From Odontesthes bonariensis (taxonomy: Eukaryota > Chordata > Actinopteri > Atheriniformes > Atherinopsidae): a stretch of DNA of 64,000 nucleotides. The DNA lies in NCBI RefSeq assembly GCF_027942865.1, contig NC_134526.1, positions 5,479,784 through 5,543,783 on the forward strand. Reading direction: 5' to 3'. Numbering within the stretch: the first letter of the stretch is position 1; every line of letters starts with the position of its first letter. The notes beneath the pieces were generated by a model that made no database searches, had not been told where the DNA came from, and saw nothing but the letters and a program-made list of their open reading frames with translations. Shown here piece after piece: positions 1-64,000 of this stretch. The position numbers and the translations under genes were made by a program.

Positions 1-91
1 ATAATTCTAAACTGTTACAGATTAAACTTGAAGACCAATGCACTTCAATGTTATTAAGTTGTTGTTTTTTTCATTCAAAACTTTAAAAGAG

Positions 92-1381
92 CAAGTTCTG
101 CAGGAGATCCAGACCTCGATACAAAACTGTGGGACTGCATCAACAGCCGACAGCATTTGTACAGGACTGTTTACACTGGAGCAGGTACATTAAGGGATTA
201 TTACAGATCGCAACCAGCAATCATCTCTTCATGTTTTTCATAAATGTGTTTCTTCAGACTCTGATCTGGATTTAATTGTGCTGCTCTGGCTGACTCACCA
301 GCAGATTGGGGTGGTAATTCCCCTTATCAAGAAATGGAAGGTGTTTTCTAACTACAAGGGGATCCCACTATTCAACTTTGTTGGTAAAATCAGTGCTGGA
401 GAGGAGTTTGGCTGATAGTTCAACCTGACAGTTAGGAATAATGTGTTTTTCTACACTGGTATTGGAGCGTTCGACCATCTCTATACCCTCAAGGATTCTG
501 GAAGGTGCATTGGAGTTTCCCAACTACCCTACATGTTCTTTTTTTGGCTTGGAAAAAGTATAGAAACGTGTTGTTTGGGGTGTCATTTTGGAGCTGAATT
601 GGGAATATGGTGTAATGGGCCTGTTGCTACTGGCCATTCCGTCAATGTGCACCAAAGGGAATGCTTTGGTTTAATGGTGGGATTTGGACCCCTCCAGGGT
701 AGCACTCTGTAAAAAATATTTCAAGCCACAGCCAATGGGCAGAAACTGTCCAGTTTGGGGGGCTCAGGTTCGTATCTCTAGTTTTTACAGGTGATTAGGT
801 CCTGTTCATTGAGCAGTGACCCCCAACACCAATTGGGCCAGTAGGGATATTTAATCCCCCAGTGTGTTCTGGGTCTCAGCTGACTCAACAGTTTTGCTCT
901 GTGCTCCTTCCCGATGGTGAAACGCCTCCGACTACCTCTAAGGAGGACCCCAGCCCACTTTTTTCAAGGGTGCTCACATGAAACTACACAAGAAAATAGT
1001 CTGTGCATCATATATCGTGGAAGATTAGACAAACTGATTTCCCTTCTGTTTGTTCAGGGTGACTCTGGAGGTCCGCTCATGTGTAAGAGCGATGGTTCTT
1101 GGTTCCAGCCGGCCGTGTTATCGTTTGCAGGCTCGTCTAACAGGATGAAACGAGAGGACACAGTGATGGTCTTCGAAAAACTGACCCGCTTCCAGACCTT
1201 CCTGACTCGGTCACTGGGAACATTCCTGTCTCCGACCTCCAACACCAGCACCACCGTTACCACGGCCTCCACCACCTTGACCACCGTGACGACGACCAGC
1301 GGGAGCAGCCCTGTTCACTCCTCCATCCTCCTCAGCCTCCATCTCCTCGTCTTATCCTTGTGTCTCCAACTCTTCTCATAG
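92..1381 (+). CDS. Trypsin-like serine protease, GPI-anchor type, C-terminal part
   Basis: Two exons are visible; the gene begins left of the window. The first (about 92-184, acceptor uncertain by a few bases) encodes LQEIQTSIQNC and SICTGLFTLEQ and ends at CAG|GT. The last (1058-1381) starts after a TTCAG acceptor and in phase 0 gives QGDSGGPLMC, the family's catalytic-serine motif. The usual GVVSWG strand is replaced by AVLSFAG. The end is a Ser/Thr-rich stalk followed by a hydrophobic tail (LLSLHLLVLSLCLQLFS) that stops at once, the layout of a GPI-anchor signal, as in testisin/prostasin-like proteases. The role inferred is a cell-surface endopeptidase. The His and Asp of the triad lie outside the window. 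The intron (185-1057) holds a decayed LINE. The exact orthologue cannot be assigned. Confidence 0.85.
230..950 (+). mobile_element. Decayed LINE fragment in protease intron
   Basis: The stretch resembles, in order, blocks of a common fish non-LTR reverse transcriptase gene ('ctaactacaaggggatccca', 'gctggagaggag', 'ctctataccctcaagg', 'ggtgcattggagtttcccaa'). All frames are broken. Family (Rex/L2-like) is by recollection of such sequences, not by search. Confidence 0.55.
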
Positions 1382-2640
1382 AGGAGTCCAGTTTAATCTA
1401 ATTTACATGATGTGTCAGGCACAAATGAATGTAAAAATATACTTAAATTTGCCACTTTATCGGCATAAACCCAACTGACTCACAGAGCACGAGGAATCAG
1501 CCACTCAGGGCTCCAGCTGTATATGTGCCAATAATCTTCTGGGCCTCTGTTGAAGCCTAGTTATCGATGTATATAAATGATGATGGGGTTATCCACAAGA
1601 TCCTTTGGTTTCTCTGCTTATGTTAGTGTTTTTTTTTTTTTATTCCTCTTTCCCTTGGCTTTTAATACTACGTAGGCTGTTGATTTTATGTTCACTGATA
1701 TATTATTTGGGGTGGGGTGGACAGTCTATTTATTTATTATGTTTTATTTATTGTATAACCCTTTGGAAACCTTTGTGTTTATTTAAACTGTGCTTTATAA
1801 ATAAAATGGATTGGATTGGATTCTGACCGTATCCTCCAGCCAGCTTCATCACTGTATCTGTAATGATAGCCTGTTCATCGACCTACCTCTTATTAAGACA
1901 TGATTTTAATGTTGTGAAGCATGTTTTTACCTGAAATTTAAAGCACTTTGCAGTATTTGCACTATGATGATAATAAAATGATGATGAATGTGAGTTTTGA
2001 AACCTTTATGAAACCAATAGATAAGACTCTTAACATTTAAAATCCTGTTAAATTGTTATTATTATTGTATTGACCTGCTTTATAAATGAAGGAAAATCCT
2101 TCCTGAGTGATCCAGTGACATTTCCTGCTGGGATGGTTCATTGATGATGATATTTAACCTCTGCTTGTGCTGTTGCACTGATACAAACTCCCTGCAGTTT
2201 GCAGATGACAGTGAGCAGCTCTTACTCTGGTGTTCGGACTCTAAACTGCATGTTTTATCTGCATAGAGTTTTATCTGCATGTCCTGCTCTATGTGGTATT
2301 TGTGCTGCTGATTGCCATTTCCAACCCTGCTGACAGATCTTTTCCACAGATCCAAAAGCACATGTCTTCACTTCAACACCAATCCTGTAAGTAGGTGAAC
2401 AATGAGGGGACAGAAAACAGACTGTTTGGGAGGCAAAAGATGGATGGAAATGTTCAGTCTTCTGAAGTGATCATAGCTTTTGTTGAAGCTGAAGCAGATC
2501 TTGGGTCCAGGCCAGTAAAATCGCAGACTGGGGTCCTGTACCAGAAGACTTTATCTCTTGGAACGACAGAGTACAGAAATATGAGTCTGTGGGTCTATAT
2601 ACACTGAGATTTCCCCTTCTGTGAACACTGAGCTTCTGAG
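1382..2640. other. 3' flank of the protease gene; LINE-like tail
   Basis: Probable 3' UTR followed by intergenic DNA. AATAAA signals occur near 1800 and 1971. The segment about 1660-1825 ends in 'gctttataaataaaatgg' plus TGGAT repeats, a typical fish LINE/SINE 3' tail. No coding region is recognised in 1830-2640. Confidence 0.4.
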
Positions 2641-2699
2641 TGACGTATGTATATAAGGCCATGCAGTTCCCCACTTTTAAACGTCCAAACATTTGTAGT

Positions 2700-2765
2700 A
2701 AAGAACACCAGCGGGTCCTGGGTCTGCCCGGAGGCCTCCCCCCAGGGCAGAGATACTCATTGCGC
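2700..2765 (-). mobile_element. Short LINE fragment
   Basis: 'gggtcctgggtctgcccgga' followed by 'ggcctcccc' resembles antisense sequence of the same LINE type as at 3340-3463. Short and weak. Confidence 0.35.
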
Positions 2766-3330
2766 AGCTCCTCAAGCTTTAATTGGTGGCTCACACTCAC
2801 ATAGTAGCTTATAACAATATGGTAACAATAACAAATGAATACATTAATACAATAATACATTTTTTCAATTTTTTTGAAGTATTAAGTATTTTTATTAAGT
2901 ATTAATTAAGGCTTAATGGTGTTTCCTAAAGGGGGGACTGTTAAACCTGGCAACGCAGCCCGCTTAAACCACCGTCACACTTGACCGCAGAGCACGCTAG
3001 CTCCTTTAGCCAGAGCGAGATGCTGGCACAATGGATCGGTTTTTAATTAAAAAAGGGCAAAAACCAGCACAAAAACCATGCTCATCCTGAATGTTTCACT
3101 ATGATTACAACAACAAACTACAAATACAACATGAAGAAAGTCAAGGACATGCATGCCAGCTTCCTCTCATCCCAGTTTTAAAGGTAAATGTGGTCTGAAT
3201 TGAACATATATTGGCTGTGTTGTTTCTTTTTCTGTGGGATGTTTTATATGTACAAATGCATATTTGCAAAAAGGGGACTTTAGTATGTTGTGGTAAAAGT
3301 GGCTCTGCCCTTGATTTTGCTTTGCCAATG
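2766..3330. other. Intergenic; possible transposase N-terminus remnant
   Basis: No gene. At 3031 a short frame reads MDRFLIKKGQKPAQKP, reminiscent of the start of hAT-derived proteins, but it runs out after about 16 codons. The rest is AT-rich without recognised features. Confidence 0.3.
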
Positions 3331-3339
3331 TGGCTCTTG

Positions 3340-3463
3340 TGAAAACAATAATGAGTATCGCTGGTCTTGGGGAACATATCCTAAACACCTCCCTGAGGCA
3401 TCCTGACCGTAGCATCTCTACTCTGAGCCCTGACTGGATGACCAAGCTCCTCATCCTAACCCA
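3340..3463 (-). mobile_element. LINE fragment, part 1 (interrupted copy)
   Basis: Antisense of a fish LINE 3' ORF region ('ctctgagccctgactggatg' then 'accaagctcctcatcc'). The same element resumes at about 4567 ('caggctgagccccagctacc'), so the 1.1 kb between them is a later insertion. Confidence 0.55.
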
Positions 3464-4566
3464 AAAGGCCTCGGTATGCTTCTCCGTCGCTATCCGTCAA
3501 TCCGACTCCGTGGTCACTAAACCTTTCAAAGTTCTCCGTCGGGCTGTTGGATACCCAAGGCAGTTCACCTCCCGATCAGTAAGCGGCGCTACGTTAGACG
3601 ACCCAATCTGGCGACGTCTATGGTGAAAGTGGTTGACTGGTTGTTCACCTTCCGGCTCCGTTCCTCCTCACAGTGAACGATGGCGACCGAGAGAGAAAGA
3701 CTGTTGTTGGAGTTGGAGCTTGTTGATGTTGAAATGCAAATAATTTTGACCAAATGTTGACCGGCACACAGTAAACTCTTTCAAAGATGGCGGCGTTGTT
3801 GCTCTGAGAGGAAGGAGCTAAACCGGGAAAGTGATTCCAGAAATGATGTTGTTAGCCGACCAATCACAACCCTTGCGGTCTCTGCGGGTCTCCGCCTCCT
3901 CGACGGATAGAAAGATGGGAATGTTGGCCGACCGACCATAAAGGCTGAGTTATACTTCTTTTAACTGCCCTTGCGCTTGCGTCTTGCGCGTATGTTAATG
4001 GCTCGAGACGTTTATACTTCATTTTGCTTTGTCGGCGGTTGCGTGTGCTGCGTGGCGATTCACCTCCAGGACAGTAGGTGGAGTAGCGGGTTTTTTCAAT
4101 GACAAGCCTACTACGATGAAAGGAAATTCACCGCCAGGAGCTCTTTGGCAAGTCTCTCTTCCATAGATTCATGCTTCTTCTTCTTCTTGTAAATAGCCGG
4201 TATTTTGTCAGATTTTCAACACCTTGGGGGTCTAAACGACTACTTTCTCGCCTGAAAATGTTTCAAATGTTGCTAAAGTTATATATTTACAGAGTTTATA
4301 GCTTAAGGGAAATCAGCTTTTCAGGCCGGCTGATTTCGGCTCGGGCAGGAGTGAAGTGCACTGTGTGTAAACGCTCTGCATACTGTCAGATCGATCAAGT
4401 AGTAGGCGGTTTCGACCACAGCCAGTGGCTTGCGCTTGCGTCTTGCGTGAAGTTTAGAAAATTGAGGTGACACACGCAAGCACGCAAGGGGGGGCTTGCA
4501 ACCGCGCAAGGGCTTGCGTTGCGTCTTGCGTTGCGTCTTGCGTTACCGACCATAAACCAGGCTTAA
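3464..4566. mobile_element. Two adjacent or nested Harbinger-like MITEs
   Basis: Two non-coding segments (about 3464-3950 and 3951-4565) begin with similar ends ('aaggcctcggtatgcttct' and 'aaggctgagttatacttct') and end in 'gaccgaccataaa'/'accgaccataaaccaggctt'. The second carries many 'cttgcg' subrepeats near both ends. TWA-type target and PIF/Harbinger class are inferred from the style of the ends. Confidence 0.5.
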
Positions 4567-4800
4567 ATCACCCTCAGGCTGAGCCCCAGCTACCCTTTTG
4601 AAGGCTACCCACATCTCCAGGACAGAGACGGGGGCTGGAATGTCGATCAACGGGTAAATCGACAGCTTCGCCTTCCAGCTCAGATTTCTCTTAACCACGA
4701 CAGACCGATACATCGTCCACATTACTGCGACCCAATCCGGCTACTTTCTCCCTCCACCTGTGAACCAGACCCCCGAGATTCTTTAACTCCTCCCTTTGCC
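4567..4800 (-). mobile_element. LINE fragment, part 2 (interrupted copy)
   Basis: Continuation of the element at 3340-3463: 'gctgagccccagctaccc', 'ttccagctcagatttctctt', 'gaccagacccccgagattct' correspond to successive antisense blocks of the same LINE ORF. Confidence 0.5.
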
Positions 4801-4840
4801 ATGCATTCATCTCCAGCAGACTCCATCACTGTAACGCTCT

Positions 4841-5420
4841 TTTAACTGGACTTCCCAAAAAGAGCATTAAACATCTGCAGCTCATCCAGAACGCTGCTGC
4901 TGGAGTTTTAACCCGGACTAAGAGATCTGAACACATCACAGCAGCTTTAACATCTTTACTCTGGCTTCCAGTCAGTCACAGAATAGATTTTAAAAGCCTG
5001 CTGATGGTTTACAATCTGTGATCTGTTCAGAGAATATAAAGCCAGCAGAGCTCTGAGATCCAAGGACTCAGGTCAGCTGGTCCAGTCCAGAGTCCAGACT
5101 AAACATGGAGAAGCAGCATTTAGCTGTTATGCTGCAAACAAGTGGAACAAACTGCCAGTGGAGATTAAACTTTCACCAAATGGAGACATTTTTAAATCCA
5201 GGTTAAAAACATTTCTTTTCTCATGTGTCTATGCATGAAATCTGCACGCTATCTTTGAACTTATCTAGACTGTTGCTGGTTTTTAAATTAATTTAAATTA
5301 TTTTATTTGTTTCTCTTTATATTCTTTATGTATTTTAATGCTTCTTCCACTCCCCGCTGCAATGCTTTTATTTTATGTGAAGAACTTTGAACTGTTTTGT
5401 ACATGAAATGTGCTACAAAT
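4841..5420 (+). mobile_element. L2-type LINE 3' end, split by an L1-type insertion
   Basis: Typical fish L2 3' end: 'ttaaacatctgcagctcatc', 'cttccagtcagtcacagaat', 'ggaacaaactgccagtgga', then an AT-rich 3' UTR ending 'gaaatgtgctacaaat'. Its tail resumes at 9154 as 'aaatttgatttgattga'. The same 3' end recurs at 39510-39735, 55157-55392 and 57348-57583. Confidence 0.75.
5405..5420. repeat. Left 16-bp target-site duplication of the L1-type element
   Basis: 'gaaatgtgctacaaat', repeated exactly at 9138-9153 after the A-rich tail of the inserted element. Confidence 0.85.
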
Positions 5421-6691
5421 TTATATCATTCTCCCTTAGCCAGAATCAAAATAAACGGTAGTTTGACCAATCCTGTGCCACTTGAAAGAGGCTGTCGGCA
5501 GGGATGTCCCTTAAGCCCGACTTTGTTTGCTCTATTTATCGAGCCGTTGGCTCAGGCTATTACAGAAGTCCAGAACATTAAGGGGATCTGGTTTAAAGGC
5601 ACAGAGTATAAAACCTGCCTTTATGCAGATGACGTATTAATCACTCTTTCCCAACCAGATCTGAGTTTACCAACATTAATGTCTCTCCTGAAAGCATTTG
5701 GTCATTACTCGGGTTATAAGTTAAACATTCATAAAACACAAGTTATCTCATTTAATTATATTCCCCCACCTCAAATAAATAACCTGTGCAATTTTAAATG
5801 GGAAAATAATATTATTAAATACTTAGGAATAAAAATTCCAAAGGATTTATCTACCATCTACGCAACAAATTATCCTCCAATTACAACAGAGATAAAGGCA
5901 GATTTGAATAAATGGAGTTTATTACCACTGGACTTGCATAACAGAATAGATATAGTTAAAATGAACATTTTACCACGATTGCTTTTTCTTTTTCTGTCAA
6001 TACCAACAGAAATACTGCAAAAACAATTAATAGAATGGAGGAGAATGCTATCTGGGTTCATTTGGAGAGGCCTTAAACCAAGGATTAGGTATAAAACATT
6101 ACAATTGTCTAAGGAAAAAAGGAAGTTTGGCCTTGCCAAACATAGAGAACTACTACAAATCTGCACAGCTCAGATACTTGATCTATTTGTGCGACCCATA
6201 TTACAATGCCAAATGGAAAATTATAGAATTAAGCCAACTGGATATTCCCCTTCAGAGTTTGCTGGGTGATAGAAATCTATATGCATTGCACAAACAAACC
6301 TTAAGCGATTGGACAAGAACTCCCCTAAATATTTGGTTTGGTGAATGCCAAAAAAACAAACTGGAAAAACACATGAAAATATTACGTTGGGTAGCACGAT
6401 TTTAAACCTGCCCAGATGGATGGACGCTTTAAACAGTGGCTCCCCAAAGGTATCACAACATACTGTCTTATTTCTGACAAAGGGACACTAGATTGCTTTC
6501 AAAAACTTAAAGAAAAATACGACTTAGAAAATCAAGACTTTTTCAGATACCTTCACGTTAGAGCCCATTTTAACTGTGATGTAAGCACAACAGAGGAAGC
6601 CAGTTCTGATTTAATAAACATTTTGATCGAGGCATATAAATCCAAACTAAACCGGAAACTGATCTCTAAAATGTACTCCTGTTTACAGTAA
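5421..6691 (+). pseudogene. L1-type ORF2 reverse transcriptase fragment, frameshifted
   Basis: The frame to 6269 contains conserved RT blocks: 'GCRQGCPLSPTLFALFIEPL' followed shortly by a YADDVLI catalytic box. Coding then shifts frame (6127-6405, then 6416-6691), so the ORF is dead. The C-terminal part is displaced to 8237-8806 by the TTAA element. Confidence 0.75.
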
Positions 6692-6720
6692 TCTAATGGT
6701 ACTTCTACTCTTTATGTTAA

Positions 6721-8236
6721 AGCTGCGGTCGGTAACTTTTTTTTAGTCATATTAGCTTGAACTGTCATGGGATTCTGGAAGTAGAATATTAAATAGGCTG
6801 TTTAGGAAAAATAACGAATTCTGTAGCTCCCTCTGAAGCCTGTAATCATGCTTACAAAAACCGAGCGCTGCCGGCTGTTTTTAACCAATCAAGTTAGGGT
6901 GGAGGAATCCTACCTGTCAATCACAGCTTGTGCACACGCTGCTGAGCGTGAGTCTGCCCCAGCTTGTGTGCGCTCACACTGGCGTGAACTCACGTGCACA
7001 ACCTCGTCCACAGAGGGGGAGGGGTTTGGGGGGCGATTCTGAGCTTGTAAAGCCTGATTCTTACTCGGCGCAACCTCGCTTTGACCCATTCTTACTAGCT
7101 GGTCGCAAATGGCGCAAACGGTCACGTGACCCAAAATTCCGCCACGCCCCCCGTCGCAAGCTAAAAAATCCTCGCGCGTCGCAAGGTCGCGCACACAACT
7201 TTTTTTCCTGACTTCGCGCGAGCTCAACCGGAAACAGCTGACCAAGAGAAAGGAAACATGAACACCAGTCTCTTCTCTGTTCTGGTGCAAAGGACGAACA
7301 ATCCACCTTCTCTTCTGTTTTTGCCGCAGCCGCTTAGCTCTGAGATACATATACAGTTCTACACCCAGAGTAAATTCATTCCGCATCAGATGTGCCAGCC
7401 TCTGCTGACGTGACACCACAGGTGGCATTGTGTATGCTTTTCTTCGTCCGGTTCTTCAGCTTGTTTCCACAACAGTGACGCCCGCTGGTCTGGAGAGAAC
7501 TGCAAATGTGACGCATACTCGGCGCAAACTGCGCTTATGAGCTGAAGGAACTGTGAAGGGGCTGGCGCTTTCGATGACGTCATTAATGGTTCTCGAGCCA
7601 GAACAGTTGCGCGGTTGCGCCGAGTAAGAATCAGGCTTTAGAGGTTGGGGGAGGGACCTGAAAGTTGTATCAGTTCGAATTTTCCGACTTTAGACTCGCA
7701 ATTTTGAAAACCCCAATACAAAAAAAAATGAGTTCTCTAGGTCCCCTATATGTCCCGCTAGGTCCCTCCAAAGCCAGCAGGTTTGTTTACAAAATTGCAG
7801 ACCGGACCGGTAAAAGGTAACCAATCAGGTTACGAGCTGGGCTCTGCTGCCTGTCAATCACCGATTGTGCACGCGCGATACAAGGTAGGCTCGTCCCCAC
7901 GCTTATTTATCTGGACTATTGAACTTCATTACGGGCTAGTCTACTTACTGTGTCTTCCATGATCGCAAATGACAGGTGAGTTGATGAATTGAGGAGTCGT
8001 GTACGCGCATCTGGCGTGCACGTAGACGTGCACGAGTTCTCATGTGTTTTGAAGGGGCGGGACAGGAAGTTGAATAACTTTTTATTTTTCGGTTAAAAAA
8101 TAATAATTTCTTGCATTTTGCGACTACGGAGGTCACCGTTTTCAACTTCAAGCGTTCTGATAGATCATGTAAACTCTTAAAATGCCAAAAAGTAGGACTT
8201 TACGTTTGACAACAACAAATCTTGCAGACTGCAGCT
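6721..8236. mobile_element. TTAA-flanked DNA transposon, non-autonomous
   Basis: TTAA lies at 6717-6720 and 8237-8240. The ends are inverted: 'agctgcggtcggtaa' on the left and 'ttgcagactgcagct' on the right. No transposase is seen. The two halves share internal similarity ('accaatca', 'cctgtcaatcac', 'attgtgcac' blocks near 6888-6935 and 7818-7872). The TTAA target suggests piggyBac or Kolobok type. It splits the L1 ORF2. Confidence 0.75.
7048..7640. mobile_element. MITE with perfect 28-bp inverted ends (nested)
   Basis: The left end (7048-7075) begins 'taaagcctgattcttactcg' and the right end (7613-7640) is its exact reverse complement. It is GC-rich, non-coding and lies inside the TTAA element. 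Harbinger-like by style of ends; the target duplication is not clear-cut. Confidence 0.75.
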
Positions 8237-8808
8237 TTAAATCCAAATGGGAAAAAGAAGCTAAAATAACCATTTCAGAAGATGATTGGTTGAACATTTG
8301 CAAAACTCAAATGAGTACTTCTAGCTCTGGTTATTGGAGGGAATTTTCGTGGAAGAATATAATCCGATTCTTTGTCACTCCCAAAATCAAACAGCTTCAG
8401 AAGCGTCAGACGAGTTATGGAAAGTGTTGGAGAGAGTGTGGTAACGCAGAGGCGGACCATTTCCACGTCTTCTGGGACTGTCCGATTATACAAACGTACT
8501 GGCGGGCTGTAGTGGTGAAAATTAACTCAATATTGGGCTTTGAGATTAAATATGATTTATGTACAATTTATCTTGGTGATATTTCCCCCACAATCAGTGC
8601 TACTGATAAATATTTGATTAAAATAATGTTGGTCGCCAGTAAAAAAGCTATTACGCAAAGATGGCTATGGAAAGAGTCCCCATCTAAAGAGGAGTGGACT
8701 GCAACTGTGAAGCAAATATTTGACATGGAAAAACTGACTTTTTTCTTGAACTTGAACATGGACAAATTCACTGCGTTATGGAGGAAATGGACAGCTCATC
8801 ATGAATAA
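8237..8808 (+). pseudogene. L1-type ORF2 C-terminal domain
   Basis: A frame open to the stop at 8806-8808 gives the C-terminal L1 segment with a Cys/His cluster (CWRECGNAEADHFHVFWDC) and 'WRKWTAHHE' at the end, followed by the 3' UTR and A-rich tail. It is the downstream part of the gene begun at 5421, separated from it by the TTAA element. Confidence 0.7.
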
Positions 8809-9137
8809 GTGACACTGTCATAACTTGTGCTGTTTTTTCTTTTAATTTTATTCTTTGCTTGGGTGCGGTGCCCCCTGCTGCCCTATCTGATGTGCTCTCT
8901 CAGGTTTGCTGTATGTGAGGTTTTGTCCTGTCTTGGTAAGAAGAGTAGACTAATGAAGAATAAATAGAACAAAATTATTGAAGTATCTCTAAACCCTGTA
9001 CCTACCTCTTATGTAATTGATATATATGCGTACATTTTTCCGTCTGTGCACCTTCTTCTTTGTTCTTTTTTTTTTCTTTTTTTCTACTTATATTGTAAAT
9101 TGAAAAACTTAATAAAAATAAAGTTTAAAAAAAAAAA

Positions 9138-9176
9138 GAAATGTGCTACAAATAAATTTGATTTGATTGAATGCAG
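9138..9176 (+). mobile_element. Right target duplication and resumed L2 tail
   Basis: 9138-9153 repeats the 16-bp target; 9154-9176 is the remaining L2 tail ('aaatttgatttgattga'). Confidence 0.8.
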
Positions 9177-9561
9177 TGACTCACAGCCCGATCTGAACAC
9201 TCTCAGCCTGCTGGAGTGACCACCACCAAAGATACTTTCAGGTATTTATAATTCAACAGATTCTTCAGGAAACAGATATTTCTTTATGAAGGGTTAATCC
9301 ACAGAAGTACAATAACAAACGTGAAGCAGCAAGTGAAGGAGATCGTTTCTGTTCATCTTCTTAAAAAACTAGAAGGCCTGGTGTCCTCTGATGGCAGTAA
9401 TAGTCTGTAAAAAAGTCGTGCTGGCGCCCCTCAGGAAGAGGTTTAAGAGGTCAGAGGTCAGCCACAGACCCACATCTCACCTCTCTTCAGTAAACTCTTC
9501 AGTTAAAGGCATGAGATAACAAAAAAGTGCGTTGGGAGGATCGGCAGCTCCGCCTCGTCTG
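9177..9561. other. Probable 3' UTR of the cysteine-rich gene
   Basis: No ORF or repeat is recognised. It lies directly downstream (minus strand) of the stop codon at 9562-9564. Confidence 0.4.
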
Positions 9562-12500
9562 CTACTTGATCCGGATCTCGAAGCAGAGGCAGTTGCAGGA
9601 GTTGCACTCGGGAGGCTGGCAGGTACAGGCACAGGGACAGTCCAACGGCACACACTGAGGAACACATTTCACCTTTACACCCTCAGCTTTCAGCAGTTAT
9701 CAACCCCCCAAAATGCTGCTTTAATGGCATAACACCTGGATAAAACCCCTCTGACACACCCAATGAACAGGTTCACACCTGTTTCAGACAGACTGAGCTT
9801 TGCTGGACAGAACAACTGTTCATTTATAACTTACATAACTTCATGTTTTCATTTCCAGCTGCTTTGTTGCAGCAACATTCATTAAATCAACTTCATCTGA
9901 ATCAGTTTACCTTCAGCAGAGATGGGGACTCAAGTCACTGTGACTTGGACTCGAGACGCTGTTTTGATGACTTGTGACTTCACAAAAAATAAAAGACTTG
10001 AGACTCGACTCGGACTTGGAAGTTAAAGACTCGGCACTTGACTTGTCTTGAGACACGATGACTTGAATGACTTGAGTGTTAAGCATCTAGCATAAGATGC
10101 TAGATGAAGATCCATTCTGACCAGTAAGTGCTCGTCAAATGAGCTAATATTATCCTGTTAGCCTAGTCGGTAGTTAGCTAACGTTAGCTTGATATGATAC
10201 GGGGTGGACAGGTTGGACACATTGGCCAATGATGTTTACTGACAGTTACTTATATCTTTGTGTTTTCACTTTATTAAAGGGATAGTTCGCCTCTTTTGAC
10301 ATGAAGCTGTATGACATCCCATATCAGCAACATCATTTATGAACATCTTCTTACCCCCTGCTGCGTCCTGTGAGCAGAGTTCCAGCCTCGTTTTGGCGTT
10401 GATGAAGGTAGTCCGGCTAGTTGGCTGGGGCTTAAAAAATAAAGCGTCTTGCTTCTCAGAACAATATGCGTTCAACAGAGTAATACATTTGCATCACAAA
10501 ATCGTTGTGCATGAAAAAGTCAGACCTCACAATCGCTTGGCCCTATTTTTGCCTCCCTTGATATCAATGCGTCAAGCCACCCAGCGATAGCTGCACCTGT
10601 TACGGTGTTTACTGCTCGGAAGCAGGGGACTGCTCGGTCTGCTCTTCGGTCGGCACAGTTTACATTGGACGCATTGATATCAAGGGAGGCAAAAATAGCG
10701 CCAAGCTATTGTGAGGTCTGACTTTTTCATGCACAACTAGCCAGACTACCTTCATCAACACCAAAACGAGGCTGGAACTCTGCTCACAGGACGCAGCAGG
10801 GGGTAAGAAGATGTTCAGAAATGATGTTGCTGATATGGGATGTCATACAGCTTCATGTCAAAAGAGGCGAACTATCCCTTTAAGATCAGATTCTGCAGGT
10901 AAAATAGCAATAATAAGGTGACTTGACTTGACTTGCCCAAGAAAAAATGACTTGGGACTTGAAAGCTAAGACTTGGGACTTGTGTGACTTGGTTCCATCT
11001 CTGACCTTCAGTAACTGAGGAGATTGGATCTGAGTATTTGTCCCGACATGAAGCAGTGAAATAAGTAAAGTATACACGGTGTGATTCGTGGTTTCGGTGC
11101 TCCAACCTCCACCGGTGGGAAGCAGATGTTCTGGGTTTACTTACAGAAGGAGGAGAGCAGGAGTTGGGCAGGGACAGGCTGAAGTTTGGCAGGCGGCAGT
11201 TACACATTTCAGCCAGAGTGAAGCATTGGTCACATACAGACATGTTTGGACAGCAACGGGCACACTCTGGAGAACAGTAGTCCTTCAGGAGAGAACACAG
11301 AGACAAACCATGTTATTATTTCATTTTCAGGGTATTTCTGTCGGATATTAGATTCTGCTGTCAGATTATATATATAAACAGCAGGAACTGTCTGTCACTC
11401 TGAGCTTCCAGATCTTTGTGGCGTTGTTAGACCGGGTAACCAACCTGTGCAGCCACTGTAACATTACTGACATCATTACTTGTTTCTCTTGCTTCCTGTC
11501 CTTTATAGAACTGATTTTAAACTTTTAACGTTTGTTTTTAAAGCTCTTAACGGCCTCGCCCCATGGTATTTATCTGAGCTTTTAACAGTCCTGGTAGAGC
11601 TCTGAGGTGAACAGATCAGTTTCTGCTGGAAGTGCCCAGGTCAGAATACAAACCCTGGGGTGAGCGAGCCTTTTCCCAAAGCTGCCCCCAGGCTCTGGAA
11701 TAAGCCCCCCGTCCAGCTGCCTCTTATTTCTGACCCGGGCCTCTTCACATCTAGGCCAAAAACCTACTTATTTAGGACAGCTTTAATACCCAGTAGTACG
11801 ATGACACTTTTATCTTAATTTATCTTATTACTAAACCATTCCACATCATCTCCACTAATATCCAAAATGTGAAAAATACTTTAATCAGAAGCAAAGCACC
11901 CCAGAAGGAAGGATGAGTCATCAGAATTTTTAATAGTTTTCAATGAAAAGCTTATCATTGAACCCACTACTGTCATATCAGCTATAAAATTAGCCAACAA
12001 ATGTGATTTCATTGCCATTTCTACTAGGGGTGGGCAAAAAAAAATCGATTCATGTACATATTGCAATTTTTGTTATGGGATGATTTTAAAAATCGATTTT
12101 TCTCCCTGGAATCGATTATATTACGTCATATCCATATCCAGAAACACTTCATCATTTCATTACATTAAGTTATGTTAAAACTAGCCCACATTTGTGCTGT
12201 GTGGACATTTGAATTCGTTTTGTAACTGTAAACTTAAAAAAATGCCTCTTTTTGTCTCAGTTGAAATAAATGTCAGCTGCTGGACTGACTGACACAGACT
12301 GATGTGTGTTGTTTATGGGAACGACATTCATTCCAGAAGTTTATGATTCAACTTGTTTGTTTTTTAAGAAGGAAAAGAAAATTGCAATTACTGATTATAT
12401 CAAATCGCAATACTTGTAGATTCGCAATTATCAAGAATCGTGATAAAAAACAAATCGGCACCTTAGAATCGTGATACAATCGAATTGCGACCAAAGCGCA

Positions 12501-12840
12501 TCGTCCCACCCCTAATTTCTACACTAATTTTTCATATACCTCCACTTTCCTGCTTCAAAGTCCCAATATACACACCCTCCATTTTACAAAGTCTCTGCTG
12601 AGACACAGTAAGCAGCACCAACCTTGAGGCAGTATCGGATCCCCAGCCCGATCCCCAGGACAAGCATGTAAAGACTCACAGTGATCATCAGCACTGCTGG
12701 GAGGGGGATGGCAAGCCCCCAAACAGGCAACACCTGAGGAACGAAACCAGCGACAAGCATCAAGCAGCTTAAAACGTAACAGCAACACTGATTACAGAGA
12801 ATATTATAATATAATAAAGATAATGCTGTCTTACCGGCAT
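9562..12840 (-). CDS. Small single-pass, cysteine-rich membrane protein (115 aa)
   Basis: Four coding exons on the minus strand join in frame with GT-AG borders: 12835-12840 (Met-Pro), 12623-12733, 11145-11282 and 9562-9654. Residues 3-39 are hydrophobic (VLPVWGLAIPLPAVLMITVS then LYMLVLGIGLGIRYCLK), a signal-anchor or single membrane segment. The remaining roughly 76 residues hold 18 cysteines in pairs and CxC motifs (YCSPECARCC, CDQCF, CPCACTCQPPECNSCNCLCF) and end in FEIRIK. Such a domain could bind metal or be disulfide-rich; the sequence does not decide. I do not recognise a named family. Introns are loaded with transposons (9917-11003, 12025-12514), yet all splice sites are intact. Confidence 0.8.
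9917..11003. mobile_element. hAT-type MITE with exact 8-bp target duplication
   Basis: Ends 'cagagatgg' and 'ccatctctg' are flanked by exact copies of ACCTTCAG (9909-9916 and 11004-11011). The body has many 'gacttg' subterminal repeats. It lies in the last intron of the cysteine-rich gene and contains the nested element 10278-10879. Confidence 0.85.
10278..10879. mobile_element. TTAA foldback MITE with long inverted arms (nested)
   Basis: TTAA occurs on both sides (10274-10277, 10880-10883). The outer arms begin 'agggatagttcgcctctttt' and are near-perfect inverted copies for about 150 bp or more, each including 'acgcagcagggggtaagaag' or its complement. PiggyBac-like by target. Confidence 0.85.
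11440..11810 (+). mobile_element. L2-type LINE 3' ORF fragment
   Basis: 'gaactgattttaaacttt', 'aacggcctcgccccatggta' and 'ccccaggctctggaataa' match the order of fish LINE C-terminal coding blocks. No open frame. Confidence 0.6.
12025..12514. mobile_element. hAT-type MITE with exact 8-bp target duplication
   Basis: Ends 'taggggtggg' and 'cccacccct' with an extra A; flanked by ATTTCTAC at 12017-12024 and 12515-12522. The interior has repeated 'aatcg' blocks. It lies in an intron of the cysteine-rich gene. Confidence 0.85.
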
Positions 12841-13166
12841 TGTTCGACTTTAACTATCACAACATCCGTCAGGAGCTCTGACAGAAAGACACAAGATTAA
12901 AAAAAAGCAACTTTCCCCGGAGAAAAATAATCTTATTAAACTTATTAAGAAATAAGTTATCTTACGGTGATAAAGTTTAACAGATGAAAGGACACTTTGC
13001 ACTCATGAATACAGGCTGTGTTTGGACTCATTTACATGTTTGATCAGCAAATTAAAGCTGATCTACTTTATTTTATAAGTCCCTCAAAAATATACTGCCA
13101 AAGCACCTCTTAGTTTCATGAATAGCCTTCTCATTTACACTATTTTCACATTTTATTAGTATTTAA

Positions 13167-13391
13167 CCTTGTAGCACCCACAGTTGCAGATATGCAACAA
13201 GCTTTTTATTTATTTACATTATATTTTTATTTACATGACATGATTTGATTTGATTTTTTAAATTTACATACATTATTTATATTCATGTGTAATATTTTAT
13301 TACATTACATTTTATGTAAAAATGGGTGAGAATAAACCAACATTTTTGGTTTATTGGCAGTTGCATATTTGCAACTGTGGGTGCTACAAGG
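13167..13391. mobile_element. Short TTAA MITE
   Basis: TTAA at 13163-13166 and 13392-13395; inverted ends 'ccttgtagcacccacagttg' and its complement, followed by 'catatttgcaac'-type sequence. AT-rich core, non-coding. Confidence 0.85.
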
Positions 13392-14180
13392 TTAATTGTA
13401 ACTCTGAAACACGAAAAATTAAGCTCAAATGTCACTTAAAATAAGCACAAACATGTTGAAACAGATACACACAGATTATCTTCAAACATATTCTAAAAAA
13501 GTTTAACTATATTACAGTTATTTTAAAGTGTTGCTATGAAAATGGTTCAACACGTGACATTAGCATACTTCTCATATATATGTGTATTATTAAAACACAA
13601 CTGAAAACGTGAATACATTTAAAATACAATAATGTATATTGATTTTTCACCAGGGTTAAACTGCATTTATTATTGGCTCTTTTCTCCATTTAAATGACGC
13701 TACAGTCCACTTCTGATTGTTTTGGTCATTTAAGCTTCTATAAAAAAGAATTTCGCTTCATTTTACTGCTTTTTTGTTTGCCGGCCCAATCTATTACCCA
13801 CTCAGAAGTGAGTCTAAATGACCAGGACAGATTTTACACAAACAAAACTTAATAAAAATCTTAATAAAGTGATAATATCCGTTGGTAACAGACATTAACG
13901 AGCCGTGTTTACAACGTTAGCTAACATCTTACCGCTCGGTGCCTTCCCGCGCTTTCACCGGCGGGTGTCAATAAAACGGAGAACTGTTGGTAAACCTGAA
14001 ATAAGGTGACAGTTCCCATTATTCATCGTTAATCGTAGGAAGGAAAACAAAATTTCTGCATCCAAATAGAACAAACACAGTGGGACTCGAGCTATGGCGG
14101 CTGCAGCAGCAGCAGCGCGTTGCCATGGAGCCGTACGGATCCCTGTTGAGGACAAAAAGGCACACCCGGAAACCAACTAA
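13392..14180 (-). promoter_or_regulatory. Probable upstream exon and promoter of the cysteine-rich gene
   Basis: On the minus strand a consensus donor (CGAGCG|GTAAG) lies near 13930, preceded by moderately CpG-rich sequence to about 14110, consistent with a noncoding first exon and promoter. 13400-13900 is AT-rich without recognised features. Inference from splice-site and composition only. Confidence 0.4.
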
Positions 14181-14252
14181 TTCTTTTTTAAAGAAGAATT
14201 CTAATTTAAAGAGTTCTTAGTATGTTCAGAGATTTTTTTTAAGTTAAAATTA

Positions 14253-14255
<3 letters not shown>

Positions 14256-14294
<39 letters not shown>
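14256..14294. repeat. (TA)n microsatellite
   Basis: About 19 TA units. Confidence 0.95.
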
Positions 14295-14299
<5 letters not shown>

Positions 14300-14302
<3 letters not shown>

Positions 14303-15054
14303 ATATTTTTCTGTATACTTTACAGAGCGCTTTGACGTCATTCATAAGCGACCGAAATTTCCAAAATAACCGTTTTTGTTTTTAAAACGCAAAAAACAAA
14401 AACAAAAATATCACCCAAGTTTAATTTTGCATTAAAAGTAGTTTTTCAAAAGAGTATTTGAACTAAACTAAAACAAAAGGGAACAAAATATACACCAACA
14501 AAGGATATTTAATAATCATTTTCATGAGCAAATTTAGAAAAAACTACAATTAGGTGATAGTAAATATTAAAATACCAACTGTTTTCCAACTTCAGGTATT
14601 ATCTCAATAGCCTTATGATTTCAACCAAGTATATAATATCTTTATATTTTATATATGGACGTTCAACCTAAACTGTAAACCCACTTCCTTACAGGGGTTT
14701 TGTATCTTTAATCTAATCCAGAACTTAATTTCTGCTACAGTAAATTAACTTTTATCATCATATATAGAAGGTAAGTTTGAACAGTTTAGATGCTGCCATC
14801 TACAGAAAATGTGTTGCTAAGATTGTAAAAACGTCAGTAAAGTTTGAGCTAAAGATGCCTGTGACTGTTGAGTAAAACCCATCACACAAAACAGACTAAA
14901 CTGCACGAGTTTTATGGAACCAAATGAGGAATATGCAGAGCAAACAATGGCCAATGGCCTCCTGTGTATAAATTACTGCATTGCAGGACATTTAGAAACC
15001 AGGTTTCAGCACCAAACCAGAAAGCTGGTCAAGCAGCAGACTTCTCCCACCCTG
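14300..15054. other. Intergenic, nothing recognised
   Basis: AT-rich sequence with no ORF, RNA gene or repeat that I can support. Confidence 0.5.
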
Positions 15055-15063
15055 GTGTCACTT

Positions 15064-15615
15064 TAGCCTGAGCGAAAGCCGACTGTTGACTCAAACAGTC
15101 TGGAAAAACCCAAGAGGAATCCGTTTCCATGGAGGGTGGGACCTTACTCACCAACTTAAATTCATTGGAGTTCCCTTAACCAATCAGTAATGTTTAGAAA
15201 TGACGTAGGTTATGCGCAGAGGTTCATGCTTGCTCGCGAATCACGCTTCCCACATCCGCTTTCATTATACCGGGTTGCAACACTAACCAACATGGGCTAG
15301 ACTTTGTTTACATCGCGGAGGCAATCATTATTTAAGATCATGGATGTCAATGACATGTGCCGATTTTGTAACGGTAATTTTAATTGTCTCATGCTCTCCA
15401 GAGTTGAGACTTCATGGATAGCTTCTAGCGTCTCCTCTTCCGTCGCCATGTTTATTTCTGCTGCGGTTGAACTACAATTACATGGACTACAATGGACTCC
15501 GCGCGTGAGTTCTGCGTCACCACTCGCCACTGTTTGCTGATTGGCTGGTTGGGCCAGATTATGCGCGGAGCCAAAATCTTTGGGCGTATGTACGTAGGAC
15601 GGCGTCGCCAGGCTA
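15064..15615. mobile_element. Non-autonomous DNA transposon with 9-bp target duplication
   Basis: Ends 'tagcctg' and 'caggcta' are flanked by exact GTGTCACTT (15055-15063, 15616-15624). Nine-base duplications fit Mutator-like elements better than hAT. Short overlapping ORFs inside on both strands (one starting MDVNDMCRFCNGNFNC) have no recognised function. Confidence 0.7.
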
Positions 15616-16114
15616 GTGTCACTTCATCACACAGAGAATTAACTCAGTTTTAACCAAAACCACCAAAGATTGCTCAACTTTAAAGCTTTGGCAGAGAAAA
15701 AACTAAAAAATATCGCATTCAAATGAGTACCAACCCATTTGTTTGATGGTCTGATGAGGGCAGAGAAAATACTCCAGGATGAGAAGTAAAAAGCTCCTTT
15801 TTCTACTTAAATCTCCCAAATATGTCCCACCCAATCCCCACATGACAAAAGTCCACTTCAGTTTATGGAGACTCATGATTTTATTGAAACACCTTGAAGT
15901 ACAAAACCAAAATGTTACATGAAGCGATGCCTCCTTATTATGGCACGACACCTGAAACAAAAATAGAAAAAGGAAATAGACGATGGAGCAGACATGGAGG
16001 GAGGAAACGTGTGTGTGGGGTCACCACTCGTCCCTGATGTGGTGTGGAGTGGTGCTTCTTTGAGGTGTTGGAGGGGAATGGGGGTGTTACAGAGTCCCAT
16101 GTTATTCAGAGGTA

Positions 16115-17400
16115 CAGCAGTCAGCCATAACATTATGACCACCAGCTTAATACTGAGTGGGTCCTTTCAGACCCATCGAAGCACGGAAAACACTAGAGCT
16201 TTACAGGTATGCTGCGTTATCTGGCACCAAGATCCTTTACATCCCGTTGGTTGAGAGGCGGGGCCTCCACGGATCGGACCACCCCAAAGATGCTCGTTTG
16301 GACTGAGATCCCAACACTGTGCTCCCTCAACTATCACTGTAGTGTGGCGTTATGCTGCTGAGGAGGCGTTTCCATGGAGGGGGGAACATGGTCAGCAACA
16401 GCAGCCCTTTTCAGATAAAAACAGACGTCCTTGTTGAGCCCCCGCTGCTCCTCTTTGGTCTCTCCCACATCGGCCCCGCACCAACGTGTGCTCACACATG
16501 GCAGAGTCCGCTGTGGGAGAGGAAACGGGGAGAAAACGGGTGATGCTCTGACACAGACACCCGTTTCACCTCCGTTACTCAGAGGAATACCAGCGGCGGT
16601 TCAACTTTGACCCCTCCCCATGCCACCGATGCACGAAGGCGCATCAGTCGGAAAGAAATATGTGAAAAGGCCTGATGTTTCGGTGGGTGGTGCCTGGCGT
16701 GGAGAATCCATGAGAAAGGCAGGAGCGATGGTTTTCCATAAGCGCTACATCTCTTCTTCACACGTGCATCAGACCTTCACGACGTACCAGGAAGCATCAG
16801 ACCCGGCCAGCTCCGTGCGCTGCTCCGTGCGCTGCTCCGTGTGCTGCTCCGTGCTCCAGTTCTGACGCACACGTGCGCACTGCCGGCGCCTTTGGTGGCG
16901 GACACGGACCCGGTTGGGAAACCCTCAACGGCCTGCGGCTACGCAGCCCCAAACGCAGCAGACTGCGGTGCACGGTGTGTTCCGACACCTTCCTGTCGAA
17001 GCAAGCGTTAGCATCTTCAGCGATCTGAGCTACCGTGGCTCGTCTGTTGGACTGAACCACGTGGGCCAACCGCTGCTCCCCGCGCACGTCGATGAGCCTC
17101 GGGCGCCCGTGACCCTGTCGCCGGTTCACTGGTTTTCCTTCCTTGGACCACTTCTGGTAAGTCCTGACCACCGCGGACCGGGAACACCCCACAAGAGACG
17201 CGGTCACGGAGATGCTCAAACCCAGACGTCTGGCCATTACAATCCGGCCCTTGTCAAAATCCGTCAAATCTTCACGCTTTCCCATCTTTTCAGGTTCCGA
17301 CGCGTCGTACTCATGGACTCAACGTTTGTTTGCTGCCTGGTGCCAAAGTAACAAGATAGTGTTTTCACTTTACCCGTCAGTGGTCATAATATTATGGCTG
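16115..17400 (-). mobile_element. Tc1/mariner element in the eIF1 3' UTR
   Basis: TA duplications flank it (16113-16114, 17401-17402). Inverted ends contain 'cagccataa' and 'attatgaccac'; the left end carries an extra short 'cagtcag' repeat. The matching empty site is in copy B at 51198-51199. The internal transposase is decayed. Confidence 0.9.
16797..17285 (-). pseudogene. Tc1 transposase, N-terminal part, broken
   Basis: MGKREDLTDFDKGRIVMARR starts a Tc1 bipartite helix-turn-helix region with a GRPRL linker (after NRRQGH) and a second HTH ending near LRLGLRSRRPLRV. The frame then shifts into a low-complexity HGAAHGAAHGA run made by a short tandem repeat (16811-16853). The catalytic domain persists only as scattered, frameshifted remnants, so the gene is inactive. 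Confidence 0.8.
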
Positions 17401-17539
17401 TAATTCACGTGTTAGCTAATAGGAGCTGGTGGGGTTGCAAAGTGGGGAAAGAGGAGAGGAGGAGCAACAGCAGTACATAGGAGGAGGAGGAGGAAGAGGG
17501 GGATGGGGCGCTTAATGGCCTTCCAGGAGAGGGCAGCGT

Positions 17540-19539
17540 CTAAAAGCCGTGGACTTTGAGCTGCTCCTCCTTGGCCAGGTCAATCTGCAGAGAGGAAACA
17601 AGAGCTCACTGAGAACGGCTGAGAAAAGAAAACCGGCAGGAACAGACAAACCCATCAATACAACAGCTCACCTCCATTAAGAACTGGCAGATATTCTTGC
17701 GCTGGTCTCCCTGAAGCTGGATCACTTCACCATACTCTGGGTGCTCGATCACTGTCCCATTGCAGGCGAACTTCTGTTGGAACCAAAAAGGTTTGAGTCA
17801 GAAAACACCGACACCACCCTGCATCTTCACATTAGCCGCATTCGGACAGAGCCGTTCTAAGAACGGTCCTCCTGGAATTCCGTCCTAATAACTGTCCTTC
17901 CCCAGGGGAACTGTTTCAGCTGTTTTCAGTTGCGGGGAGGCCACCATGTTCATGGTCTGCATGATGGTGATATTAATCATGGAGGATCACATGGGGCGTC
18001 TAACATGGAGGCTGGAAGAGCTCACAGAGAGAGTCAGGAGACGAAGGATGGAGCGCAGGCCATACTTCTTGGTTTCATGAAGGAAGGAGAGCAGAGCGCC
18101 GCAGACAAAGGAGACCACGTGGAGGTTTAACTTATTAAACACGCCAAGGTTGTGTCCGTGTCGTATGAGGAAACATTTCAGCCTGACAACATGACAAGGG
18201 GCGGAGCTACCAACCACCAAGGGGCGGGGCTACCAGCCACCAAACACCTCCGTCAGATGTGTTCCTATGCAACCCAGAACAGACCCAGCTGAAGAGAAGG
18301 AGCTGAAATGGTTCCAGGAACTGAGGGCCGTGGTCCCTGGTTCCTGTATGTTCGAATGAGGGAAAAAAAACGGCCCCGTTCCTGAAAAGGTTCTAGGAAC
18401 TGCAGAAGGTCCCTACAGTGGGAATGCAGCTATTGTTAAAGCTGGCAGGCTGCCACCGAACAGGTGGGCAGACCCCACCCCACGCTCTTACCTTCTTGAA
18501 GGCCTTGACTAGCTTCTTCTTGTCATAGTTGGCAGAGATGCCCTGGACAGTGGTGAGGGTCTTCCTGCCGTTCCGCTGTTGGATTCTTATGTGGATGTAC
18601 TCCTCTGTCCCGGCTGGGAGGCGGTCATCACCCTTAGTTGCATCAGCAAAGGGGTCTGGAAGGGACACGGGACAACAGCGTGTTAACACGGTGAGGGGCA
18701 GGAAAAAGAGGAAAATACCGTCACATAAAGGGACATGACCGCCCGCCAGATTCAGCACGTCCTCCTCTGGCTGATAAGCCCCGCCGAGTCAGCACTGTTT
18801 TGATAAGAATGTGCCATATGCAGAGCAGACACGGAATAACAGTCATGACCCAGAAAATTCACCTAAATAAACCCTGCCATTAAATAACGTTACACAAACG
18901 GCTCATGTAGCTTTGTTTCAGTCACCAGAATCAACATAAACCAACCAAACCAACAAAAAAAGTTTCAGTGCAATATGTTGGTTTCCTTAGCTAGGAAATT
19001 GTTTTTGAATTGGCTCTATATGAACGAATTGGATTATTTTATGAATAATTATTACAATTAATTGAATTCCAATTGGCTTGAATTGGACTTTATTATCTAT
19101 TAGTGCCTTGAGATGACATTTGTTGTATTGGGCGCTATATAAATAAAAATGAATTGAATTAAATTGAACATACTTCCTCACCAACGCGAGCAGACCTAAA
19201 GAATAAGCTACAGCGGCAGTAACGTTAGCTGCCTTTGGGCCTAATGGCGGATGTTTAAACCTGAACAGGAACCCACAAGACGACTAAAAAAAAAAAAAAT
19301 CACCAAGTCCAAATTTACATTAAGCAAAATTAACACCTAACCTTTCATTTGACTTAGATTAAACGAGTCAACGCTGTGACAAACCCTCCAATCTGGTCTA
19401 AAGACAACCGAGACGTAATTTTGACAGATAGCATTAGCTTCGTTAGCATTAGCTTCGTTAGCTCTAACTTTTCACCTCGCGGTTCTGCTCGAAAAAAAAA
19501 CGACTTACCAAAAGATTGGAGGTTCTGGATAGCGGACAT
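17540..19539 (-). CDS. eif1: Translation initiation factor eIF1, copy A
   Basis: Four exons on the minus strand: 19509-19539, 18492-18655, 17672-17773 and 17540-17584, all with GT-AG borders, encode 113 residues, the usual eIF1 length. The protein starts MSAIQNLQSF and includes DPFADATKGDD, YIHIRIQQRNGRKTLTTVQG, KKFACNGTVIEHPEYGEVIQ and ends VHGF. eIF1 binds the 40S subunit near the P site and enforces start-codon selection. It differs from copy B at residues 8-9 (QS versus KT) and in exon 3 (FLME versus FLIE). Exon 2 and the intron sequence just before it are nearly identical between copies, although other intron parts have diverged. The 3' UTR carries a Tc1. Confidence 0.95.
18941..19171 (-). 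mobile_element. Dispersed repeat in intron 1 of eIF1 copy A (deleted)
   Basis: Contains 'tttatttatatagcgcc'-type (antisense here), 'acatttgttgtattggg' and 'ttggtttccttagctagg'. The same insertion occurs in intron 1 of copy B (49761-50275), so it predates the duplication. Copy A has lost the inner part. Confidence 0.7.
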
Positions 19540-19740
19540 ACGATAAGATTTGATTTCCTTTCGGATAATAACTTGCTCAGTGAGCTAATTTAGACTTCAA
19601 TTTTTCTGATCACAACGTTCGACTTCTCACAATACGGAGATTTTCTTCTTCTGTTGGTTTATTGATGGTTGTCAAACAAGCTTTGGAGGCGCACTACCGC
19701 CATCAACTGACCTGGCGGGTGGGCGGCTTTCTCAGATTAA
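19540..19740 (-). promoter_or_regulatory. 5' UTR and promoter region of eIF1 copy A
   Basis: Upstream of the start codon about 36 bp ('aagttattatccgaaagg' and following) match copy B; beyond that the sequences are unrelated. No TATA or GC box like those of copy B is seen. A fish dispersed repeat ('ggtttattgatggttgtcaa' ... 'actaccgcc', about 19640-19710) lies in the promoter position. Confidence 0.5.
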
Positions 19741-20275
19741 TCAGTTTATTTGGGAAACTTCAGAGCATATTTGAGCAAATTTATCTTCTCATTAATTAAT
19801 CTATGTTTGTTTACCGAAAATATCAACCCAGACATCACTATACTGAACAATAAAAATAAATAGATACTAAATTTTTACACTTCATCACCACACGCAATAA
19901 TGAGAACTGTGCTATACACTTCATGTGCAATATATACCATGCAATATGTGTAATTCCGGAAAAAATGTGCAATATTTTATTAGTTTAAATAACTCTGTTC
20001 CATTCACGACCATATATTATTTTATTTCATACTGTGCCTTCATTTTATTTAATTTTATTTAGATATATTTAAATTTATTTTAAACATAGTTTTGTTTTAA
20101 TTTCGGATTGTTTTATAAGCACCTTTGGAGTTGCAACCAAATTTCATTGTAATGTAAATTATAATGACAATAAAGGCGATTCTGATTCTCTCCACACCAA
20201 CATAAATTAGCAGGAACCCAAAAAAGAGACACCAAATCACTCCAGGTCAAAATAAAAAAATGTTTTCACTAGAAT
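19741..20275. other. Intergenic; LINE-like tail
   Basis: AT-rich. 'acaataaaggcgattctgat' near 20169 is a LINE-type 3' tail. No gene. Confidence 0.4.
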
Positions 20276-20279
20276 CCAG

Positions 20280-20810
20280 AGGAGTGAAGATGAACTTGAA
20301 CATGTTATCGGGATTAGAGGAACTGCATTAGGCTGGTTTAAGTCATATTTATCTGATAGATTTCAGTTTGTTCTTGTAAATGAAGAATCTTCCTCACACA
20401 CCAGAGTAAGTCATGGAGTTCCTCAGGGTTCTGTGCTCAGACCGATTCTTTTCACTTTATACATGCTTCCATTAGGTAACATTATTAGACAGCATGGCAT
20501 CATTTTCCATCGCTATGCTGATGATACTCAGCTGTACTTATCTATAAAACCAGATGAACCCAATAGGTTGGTCAGACTACAAGCATGTCTTAAAGACATA
20601 AAGACCTGGATGACTCATAACTTTCTACTTCTAAATTCAGACAAAACTGAAGTCATTGTCTTTGGACCTGAGAAGCTTCAGAGAGAAACTGTTCAGTTAT
20701 ATAGTTCCTGGATGGTATTTTCTTGGCTTTCTTGGCTCTAGTGGAACCTTGAAGTTATTTTTAACCAGGATCTGTCCTTTGACTCACATATACTCAGTTT
20801 CCATTGAGGT
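20280..20810 (+). pseudogene. L2-type LINE reverse transcriptase fragment
   Basis: Frame 20433-20741 and sequence just before it encode RT blocks: ALGWFKSYLSDRFQF, SHGVPQGSVL, then FHRYADDTQLYLSI with the YADD catalytic box, and NSDKTEVIVFG. It is truncated on both sides. Confidence 0.8.
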
Positions 20811-21720
20811 AAATTCAATAATACTTTATTAATCCCCAAAGAAGCTATTGCCGCAGTATTGGTAATTATGAAAAATAAGTTATTGTTATGGACAGATGAC
20901 AAAATACATAAAGTAAATAAAAATTAAAATGCAATTTACTGACTTTGTTTAAGTGCCACTAATATAAAGGCAATATGCCATTAATATGTTCTTATTGTAT
21001 CATCATTATGCTCAGTCATACCTTTCAGACATTTCTTTTAGCAAAAATTTGTACTTTATAGCAACAGGCTGAGGGGAGCGGACGCCAACAATATCAACAA
21101 GATCATCAGGAAGGCTGGCTCCGTCCTGGGGGTCCGCTGGACTCTTTGTTAGTGTCTGAGAGGAGGATGCTGTGTCAACTGCACAGCATCCTGGACAACA
21201 ACACTCACCCTCTCCACCAGGTGCTAACCTCCCGCAGAAGCACCTTCAGCAACACCTATTCCACTGCTGTGTAAGACAGAAGACCAGAGGAAGTCCTTTC
21301 TGCCTGTGGCCATCAGACTGTTTAATTCATCTACCTCAGGTCGAGAGAGGTTCAGTGGAAACACTGCGTCTTAAGGCCAAATGTCACTTTGTGCAATGAC
21401 ACTTTCTCCAGATCACTTTGTTTGTATATATTGTTTTTTTTTTATTGAGGCTGCTAATTTGCACACTGCACATATTGTATTCAGTTACTTATTTAATTTA
21501 ATTTAATTTTATTTTATTTTATTTTATTTTATTTTATTTTATTTTATTTAATTTAATTTAATTTAATTTAATTTAATTTAATTTAATTTAATTTAATTTA
21601 ATTTAATTTAATTTTATTTTAGTACTTTCCTTCTTGTACCTTAACTGTTGCACAGCAATTTCCCTCTGGATAAATAAAGCTTTTTGAGTCTTGAATCTTG
21701 AATCTTCCCCTTCAGTTATA
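20811..21720 (+). mobile_element. Another LINE 3' end with AT-rich tail
   Basis: 'gggagcggacgccaacaata' then 'ggctggctccgtcctggggg' and 'gtggccatcagactgtttaa' are blocks of a LINE C-terminal ORF. The 3' tail ends in repeated 'tgaatctt'. A pentanucleotide array lies inside the tail. Confidence 0.6.
21487..21622. repeat. (AATTT)n/(ATTTT)n microsatellite
   Basis: Blocks of AATTT and ATTTT 5-bp units alternate over about 135 bp. Confidence 0.95.
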
Positions 21721-21967
21721 ACTTTATGGGTTGAAATACAACAAAATTCACCTAAAATTACACTCAAATGTCATTTAGAACATACTAGAACTTTATCATA
21801 ATGAAATATATATTTAAGAATAAAAAAATAAAAATAACTGTTTTTATGAAAATAGTTTAAAGCATGACATTAATATTCTTCTCATGTATTTCTAGATGGT
21901 TCATTTTTTTGTTTGTACTTTTGGCTATGAACGATTGAAAATGTGAACATATTTGGAATCTGATTAA

Positions 21968-22573
21968 CCCTCCTGTTGTCTTGCGGGTCAAAAGTGAGCC
22001 ACTACCATGTTTAGCTGTAGAAAAAATACCTTAAACTATATTTTTCCTACTTGAAATTTTATGACTTTTCCTAAAGGGACCCCATCATTAGAAAAAGTCA
22101 TACTTTATTTTTGTTTATGTTTCCATGTGGGCTGTACACCACTAGGGGACAAAGATTATCTTATGGGTCATTTTTGACCCGTGAATTATAAAAACATTTA
22201 AACACCACAAAAAAGTTCACTGTTTTTTTTCCCTTTCGATATAATTAATTCAGAAGTAATTACTTCACATTTATATAATAGCAATAATAAACCTTTATTA
22301 TGTAAAAGAAAACTGAGAAAACAAGAAAACTGTTGGTCCAACTGACAGTTGGTTTGTGGTAATAAAAAAAAAAAGTGTAATCCTGAAAACTGGTGATTGT
22401 CTTTTTGTATTGTGTAACAAAAAATACATGATAAAAAATGCATTGAATTGAGTTGAATTGATAAATAACAGGTGGTTTCATCATACAGAATAGATTTTGG
22501 ATTTAAAATTCAATTAAGTTTTATTTTGGGGCTTTGGTAGGGCGGCTCATTTTTTACCCATAGGACAAGGGGA
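21968..22573. mobile_element. TTAA-flanked MITE
   Basis: TTAA at 21964-21967 and 22574-22577. Imperfect inverted ends: 'ccctcctgttgtc...gggtcaaaagtgagcc' and the complement of '...tcattttttacccataggac'. AT-rich, non-coding. Confidence 0.7.
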
Positions 22574-22584
22574 TTAATTAGATT

Positions 22585-22965
22585 AGATTAACTTTATTTA
22601 TCCCACAACGGGGAAATTCACTTGCAACAACAGACATGAAACAAGAAATTAAAAAAGAGAAAACATTTTTTTTAAAGAGAAAAAGAAAAAGCAAGTACTA
22701 AAAAGAAAAAAAAAGTTAAGTACTAAAAATTAAAGTGACCAAAAAGTAAAGTGACCTAGTATAAATAATATTGCACATTATGAAGTTGAAATGAATAAAA
22801 TATAAATAATACGGGTAAAGAAAAATCTCTATATGATTATCATGGGAAAGGCAACAACATGATCAGTGTGTGCATGTGTGGTAAAGTCTGACAGCTGCCG
22901 GGATGAAAGAATGTTAACAGAATGTTAACAGAATGTTAACAGAATGTTAAGACCGCACAAGGGTT
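22585..22965 (-). mobile_element. LINE-related fragment with a 12-bp tandem repeat
   Basis: 'aactttatttatcccacaac' and 'ggggaaattcacttg' are the antisense of a common fish LINE tail. At 22908-22950 'agaatgttaac' is repeated about four times. Confidence 0.5.
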
Positions 22966-23029
22966 TAATATATTAAATTTTCACCAGGGTTTCTACGATT
23001 TAATGGATTTATAGCCAAAGATCTCCCCT

Positions 23030-23363
23030 ACATTATGTCCTATTCCACAGCTGCCCAGTAGGTGGCGGTAATGCAGCGCTGAACTGTTTATGCATAGCAA
23101 AGAAAACATAGAAGAAGAGCAGTTAGTCGTAGAAGAAGAACACGAAATCCTCACCGGTTTGGGTCAGTCGTCGAGGCAGATTTAGTTTTTGCGGGTAAAA
23201 AGTTTGTTGTATTTTATTACTAACTAACCCCGAACTTTGTAGAGGGGAAGAAGTCAGAGTAAATCTGCACCTTTGTGTTTGTGGGGACTTTTCGGAAGTA
23301 CTTTGGCTCTTTTTGTAGCGAACTCGCAGCGTGTTTTAAGGAAGGCCTCGCACGTTAATTACC
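23030..23363 (+). promoter_or_regulatory. srsf2 promoter and 5' UTR
   Basis: A fish dispersed repeat ('cagtaggtggcggtaatgca', about 23054-23110) lies just upstream of a leader that runs without ATG interruption of obvious consequence to the start at 23364. No TATA box is seen. The transcription start cannot be fixed. Confidence 0.4.
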
Positions 23364-23962
23364 ATGAGCTACGGTCGGCCTCCCCCAGCCATCGAAGGCA
23401 TGACTTCCCTCAAAGTGGACAACCTCACGTACCGAACTTCGCCGGAAACACTCAGACGTGTCTTTGAGAAGTATGGCCGGGTCGGGGACGTGTACATACC
23501 CCGAGACCGCTACACGAAAGAAAGCCGCGGCTTCGCGTTTGTTCGGTTCCACGACAAACACGACGCCGAAGACGCGATGGACGCCATGGACGGAGCGCTG
23601 CTGGATGGACGGGAGTTACGGGTCCAAACGGCCCGGTACGGCAGACCCCCGGATTCCCACGCCAGTGAGGGACGGAGAGGAGGAGGAGGATCTTCCCGCC
23701 GGCCTGGTGGCCATGGACGCCGAAGCCGAAGGTGAGATGAGTAGTCAAATGGCAACACTTAGTTTTACAGACCCCGCCACCAGACTCCATTTAATATTTT
23801 GGCTATTTAGTTAAGTGTTTGGCTCACTGACCAACACAGGTGATTCAAATATTTAAGTAAAGTACTTCCGGTAAAAAATTAGATTAATTGAAAAAAATCG
23901 GCTGTTGCTAAACAAATTTATTTTAACAAATTTCATCAAGATTTTTATTCTCTCCTTCAAAC

Positions 23963-24008
<46 letters not shown>

Positions 24009-24794
24009 TACTTTATTATTTTATTTATTTACTTATTCATTTATTTATTTTATCTTTTGATTAATCTTACTTTATTCTATTTTACCCTTATTATCATTAT
24101 TATTACTACTATTGTTATTACACAATTATTTATTTTATTTACTCTTTTTAAATATATACTGTATATGTATATTTCTTAAGATATCTGAATGTACTTATCT
24201 ATTACTTATTTTATTTAATTATTGTTATTGCTGTCTGTGTCTGTTAGATAATTCATTGTGAAAAATGATAAAAAATTGTTGAAACTAAGATTTTTATTCT
24301 CAAAAACGCTTTGTTGAGCATATTCATGGTTCCAGGAGAACTTTCTAAGTCCTTAAAAATATAGGTTCTCTTCTTCAGGGGTTTCTGATCTAACGTTGTT
24401 TATGTTATTTTCTGAGTGTTAGTCATTAGATTGTTGACCATAACTAATCAAACTGAATGTGTGCAGCCGCTCGCCCAGCCCGAGACAAAGAAGACGCTCC
24501 AGGTCCCGGAGCAGGAGCCGCTCTCGTTCTCGAAGTAGATCCCGATACTCCAGGTCCAGGTCTTACTCCAGATCCAGATCCAAATCCCACTCCCCCAGGA
24601 ACAAGAAGACCAAGGCTCATTCTCCATCCAGATCCAGATCCCGCTCAAAGTCCAAGTCCAAGTCCAAGTCCAGGTCCAGGTCCAGGTCCAGGTCCAGAAG
24701 CTGTACCCCTTCCTCCAAAAGAGGGTCCAGGTCTCGGTCCAAAAGCCCGCCCAAATCAGCAGCAGCACCAGAGAATGGGGTAGAGTCCTTGTAG
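23364..24794 (+). CDS. srsf2: Serine/arginine-rich splicing factor 2
   Basis: Two coding exons, 23364-23731 and 24467-24794, joined inside an AGC serine codon, give 231 residues. An RRM occupies about residues 14-92 with RNP2 (LKVDNL) and RNP1 (RGFAFVRF). The N-terminus [20 protein letters not shown] and the linker [10 protein letters not shown] match vertebrate SRSF2 closely. The rest is an RS domain of RS/KS dipeptides ending [19 protein letters not shown]2 binds exonic enhancers and promotes splice-site choice in the nucleus. The linker after [10 protein letters not shown] differs from the tetrapod form ([11 protein letters not shown]). Only 20 bases after the stop, a consensus donor (ACGG|GTGAG, 24815) begins a probable 3' UTR intron; such introns are used by SR genes for autoregulation. 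Confidence 0.95.
23964..24009. repeat. (TTA)n microsatellite in srsf2 intron
   Basis: About 15 TTA units inside a longer AT-rich low-complexity intron. Confidence 0.95.
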
Positions 24795-26260
24795 AGCTCC
24801 GCACCTCACTGACGGGTGAGTTCACACTTTTTAAGAATGTGGTGTTTGAATTAAAGGTGGTGTGAGAGCTGGGTGGAGGTCTGAGGGCGGCGTACATCCA
24901 GGTGGGGTCCTCAGCGGCACGGGCGGGAACTGTGGCGCCCGACTGTAATCTCCACAGCTGCCCTGAGCTGGAACACGTGACAACACGTGCCGGTGGAGGT
25001 TCCAGATCGGCTCGGGGTCCGTCGTCTGCTGAACACGTCACACAACATGGCTGTACGCCTGAATGGGAGTACATTGCGATTGGCTGTATTAGCCATAGTA
25101 ACCGTAACTAGGTGCTGTACGTCGGACAGTTGTGATTGGCTCGGACAAACTACGCTGCGTTCGACTTTCACGACAGACAGAGAGATAGATGACGTTTCTT
25201 TAAGCTAATTTTTCAGTGTGTGTATTTGTCTTATTTACTTAGACTGTGTGTATATATATATATATATGTAGTGTATGTAGATACACACATATCCAACAGC
25301 ACAACTTTTACAAGTTTTATGTACATTTATATGCAGGAGTCCACACGCATATAGTCAGAGGTTATTGCTGCTCAGCACACAAAACCTTAAATGAAGCTTC
25401 TCTTCAGACTGAACCAAAGTGGCCAAAATGATTAAACTAAACAAACTAGATCTTAAAGGTTTGGGGCTAGTGGTGGTCAAGGTGTGGTACACACTATTCT
25501 GTAGGAAATATTTAATTTCTTCGTAAAAGCTCTCCATAGCTGCTGCCGATCACCGAAAGAACGAGAAAAAAAACTCTCCGACGTACAGCGCCTAGTTACG
25601 GTTACTATGGCTACTACAGCCAATCACAATGTACTCCCATTCAAGCGGACAGCCATATTGTGTGACGTAATCAGCACACGACGGACCCCCGAGCCGATCT
25701 GGTACCTACAGGAGACGTGACGGTGAACCAGAAATAAAACCTGTTAAAAGCATTAATTGGAAAATGAATGAATTATTCTGGAACTTCAGAATCATTAAGA
25801 AGCAGAATAAACGGATGAAATGAAGTGGTGAAGAAGCTGAAGTGAGAGCATGATGTCAGACCCGTGGTGATGTTTGGTTCTGGGGAACGTGTGGAGCTGC
25901 TCTCCCCTGACTTCTGCCTCTCTTCACAGCTCTGCCCGCAGACCTCTGAACTCCCAGACTGGCCCTCACACAGGCAGCGGCGTCCAGCTGGAAAAGGTTA
26001 TTGTGATGTTCTCGCTTCAGTCTGTCATTTCTTTTAACCTCAGTTTGATTTCACTGCTGTGCTGAAATTTTATTTCCTTTATAGTTTTGTAAGTCTGGTC
26101 TAAAGTGTCGTAGAGAGGAAGTATTTTCAACATTAAAATGATTAAAAATGAACCAGAATCATCCTGTTTACACCTGAGCAACACCTTGATTTTTGTGTTT
26201 TGTTGAGTAAACAACCAAATAAAAACGGGCAACATGAATAAATGTTGTTTTTACGGACAT
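24795..26260 (+). other. srsf2 3' UTR with probable intron
   Basis: Donor at 24815 and a strong acceptor (pyrimidine tract then CACAG ending 25929) would define a 3' UTR intron that contains the foldback element 24998-25705. AATAAA signals at about 26217 and 26236 could end the transcript. Inference from splice consensus. Confidence 0.5.
24998..25705. mobile_element. Foldback DNA element in srsf2 3' UTR intron
   Basis: Arms 24998-25130 and 25577-25705 are near-complementary (both contain 'ccagatcggctcgggg', 'gggagtacattg' and 'gttactatggc' or complements). The core has 'ta' and 'ac' microsatellites. No ORF; the target duplication was not resolved. Confidence 0.7.
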
Positions 26261-26732
26261 GATTTCTTTGTGCATGTGTTTTTAGAAGTCAGCATGATTC
26301 TTTCCTGAATTTCTTCTGAAAACTGTGACTTTGCCGCCCCGTGTTCAGTCAGACTCGATCGAAATCTGTTTCCAGACTTTAGACACGTGCTTTTTTTTCC
26401 TAATCCTGCTTGTGTGTTTGTTTTTGTGCACTAGGCGCAGTTGTGTAGCAGTTGAGTTTTGCTGGTTAGCTGTTAAGGTGGCGTGTTGCTCTGCTGGGTG
26501 CTGGGATGTATCCAGTATTCTCCAGAATGCTCCTGTGACTACGCTGGTACGGTGGCTGCAGTCTCTTACTTTGTACCGTCAACTATTTTTCTTCCTTTAG
26601 TTTCGAACCAACAAATGTGACGTTCATTAAAGATTTGCTGTTTTTCTCTATGGCAGCCTCCTCTCTTATTATTCTGCTTTATTTGTCCAGCTGCTGTTTA
26701 TCCGCAGTAAGAAGGGCAGATTTCCCCTCATC
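26261..26732. other. Intergenic, nothing recognised
   Basis: No supported gene. A further 'cattaaagatttg' polyadenylation-like site lies near 26627. Confidence 0.4.
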
Positions 26733-27410
26733 TTCAGTCCAGAGGAATGAGTTTTTTCTTCATTAAGCCACTTAACTCTGAGCTGTGAACCATTCAGGCA
26801 GGAAAAAGGCTCCTAACTCAAGGGATGAACCAGTGTTGTGTCCACACAGAACAGACAACTGAGCAAAGAAGTTTTAAACTGGATCTTTAGGCACTTTGTT
26901 CCCAGCAGCCTGTCACAGAGACACATCATTTGTTCCCATTTCTTTAGCTGCATCTGTGAAAAACAGCTTCATAGTTTCAACTTTTTTCTACATTTACGTT
27001 AAAACTGCTTTCAGTTACCAAAAGAGTAAAATTAATATAAGAAATTCAGTTTAAAAAAAATCCTAATCCCAAAATAATGAACGTTATCACGTCTAAAAGT
27101 AGGAAAAAAACATCAACATCAAGAAAAAGTAAATAAGATTCATTTTAAAGCTTAAAAAAGGAATATAAGATATAATCTAATGACTAATTATGGAACAATT
27201 CATATAAATGAAATGATTAAACTGTTTTATGCCACCAGAAATGAATAATCTAGAAGCTCTTTGTGGGTTTTAGACTGGAATTAAGATTTGTTCCCATTTC
27301 TTTAGCTGCATGTGTGAAAAACAGCAAAGATAACACAGTGTGACAGACAGAAAACAGGATTTCTGCAGCAACAAGGTGATTCCCAAAGAGCTGTTAGCTG
27401 AAAACTTGGC
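26733..27410 (+). repeat. Segmental duplicate, copy 1 (partner 43375-44008)
   Basis: Same orientation and near-identical to 43375-44008 over blocks such as 'gcactttgttcccagcagcc', 'cacatcatttgttcccattt' and 'tagctgaaaacttggc'. Copy 1 carries about 78 bp absent from copy 2 near 26800-26878. It is composed partly of old Tc1 sequence. Confidence 0.85.
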
Positions 27411-28010
27411 ATATCTCAGCATGGTATGCAGTGTGTCCTTAAAACATTTGAGGAAACTGGACAAGTGGAGGACAGAAGAAGAAGTGTCAGGCCTAAAGAA
27501 CTATCTACAGCAGATGAACAGGATCTGAAAGTGATGTCCTTAAGAAAGAGGAAAACATCCAGCAAAGACCTGACACAGGAGCTGAGAGATGCATCTGGAC
27601 CTTCAGCTGATCCATCTGCTGTTGGCCCAAGCCTCATCAGAAATGGGCTCCATGGAAGGGTGGCTGTCAGGAAGCCGTTCTTAAGGAAGGGAAACAGGGA
27701 GAAAAGGCTGAGCTGTGCCAAAGGACACAAGAAGTGGGCTGAAAATCAGTGGCAGCAGGTCTGATGGAGGGATGAATCCTCCCCAGAGCCCGGAGCTCAA
27801 CATTACTGAAGCAGTGTGGGATCATGTTGGCAGAGAACGGAACAAAAGGCAGCCCACATCCAAAGAAGAGCTTTGGGATGTCCTTCAAGAAGCCTGGAGA
27901 ACTATTCCTGAAGACTCCTTAAAGAAAGGACAGAAAGCTCGTCTGAGAGGGTTCAGGCTGTGCTGGAGGAGAAAGGAGCTCAGAGCAGATATTCACTTTA
28001 AAACTGCTCA
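27340..28010 (+). pseudogene. Tc1 transposase with internal deletion
   Basis: Frames 27426-27764 and 27715-28017 encode Tc1 blocks LKTFEETGQVEDRRRSVRPK, LTQELRDASG, RNGLHGRVAVRKPFLRKGNR, then PPQSPELNITEAVWDHVGRE. The catalytic core between ENQWQQV and PPQSP is missing and the frame changes, so it is inactive. Confidence 0.8.
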
Positions 28011-28052
28011 GAACTGAACTAACTCTGGTTCTGACTCAGATTCTGGGTTTAT

Positions 28053-28500
28053 TATGAGGGGCCGTTTAGGACTTAACTATTGAAACACTCACACACACAT
28101 ACATACATACTTTGTAAACCTATGCACGCTCGTATATAAAACATTATACACACTCGTCTGAAACACATACATATGAGAAACACACACGCATACATAAATA
28201 CTTCCGTGTCATATACACATACATATGAAATGCTTGCATGCATACAAGTGAAACATATATTGTTGAACACTTACACCTTCATAAGTGAATCTCTTGCATA
28301 TGATTACAAAGATATAAAAAGTTTAGATACATGTGCAAGTGTTTCACATATATTTGTATAAATGTTTCAAATGTGTATGTATACGTTTTTCAGTTATAAG
28401 TGTGTATGCTCTTACATGAGGATGTGCAAGCGTTTCACATATATTCATACAAGTAATTTCAGTAGTGACCGGGAGAGCGTTTCAATAGTATGTATGAATG
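28053..28500 (+). mobile_element. Low-complexity element, copy 1 (inverted partner 40661-41191)
   Basis: Begins 'tatgaggggccgtttaggac' and ends 'tatgtatgaatg'; near both ends lies 'ctattgaaac' in inverted orientation. The body repeats 'tgtttca' and 'catacat' motifs irregularly. A reverse-complement copy lies 12 kb away. Class unknown. Confidence 0.65.
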
Positions 28501-28892
28501 AAATCTCACTAGCATACAGAAGGCGGAAGCACGCGCAAAACTACCCGGGTGGCACGGGGTGGCAGCCGCCACCCCAGTCAAAAAATACCAACTGACGATT
28601 TATTGGATAATATTATTAATATCGTTTTAAGATCAAATCAAATGCAAAACAATCCGAAATCGGTGTTAAACTGCAGAATGTTACATTTGAAAAATACTGA
28701 AACTGATTAGTTTCTTATCAGTTACTTATCAGTTTATTTTTCCAATTTCTTAATAACATCACTTTCAGATACTGATCACCTGCTGTAGATAGTTTTTTTT
28801 AGGCCTGACACTTCTAATTCTGCCTTCCACTTTTCCAGTTTCCAATTATTTTTTTATGGACACATAGTACACCAAGGCACGTCAAGCGTTAA
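28501..28892. other. Intergenic, nothing recognised
   Basis: No gene or clear repeat seen. Confidence 0.4.
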
Positions 28893-29306
28893 AGTAATAC
28901 TATGTAACATTTCTACCTTAGAATAACAGTTGTGCGGCTAGAATGAGTTTTAATATTACGATTGGCCTGTCTCCTATGCCCTTCGGGGGTCTGAGTTGGA
29001 AAAACTGCGCTATGTAACTTTGCTGGAGCGGCCCGGGAGCTCAGCGGAAGTACTTCGACTTGCTTTCTGGCACACCTACCGCAAAAACAAATAGACCCCT
29101 CTCACGCTCCCAGGTATAAGGCTAAGCTAGCGCAAAATTGTCAGTGAGTACGATCATCATGGCAGAGGCACAGAAGAAACAGAAGAAGACGTTGACTGAT
29201 GAAGCAAGCAAGAGAAAGAGAGAGGCAGTGTCGTAACCATACATTACCTCCAAGCCTGTAGGGGGAGCTCCATAATGGGCTTTTTGAGAAGTTACATAGT
29301 ATTGCT
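28893..29306. mobile_element. TTAA MITE with a short coding-like segment
   Basis: TTAA at 28889-28892 and 29307-29310. Inverted ends 'agtaatactatgtaac' and 'gttacatagtattgct'. Inside, a frame starting near 29159 (MAEAQKKQKKTLTDEASKRK) may be the remnant start of a transposase. Confidence 0.8.
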
Positions 29307-29529
29307 TTAAACTGGGTTATATTTGGCATTTTGTTCAGAGATGCAACTGAAGAAATGTCAACAAGTGTTGACTGATAAGCTGCTGAGGACAAAGTGTCTT
29401 AAGATCGATTTTGACATTGGCTCCCCACTAAGTTTTCTGTTATGTATAGACACAACAGTAGTTGATCTTTTTAGTTCTTACGTTTAAATAAATTCATATG
29501 TCAGTGTGTTAAATGAGAAAAACCACGTC

Positions 29530-29690
29530 TCTGAAAATGGTCAGGACCAAGGCCTGGACTGAAAATTTGTGAAAAAGCAGTCAATGTCCAAAGAAGAATT
29601 TCAAAAGAACTTCAGAGATCCTGGAGAACTGTTGCCCAAGAACATTTTAAAAGATTACAAGAAAGTCTGACTCCCTGGAAACACGATATA
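29530..29690 (+). mobile_element. Tc1 transposase C-terminal fragment
   Basis: 'aaagaagaatttcaaaagaa' and 'tcctggagaactgttgccca' encode the usual Tc1 C-terminal SKEEFQKN and SWRTVAQ blocks across frames. Too short to be more than a relic. Confidence 0.55.
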
Positions 29691-30187
29691 AAGACAAGAA
29701 AGGTGACTCAAGAAGTTTGCACGGTATTGTAATCAACTTGTTTTTTTATTTATTCATTTTTCATATAAATGTCATAATTCCTGGAAAGTTTCAAGAGGAA
29801 ACAATCACAAAGTACACCAGAGAGGAATATTTCACAATCATTCTTGTTTTTCTTTCAAATTTGTGTTCTTCACACGCTACATATTTTTGATCAAAAGTAA
29901 GTCAAATCTGTCTTGTTGTTTTTTAATCACAGCTCCAGATTGTACAATACTTTTAATTGGTTCTTCATTTGATACAAAGGAAAAGTTATGATTTAAAAGT
30001 TTAGAAGATGCTGTACCCTTAACAGCACAACAAATCAATAACCAGAGACAGTAAACATTTATTCAATGTATTTATTCAAATTAAATTATTGCTTAACTAC
30101 TGTTGCAGTAATCCCAGATATTTTGGCATTAGTACCCTTTTGATTATATGTCAATGTTGAATCACTAATCAACATTTCAGCTTTTCA
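29691..30187 (-). other. 3' UTR and flank of the lectin gene
   Basis: On the minus strand AATAAA signals (plus 'tttatt' near 30058 and 30070) follow the stop at 30188 by about 120 bp. Beyond that, AT-rich DNA with nothing recognised. Confidence 0.5.
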
Positions 30188-32894
30188 TTATTCACCAACA
30201 CTGGTACCGTTGCTCTGTTCCATGAAGACCACCCCCCAGTAAGCTCCCAGTGAAGTTATCCCATTTCCATTGTAGCGGCCGCTCAGCAGTCTGAGCTCTG
30301 CGTCTGGGTGCACCGGGTAGAAGTTAAAGGATTTCTGTAAGACAGAAGCAAAAAATTAAGCATCATCGTGTGTTTCTTAGTCTTTCTTGCTGAAACAAGA
30401 GAATATGGCAGGAGGTGCAGACCTGAATTGGCTGGCCGACATTCAGGGTGCGTCCTTTAGATGTCACAAAAATCAGCTTGTAGATGTAGTTGGTGTGGTA
30501 TTTACCAGAGATCTAAAACATGCAAGTGGCATGAGGAAGAAAATATCAATCTACACAAAATGATAGACCGTTTACATTGCAACGCAGTTACAAAGGATTT
30601 TACTGTGTAAGACAGCTCAGTTTAGTTTGAGGTAAAGGCATGTGGACTCTTCATGAGGCCCAGAGCCGGCCCAAGGCATATGCCAACTACGCGGTCGCTT
30701 AGGGCCCCCACGCCACCAGGGGGGCCCAGAGAGCACCGAGACGTTGTGATAAAAAAGTTAATATATACATGAAATTAAAATAACATTGAATAATTTAAAC
30801 GAAATTGTATTACACCAGAAAAAAAAAATTTATTTGACAAAATACTAATACTAGGTTAATTTATGCCTCCTGTTGGCTGCTGCCACCGTTGGGCAAAATT
30901 ATTTAAGTATTGTATTTATTATTTAAGTATTTAATTTTGATTACAACTTTATTTTTCTGTAAGATAATGTGAATGTCATTTGATTCTATTTTGGATTTGG
31001 ATTTTGAACATTTTGCACACCATTGCACATCTGAAAGAAATTAAACTATTTAACGTGTTTACTATAAATGCAGTCTCCAGCCTGCTGATGTTGCTTTCAA
31101 ATAGTTAAATTAATGACCCATACTTATACATCACTCTTTATGTAGAAGTTAATTAAACCATATTTATTAGTTTGCTAACCCTTTAAGGTTAAAAACAAGA
31201 ATGACACCTGTATAATGTAAGATGATTACAAATAATGCTAATGATTGTGGGTCCGTTACACACATAACAGTGTAGCCTATGGAACAATGAGGCATCTGGA
31301 GCTGAGGTGATGGTAGGGGGCCCCAAATGAAATTCTGCTTAAGGCCCCATAAAGGCTTGGGCCGGCCCTGATGAGGCAGATCATATCAGGGAGCCTCACA
31401 ACATAAGGACAACATCTCACCATTTTATGAAGAGAAACTCAACAATGTATGCACAGTGTTTTTATGTATTTAGTCAGGTTATTACAAATGTGTTTTATGG
31501 TGATGCCTTTGAATAAAAAACGGATTAAAAAAATGACTTGTACAACAAACTACACATTTCATTAGCAGCGTTTTCTGTGCACGAGATTAACTCCCATTGA
31601 TGTGGATGTTTGGTTTTGAGACTTTGCAGACAAACTAAAAGAAAACTCTTTGGACGGGAATAATAATGATCTATAATTTCAGTATCAATTTAATCTCTGA
31701 CCTGAAAAATGAACTCTCCATCAAACAGGTCCAGCTCATTTGCATTTCCAACTTTGCGACCCAGCACTGGAGTCCAGGTGTATTCGTAGCGTAGCTGAAT
31801 ACTGGAAATGAAAAAAAGCCGCAATGGATATGCAGTGTTAAGCATCAAATGTAATATGAAGAAATAAACTGGATGATTAGTTAAAGTCCTGACATGATGG
31901 AGCATGTTCTTGTAATGACTCAGGGAAGGACAAAAGGGCAGTTAGCCACTGCTATAAATAAAAAGCTATGAATGAAACTTTAAAAAACAAAAATAAGAAA
32001 ACTACACCACTTTCTTCACAATCTAAAATATATTAATATTACATATATATTCTATAATACAAACAATACCAGTACATTTAATTTAGTATCTAACGTTTCA
32101 TGATTGTTGCACCCTCTTGTCAAACTTGAATATGGCTGCAGTTCACCAACTTTATAGCTTTGATTTTACAAACTAAGTATTTGCCCAAACCCAAAACTGT
32201 TGAAATAATAACTTAAAAAACTTTTGTCTTTTTGTAAAACATAAAAGAAATGTAAGGAATAAAAGATTCCAACCACACTAAAAGGAAATATGGTCAGTGC
32301 ATTCACCAAAAAACAAACTGGCCAGCCACTTTTAACAGCTAACTGAACAGTAACTGTCAGTGACTGCAGGGACCCCAGTGAGAACTGGTGGCACCTCTGT
32401 GCAGCTGAAAAAATATGTTAAACCTTCAGTCTTTAACGCACATTGTTAAGAATCAAGAGAGACTGACCCTGTGATGTAAGAGTTGGAAATCTCCCAGACC
32501 CTGACGGCTGTGATCCTTCCTTCCCCCTCTGATGAGAAGGATTCGCCGGACCCGCTTCCCACAGCACGAGAGTAAGAGTAGTGCACCAACCCAGCTGGAG
32601 ACGTTCAAATAAGTTACACAGTTACAAGGAGAGGCCACTGCACTTAGACTCAATTTCTGCCAGCCATACAAACATGAATAAAGGAGTCATTAGATGGTTA
32701 ATGTTCATTTCAAAAGTCTGGATGGGTTAAAAGCGGAGGACAAATTTCGTGTGTATGCATGTATGCATGACAATAAATCTGATCTTGATCTTGATCTTAA
32801 TATTGAAGTACAAAGTGTTAGATAGATGAGTTACTTCCTTACGTTTTGCCAGGCAGCTTGCGCAGAGAGCAGCAAAGAACAAGAGGGAAAACAT
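30188..32894 (-). CDS. Secreted jacalin-fold lectin, ZG16-like (171 aa)
   Basis: Five coding exons on the minus strand: 32843-32894, 32468-32594, 31702-31801, 30423-30512 and 30188-30334, with consistent phases and GT-AG borders. Residues 1-16 are a signal peptide (MFSLLFFAALCASCLA). The rest follows the order of a jacalin-like domain: SYSRAVGSGSGESFSSEGEG, RITAVRVWE, IQLRYEYTW, ELDLFDGEFIFQISGKYH, KLIFVTSKGRTLNVG, FYPVHPDAELRLLSGRYNGN, LGAYWGVVF, matching zymogen granule protein 16-type lectins. These bind glycans in secretory granules or mucus. A TATA-like box upstream (33734-33741) and a noncoding first exon (33658 to about 33705) suggest tissue-restricted expression. Introns contain hAT insertions (30661-31370; 32960-33505 upstream of the first coding exon). 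Sugar specificity cannot be judged. Confidence 0.88.
30661..31370. mobile_element. hAT-type element in lectin intron
   Basis: Ends 'cagagccggcccaagg' and 'cttgggccggccctg' are inverted; flanks are ATGAGGCC (30653-30660) and ATGAGGCA (31371-31378), one mismatch. No transposase. Confidence 0.8.
32735..32800 (+). mobile_element. LINE-type 3' tail
   Basis: 'gacaataaatctgatcttga' followed by repeats of 'tgatct', the end structure of several fish LINEs. Confidence 0.4.
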
Positions 32895-32959
32895 TCTGAG
32901 ATGCGAAAACCTCCTCAAACAGCTCTGAAATCAGAAGTTACACAGAGGTTACAAAGCAC

Positions 32960-33505
32960 CATGGGCGTTGCACCCGTGGGGGATGGGGGTGTTTCGACAC
33001 CCCCACTTTTACAGCAAGATGATTTCACCTTTTTGAATTTTCAATGACCAAATAAAGTTTTAACAAATCATAAAATGTGTTTTAAAGACTCTGTAGCCTC
33101 TTTAGAATAATTCCATCCAGATTTGAGCAGTCTAACTATTGTAGTTTCCATACAGGATCTAGTTTAATGTGATCAAAATGCAAAAAAAATGCAGTAAAAT
33201 GGCCCTGTTCTGCATTTTTACAAATCAGAAAAAGGTTTCACAAATCCCAAACAAGGTTTTAATGAATCTATAGCCTCTTTAGAATAATTCCATCCAGATT
33301 TGAGCAGTCTAACTATTGTAGTTTCCATACAGAACCTAGTTTAGGGTGATCAAAATGCAAAAAAATGCAGTGAAATGGCCCTTTATGCCCATCCATTTAA
33401 TTTGCGAATCGGATGCCAACTTCAGCGTCGTGTCTCTGGGCTTGATGTGGCGCTCATGTGCCCCCCCGTAACACCCCCACATTTAAAATCACTGCTCCAG
33501 CCCTG
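32960..33505. mobile_element. hAT-type MITE with internal tandem duplication
   Basis: Flanked by exact CAAAGCAC (32952-32959, 33506-33513). A segment of about 170 bp ('gcctctttagaataattcca' ... 'atgcag') occurs twice (about 33072-33222 and 33250-33395). It sits between the noncoding and first coding exons of the lectin gene. Confidence 0.75.
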
Positions 33506-33657
33506 CAAAGCACAACCAGCAATTTCTGTATAGTCTTAAAGTTGATGTTAATGACGATAGAATAGAATTTAAAATTGTGTTCCAGTAGTGATAGATAAAT
33601 CTTATGCCATAATTGCTATTCTTAGTTGTCTTCAGAGACAAAGAAACTCAAACTCAC

Positions 33658-33741
33658 CAGCAGTTGTGATCTTCTGAGAGTAGACTGAGTTCCGAGCAAA
33701 GGATGAGCCAACACTGTGGCACTGTGACGATGGCATTTATA
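33658..33741 (-). promoter_or_regulatory. Lectin gene TATA box and noncoding exon 1
   Basis: On the minus strand TATAAATG (33741-33734) is followed about 30 bp later by a presumed start near 33705 and a consensus donor CTGCTG|GTGAGT at 33658. Confidence 0.55.
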
Positions 33742-33924
33742 CATATACGCTTCCTAAAGACAAAGGCGGACACGCCAACATTCCAGAGTCAGACAGGTGA
33801 ACAAAAGAAAACTTGTTTTTATCTCAATGACAGACTGGCATCTCAGGTAATTTCATATATGACCAGGAAGAGAAAACAGGTTATAGAAGATTGTCACACT
33901 TACCGTACATACAAAGCGAATTAA

Positions 33925-36080
33925 AAAAAAGCAGCCAAGCTACAACAGATTGCACTGAAACTTCTCTTTTATCCAGATCCCCACCTTTAGCCTGCACAAG
34001 GAAACTGTGGAGAGAAAAAACTCCCTTTCAACAGGAAGAAACGGGGAGAAACAAGAAGGGTGGTCATCAGCCCCGACCAGCTGGGGACACCAAACACCAT
34101 AACGCCGGGCTAGGGATACCTGCTGAGAGAGAGAAACACAAATTAATGACAACAAAAATGTTATATGTACATGGTGAAAAAAGAAAGAGTGAGGAAAGGT
34201 GCAACGCAATATAACAGCTTAACTATGGGATGTTTCAGGGTCACCTGAGCCATCTCTAACTATAAGCTTTGTCAAAAAGGAAAGTTTTTTACCTGATCTT
34301 AAAGGTAGAGAGGGTGTCTGCTTCCTGGACATATACTAGCAGCTGGTCCCACAGAGAGGGGCCTGATAACTGAAGGCTCTACCTCCCAAACTGGCAGCTG
34401 GTCCCACAGAGAGGGGCCTGATAACTGAAGGCTCTGCCTCCCAAACTGGCAGCTGGTTCCACAGAGAGGGGCCTGATAACTGAAGGCTCTACCTCCCAAA
34501 CTGGCAGCTGGTCCCACAGAGAGGGGCCTGATAACTGAAGGCTCTACCTCCCAAACTGGCAGCTGGTCCCACAGAGAGGGGCCTAATAACTGAAGGCTCT
34601 ACCTCCCAAACTGGCAGCTGGTCCCACAGAGAGGGGCCTGATAACTGAAGGCTCTGCCTCCCAAACTGGCAGCTGGTTCCACAGAGAGGGGCCTGATAAC
34701 CGAAGGCTCTACCTCCCAAACTGGCAGCTGGTCCCACAGAGAGGGGCCTGATAACTGAAGGCTCTGCCTCGTTAACTGGCAGCTGGTTCCACAGAGAGGG
34801 GCCTAATAACTGAAGGCTCTACCTCCCAAACTGGCAGCTGGTCCCACAGAGAGGGGCCTGATAACTGAAGGCTCTGCCTCCCAAACTGGCAGCTGGTTCC
34901 ACAGAGAGGGGCCTGATAACTGAAGGCTCTGCCTCCCAAACTGGCAGCTGGTTCCACAGAGAGGGGCCTGATAACTGAAGGCTCTGCCTCCCAAACTGGC
35001 AGCTGGTTCCACAGAGAGGGGCCTGATAACCGAAGGCTCTGCCTCCCAAACTGGCAGCTGGTCCCACAGAGAGGGGCCCGATAACTGAAGGCTCTGCCTC
35101 CCAAACTGGCTGCTGGTTCCACAGAGAGGGGCCCGATAACTGAAGGCTCTGCCTCCCAAACTGGCAGCTGGTTCCACAGAGAGGGGCCTGATAACTGAAG
35201 GCTCTGCCTCCCAAACTGGCAGCTGGTTTCACAGAGAGGGGCCTGATAACTGAAGGCTCTGCCTCCCAAACTGGCAGCTGGTCCCACAGAGAGGGGCCTG
35301 ATAACTGAAGGCTCTGCCTCCCAAACTGGCAGCTGGTTCCACAGAGAGGGGCCTGATAACTGAAGGCTCTGCCTCCCAAACTGGCAGCTGGTTCCACAGA
35401 GAGGGGCCTGATAACTGAAGGCTCTGCCTCCCAAACTGGCAGCTGGTTCCACAGAGAGGGGCCTGATAACTGAAGGCTCTGCCTCCCAAACTGGCAGCTG
35501 GTTCCACAAAGAGGGGCCTGATAACTGAAGGCTCTGCCTCCCAAACTGGCAGCTGGTGCCACAGAGAGGGGCCCGATAACTGAAGGCTCTGCCTCCCAAA
35601 CTGGCAGCTGGTTCCACAGAGAGGGGCCCGATAACTGAAGGCTCTGCCTCCCAAACTGGCAGCTGGTTCCACAGAGAGGGGCCTGATAACTGAAGGCTCT
35701 GCCTCCCAAACTGGCAGCTGGTTCCACAGAGAGGGGCCTGATAACTGAAGGCTCTACTTTTAGAAACTCTGGGAACCTCAAGTTAACCTGCAGTCTGAGA
35801 GCAAAGTGCTCTGTTGGGAAAATATCTAACAATGAGATCTTTAATATATGATTGACTTCGGTCATTAAGAGCTTTATATGTGAGGATTAGAATTCTAAAT
35901 TCTATTCTGAATTTAACAGAGAGCCAATGAAGAGAAGCTAAAACTGGAGAAATATGATCTTTCCTGTTAACTCTGGCTGCAGCTTTTTGGATCAGCTGGA
36001 GGCTTTTTTAGAGGATGTTTAATAATAATAAAGAATTACAGATACAAATGCACGGACTAGTTTTTCTTCATCACTCTGAG
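33925..36080 (+). mobile_element. Long dispersed fish repeat containing the 55-bp array
   Basis: The left part ('ctccctttcaacaggaagaa', 'cttaactatgggatgtttca') matches the repeat in eIF1 copy B intron 1. The right part resumes after the array ('gaaactctgggaacctcaag', 'gccaatgaagagaagcta', 'ttttggatcagctgga'). This arrangement is common in fish genomes; I do not assign a class. Confidence 0.65.
34338..35757. repeat. 55-bp minisatellite, about 26 copies
   Basis: The unit reads 'ctggcagctggttccacaga', then 'gaggggcctgataactgaag', then 'gctctgcctcccaaa'. Variants are single-base (tCC/tTC, gcct/gccc, ctgc/ctac). Because 55 is not a multiple of 3 and the minus strand has no stop in any frame, ORFs up to 348 codons arise; they are artefacts. 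Confidence 0.95.
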
Positions 36081-36897
36081 ACAGAATTTATCCATGTTGA
36101 TTAATTAGAGAGTTGGTAACTGGTCATTCGGTATTTTTACTCAACCTCAAACACTTGTTGCCCATTCACAGCTTATTTAAACATGCTGCTTGAATTAGTT
36201 TTATGATGATCCTCTTAGAGAAATTTTCTCACGTTTTATAAACTTTCTCAGATTCTATAAATAAAGGATCAAACAAAATAACTGATAGGTTCCCTTTCTG
36301 CTATATTCAACTCAATATGGGAGTTAAAAATGGTTGTCATATCATGGCAATTCTTTTTTTTTTTATTCACATTCTCCTCAGTGTCCCAACATTCGTCTAG
36401 AAAATAAGGAAACTGTAAATTCCCTGAAGGAATTAATCATAAGCTCAGCTTATGTGAACTCTATCATGGAACAAGGAAGCAACACGAGAAAAAATCCACT
36501 GCATTGTTACAACTGGTTCTTCTGAAAAGCGTCATTGTTCCTTTATAATGAAATATAATGAAACTATTCCAGCAACAAAACTTCCTACTTGTGAACTTAA
36601 CTCTGAGTATGTGCTTAAAATGATACACACAGCGCACACAGGCATGTGCTGTTAATACTAGAATAAAACTGGTGAGCAAAAATAGTTCAAAATAACAGTA
36701 ATCGCTGTAAAAATGATTAAAGTACAATCATTTAATTTCTCAAAAAGGTGCATCAGTGTTACTGTGTTCATAGATCTACACCAAAAACAGTCACACAACT
36801 GCAGTGTCTACAAACACAAGTGTTTGTCTAAAACAAGGTTATGACCATTCTGCTTTGTTTATATGATGATTAACAGCATCATAGGTGTTCTGTGTGG
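36081..36897. other. Intergenic, nothing recognised
   Basis: AT-rich; no gene, RNA or clear element. Confidence 0.4.
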
Positions 36898-37758
36898 CAG
36901 TGTTAATTTCGTCAGCTTTTTTTAATTTAGTCTTAGTCACAATGTCGAAAATCAGTTTTAGTCTTAGTCAAATTTTAGTCATTTTAGTCAACACTGTACA
37001 TAATAGAACTTCTCCACACACACACACACACACACATTAGCTAGTTACCGGTAGGTTGATCATGACTGGCTTTACTACTATACCCAATCAATTTCAACAC
37101 CACGTGCATCTAAGTTCGACTACTTTTCGGTCAGTATTTGCCACTCTCGTAGTAGCTAGCTCTGGTCTGGCGAATCTACTACCATATTTTACTCGGCAAA
37201 ATATTCTGATCAACACAACACAGGCAGACGTGTATTTGTCATTATCCCACTGTCCGAACACACTACGCTAACTGTTATGATTCTGACACACTTCTGATCA
37301 TGTTAACGTTGAGTGCTGTTCACCATGCTTGTCGGAAAATAACCAATTCAATATAATGATCAGTCATGACCAATGTTTCCAAAAGCTTCTGTGCGTAAAA
37401 GCATCTCTCTCCAATTTTTTTGATATGGGCGACAAATAACACCCTCAGCGGGACGCTGTCAGAGCTAGTTAGCTAACTAATGTTCTGTGGGACAGGCGCC
37501 GTGCAGGGACAAACAGGGCAACAGCGCGTAATCTTCTATGAAGTTCAAGAAACACTAAATTAACAATTACAAATGACAAATTATTTATAAACAATTACAT
37601 TTTTTAATGTCCATTCGTCCATGGCTTGTAAATTTCGTCTTGTCTTAGTCTCGTTAACGAAAATCATTTTTTATTCTCGTCATATTTTTATTTTCTGGAA
37701 GCAATTTTGTGCGTCATTGTCTCGTCATCGAAATATTTGGGTGACGAAATTAACACTG
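36898..37758. mobile_element. hAT-type MITE
   Basis: Inverted ends 'cagtgttaatttcgtca' and 'tgacgaaattaacactg'; flanks ctgtgtgg/gtgtgtgg differ by one base. Contains a short (CA)n run at 37014-37036. Non-coding. Confidence 0.8.
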
Positions 37759-38072
37759 GTGTGTGGCATCTCTTGTATGATGAGACTGGACCCAGACCCT
37801 CGGCATTGCAGAACTCTCATTTAAAATGACTTGGCTGCCCTTTTACAACCATGTGGTCGTGTAAGGTATAGCGCATTTATTGCATGCAGCACCGTGACAC
37901 CATCATGGTTTATAAACTATGGACAGGGTCGCCTGTAAAAGTGTAGCTATATGGGATCTTCCTAACCTCCGTTCACTGTCAGTAAGCTGTTGTTTGACAG
38001 GCCGACAGTACAAAAGAATAAAACACACAAGGAATTCTGATGTATTGGAAAAATGTCGTATTTTCACAGACG

Positions 38073-38770
38073 TAGTGGCGATTCTAGAGTCTGTGGGGGC
38101 CCCAAGCAAAAAAATCCTAGGGGGCCCTACCGACCAGCGTTCGTCACCAAAACATCTGACACCAACGAAAAATGTATGAAATAAAACCTCTTTTTATTCC
38201 AAACATGTTCCAAACATGAAAAACATTGTTATTTTTAAAATATACATGTAAAGAATAAATAAATAACTAAAAAAAGACTACGTTGTGTACGTTGGCACTT
38301 GATATTCGCCTGTTGCTATTTATCTACCGGGTGTAGCTGGCCATCCAATAATAATTGTGTCCATTTAAAGATTCTTTGTGACAAGTAAAGCTGTTCATGA
38401 TATCGATTTCATAAGTACGGTTTTTATTTTCCACTAGCCTTGAATTTCCGGCGAACGTTGCCAACAATCGCAAACACTCTGAGGGGCTAGTTCTCCGCGA
38501 ACATAGCCTACAGTGGAACTCTATGTGAGTTTGACGAAGTCAACAATGCAATTATGGAATTATAGAATGGCATGTTAACTAGACAATCTTTGACTAAATC
38601 ATTTAAATGTAACTGTTCAAAGACAACATGTTCACCACGAACGTTCGCCACTGTTTGAGACAGTTTATAAAGTAACTAGACAATCTTTGATTGAATGCAC
38701 CTCAGCTCTCGGGGGGCCCCCTAGTGGCTCGGGGCTCCAAGCAGTTGCCTGTTGATAAGGTGCGCCTCTG
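38073..38770. mobile_element. hAT-type MITE, full copy
   Basis: Exact CACAGACG flanks at 38065-38072 and 38771-38778. Weak inverted ends ('tagtggcgattc' against the complement of 'ggtgcgcctctg'). The right half recurs at 39735-39980. Confidence 0.7.
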
Positions 38771-38778
38771 CACAGACG

Positions 38779-39509
38779 TGACAGTTTCATGTGATAAAAA
38801 TCTGTGATCTGTTGATGTGAGCGCTGTGAGGCATGAAGTCATCAGATTGTGTGTTACAAATGACTGAAATGAGGTAGAGTGAGTTGTATTACAAAGAAGT
38901 TTCCACATACTCAGCATCTCTTTATTATCTGCCTTACGTAACAGTCAAGCCAGTTTTTCCAACCCTGGCGATGAATGTGTTGAGATGGGTGGTGCTGGCA
39001 CCTTATAACCAAAAACAAACACTGATCTGAACCCATGCAAACTATGACGCTGTACAAATATGAGAAATCTAAATATATGAGCCAGGCTGAAACTAGCACA
39101 GGTGACCCTGCCAAAGCCAGAAGGGAGAGCTGCCAAAAAAACAATTCAACTCATTCTTTCAAATTAGGCAAAATCAAGCCTAATTTTTACCATCAGTTAT
39201 GTTTACAGTTAAATCAAAGAGTAAACTGATATTCTGCAAAATGCAAGCAATAAAATCTAAAAAGAAAACACAAATACAAGAAAGCACGGAATCAAAAGTT
39301 CTCTCTTAATCTATTCCTAAACAATCTCTCAAACCAACTTGAATATGAGAAAATAAACATGTTTAGGCCATATATAAATGTATAAATATATATTTATATG
39401 AATGAAGATATAATGAAACTGGTTCAGATGTTTCAGATAACTTCACAACAGTGATTTAGAATTCACTCAGCAAATTTAATTTGATCTATCAATGTTATCA
39501 AAAATAAAT
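38779..39509. other. Intergenic, nothing recognised
   Basis: No supported gene; short ORFs look random. Confidence 0.4.
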
Positions 39510-39980
39510 ATATATCAAATTTATTTATATAGCACATTTCATGTACAAACAGTTCAAATTGCTTTACATAAAATAAAAGCATTGCAGCAGGGAGTGGAAG
39601 AAGCATTAAAATACATAAAAGAATATAAAGAGAAACAAATAAAATCATTTAAATTAATTTAAAAACAAGCAACAGTCCAGATAAGTTCAAAGATATTTCA
39701 TGCATAGACACATGAGAACAGAAATGTCTTTAACCTGGAGTTTGACAAAGTCAACAAGGCAATTATGGAATTATAGAATGGCATGTTAACTAGACAATCT
39801 TTGACTAAATCATTTAAATTTAACTGTTCAAAGAAAACATGTTCACCACGAACGTTCGCCACTGTTTGAGACAGTTTATAAAGTAACTAGACAATCTTTG
39901 ATTGAATGCACCTCAGCTCTCGGGGGCCCCTAGTGGCTCGGGGCTCCAAGCAGTTGCCTGTTGACAAGGTGCACCTCTGT
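39510..39980. mobile_element. L2 3' end (antisense) fused to a hAT-MITE half
   Basis: 39510-39735 is the antisense of the L2 3' UTR seen at 5190-5420. It passes at 39735 into a near-identical copy of 38525-38770 ('ggaattatagaatggcatgt', 'cgaacgttcgccactgtttg'). Confidence 0.7.
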
Positions 39981-39984
39981 ATAT

Positions 39985-40660
39985 CCCCAACTACAATGAT
40001 CATAACTCCCCGAATATTTAACGGATTTAACAGAGATTTAGTTATGATACAGGACGCTGTCACACATTAAAAATACGTGCTCTCACGCTGAAAGACTTTG
40101 TATTATGCTCTTTAACAAAGACATATGGTAGGCTATGGCATATTGATAAATGTATAAATTTATTTAAATATAAATTTTATATTTTAATAAAGAGACAAGT
40201 TTTATTGTTCATTTGAATTTATTTCTCTCTCACACACGCACACACGACGATTCTGTAACAAGCTCCCATATAGGATTCGAGGATTTTTTTATTTGTATTC
40301 CTACAGCAAAATTTTGTTGGCACTCAAGAACAACAGACAAAACAACAATGAGGAAAATAAAGTGTCGTGAATAAAAAAAAAAGTGTAGAGTAATGAAAAC
40401 AGTTAAAAATATATTAGAAAATGATATATACAGTTCTAAAAATGGTGGAATTATAAATAAAAAAAAACGATGTGGGGAAAAAAACTGTCGGCTCTGAACT
40501 GTCGGCTCTGTGGCACAAGCGCAACGACAGGGAGATACTGAAGGAAAAAAACTGGCTCCCAAATAGGATCCCAAAAGCGGCTCCCATTGTGGAGCCGGTT
40601 CCTGTCGTTCACTTCAAAGAGCCGACTCTTAGAGCCGGATCGTTTGCGACCGACACATCA
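39985..40660. mobile_element. AT-rich DNA with a hAT-like end
   Basis: 40470-40645 carries 'gtcggctctg', 'gagccggttcctgtcgttca' and 'gagccgactcttagagccgg' motifs resembling one end of a fish hAT element. The left part has nothing recognised. Confidence 0.35.
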
Positions 40661-41191
40661 CATTCATACATACTATTGAAACGCTCTCCCGGTCACTACT
40701 GAAATTACTTGTATGAATACATGTGAAACGCTTGCACATCCTCATGTAAGAGCATACACACTAATAACTGAAAAACGTATACATACACATTTGAAACATT
40801 TATACAAATATATGTGAAACACTTGCACATGTATCTAAACTTTTTATATCTTTGTAATCATATGCAAGAGATTCACTTATGAAGGTATAAGTGTTCAACA
40901 ATATATGTATATATAACATTTTCATATGTGAATGCATGAGTGTTTCAGATGGATACGTATAAATGTTTCACTTGTATGCATGCAAGCATTTCATATGTAT
41001 GTGTATATGACACGGAAGTATTTATGTATGCGTGTGTGTTTCTCATATGTATGTGTAAGTGTTTCAGACGAGTGTGTATAATGTTTTATATATGAGCGTG
41101 CATAGGTTTACAGAGTATGTATGTATGTGTGAGTGTTTCATTAGTATGTGTGAGAGTGTCTCAATAGTTAAGTCCTAAACGGCCCCTCATA
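40661..41191 (-). mobile_element. Low-complexity element, copy 2 (inverted partner 28053-28500)
   Basis: Reverse complement of the element at 28053-28500, from 'cattcatacatactattgaa' to 'gtcctaaacggcccctcata', with a few short insertions. Its boundary abuts the 124-bp tandem repeat. Confidence 0.7.
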
Positions 41192-41490
41192 GTTTATGTT
41201 CATGTTGGAACATGTTTCAGTGAATCTCTGCAGCTGTTACCATGGAAACATCTGCAGATATTCACCTTGAAGCTGCTCAGAACTGAACTAACTCTGGTTC
41301 TGCCTCAGATTCTGGGTTTATGTTCATGTTGGAACATGTTTCAGTGAATCTCTGCAGCTGTTACCATGGAAACATCTGCAGATATTCACTTTAAAGCTGC
41401 TCAGAACTGAACTAACTCTGGTTCTGACTCAGATTCTGGGTTTATGTTCATGTTGGAACATGTTTCAGTTCAGTTGTTTCCTGTTTTTAT
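41192..41490 (+). repeat. 124-bp tandem repeat, forward block
   Basis: Units start 'catgttggaacatgtttcag' at 41201, 41325 and 41449 (period 124 bp; the third is partial). The same unit occurs in reverse at 44995-45300 and as a fragment at 27985-28050. Confidence 0.9.
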
Positions 41491-42240
41491 GGAGGTCTGG
41501 ATCAGAACATCTGTTCAGTTCTCTCCAGTCACAGAATCTCTTCTTCTTGCCTTTGTCTCCACCTGCTGAACGAGTTTGACCTGCTGCAGAGAGACTGGAG
41601 AATAAAGAAAATCAGCTCAGGACCAACAACTCGGAGCTCGTTCTGCTGCTTTTTGAAAAGGTTTCATGAATTATTTTTAATAAAAAGAAACTTTCATCAG
41701 ATTTTAATGACTTGGTTAATCTACAGGAAATGAACCTGCAGCACTTTTGACTTTCGGTCCAAAATCTTTCTCACGTTGAACTGTTTTTAGGGATTTTTCT
41801 GTTGGTGGAAGTCGTTTCTTTGGGTTCTCTGACTGACGGACACAATCCTGCACAGACTCGCTGTTTACTGTGTAAAGAGGCTTTCAGTCTGTTCTTTAGT
41901 TAACAATAATGTCAAAATAAATTTCACCAAAATAAATGTTAAACCTGTTTAAACAAACAGATTTGAAATGAACCAACCTTTGTTTGGTCTTTTCGTGGGA
42001 TTTACTTCAGAAATGTGTTTTTATTTTAAACTTCTGAATGTTTGGAAGATCAGACGAATGTTTGACTTTAGTCTCATCGTTTTATTTTTCTAATTAAGCA
42101 GGAAATATCCGTCTGTTCGGTGTGAGTCCAAAATCATTTAACTCAAGATGGTTTTAATGGAATAAACGTGAAGTATTTCTGTACCTGAATTTTTAAAATA
42201 TCAGATATTTTCAGTTGGTGACGTATGGACGCGCTGACGT
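41491..42240. other. Upstream DNA of the Tc1-derived gene
   Basis: No ORF or element recognised. At 42223-42255 the 14-bp unit 'gacgtatggacgcg' is directly repeated just before the GC-rich promoter. Confidence 0.4.
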
Positions 42241-42406
42241 ATGGACGCGCTGGCGTCACTCTGAGGGCGGGGCCTGAAAGCTCTGGTTTCCGGGTCTGCG
42301 GTGTTTGTTGCCGTGTCGCTAAACGCCAGAAGCTCGGAACCTCATTCCAGCCGAAACAATTCAGGCAGCTCGTTCTTCACAGTGCAGCGAAAAGCCTCTG
42401 AACATT
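42241..42406 (+). promoter_or_regulatory. GC-rich promoter and noncoding exon 1 of the Tc1-derived gene
   Basis: CpG-rich sequence with a GC box ('gagggcggggcc', about 42262-42273) and no TATA box. It ends at a donor, CATTG|GTACGTGA (donor GT at 42408-42409). Contrasts with AT-rich surroundings. Confidence 0.55.
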
Positions 42407-44590
42407 GGTACGTGACTTTTAACCGAACTGAGCCGGGAGAGGTAAACGTTACAGACGGCTAAGTTACAAACACACACCCAGCTAACCGGTTATTCTTTAT
42501 TTATTTAATGGAGAGTCTTTGTCAGATATCATTCGGGCGAAAAGCGTCCCTGGAACAGGAGAAAGTGGTGATGGACACTTTAAAATGACAGAGTTGGCAG
42601 GCTGTGTAATAAAGCAAAATTTAACCCCTTAACGCCTGAATTTATATAGCTGTATATAAAAAAAAATGTTTTGTGTGTATTTTAGCCTTTAACTAGATGT
42701 TAGATAATGCTGAGATTATTAATTTCACTTTTGCACAAAAAATAAATAGAAATTTTGGTATGTTGCTTATTTGCAACAACAGGCATAATGGTCAATAATA
42801 AGATAACAACAACACAGTAATATAACAGTGAAAAAACAATGTTTTTTTATTCACCCTTTTTTTTTTTTTACATATTTATTTATGTAAAGGTTCCTAGGTC
42901 CGTAGTGAATATGGACTAACCGTCACTGGGGGAATAAAGATGCTATCTCAGCTGGTAGATTGAATCAAACGGTTTGTAGCACATATGCAACAATCGGCGT
43001 TAAGGGGTTAAGATGTGTAAAACAATCCGAAATGAGTGTGGCCTGCTCTGCCCGGGAGGTCAGCGGTTAAACGTGTGGTTTCCTGCAGCTTGTCAGCAGT
43101 AATTATTACGGGTTAAATGTGTGTGTTCTGCTCCTTTTTATCACCGCTTCATTGTTCTGTTCTGATGGACCCCAGCAGAGCTTTAACACAGTGTGGCGGT
43201 CCAGGGATCGCAGTACTTTTAAGTCCTGATCCAGTCCTCATTTCTTTATGTTTTCCTTTCAAACCTCCAGACTTTCCTGTAATCTTTAAGGTGGTGCTGA
43301 GCAATAGTTCTCCAGCTTTCTGAAAGTCTTTCTATTGGACATTTCCCCTCATCTTCAGCCCAGTCCTTGTACCTGAGCATCTTCAGAGGAATGTGTTTTT
43401 TCTTCATTAAGCCACTTAACTGTGAGCTGTGAACCATTCAGGCAGGATCTTTAGGCACTTTGTTCCCAGCAGCCTGTCACAGAGACACATCATTTGTTCC
43501 CATTTCTTTAGCCGCATCTGTGAAAAACAGCTTCATAGTTTCAACTTTTTTGTACATTTACGTTAAAACTGCTTTCAGTTACCAAAAGAGTCAAATTAAT
43601 ATAAGAAATTCAGTTTAAAAAAAATCCTAATCCCAAAATAATGAACGTTATCACGTCTAAAAGTAGAAAAGTAGGAAAAAAAACAGACAATAATAAGAAT
43701 TATATGTTATACAACATCAAGAAAAAGTAAATAAGATTCAACTTAAAGCTTAAAAAAGGAATATAAGATATAATCTAATGACTAATTATGGAACCATTAA
43801 TATAAATGAAATGATTAAACTGTTTTATGCCACCAGAAATGAATAATCTAGAAGCTCTTTGTGGGTTTTAGACTGGAATTAAGATTTGTTCCCATTTCTT
43901 TAGCTGCATGTGTGAAAAACAGCAAAGATAACACAGTGTGACAGACAGAAAACAGGATTTCTGCAGCAACAAGGTGATTCCCAAAGAGCTGTTAGCTGAA
44001 AACTTGGCTTTCAAGCTCTTGCTCAGCGCTGAATATCTTTTTTAAAAGTGCTGCTCCACTTCCTGGTGGTTTGTTGTGGTTGATGCTCAGATCACTGATT
44101 TATTCTTCCTCCTCAGAGCGAACCTGGTGGTGACGCCACAGCTATGGGCTCCTCCATCGAACTGAGCCGAGACCTGAAAATGAAGCTCATCGAAGCCTAC
44201 AAGGGCGGCAAGGGCTACAAGAAGATATCGAAGCGCTTTGGGTTTTCAATCTCCACCATACGGAACGTCATCAGGAAGTGGAAGTCGACGGGAACCGTGG
44301 AAGTCAAGACTAGATCAGGGAGACCGAGAAAGATTTCGGAGCAGACGGCGCACCTGCTGGGCCGGACGGCCTCGGAGAACCCCCACATGACCGCCAAGGA
44401 GCTGCAGGAGGGGCTGGCCGACGCGGGGGTGGTGGTGCACGCGTCCACCGTGCAGCGCTGCCTGAACAAGCAGGGCCTCCGGGGAAGAGTCCGCAGGAAG
44501 AATCAGCCGGAGGCGGCACCAGGGAGGACGGATCCTGAGTCTGGGACAGAAGAGTCTGCAGAAGTCGGTCGCCCTGGAAACGCCTGCTGA
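42290..44590 (+). CDS. Tc1-transposase-derived DNA-binding protein (148 aa), candidate domesticated gene
   Basis: Inferred two-exon gene. Noncoding exon 1 (about 42290-42407) joins exon 2 after a strong acceptor ending 44116 (pyrimidine-rich TTCTTCCTCCTCAG); the CDS is 44144-44590. Residues 8-50 form a first helix-turn-helix (LKMKLIEAYKGGKGYKKISK then FSISTIRNVIRKWK). SGRPRK (58-63) is the AT-hook-like linker typical of Tc1 transposases. Residues 66-118 form the second HTH (ENPHMTAKELQEG ... STVQRCLNKQGLRGRV). The DDE catalytic domain is absent; the protein ends in a short acidic/Pro-rich tail. The CDS is uninterrupted and GC-rich with C/G third positions, unlike the decayed AT-rich Tc1 copies nearby, and no Tc1 inverted ends flank it. 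A role as a sequence-specific DNA-binding factor is inference. The alternative is a truncated transposon by chance still open. Confidence 0.6.
42625..43007. mobile_element. TTAA MITE in intron 1 of the Tc1-derived gene
   Basis: TTAA at 42621-42624 and 43008-43011; inverted ends 'ccccttaacgcc' and 'ggcgttaagggg'. It shares subterminal 'gcatatttgcaac'-type sequence with the MITE at 13167. Confidence 0.85.
43246..43374 (-). mobile_element. Tc1 C-terminal fragment
   Basis: On the minus strand SWRTIAQHHLKDYRKVW is a Tc1 C-terminal block. Confidence 0.6.
43375..44008 (+). repeat. Segmental duplicate, copy 2 (partner 26733-27410)
   Basis: Same orientation as copy 1; carries a short insertion near 43665-43710 ('caataataagaattatatgt') absent from copy 1. 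It ends 108 bp before the coding exon at 44117. Confidence 0.85.
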
Positions 44591-46115
44591 TGGACACGGA
44601 GCTGCGTCTCCTGCATCACTTTAAGCTAAGAACACGAGGAATCCTGCTAAAAAGTCAGAACATGAGAACGGGATTTTAGGTTTGGGATATTTGATGGTCA
44701 GAACCCAGAGACCCGAACCACGTTCTGCAAATCAGGTCTGTTGGATGCAGAAATGGAACAAACTGTCTCACACCTGTGGTGGAGCTGCTGATGGTCCAAC
44801 ATCTCCAGCTGCACTTCCTGCCTTTTCTTTGGCTTTAAGTTTTCAAAGACAGATGAATTCTGACAGAATGGGACCAAACACACCAAACAGAACCAGAATC
44901 TGTGGCTCAGTGAGGTGGCTTCAGGTTGAACTCTGGCTTCATTTAAAGGAGCTTCACTTCTCACAGGATGTTTCAGCGCGGCAGCAAACAGCTGCAGAGA
45001 TTCACTGAAACATGTTCCAACATGAACCTAAACCCAGAATCTGAGTCAGAACCAGAGTTAGTTCAGTTCTGAGCAGCTTTAAAGTGAATATCTGCAGATG
45101 TTTCCATGGTAACAGCTGCAGAGATTCACTGAAACATGTTCCAACATGAACATAAACCCAGAATCTGAGGCAGAAGCAGAGTTAGTTCAGTTCTGAGCAG
45201 CTTTAAAGTGAATATCTGCAGATGTTTCCATGGTAACAGCTGCAGAGATTCACTGAAACATGTTCCAACATGAACATAAGCCCAGAACCAGAGTTCACTG
45301 TCAGCTGACCAATCACAGTCTATCATCAGTATTGATCAGCCATGTTCATAAAGCAGCAGAAGGTCTGATCGATTCATTCTGGTTCTGCTCTGAATGATCC
45401 GGATAAAGAACAAACAGATTCTAACAGTCAGAGTCTGAGTTCATTTTCAGCCGCTAAAATGTTTAAAAAAGGGGTTTTTTAGTTGTTTAAAGGTTTAAAT
45501 TCATCTTTAAAACACTTTATTAGATGAATCTGAGCTGCTCACTCATGTAATGAAGGAAATCTTTTATATTTCAGAGAGGATTGTGATGAATAAAGTCATA
45601 AATGTTGTTTTTAAATCTTTAAAAGAGGAAACTGTGGGTGTTTTGGACCTCAGAAACGTTCCCATCTCTGATAAAGAAGTGTCGATAGTGACTGTTAACG
45701 CTGAGCCTGTAATCCTGCTGCAGACGCCTGCTCAGCACCTTTCTGCCTCAGCCTTTAGTCCCTGCAAAGCTCCACCCTGCAGCTCCACCCTGACCTGAGG
45801 GAGCAGCAGCGGGACCCCTGCTGGTGGAAAGGTTGGTGCCTCTGCAGCAGCTAACCTCCATCAGGTGTTTCTGCTCTCTGGGTGGAGCTGAGTGTCAGAA
45901 GGTCCAGAACTCTGCAGCAGCACCAGCAGTTAAAGCTCCAACATCCCCAGAGAGATGAATTAAGACTGAAAGCAGATTTTTATGTTAAGTTATTTTTATA
46001 TTTTCATGTTTTTATATTTTTATGTTTTTATGTTTTTATGTTAAGTTATTTAAATAAAGATGAAGTTTGAACCTTTTTAATCTCTGATTAATGAAACCCT
46101 GCTGGGAATAAAATG
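44591..46115 (+). other. Probable 3' UTR of the Tc1-derived gene
   Basis: No conserved ORF. AATAAA signals at 46053-46058 and 46107-46112 are the first good candidates for the transcript end. It contains the reverse block of the 124-bp repeat. Confidence 0.35.
44995..45300 (-). repeat. 124-bp tandem repeat, reverse block
   Basis: About 2.4 units in reverse orientation ('ctgaaacatgttccaacatg'). With the forward block at 41192-41490 it brackets the Tc1-derived gene. Confidence 0.9.
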
Positions 46116-46144
46116 TGTTTATTTGAGCTGTGAACACCGTCTGC

Positions 46145-46490
46145 ACCCTCCACCTGTCTGTAGGTGTAGTGCTGCAGCTCCACCTGTCTGCAGCTCCACC
46201 TGTCTGTAGGTGTAGTGCTGCAGCTCCACCTGCAGCTCCACCTGTCTGTAGGTGTAGTGCTGCAGCTCCACCTGCACCCTCCACCTGTCTGCAGCTCCAC
46301 CTGTCTGTAGGTGTAGTGCTGCAGCTCCACCTGCAGCTCTACCTGTCTGTAGGTGTAGTGCTGCAGCTCCACCTGCACCCTCCACCTGTCTGCAGCTCCA
46401 CCTGTCAGTAGGTGTAGTGCTGCAGCTCCACCTGCAGCTCCACCTGTCTGTAGGTGTAGTGCTGCAGCTCCATCTGTCTGTAGGTTTGGT
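46145..46490. repeat. Minisatellite of CAGCTCCACCTG units
   Basis: Irregular higher-order array of 'cagctccacctg' and 'tctgtaggtgtagtgctg'. ORFs across it on both strands are artefacts of the repeat. Confidence 0.9.
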
Positions 46491-47922
46491 GCCGCAGCTC
46501 AGCGCTGCTGGGTGGAGGTGGTGGAGGCTTTGAGGACATAGAACTAAACTTATCTGCATGTTTTGTGACTTTGTTCAGTAAAAACTTTGCCTGAACAGTC
46601 GGAGCTCTGCTGTTCCGTAACTCTGCTGCTTCATGAAATAAAACTGGATCCAACATGTGAAAATCAGTTTAAGAGCTTCATTCAAACTGAAACCATCACA
46701 TCTGCTTAAATGACTGGTTTATAAAGTCAGGAGGTGATTATGATGACTTTATAATTCATTTTCCCCTCAAAATATATTCAAACTAAACTAAATCTGACTT
46801 GTTGCTTATCGGCCTTTTAAAAATGTTTCCTTGTCTGGATGTTTCCTAAACAAAGATGTTGCATCTGTCAGGAGATGTTTCCTAGTAATAAACTCAAAGC
46901 TCAGAAACATCTGGATGTTCTGCAGGTTTGGTTATTAGAGTGTCTGCATCCTGTGATGATGAACAACCAGTTTGAGCTCCTGAATGCAGCACCGAGGGCT
47001 TCAGAGAGTTTCAGTTCAGTTGTTTTTATTGTTCTATTTGCTGGTTTCAGCTAAATGTGCACCGTCAGCACAGCAGAGCCTTTCAGCCTTTCTCCTCTGA
47101 AGGAAACATCTGTTTGTCTACATGTGGAGATTTAAAGCGAAAGCTCTGATTACTGAACCCAGGGCCGAACAAAATCTCCTTTCTTTGTTCCGACAGTTCA
47201 GTTTTGTCTCGTTTTAACACCAAGTCTTTGTCCAGCGGGCCTCATGATTTAATCCAGAACTGAACCGCTAATGGTAAATAGATTTTATCTGGTAAATTAT
47301 CCCACTGATAATGCATTGATTGTTACCAAACTTCTGCCGTAGTACACATAGGCTCTTAACTCACAAAACGAGGCATTAGAAAGTTTGTAAGTTTACCGGG
47401 AGTTTATTTAAAAGAACACTTTTTAGATAGCAACTACACACTGCTGCTAACGCTACCGCTGCGTCGACGTCACTTCCGGTAACTCTCGGAATATGACTAA
47501 TTGCATTGCCTGCACACCAAAGGCTATGTCAACTTATGTTATCTGTCATCTGTATTTATAGTGTTGTTGTATGTGTGTTATGTAATCCTTTGCACTGTGT
47601 GTCTTGATGTCTTTTTGTTTGTATGGACCTTGAGTCTGAGTCTATAGCTTATTGAATCTTGACACATACCGCCTGCCGTAGTTCAAGAAGTTGCAACGCA
47701 CATGTTAAAACGCGAGGCGCTAGAGAGCAAATTCATTCGACTTTGCAAAATAAAATTACACCACTAGATGGGGGAAGAAATTACATAATGTCCCTTTAAA
47801 ACCCTCAGGGCACCAAACTGCTTCATGTTGATGCAACCAGATTTAGTCATTCGTTGAGTCATCGCACAGAAACAAAACACCAAGGTGCTGACTCAGGAGA
47901 GTCCACTTAACAGCTGAAGCAG

Positions 47923-47924
<2 letters not shown>
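46491..47924. other. Intergenic; one MITE-like end
   Basis: No gene. 'ttgtatggaccttgagtctg' near 47618 looks like a LINE tail, and 'ttacataatgtccctttaa' (47781-47799) resembles one TTAA-type MITE end without a visible partner. Confidence 0.35.

Positions 47925-47986
<62 letters not shown>
47925..47986. repeat. (CA)n microsatellite
   Basis: About 30 CA units. Confidence 0.95.
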
Positions 47987-47988
<2 letters not shown>

Positions 47989-48231
47989 AAACTGTGAGGT
48001 CCACTGCAGGGAAAGTCCTTTATTTCAGTTCATTAAAGTCCTCAGGATGCAGGGATATGATCCACGCTTCTGGGGAAAAGACCAGGAAATGCATGGAGCA
48101 GCTTCTCTAAATCCCCCTCACACATTTAGTCCTTGTTGTATTCTTCAGGTGACAGTCGGCTGGCTTCATCACGGACCTGATGTGGCTGTTGAAGTCCGTA
48201 ATAACACCCAGATTTCTGGCCTGGTTTCTGC

Positions 48232-48620
48232 TTTTTTTTTTTTTTAATTCAAATATTTATTAGTGTTTTGTTGGTACAAGACAAACACAGTATCACAGAT
48301 CAGATGTTTACATTCTGAAGATGAAAAGAAAAAGTCAGTTGGAACCGGGGCTGCCACATGAAAAACCAAGTGTATGCATGTCCAAAAAAAAAAAAAAACA
48401 CATCAAAACAAAACAAAAAAAAGGGCATACATCATTAAATACACCTCTCAGGTACCAGTAACAATATATTCAACACATATTTAACATTTTGTTAGGCTTA
48501 TTTTCCAATCTAATAACTATTTATTGTGATATATGACCAGAAATGATCCCACACTGATACTATAGTTTTGTCCCTGTTTTTAAGCTTGTTGAGCATAAGA
48601 AGCCATTTTTGTCATTTTAT
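48232..48620 (-). mobile_element. Probable antisense LINE 3' end
   Basis: Starts with a T-run (48232-48244), then AT-rich sequence ending 'tgttgagcataagaagccat'. The leading T-run reads as an antisense poly-A tail. Family uncertain. Confidence 0.35.
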
Positions 48621-48917
48621 TAGCCGGTTTCTGCTTTTTAACATCACAGACTGAAGCTGAGCTCAGATCTTTGACCTCTGCTTAGTTTGTGTTTAACAGC
48701 GAGGATGGAAACCTGACTGGAAGATGTCAAAACAACTGCTTTGTGTCAAGAATTGGTCCAGCTGTTTAAAAACAGCTGTTTGAAATTGGCCAGTAATTAT
48801 TAATTTCTGAGGATAACATATTTTTCATTTTATTTTAGTGGTTTTGAGTCGTGTTTGACCAAATATTACCAAAGAATTCTTTAAATTGTTGTATCTTTCC
48901 TGCTGTGACGGTGATTG
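48621..48917. other. Upstream flank of eIF1 copy B
   Basis: No feature recognised. Confidence 0.4.
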
Positions 48918-49216
48918 CACATGACGTCACCTTTCCAGTAAGTTGAGAAACACTTTCAAAGGCGTGGCGTCCCGGCGGCGTCTCATTTTACGTTTGTTAC
49001 GCAACGACGTCGGTTTCGGGGCGGGGCTATAAAAGCCTTGTTTTCCAGATCCTGGGCTTTAAGATCTCCATTTTGTGAGAGCCGTGGAGAGGAGTCTACC
49101 AACGTCCCCTTTGAGAAGAAGAAACCAACCAACAAACAAGCTTAAAAAAAGTCAAAGTTAACCAACGATCTGCTCGTAAATAAGTTATTATCCGAAAGGA
49201 AAGTAAATCTTATCGT
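48918..49216 (+). promoter_or_regulatory. eIF1 copy B core promoter and 5' UTR
   Basis: A CRE-like TGACGTCA (48921-48928), a GC box (GGGGCGGGGC, 49018-49027) and a TATA box (CTATAAAAG, 49027-49035) are spaced as a compact promoter. Transcription would start near 49060, giving a leader of about 155 bp to the ATG at 49217. Confidence 0.75.
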
Positions 49217-51066
49217 ATGTCCGCTATCCAGAACCTCAAAACTTTTGGTAAGTCGCTTTTGATCGAAATTAACCGCAACGTAAAGGTGGGGGAAGGGCGA
49301 GCTAACGAAGCTAATGCTAATCTTTAAAAAATACGTCGAGGTTTGTTGTCGTTTTGAGTTAAATTGAGTACTTGTTACAGCATTGACTCGTTTAATCGAC
49401 TTTGAGTGGAAGCGAATGTTTTCGTTTGAATTACTGTGAGTTCGGACTTGGTGATTTTTAGTCGTCTTTGTGGGTCTCTGTTCAGGTTTAAACATCCGCC
49501 ATTAGGCCCAAAGGCTGCTAACGTTACTGCCGCTGTAGCTTATTTTTTAGGTCTGCTACTTCTTTAGGAAGTACGTTGGTTCTGGTGACTGAAACAAAGC
49601 CACACGGGCCGTTTGTGTAACGTTATTTAACGGCAGGGTTTATTTAGGTGAATTTTCTGGGTCATGGCTCCGCTGTTTGCTCCGTATTTTGCTGAGTAAA
49701 GGTGCTGCTCAGCAGCGGCTAACTAGCGCTGCCAGCCGGGGCTGTTGAGCCGTATATTTAATTCAATTCATTTTTATTTATATAGCGCCAAATACAACAA
49801 ATGTCATCTCAAGGCACTTGGATAATAAAGTTCAATTCAAGCCAATTGGAATTCAATTAATTGTAATCATAATTATTCATAAAATAATCCAATTCGTTCA
49901 TATAGAGCCAATTCAAAAACAATTTCCTAGCTAAGGAAACCAACAGATTGTACTGAAACTTTTTCTTTCGGTTCAATCTCTCGCCTGAGCGTGCCTGAGG
50001 CGACTGTGGAGAGAAACGACTCCATTTTAACAGGAAGAAACCTCTGGCAGAACCAGAACCAGTAAGGGTGGCCATCCGCCTCGACCAGCTGGGGTTTGAG
50101 AAGACAGAAAAGAGGGGAAAAACCCTGTAACACCATTCAAAGGATACCTGTTGGAACAGGGAAACGCCAGTTAATGACCACAATAATGTCACATGTACAT
50201 AAAGTGAGGAAAGGTGTGACAAATGAGGCCCCCCAGCAGTCTGGGCCTATAGCAGCTTAACTATGGGATGTTTCAGGATGGCACGAACGTCTGCGCAGTT
50301 GGTTTGAAATCTGACCCATTCTTATCAAAACAGTGCTGACTCGGCAGGGTTTATCAGCCAGAGGACGTGCTGAATCTGGCGGGCGGTCATGTCGCTTTTA
50401 TGTGACTGTATTCTCTTTTTCCTGCCCCTCACCGTGTTAACACGCTGTTGTCCCGTGTCCCTTCCAGACCCCTTTGCTGATGCAACTAAGGGTGATGACC
50501 GCCTCCCAGCCGGGACAGAGGAGTACATCCACATAAGAATCCAACAGCGGAACGGCAGGAAGACCCTCACCACTGTCCAGGGCATCTCTGCCAACTATGA
50601 CAAGAAGAAGCTAGTCAAGGCCTTCAAGAAAGTAAGAGCGAAGGGTCTGCCTGCTGCCAGCAGAACTTTCCCCCCCGATCACAGCCAGCAGCGTCTGTCT
50701 GAGCCGGAGGTTAACGACCTGTTCGCTGGCAGCCTGCCAGCTTTAACGCAGTGAAGATGCAGGGTGGTGTCTGGGTTTTCTGACTCAAATCTTTTTGGTT
50801 CCAACAGAAGTTCGCCTGCAATGGGACAGTGATCGAGCACCCAGAGTATGGTGAAGTGATCCAGCTCCAGGGAGACCAGCGCAAGAATATCTGCCAGTTC
50901 TTGATTGAGGTGAGCCGTTAAATTTATGTTTGTGGTTTATTTGGTTTATTTATGGTTTGTCTGTTCCTGCCGGCTTTCTTTTCTCAGCCGTTCTCAGTGA
51001 GCTCTTGTTTCCTCTCTGCAGATTGACCTGGCCAAGGAGGAGCAGCTCAAAGTCCACGGCTTTTAG
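49217..51066 (+). CDS. eif1: Translation initiation factor eIF1, copy B
   Basis: Exons 49217-49247, 50468-50631, 50808-50909 and 51022-51066 encode 113 residues beginning MSAIQNLKTF and ending VHGF, with the same intron positions as copy A. Exon 2 encodes the identical peptide and its DNA matches copy A essentially base for base except its last base (AAA|GT versus AAG|GT). Exon 3 differs at about three bases. Function as for eIF1: start-codon fidelity on the 40S subunit. The 3' UTR (to about 51475) has the intact TA where copy A holds the Tc1. A strong, TATA-containing promoter suggests this is the ancestral, fully expressed copy. Confidence 0.95.
49761..50275 (+). mobile_element. Dispersed repeat in intron 1 of eIF1 copy B
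   Basis: 'atttatatagcgccaaatac', 'ttcctagctaaggaaaccaa', 'actccattttaacaggaaga' and 'cttaactatgggatgtttca'. It is the fuller version of the insertion in copy A (18941-19171) and the same family as 33925-36080. Confidence 0.75.
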
Positions 51067-51475
51067 ACGCTGCCTGCAGCCCTCTCCTGGAAGGCCATTA
51101 AGCGCCCCATCCCCCCCGGTTCCTCCTCCTATGTGCTGCTGTTGCTCTGCCTCTCCCCCTCGCAACCCCACCGGCTCCTCTTAGCTAACACGTGAATTAC
51201 CTCTGAATAACATGGGACTCTGTAACACCACCACCCCCCTGCAACACCAGGGGTCAGGCTCGCTTTCACAAAGAAGACGCACCACTGCAGCTCCACACAA
51301 CATCAGGGATGAGTGGTGACGACCCTCCCACACACACTCTTCCTTCCATGTCCCTTTTGTTTATTTCCTTTTTTAATTTTAGGTCTCGTGCCAGAATAAG
51401 GAGGCACCGTTTCATGTAACGTTTTTGTTTTGTACTTGAAGGTGTTTCAATAAAACGATGAGTCTCCGTACATGT
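51067..51475 (+). other. eIF1 copy B 3' UTR
   Basis: Runs to AATAAA ('gtttcaataaaacgatg', about 51446-51462). The empty target of the copy A Tc1 is the TA at 51198-51199. Confidence 0.8.
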
Positions 51476-53340
51476 TGAAGTGGAGTGTTGTGTGGAAGGG
51501 GGTGGGAGCCGGAGGGTCGAACCTTCATGTTTTTACAGGTTAAAGGACGGGAAATGCAAGAGATTTCAGGGACGAGTTCCACGTAAAGACCGGCTTCATC
51601 AGGACGAGGAAGTCTTTACATGGTCCGTCCACCATTAAACCACCACATTGGTTTGTCATCACTCTGATTTTATTTATATATATTTTTTTTTTTCTCTTTT
51701 GATGCTTAAGTCTCACAGTTCAGTGGTTTTATTCTGACTGAAGCGAAGCCTGAAATCATTCAAGTAACTCGGGTCAGTCTGCAGCTCTGCTACAGAAGCT
51801 GTGCTTATGGGACACTTGATTCTAAAATGTCATGTAATGCAATAATTTATAAACGTTAGTGATGCTGAAGTGATCTAATAAATCTAAGCCATGTTGCAAA
51901 TATCCTCATTTGGTTCAATAAATCTGCAGTTCATAAGCGTCCTGTGTGGCTGGTTTTACTCGACCTCTGGAAGCAGGAAATCATTCATTTCTACAGGTGA
52001 ACCAGGGCAGCTAACTGTTTAAAACTAAGGTTTTAAAGGATCAGTTTCACTTTTTAGGTTGAAAATAACATTTGAACGTATATTTAGAAACTCAGTTGGC
52101 TCATTTAGATGTAGAACAGCACTTTTATTTGGAGTCATTTTGTATCTTTGGCCTTGGTCTCGTGACCACAGGAGGAATGTGGACCGACGGCTTCACCTTT
52201 TGGCTCACAGCGACGGTCTGCGTCACTCCGGCCGCTGCATTAATCCACCTGTCAGAAGCCTCTTTAGTGGCTACGTAATTTGTTCACCAGCAGATGAGAT
52301 GCTTCCTTTCTCTTTCAGTGAGTAGCTGTGTTTATAAGCTGGTGTTGAGCAGAATAAAGGGCACTTACACCAGTTTGTGCTCCAGAAACTGTGCTGATCA
52401 GAGGGCTTTAAAGAGATGCCATAAGTCAGCTGTTAGAGAATAAAAACCAGTGAATGGCTGCAGGCCTGTGGCACTTACCTCTGGGAATTAAATAATGTTG
52501 AGGAACACATGACTGAACATTAAAGACGAAGTGCGTGCAGGTCAGTGAGGGCTGAGAGTCCTCAGCTGCTTTCTGAAGGAATCAGAACCACAGCTGCCTG
52601 AAAGGAGGTTTCAAATCATGTGTGGGGAAGAGCTTATTTATCTTTTATTTAAGTGCTTCTGCTCGTCCCTTCTGGACATTAATGCCTCCAAAGAGTCGTT
52701 CTTTCCCCGGTTATTGATGCGTGCAGTGGTTCAAACATCTGGTCACTGTTATCGATGACCAGCCGACCTTTGACCCTCCTGTTGATGCAGCCTTTGTCTT
52801 GTTTTCTTGTCACAGTAAGATCAGAGCTTTGAACAGGACCCAGTTTATCGTGGCTGACCTCTCAGTTCGTATTGATCCACTGGATACTTCTGTTTGTTAG
52901 GATGATTGTTTGTTTGTCACCACTAGTTGTACACAGATGGGTCCCTGGGAGTGATACCTGAGGGAAAAAGGCAAAAGTTTATTTAGATTCAAACTTTATG
53001 ACACGATAAAAAGATAAAAAATACAGCATTAAATAACACACAAAACTGAAAATATATGTATGAATCTGTATAAATCAGTGACCCACACTGCACCACTGTG
53101 CATTTTGTGTGACTAATTGTGGATTTTAGGGGTACAAGGACCTAACCAAGCACTGTTTTAGGTGAACAGGTGGTTGAGGAATACAAACACCTGGACATGA
53201 AGACGAGGCTGGACACAACAGGCTGTACTTTATAAGGAAGCATCGGTCCTTGATCCCAGAACCGTGAGGGTGTTATTCCTGCCAGCAGCAATAATCATAC
53301 AGACCTGAAACTTACAGTTAACTCTGTGATAATGTCCGGG
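51476..53340. other. Intergenic, no gene recognised
   Basis: Short overlapping ORFs at 52059-52325 have no recognised domain. No clear element ends were found. Confidence 0.45.
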
Positions 53341-53343
53341 ATA

Positions 53344-53349
53344 AAAAAC
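53344..53349 (-). terminator. Pol III terminator of tRNA-Asn
   Basis: A run of six T on the minus strand begins four bases after the tRNA 3' end. Confidence 0.85.
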
Positions 53350-53352
53350 GAT

Positions 53353-53369
53353 CGTCCCTGGGTGGGCTC

Positions 53370-53420
<51 letters not shown>

Positions 53421-53426
53421 AGAGAC
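53353..53426 (-). tRNA. tRNA-Asn (anticodon GUU)
   Basis: On the minus strand a 74-base cloverleaf starts GTCTCTGTGGCGCAATCGG and ends CACCCAGGGACG. The acceptor stem GTCTCTG pairs with CAGGGAC. The A box (TGGCGCAATCGG) and B box (GGTTCGAGCCC) are present, and the anticodon GTT lies at 53392-53390 in CTGTTAA. No intron and, as usual, no encoded CCA. Confidence 0.96.
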
Positions 53427-53943
53427 AGAGACGGTCACTGAAGGCGTTTAGGATAATATAGCTATATTTTATACATACATACGTATGATATGATGTCATG
53501 TTCACAACTAATTTATATCTCACTATATTCTCATTTGAAAGCACCTCTACTAAAAAGCAGGGTAGCGTGCGACACCATTTAACAGCCACTTCCGGTTTAT
53601 CTTTGACCGGATGTTGTGTAGTTTTAGTGCTAGTTTGTAGATCGGCTGTTGTTTATAAAAAAGAGAAAGCGCTTTACTGTCCATATGTATTTGTCAACAG
53701 TCATAATTAAGAGTTACTCATTTTATTGTAGAGTTTAAACTAAGTATAGTGAGTTTCACATTGAGTAGGAACCATTTTTTAACATTAAAAAACTATCGCT
53801 CTCTCTCTGTTTCGTTTTTTTATTGGCGGTTGGCAAACAATTTAAAGAAGCATTACCGCCACCAACTGGTAAGGAGTGTGGATCACATGACAATTATATA
53901 TTCCTATATTTATATATACTTATATATATACATATATATATAA
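53427..53943. other. Intergenic with a short dispersed repeat
   Basis: 53815-53870 ('attggcggttggcaaacaat' ... 'cattaccgccacc') is the same repeat type as near 19640 and 23054. A (TA)-rich stretch at 53890-53943 borders the tandem array. Confidence 0.5.
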
Positions 53944-53966
53944 AGCTGGGGAACAATAGTCTGTTA

Positions 53967-54042
53967 GGGGGGGGGGGGGGGGGGGGGGAGAAAGGAGAGA
54001 AGGGGGGAGAAGGGAGGGGGAAAGAAAGAGGAAGAAGAAAGC
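53967..54042. repeat. G-run and polypurine tract
   Basis: Twenty-two consecutive G followed by about 50 bases of A/G only. The G-run is 11 in units 2 (56168-56178) and 3 (63862-63872). Confidence 0.95.
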
Positions 54043-54521
54043 GGCTGATCCCAGAGTTGCGAGTTCGATCCCACCAGTCGCATATTATGTTTTAATGAAA
54101 CGGCTCAAACTATAGTATTCTTTTAAAGTATGTATAAAGTATATAAAGTATGCATATTTCCTAAAGCATTTTCTGAGTGAAGTGAGTGATAAATTGTTCC
54201 TAGTTTATGCATAAAATTATTACTAATATTTCAGAATCAATAGCAGCTCATATTTATTCACAGTGAAAGATCATAGACCTTATCTGTTTTTAAAGAACCA
54301 AATATTTATTTGTCAACAACAAAAACAGTGAATTAAACAATTTTTTAACCTAAAAAAACTAAAAACTGTGAACAATCTTAGCATTTACTCCACAAATTTA
54401 TAAATTTTAAAGTTAGATTGTAGTATATAAAACACATGTAGTATCATCACTAAAAAAAATAACCCTCTGTGAAATAAATTAAAAGATTGAGAGGTCTGAA
54501 ACAGCAGTAACTATATACAAT

Positions 54522-55157
54522 TTAAAAAAGTGTGTAAATGTTAAAAAAGTATAAATGAGTACACACTTGTGGCTTCTTTTTAATTTCTTCCAGCCACTGC
54601 TCTTTAGTTCGAGTTTCACCAGAGGGACAGTAAATTTGCCCTCTATATTGGTTGTGTCCTGTTGCAGCAATTCTGAACTGCCCGCATTTTTTGCACGTGT
54701 TGTGCAAAACTTTGCGGGTCAGTTTTCGGGGTGCTCTATTAGTGGAGCCTGCTATGGGAGCCGGAGCAGGGGCCAGAGGAGGAACCAAAACAGGAGCCAG
54801 AGCAGGAGCATGTGGAGGAGTGGCAGAGAACGTCCGAAAACTCTGTGTCTGTAGAGTAGTGGGGATAACACGAACCTGTGAGGCCACTGGAGCAATTGTC
54901 ACCTGAGGCCTTTTGGGTGGAGCAGGGAGAAGCTGCCACTGTCCTGGTGGATTTGTATCATCTGTAAATTTTAGCTTTCTTTTTAATTCGGCCTGTCCCA
55001 CAGTGTTAGGTGGTAAACTGTACATATGTGTTGGTTCTGAATGTGGTATGGCATAATGGGGACATATATTGGCGGGGAGAAGTGGGTCAGCAGCTACAGA
55101 AAACCGGCTAGGAAGTTTCAGCCCTTGTTGCACCACAGCCGTTTCCTGCCTTTTCAT
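54522..55157 (-). CDS. Unit 1 ORF: proline-rich protein with C-terminal Cys/His motif (211 aa)
   Basis: Open on the minus strand from ATG at 55157 to the stop at 54522. The middle is Pro/Ala-rich (ALAPVLVPPLAPAPAPIAGS). The C-terminal part holds CKKCGQFRIAATGH and YRGQIYCPSG, a possible small zinc-binding site, then KEQWLEEIKKK. I recognise this as resembling uncharacterised fish proteins but can give no function. The first A of the ATG is the end of an L2 insertion and the TG is from its target duplication. Upstream, minus-strand 55448-55393 (SYTTLVKWHNQRV) is in frame with the ORF if the L2 is ignored, so the older protein began further upstream. Whether the present ORF is translated is unknown. 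Confidence 0.55.
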   Translation of the reverse strand: MKRQETAVVQQGLKLPSRFSVAADPLLPANICPHYAIPHSEPTHMYSLPPNTVGQAELKRKLKFTDDTNPPGQWQLLPAPPKRPQVTIAPVASQVRVIPTTLQTQSFRTFSATPPHAPALAPVLVPPLAPAPAPIAGSTNRAPRKLTRKVLHNTCKKCGQFRIAATGHNQYRGQIYCPSGETRTKEQWLEEIKKKPQVCTHLYFFNIYTLF

Positions 55158-55392
55158 CAAATCAAAATCAAATCAAATTTATTTGTATAGCATATTTCAT
55201 GTACAAACAGTTCAAAGTGCTTTACATAAAATAAAAGCATTGCAGCAGGGAATGCAAGAAGCATTACAAATACAAAGAATATAAAGAGAAACAAATAAAA
55301 TCATTTAAATGAATTTAAAAACAAGCAAGAGTCTAGATAAGTTAAAAGATAGCGTGCAGATTTCATACATAGAAACATGAGAAAAGAAATGT
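55157..55392 (-). mobile_element. L2 3' end inside the unit 1 exon
   Basis: L2 tail in the gene's orientation, flanked by CTTTTCA (55150-55156 and 55393-55399). The identical insertion is in unit 2, so it came before the tandem duplication. Confidence 0.85.
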
Positions 55393-55525
55393 CTTTTCAC
55401 CCTTTGATTATGCCACTTAACCAGGGTGGTGTAGCTCACATCCACCAGCTGCAAGGACATGAAAGCATTAAAAAAAAAAATCAATATCAATAATATTTCT
55501 ATACCAACAATAATTACAGTCAATT

Positions 55526-55527
55526 AC

Positions 55528-55612
<85 letters not shown>

Positions 55613-55613
55613 C

Positions 55614-55649
<36 letters not shown>

Positions 55650-55660
55650 GTCTATTGACA
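55526..55660. repeat. (TATC)n microsatellite, unit 1
   Basis: More than 30 TATC units with rare variants; lies in the presumed intron upstream (minus strand) of the coding exon. Confidence 0.95.
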
Positions 55661-55751
55661 TTTTAAATTAAAAGGTAGCTGTTTAGCTATATTAATACAA
55701 CGTTTGTTTGAATGGAAGGATATATAAGAAACAATATAACTTGATACTTAC

Positions 55752-56115
55752 TGTAAGACTGTTTAAGTCGGCAGAGACAACGGTTCAATGAAAAATCCCT
55801 CTTCTATAACGGCTAAATTTTATAATCCTCTAACCTAATGATAACAAAATCTTTAATTTGTTTTTTTGTTGGTTTTGTTGGAGGAGGGGGAGCGGGAGGG
55901 GAGGGGAGGTCAACTCCAACTTAGGGCTTCACCTTGATTGGCCGAGCTCCATTGTGAGCTCGGGCGCTGATAAGCTAGTATATCGTCACGGTGATTGGCC
56001 GAGCTCCATTGTGAGCTCGGGCGCTGATAGGCTCGGTCCATTGTGAGTCGGTGAGACATTGGCTAAACCGTTCAATGTGAGAATGGAGAAGGGCGAAACC
56101 TATTGGAGGGGAGAT
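55752..56115 (-). promoter_or_regulatory. Unit 1 promoter-like region and exon 1
   Basis: Reading the minus strand: four CCAAT boxes (complements of ATTGG at about 55937-56105), two in a directly repeated 60-bp block with 'gagctccattgtgagctc', then TATAAAA (55824-55818) and, after about 70 bases, a donor ACA|GTAAGT (55752/55751). The order fits a Pol II promoter and short first exon. Confidence 0.5.
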
Positions 56116-56712
56116 GCAGACTGTTGGGGGGGGGGGAAGAAAGAAGCTGGGGAACAATAGTCTGTTAGGGGGGGGGGGAAGAAAGGAGAGAAGGGGGGAG
56201 AAGGGAGGGGGAAAGAAAGAGGAAGAAGAAAGCGGCTGATCCCAGAGTTGCGAGTTCGATCCCACCAGTCGCATATTATGTTTTAATGAAACGGCTCAAA
56301 CTATAGTATTCTTTTAAAGTATGTATAAAGTATATAAAGTATGCATATTTCCTAAAGCATTTTCTGAGTGAAGTGAGTGATAAATTGTTCCTAGTTTATG
56401 CATAAAATTATTACTAATATTTCAGAATCAATAGCAGCTCATATTTATTCACAGTGAAAGATCATAGACCTTATCTGTTTTTAAAGAACCAAATATTTAT
56501 TTGTCAACAACAAAAACAGTGAATTAAACAATTTTTTAACCTAAAAAAACTAAAAAATGTGAACAATCTTAGCATTTACTCCACAAATTTATAAATTTTA
56601 AAGTTAGATTGTAGTATATAAAACACATGTAGTATCATCACTAAAAAAAATAACCCTCTGTGAAATAAATTAAAAGATTGAGAGGTCTGAAACAGCAGTA
56701 ACTATATACAAT

Positions 56713-57348
56713 TTAAAAAAGTTTGTAAATGTTAAAAAAGTATAACTGAGTACACACTTGTGGCTTCTTTTTAATTTCTTCCAGCCACTGCTCTTTAGTT
56801 CGAGTTTCACCAGAGGGACAGTAAATTTGCCCTCTATATTGGTTGTGTCCTGTTGCAGCAATTCTGAACTGCCCGCATTTTTTGCACGTGTTGTGCAAAA
56901 CTTTGCGGGTCAGTTTTCGGGGTGCTCTATTAGTGGAGCCTGCTATGGGAGCCGGAGCAGGGGCCAGAGGAGGAACCAAAACAGGAGCCAGAGCAGGAGC
57001 ATGTGGAGGAGTGGCAGAGAACGTCCGAAAACTCTGTGTCTGTAGAGTAGTGGGGATAACACGAACCTGTGAGGCCACTGGAGCAATTGTCACCTGAGGC
57101 CTTTTGGGTGGAGCAGGGAGAAGCTGCCGCTGTCCTGGTGGATTTGTATCATCTGTAAATTTTAGCTTTCTTTTTAATTCGGCCTGTCCCACAGTGTTAG
57201 GTGGTAAACTGTACATATGTGTTGGTTCTGAATGTGGTATGGCATAATGGGGACATATATTGGCGGGGAGAAGTGGGTCAGCAGCTACAGAAAACCGGCT
57301 AGGAAGTTTCAGCCCTTGTTGCACCACAGCCGTTTCCTGCCTTTTCAT
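56713..57348 (-). CDS. Unit 2 ORF: second copy of the 211-aa Cys/His-motif protein
   Basis: Same structure as the unit 1 ORF and nearly the same sequence: for example GQRQLLP for GQWQLLP, and CTQLYFFNIYKLF for CTHLYFFNIYTLF at the end. The shared L2 insertion (57348-57583, flanked by CTTTTCA at 57341-57347 and 57584-57590) again makes the start codon. The CCAAT-rich part of its promoter is separated from TATA by the 2.6-kb hAT, so expression is likely changed relative to unit 1. No function assigned. Confidence 0.55.
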   Translation of the reverse strand: MKRQETAVVQQGLKLPSRFSVAADPLLPANICPHYAIPHSEPTHMYSLPPNTVGQAELKRKLKFTDDTNPPGQRQLLPAPPKRPQVTIAPVASQVRVIPTTLQTQSFRTFSATPPHAPALAPVLVPPLAPAPAPIAGSTNRAPRKLTRKVLHNTCKKCGQFRIAATGHNQYRGQIYCPSGETRTKEQWLEEIKKKPQVCTQLYFFNIYKLF

Positions 57349-57583
57349 CAAATCAAAATCAAATCAAATTTATTTGTATAGCACATTTCATGTACAAACA
57401 GTTCAAAGTGCTTTACATAAAATAAAAGCATTGCAGCAGGGAATGCAAGAAGCATTACAAATACAAAGAATATAAAGAGAAACAAATAAAATCATTTAAA
57501 TGAATTTAAAAACAAGCAAGAGTCTAGATAAGTTAAAAGATAGCGTGCAGATTTCATACATAGAAACATGAGAAAAGAAATGT
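57348..57583 (-). mobile_element. L2 3' end inside the unit 2 exon
   Basis: Same insertion and target duplication as in unit 1. Confidence 0.85.
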
Positions 57584-57719
57584 CTTTTCACCCTTTGATT
57601 ATGCCACTTAACCAGGGTGGTGTAGCTCACATCCACCAGCTGCAAGGACATGAAAGCATTAAAAAAAAAAAATCAATATCAATAATATTTCTATACCAAC
57701 AATAATTACAGTCAATTAC

Positions 57720-57843
<124 letters not shown>

Positions 57844-58005
57844 TGACATTTTAAATTAAAAGGTAGCTGTTTAGCTATATTAATACAACGTTTGTTTGAA
57901 TGGAAGGATATATAAGAAACAATATAACTTGATACTTACTGTAAGACTGTTTAAGTCGGCAGAGACAACGGTTCAATGAAAAATCCCTCTTCTATAACGG
58001 CTAAA

Positions 58006-58012
58006 TTTTATA
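58006..58012 (-). promoter_or_regulatory. Unit 2 TATA-like box beside the hAT insertion
   Basis: TATAAAA on the minus strand, three bases from the hAT target duplication at 58016-58023. Confidence 0.45.
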
Positions 58013-58023
58013 ATCCTCTAACC

Positions 58024-60626
58024 CATAGGTGTCAAACACAAGGCCCGCGGGCCACATCCGGCCCGGCTTGCAATTATATCCGGCCCGCGAGATCATTTTA
58101 TAATATTGTTACTAATGGCCCGGCAATATGAAGCGCTGGTAACACAATGAACTACAGATCCCATAATGCAGCGTTTCAGCTGCCTTGCAGAGCGCTTTTC
58201 GCGCCAATCAGGTCTAGTGTCTGTTGCTGCAAGTTATTGCGAAGCTAGCCCCTCATGATGCCGAAGAGAAAAGTTGATTCTGAAAACAGAGCCTTTCAAA
58301 ACCGATGGGAGGCTGAGTATATGTTTACTAACATTGCCGGTAAACCCATTTGTCTCATTTGTGGCGCTAACGTGGCTGTATTTAAAGAATTTAATCTAAG
58401 ACGGCACTATGAGACAAAACACAGGGATAACCTGAAAGACCTGAATGCAGAACAGAAGACACAGAAAGTAGAAGAGTTAAAAAAGAAGCTGACACTTCAG
58501 CAGACGTGTTTTACCCGTGCAAAATCACAAAGTGAAGCTGCTGTGAAAGCAAGTTTTATCGTGGCGAAGGAGATCGCTCAAGCAGCCCGGCCATTCACCG
58601 AGGGAGAATTTCTGAAGAGCTGCATGATCAAGGTGTGCGACGTCGTGTGTCCAGACAAAAAGCAGATGCTGGCAAATTTAAGCCTGAGTAGAAATACGGT
58701 TGCTGATCGAGTTTGTGAGATGGCCACTGATTTAAGAACACAGTTGAGTGAAAGAAGCAAAGACTTTATTGCATACTCTCTTGCTGTGGATGAAAGTACT
58801 GACATGACTGACACTGCACAGCAAGCCATCTTCATCCGTGGGGTGGACTCCAATTTGCGCGTTACAGAGGAAATATTGGACATTAAATCGATGCACGGGA
58901 CAACGACTGGAAAGGACATTTTTGAAAACGTACGTCAAAGTGTAACCGACATGAAACTGCCCTGGGACAAACTTATTGGACTTACAACTGATGGAGCACC
59001 GGCTATGTGCGGTGAAAAAAGTGGACTAGTGCGAAGGATGCGAGTAAAGATGCAGGAAGAGAACTGTACTGGTGAGTTAACAGCATATCACTGCATAATA
59101 CACCAGGAAGCACTATGTGGCAAAGTCCTGAAGATGGACCATGTAATGAGCACTGTAACGCAAACCGTAAACTTTATCCGAAGTAAAGGTTTAAATCACC
59201 GGCAATTTCAGTCCTTTATGCGGGAGATAGATTCAGAGTTTGCCGACATTCCTTATCATACAGAGGTGCGCTGGCTAAGTCGGGGAAAAGTTCTCAACAG
59301 ATTTTTTGAGCTCAGCAACGAAATCTGTCAGTTCATGGACAGTAAAGGAAAAGACTCCACCGTTTTGCGGGATGAAAAGTGGAAATGTGAGTTGGCGTTT
59401 CTGGCTGACATAACAGCTCATCTCAATGCCTTAAACCTCCAGCTCCAGGGATGTGACCGCATGATCACTGACATGTATGAAGCAGTGAAGGCATTTCAAG
59501 TGAAGCTGCTTTTATGGGAGACACAAATGCACCAGTGCAACTTACCCCACTTTCCCTGTTGCCAAGTAATGCTGAACCAAGTCGGCACAACGGTGTTCCC
59601 AAATACGCACTTTGCTGATAAACTGAGCGCACTGCGCATGGAATTCGCGCGGCGCTTTGGTGACTTTGAAAAGCAAAAAAAGCATTTCGAGTTGTTTCGC
59701 AACCCATTTGCCGTCGATGTGGAAACTGCACCTGTGCAGATTCAGATGGAGCTGATTGAGCTGCAGTGTAATGAGACACTAAAGGCAAAGTACGACACTG
59801 CAGGGCCCACAGAGTTTATTCACTCCATTCCCGCAGCAATGCCCCAGCTCCGTCTACATGCGGCTCGAACCTTGTGCATGTTTGGTAGCACATATCTGTG
59901 TGAGAAGCTGTTCTCAGTGATGAAGACAAACAAAACAGCACACAGGAGTCGTCTCACTGATGAGCACCTGCAGTCCATCCTGAGAGTCTCCACAACACGG
60001 GACCTCACGCCAAACCTAAACGAACTTGTTGCCAAAAAAAGATGTCAAGCATCCAGCTCTGATAAAATGGCATAAGAGCAAAGAAAACTGAATGTTTTGA
60101 TTTGTAATTTGTTATTGCTGAAAAGCACAAATTTAATTTACATTTCCAGGTTTTGCTTTGTTTTGCAGCATGTTCATATTTCTAACTTGTATAACTTTGA
60201 CAGGAGATATTTTTATGGAGAGTTAAATCATCTGGGATATTTAAAATTTAAGTTTTTTTATATAAAATGACATAAAAGCAAAGAAATGCAAATGTTTTGA
60301 TTTGTTATTTTAATGTTTACTAAAAGCACAAGCACTGTCACAATTTTTTTTTTTTTTCAGGCATTTTTTGCAGCATGTTCATATTTCTAACTTGTATAAA
60401 CTTGAGTGGATATATTTTTATGGAGAGCAAGATATTTTAAGTTATTTCAAGTTTAAGTTTATTTATTCCAGAATAGCATTCCTGTCTGTTTTTATTCATA
60501 TTTATGTTCAAATTGCGTTCAAACACTATGTTTTAGTGTGTTCAATAAATGTTTATTCTGTTCGGCCCGCGACCTAAAGTGTGTTTTGAATTTTGGCCCC
60601 CTGTGCAATTGAGTTTGACACCCCTG
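58024..60626 (+). mobile_element. Complete hAT transposon with exact target duplication
   Basis: Inverted ends 'cataggtgtcaaac' and 'gtttgacacccctg' (two mismatches). Exact CTCTAACC flanks at 58016-58023 and 60627-60634. Unit 1 has the unoccupied site at 55828-55835. The element holds one long intact transposase ORF. Confidence 0.95.
58255..60075 (+). CDS. hAT transposase, intact (606 aa)
   Basis: One uninterrupted ORF. A BED-type zinc finger lies near residues 33-56 (C33, C36, H51, H56: ICLICG ... LRRHYETKH). RNase-H-fold acidic positions are visible at D179 (SLAVDESTD) and D246 (LTTDGAPAM). The C-terminal hAT dimerisation region is present (LCEKLFSVMKTNKTAHRSRL then TDEHLQSILRV). The start MMPKRKVDSENRAFQNRWEA resembles the N-terminus of GTF2IRD2/ZBED-like hAT-derived proteins. 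It would excise and reinsert the element through the terminal repeats. The third catalytic acidic residue was not assigned by eye. Alternative start: the second Met. Confidence 0.93.
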   Translation: MMPKRKVDSENRAFQNRWEAEYMFTNIAGKPICLICGANVAVFKEFNLRRHYETKHRDNLKDLNAEQKTQKVEELKKKLTLQQTCFTRAKSQSEAAVKASFIVAKEIAQAARPFTEGEFLKSCMIKVCDVVCPDKKQMLANLSLSRNTVADRVCEMATDLRTQLSERSKDFIAYSLAVDESTDMTDTAQQAIFIRGVDSNLRVTEEILDIKSMHGTTTGKDIFENVRQSVTDMKLPWDKLIGLTTDGAPAMCGEKSGLVRRMRVKMQEENCTGELTAYHCIIHQEALCGKVLKMDHVMSTVTQTVNFIRSKGLNHRQFQSFMREIDSEFADIPYHTEVRWLSRGKVLNRFFELSNEICQFMDSKGKDSTVLRDEKWKCELAFLADITAHLNALNLQLQGCDRMITDMYEAVKAFQVKLLLWETQMHQCNLPHFPCCQVMLNQVGTTVFPNTHFADKLSALRMEFARRFGDFEKQKKHFELFRNPFAVDVETAPVQIQMELIELQCNETLKAKYDTAGPTEFIHSIPAAMPQLRLHAARTLCMFGSTYLCEKLFSVMKTNKTAHRSRLTDEHLQSILRVSTTRDLTPNLNELVAKKRCQASSSDKMA

Positions 60627-60734
60627 CTCTAACCTAACGATAACAAAATCTTTAATTTGTTTTTTTGTTGGTTTTGTTGGAGGAGGGGGAGCGGGAGGGG
60701 AGGGGAGGTCAACTCCAACTTAGGGCTTCACCTT

Positions 60735-60905
60735 GATTGGCCGAGCTCCATTGTGAGCTCGGGCGCTGATAAGCTAGTATATCGTCACGGTGATTGGCCG
60801 AGCTCCATTGTGAGCTCGGGCGCTGATAGGCTCGGTCCATTGTGAGTCGGTGAGACATTGGCTAAACCGTTCAATGTGAGAATGGAGAAGGGCGAAGCCT
60901 ATTGG
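60735..60905 (-). promoter_or_regulatory. Unit 2 CCAAT-rich segment, displaced by the hAT
   Basis: Same four ATTGG elements and 60-bp direct repeat as unit 1 (55935-56110), now more than 2.7 kb from the TATA-like box. Confidence 0.5.
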
Positions 60906-61801
60906 AGGGGAGATGCAGACTATATACATATATATACAGTGGCGGAACTAGACTTTTTTTCTTGGGGTAGCAATGGGGTGGCCAAGTGTTTTTCAGGGGG
61001 TCAATGGTTTACACCACACAAAAATAAGTTTATGCGCTAACAGTAATGTGGCACCAGAAGAACATCAAACCATCTGTTAGTAATTGAGTAATGTATATCT
61101 GTTTATTATTATTGTATTATTCTTATTATTTATTCCTATATGGACTTACGCATGTTGTTCTCTTGTCTTGAGTTCTTCTTTGATATGTCATGACTTGTGA
61201 TCATTTTTGTCTTATACTATACATATATACACACACACACAATTTCCAGGGACTACAGATGAAAGATGTGAAGTGATTATTTCTGGTGCCTTTACAAGTT
61301 AATTAATGTGTATTGATCTTTCTTATATAAACCTATAAACTGTAATTTCAATTAACAATAATGTTTAAGTAAACACGTATTAAGCAGACAGAAGATGCCA
61401 TTTTGAGTGCAATTTTTAGTTTATTTATGTACAAAAGGAATATGGTGCATTTACCAACACCCTGATACCATTGACAGAAACTAAAATGCACATAATAACT
61501 GAGTCACACAGTTACACAGACACTGGGTCTGTTACACAGTTACTCTCACACACAGGTAGTCAGTTGTTCACACAGTCAGCAGTTCCTCAATTGTCAGCAA
61601 AAAAACAAACAAAAAACCCAAAACCAAAACAAAAAAGTAAACTGCCAACAATTTGACATGACATACAAAGACTGACAAGGTTTAACTAAGCAAAACATAC
61701 TACACAGGTAAGTAGGACACAGTGCAGAGCATGGCCATAACCAGAGACAAACAATACCCATCTTAGCTTCAACAAAGCCTAGATCTTCTACCTTCTAGGG
61801 C

Positions 61802-62528
61802 AGGGGTATTCAACTAAAATTTAAAGAGGTCCAGTTAGAGAAAATTTCTCGAAGCAAAGGTCCAGAAGATCATAATGTCTAACTATTTAGTGTGATATAT
61901 ATTTAAGTTTAGTGTGATATATATTTAAGTTTAGTGTGATATATATTTAAGTAGCCAAGTAGTTGTATCAACATCTGCATGTAATCAATACCTGACGGTT
62001 AAATCAAATTAATTCAGTACAATTCAAAAACTTTTTGACAATATTTATTGTCACATAACATAGAACTGAACATGTATGTATGACTGCAGATAAGTATAAT
62101 GTTCTCGGTCATAGCAGGGGCTCCATCTGTGGTTATTGAAACCACTTGTTTTGGCTCTATTCCTCTCTTTGTTAACATCTCCTTTATGGCCAGGTAGATG
62201 TCTTCTCCTCTTGTACTGGTCTGAAGGGGAGTGACACCTAACAGGTCTTCACAGAACGCTTTCTGGACTGGTCATATTGGGCTGTGAGACCACTTATTTT
62301 CTGTGATCTCACTTCAGATTTGAGTGGGTATGTTTGTTCAAAACCTTTATATTTTGTCTCATAATGGCGTTTCACATTGGCACCTTTTATAAGTGCCACA
62401 GTCTCTGAACATATGAGACACACTGCTTTAATGCTCCCAGTGGGAAGTATGAACAGAAACGAGTCTGTCCATTCCAGATTAAATGCTCTATTTTCGCTGT
62501 CCACTTTTCTTTTTTTGGAGAGCGCCAT
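61802..62528 (-). pseudogene. hAT transposase remnant with BED finger
   Basis: Minus-strand frame 62528-62238 starts MALSKKRKVDSENRAFNLEW and has the BED-like CLICSETVALIKGANVKRHY. Further on (62250-62100) the frame-broken segment encodes SITTDGAPAM, the hAT motif. 'caggggtattcaactaaaat' at 61802 looks like one terminal repeat; the other end is missing. Confidence 0.75.
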
Positions 62529-62805
62529 TTGTTACTTAATTCTCTACCTTTCTCTGGCTCCATCGTCCGTTTCTCTCCCTCTGTCCGTCTCACTCCTGTT
62601 TCTCAACTTCCATCAAGTCAGCCGTCTGAATATCTTCCTTTGTTTTCTCTAAATGTATGCTATCTATCGTCTTTTCATGTGTGACTTGACTCAATCTCTT
62701 TTCTGTCTGCACTGTAGATTCGCAATGTGTACCGCCTGTAATGCACAGACTTGATTGGCTGAGTAGTATCACGTGGGATTGGTCTGTGCGTTTCCACAGC
62801 AGCTG

Positions 62806-62945
62806 AACTGCTACCGTAAAGACTGCAAAAGCTGCGCCGGTTACAATGGAAGCGCTCCGTCAGGTTTTATCACAGCAGCCAAACTGCTACCGTAAAGACT
62901 GCAAAAGCTGCGCCGGTTAAAATGGAAGCGCTCCGTCAGGTTTTA
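62806..62945. repeat. About 71-bp direct tandem duplication
   Basis: 'gctaccgtaaagactgcaaa' and the following 'agctgcgccggtta' through 'ggttttatca' occur twice in tandem. Confidence 0.9.
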
Positions 62946-63025
62946 TCATAACCTTCTGTGCGGTAACATGTCAATCATCTAGGGGGGCACTTGGGGTAGC
63001 CAATCAGATTTCAAGGGGGTCAAAT

Positions 63026-63790
63026 AGAGCTTGAAAGTCCCGCCTCCTTGACGTCATTCAACTTCCTCCCCATGGGACCACGGAAGTGTAATAATTTGAC
63101 ATTCAAGTCAATGACGGAGCCAAGACGGAATAAAACTATTTTTTGCGCTTGATGGAATTGAGTCTTGCATTTCACATATGTTGTGTAGGACATTTTTTAA
63201 TATTTTTTCATACCAGTAGCGTAACAGTTTAGCGGGCATAAGTGCTTCATTGTTAAGTTATTTTTCTGAGCATTTCTCGAACTACAGCATGTAGCGTTTG
63301 GCACGGAAAATAAACGTCATCACGTTTGGGCGCGCGGAGGAGTGGAAGAAGAAGAGCAATCATGGCGCTGTCGTTGGCCAGTTTCACTCAGTTTTTCGAG
63401 GGCGAACGAAAACTTGTGAGCCGAGGAGAGAACCACTACCAGTCGGGGCACGTGGAGAGCTTCTGCTATGCTGGTGGTGATATGTCTGGCTTCGTCCATG
63501 GTGGGAAATATGATCAGTGACGTAGCATATGCGACGCAATGTAGTCTTTTTACCCTAACTTTTTTTACAACGTTTAACCAGGCACTCCTACGACAAATCG
63601 CCAATGTTTTTGCATGAACTCATCCATATTTAACCCCAGAACATCATGCGTGTACTGTAAAAAGGCATATAATGACTGGGAACAGAAGACATCATCCTGC
63701 CCATGTTAATAGATCCAGGCATGAGGTCCCATGGGGACGACGGAAGTAGGAAGAAGAAGCAAAAAAGGGGGCGGGACTTTCAAGCTCTAT
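63026..63790. mobile_element. Nested inverted-repeat element with SWIM/YqaJ-like N-terminus
   Basis: Inverted ends 'tagagcttgaaagtcccgcc' and its complement (63771-63790). A plus-strand frame from 63363 reads MALSLASFTQFFEGERKLVS and then GENHYQSGHVESFCYAGG before breaking, resembling the SWIM-finger ORF start of ISL2EU-type elements. Family tentative. Confidence 0.55.
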
Positions 63791-63839
63791 GCCCCCGTAG
63801 CCACCCCTGTAGCTCCGCCCCTGTATATATATATAAAAA

Positions 63840-64000
63840 AGCTGGGGAACAATAGTCTGTTGGGGGGGGGGGAGAAAGGAGAGAAGGGGGGAGAAGGGAG
63901 GGGGAAAGAAAGAGGAAGAAGAAAGCGGCTGATCCCAGAGTTGCGAGTTCGATCCCACCAGTCGCATATTATGTTTTAATGAAACGGCTCAAACTATAGT
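63840..64000. repeat. Tandem unit 3, start (cut by window end)
   Basis: 'gctggggaacaatagtctgt', G-run, polypurine tract and 'cgagttcgatcccaccagtc' repeat the starts of units 1 and 2, so the array continues to the right. Confidence 0.92.

Follow-up and report, generated by a model that had tools for sequence, protein, structure and literature searches.

Does a reading frame that encodes the DNA-binding region of a Tc1 transposase, and nothing of its catalytic part, represent a host gene or the remains of a transposon? The question is raised by an uninterrupted frame of 148 codons, identified from the open reading frame (ORF) list and its translation as a candidate helix-turn-helix (HTH)-only gene at 44144-44590 (+) of the window, i.e. 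the whole 64,000-nucleotide stretch of DNA analysed here (C26:5479784-5543783 in the 945-Mb assembly of a vertebrate which, judged by sequence character, is probably a fish). A sequence-only reading had described this frame as clean and GC-rich, with both Tc1 HTH domains, a GRPRK linker and no DDE domain, and had placed a consensus splice acceptor 27 bp before its ATG and a CpG/GC-box region with a donor 1.7 kb upstream. These descriptive points were all borne out in the work reported below. Based upon the sequence evidence, we consider that the frame is probably an old domesticated transposase fragment which forms part of a two-exon host gene.

Domain content and predicted fold

The length of the candidate ORF is by itself only weakly unusual, because a plus-strand ORF of at least 148 amino acids was present in 6 of 500 dinucleotide-Markov sequences modelled on the candidate's 600-bp stretch. 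A chance origin is excluded by its domain content. Residues 1-53, a PAI-like first HTH (44144-44302 (+)), match HTH_SB (E=2.2e-14), and residues 74-120 match HTH_Tnp_Tc3_2 (E=2.4e-12), both above the Pfam cut-offs. The second of these matches falls largely within a RED-like HTH with a basic end (residues 67-119; 44342-44500 (+)), and a GRPRK AT-hook-like linker motif, counted on the translation, occupies residues 59-63 (44318-44332 (+)). The solved PAI (6urs, 2m8e) and RED (5unk) subdomains of Sleeping Beauty both align to the protein without gaps, such that its likeness to the PAI, AT-hook and RED of a Sleeping Beauty/Tc1-type transposase is one of ungapped homology in both subdomains, and the two HTHs and AT-hook-like linker of a PAIRED-like Tc1 DNA-binding domain are all present. 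Homology to transposases stops at residue 119, where the DNA-binding part of a transposase gives way to its catalytic part, and is followed by a short tail and stop (residues 120-148; 44501-44590 (+)) without transposase homology, containing six acidic and two basic residues. Pfam detected no families other than HTH types in the ORF (E up to 0.001), and hence no effector and no fused host domain.

A single-sequence AlphaFold2 model of the candidate protein, with a mean pLDDT of 57.8 and hence low confidence, contains helices at residues 9-21, 25-32, 36-49, 66-78, 84-93 and 100-109, plus a short helix at 113-116. The predicted helices at 66-78, 84-93 and 100-109 coincide with those of the Sleeping Beauty RED subdomain, which are placed at 67-77, 84-93 and 100-109 in the published description (PMC7827188). 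In a Foldseek search, the top matches of this low-confidence model were the paired domains of Pax6 (E=2e-4), Pax5, Pax8 and Prd, in that order, followed by Tc3 and SETMAR. Only Pax6 reached E<0.001, and because the six top matches have TM-scores of 0.24-0.41 and rmsd values of 15-25, the relative placement of the two domain halves is unreliable. The candidate differs from Pax6, Pax5, Pax8 and Prd in that identity is 18-19% in the Foldseek alignments, the Pfam PAX family scores 15.8 bits and so falls short of its cut-off (22), and no homeodomain was found by Pfam.

Catalytic part, transposon ends and genomic relatives

An autonomous Tc1/mariner element is recognised by a DDE/D domain and by TIRs with TA flanks, and our searches found neither at the candidate locus. 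No DDE family was detected around the ORF by Pfam in six frames across 36.0-51.0 kb (E up to 0.1). The transposase of L003, the nearest full-length family (a complete 340-aa frame and 212-bp TIRs at 93%), aligned to 42.0-47.0 kb over its residues 1-119 only, besides a chance match with E=6.7, and a DDE remnant in another frame was rejected on the results of six-frame Pfam and L003 tblastn. The controls for the DDE search gave mixed results: a remnant at 27.8 kb was found both by Pfam (DDE_3, E=0.012) and by tblastn with L003 (E=3.8e-7), but in a dead copy at 16 kb the DDE part escaped Pfam, and L003 tblastn did not match this copy at all (E up to 0.01). With respect to the ends, no Tc1-like inverted pair around the ORF was present among the 25 longest of 38 and of 79 pairs, neither the L003 TIR nor the L032 region matched 43-46.5 kb outside the ORF itself, and there was one L003 TIR match of 17 bp at 47308 (E=0.13); the same search detected its two controls, namely the dead copy at 16.1-17.4 kb and L003. 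The candidate gene is flanked by copies of a 124-bp-unit tandem repeat at 41192-41469 and 44987-45293, which lie in opposite orientation and are 99% identical over 276 bp. These inverted arms were considered as transposon ends and rejected, as they are 124-bp tandem arrays of which a short piece also occurs near 28 kb.

A protein search of the 945-Mb genome produced 4365 first-look candidates, 150 of which were scored. Among these 150, and excepting the ORF itself, matches over the whole domain (residues 1-119 or more) do not exceed 53% identity, and the highest identity of any match is 66% over 64 residues. This last match is L032 (67% over residues 1-63), an element in decay: stops interrupt it, a stretch is gone, its catalytic part is degenerate and its TIRs are at 83%. 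Among the 150 of 4365 matches scored, the candidate is thus single-copy and has no mobile relatives of close identity. Continuation in frame into catalytic residues was seen by eye in 25 of the 29 other loci L002-L030 (the exceptions being L015-L018), and pieces of all six further relatives (L032-L037) continue in this way, unlike the candidate ORF. No relatives were found in phage records and viral contigs or in bacterial and archaeal genomes; plasmids yielded 43 matching records, all below 60% identity, and the 20 rows listed are IS630 transposases or unannotated. The sequence-only reading had regarded it as evidence against domestication if homologous copies with Tc1 ends and a DDE domain were dispersed in the genome. 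Relatives of this kind are indeed present, but none in the scored set is more than 53% identical over the whole domain, and the outcome favours domestication instead. Likewise, a recent truncated insertion is unlikely given that no close copy is present among the scored matches (150 of 4365), and a lone recent insertion from a family that has left no other surviving copy may be compatible with the data.

The main rival to domestication is that the ORF belongs to an ordinary truncated Tc1 relic, without host function, in which the HTH frame has stayed open by chance. We consider this to be rather unlikely. It draws its plausibility in part from the window itself, where an apparently dead Tc1 element at 16122-17400 (-), with 21-bp TIRs at 95%, has an HTH region that is open for 162 codons; an open HTH region is thus no proof of selection. 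(A relative of this copy on C21, L039, is 81% identical to it and has a 407-aa open frame and high GC3.) Moreover, with 4365 first-look candidates in the genome, some chance survivors are to be expected. However, no scored copy exceeds 66% identity (150 of 4365), which suggests that the insertion is probably not recent, and a frame that had long evolved neutrally should no longer be intact: in simulations without selection, codons 1-119 remained open in 0.8-6% of runs when divergence was 10%, and in 0.3% at most when it was 20%. The lack of any TIR or DDE match at the candidate locus also stands in contrast to the TIRs that persist at 16.1-17.4 kb and in L032, and to 27.4-27.9 kb, where remnants of both HTH and DDE are left. 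These remnants belong to a dead and internally deleted Tc1 copy (27375-27990 (+)) which starts approximately where a repeat at 26740-27410 ends; this repeat is shared with part of the candidate's predicted intron (43384-44008; 62/64 and 521/564 columns identical by BLAST).

Codon composition and predicted gene structure

The GC-rich character of the ORF is most apparent at third codon positions. GC3 is 0.84 over codons 1-119 and 0.52 in the tail, compared with 0.37-0.49 in all 29 other loci L002-L030 and 0.38 in L032; three stretches of host exons in the window have values of 0.65-0.77. Among 63 codons for the same amino acid as in L003, there are 29 with AT in L003 and GC in the candidate at the third position, and 3 with the opposite pattern. 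This high GC3 occurs within surroundings of 36-43% GC, which argues against a chance relic. On the other hand, a Tc1 family with high GC3 exists in the same genome (L038, 0.71; L039, 0.77), which is a point in favour of the relic and weakens high GC3 as a proof of domestication; we therefore regard it as supportive and not decisive.

Key residues of the domain are conserved. The candidate keeps 18 of the 21 residues that are invariant in all four Tc1 families (V16I, R70H and I103V differ), and at residues invariant in three of the four it matches 21/27, 23/28, 25/31 and 24/29, the held-out family giving 21 matches each time. Comparison of the ORF with eight relatives gave pS of 0.74-0.87, which is at or near saturation, and pN of 0.33-0.46 (for L003, pN 0.33 and pS 0.76; for L032 over 63 codons, pN 0.19 and pS 0.85). 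Changes at codon positions 1, 2 and 3 numbered 6/33, 4/50 and 10/24 for the candidate ORF, and 9/36, 5/51 and 13/27 when the dead relic L032 was made the focal sequence. Because the low pN and high pS include the transposon phase, and because dead L032 shows an equal excess at third positions, these values contain no separable branch dN/dS.

Upstream of the ORF, we predict a CpG-rich promoter region with a non-coding exon 1 at 42241-42407 (+), based on CpG observed/expected and donor scores, an intron of 1.7 kb at 42408-44116 (+), with its donor after 42407 and its acceptor before 44117, and an untranslated start of exon 2 at 44117-44143 (+), which follows the strong acceptor and leads to an ATG with G at -3 and +4. 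Scored with an approximate weight matrix, the acceptor ranks 22 of 4114 AG sites on the plus strand of the window and the donor after 42407 lies at the 96th percentile of 3537 GT sites; an alternative donor after 42441 scores slightly higher, at the 97th. The CpG observed/expected ratio in 42001-42500 is 1.14-1.34 and GC is 0.39-0.52 (300-bp stretches), but CpG richness here is weak by itself because many other stretches of the window exceed 0.8, and some likewise attain 1.34, so that the stretch does not stand out within the window. Visible in this CpG-rich stretch are motifs which we take to be a GC box and ETS/CRE-like sites. The segment 42200-42641 has one match in the 945-Mb genome, which is itself. 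The predicted spliced leader is non-coding from 42245 on, as there is no ATG in 42245-42441 or 44117-44143, and ATGs just upstream at 42225 and 42241 mean that a clean leader requires transcription to start after about 42243. Downstream of the ORF, AATAAA signals are present at 45589, 46053 and 46107. The strong acceptor and unique CpG-rich leader that are in place ahead of the frame also speak against a chance relic.

It is conceivable that the CpG-rich stretch is instead the promoter of another gene or of a non-coding RNA, in which case the candidate ORF would lie outside its transcript. We think this quite unlikely, despite the facts that promoter-like sequence is not directional, that two alternative donors (42407 and 42441) are available, and that what may be a short terminal exon of a plus-strand gene ends near 41671. 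In 42.4-50.5 kb Pfam recognises no coding sequence other than the candidate ORF (six frames, E up to 0.1). The gene recognised next on this strand is eIF1 (SUI1; about 50518-50634 and 50799-50909), which could be served by a CpG-rich stretch of its own at 48.8-49.9 kb.

Several other features of the window may be recorded here. The possible short coding terminal exon, judged by eye, spans 41556-41671 (+), its stop being followed directly by AATAAA. A CpG-rich exon with an RRM domain at 23364-23729 (+) resembles an SR splicing factor. Two nearly identical frames of 212 aa lie at 54522-55160 and 56713-57351 (-), with no Pfam match in the frame at 54522-55157, and at 58255-60075 (+) an open frame of 606 aa contains a Spin-doc zinc finger, in which we take it to resemble hAT-derived zinc-finger genes.

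Possible mode of action and relation to known systems

Old domestication is in our view the best explanation because it accommodates together the failure to find a close copy, transposon ends or a catalytic part, the open frame, the conserved key residues, the host-like GC3, and the unique CpG-rich leader with its strong acceptor. The source would have been an element of Tc1/Sleeping Beauty type, perhaps from the family to which the dead relic L032 belongs, that was stripped of its ends and its catalytic part. The DNA-binding region would then have come to serve as coding exon in a host gene of two exons, with transcription from the CpG-rich start 1.7 kb upstream supplying the promoter and, after splicing, the untranslated leader. 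The predicted product is a nuclear protein of 148 residues with a paired-like bipartite domain (PAI HTH, AT-hook linker and RED HTH) and no catalysis, which may bind a bipartite site by means of the PAI recognition helix and the linker and perhaps dimerise via RED. As it has neither an effector nor catalytic activity, such a protein should act by occupying DNA, and might either repress or mark sites in the host genome that derive from old Tc1 ends, or compete with the transposases of related elements. Of the host transcription-factor-like gene that had been proposed, the domestication is supported by the uniqueness among scored matches, the missing DDE domain and TIRs, the unique leader, the GC3 and the invariant residues. 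The transcription-factor role is a guess for which none of the results speaks, no effector domain having been detected, and repression by DNA occupancy is at least as likely.

A special case of domestication is that the HTH-only protein is a suppressor, which would occupy the ends of related Tc1 elements (of the L003 type) and block their transposase, rather than a regulator of host genes. This more specific proposal is unlikely on present evidence, although there is a potential target, since in L003, the nearest family, the transposase frame is complete and the TIRs measure 212 bp. The linker (residues 50-66) is identical to that of L003 at 14/17 positions, against 7, 7 and 10/17 for three other families, and PAI helix 3 at 9/14, against 6, 6 and 7. 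In contrast, RED helix 3 scores 5/10 for L003 and 4/10 for each other family, and where Sleeping Beauty contacts DNA, the homologous positions of the candidate agree with L003 at 7/14 but with L020 equally, at 7/14. The candidate may thus bind L003-type ends, for which the linker and, slightly, PAI helix 3 speak, but the contact positions do not single out L003. A suppressor could also be dispensable given other means of transposon control (piRNA). Were the proposal true, the candidate would be a genome-encoded, dominant-negative inhibitor of transposition in a vertebrate, residing beside related Tc1 elements with complete transposase frames.

The candidate resembles several known systems but is the same as none. 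It differs from the Sleeping Beauty/Tc1 transposase in having no DDE domain, TIRs or (among the scored matches) close copy. Cosby et al. 2021 are said to have described host-transposase fusion genes that arise by 'transposase capture', reportedly with an acceptor just before the transposase ATG and a host promoter and leader upstream. The predicted acceptor and upstream promoter of the candidate have a similar layout, but Pfam finds no fused host domain in it and its predicted leader is non-coding. Pax proteins, whose paired domains gave the top structural matches to the model, are described in PMC8290160 as a case in which a transposase DNA-binding domain was turned into a host protein. In Caenorhabditis F-box A2 genes, according to PMC12062965, a Tc1/mariner HTH is maintained by purifying selection; like the HTHs of the candidate, it is separated from the catalytic part, and among 44 HTH genes of C. 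elegans there are 3 in which it is isolated. These HTHs differ from the candidate in being Mos1-like and mostly fused to F-box/FTH, and they are reportedly uninvolved in transcriptional regulation (PMC12062965). From titles and abstract openings, we recognised no literature describing an HTH-only Tc1-derived gene in fish.

Transposase DNA-binding domains are therefore already known as host proteins, and the candidate is unusual in lacking a fused host domain. With a related Tc1 family that has complete transposase frames in the same genome, target recognition by the putative domesticated domain and by its relatives is directly comparable. If real, the gene repeats the step with which Pax genes are thought to have begun, in which a bare Tc1 DNA-binding domain came under a host promoter before any fusion had taken place.
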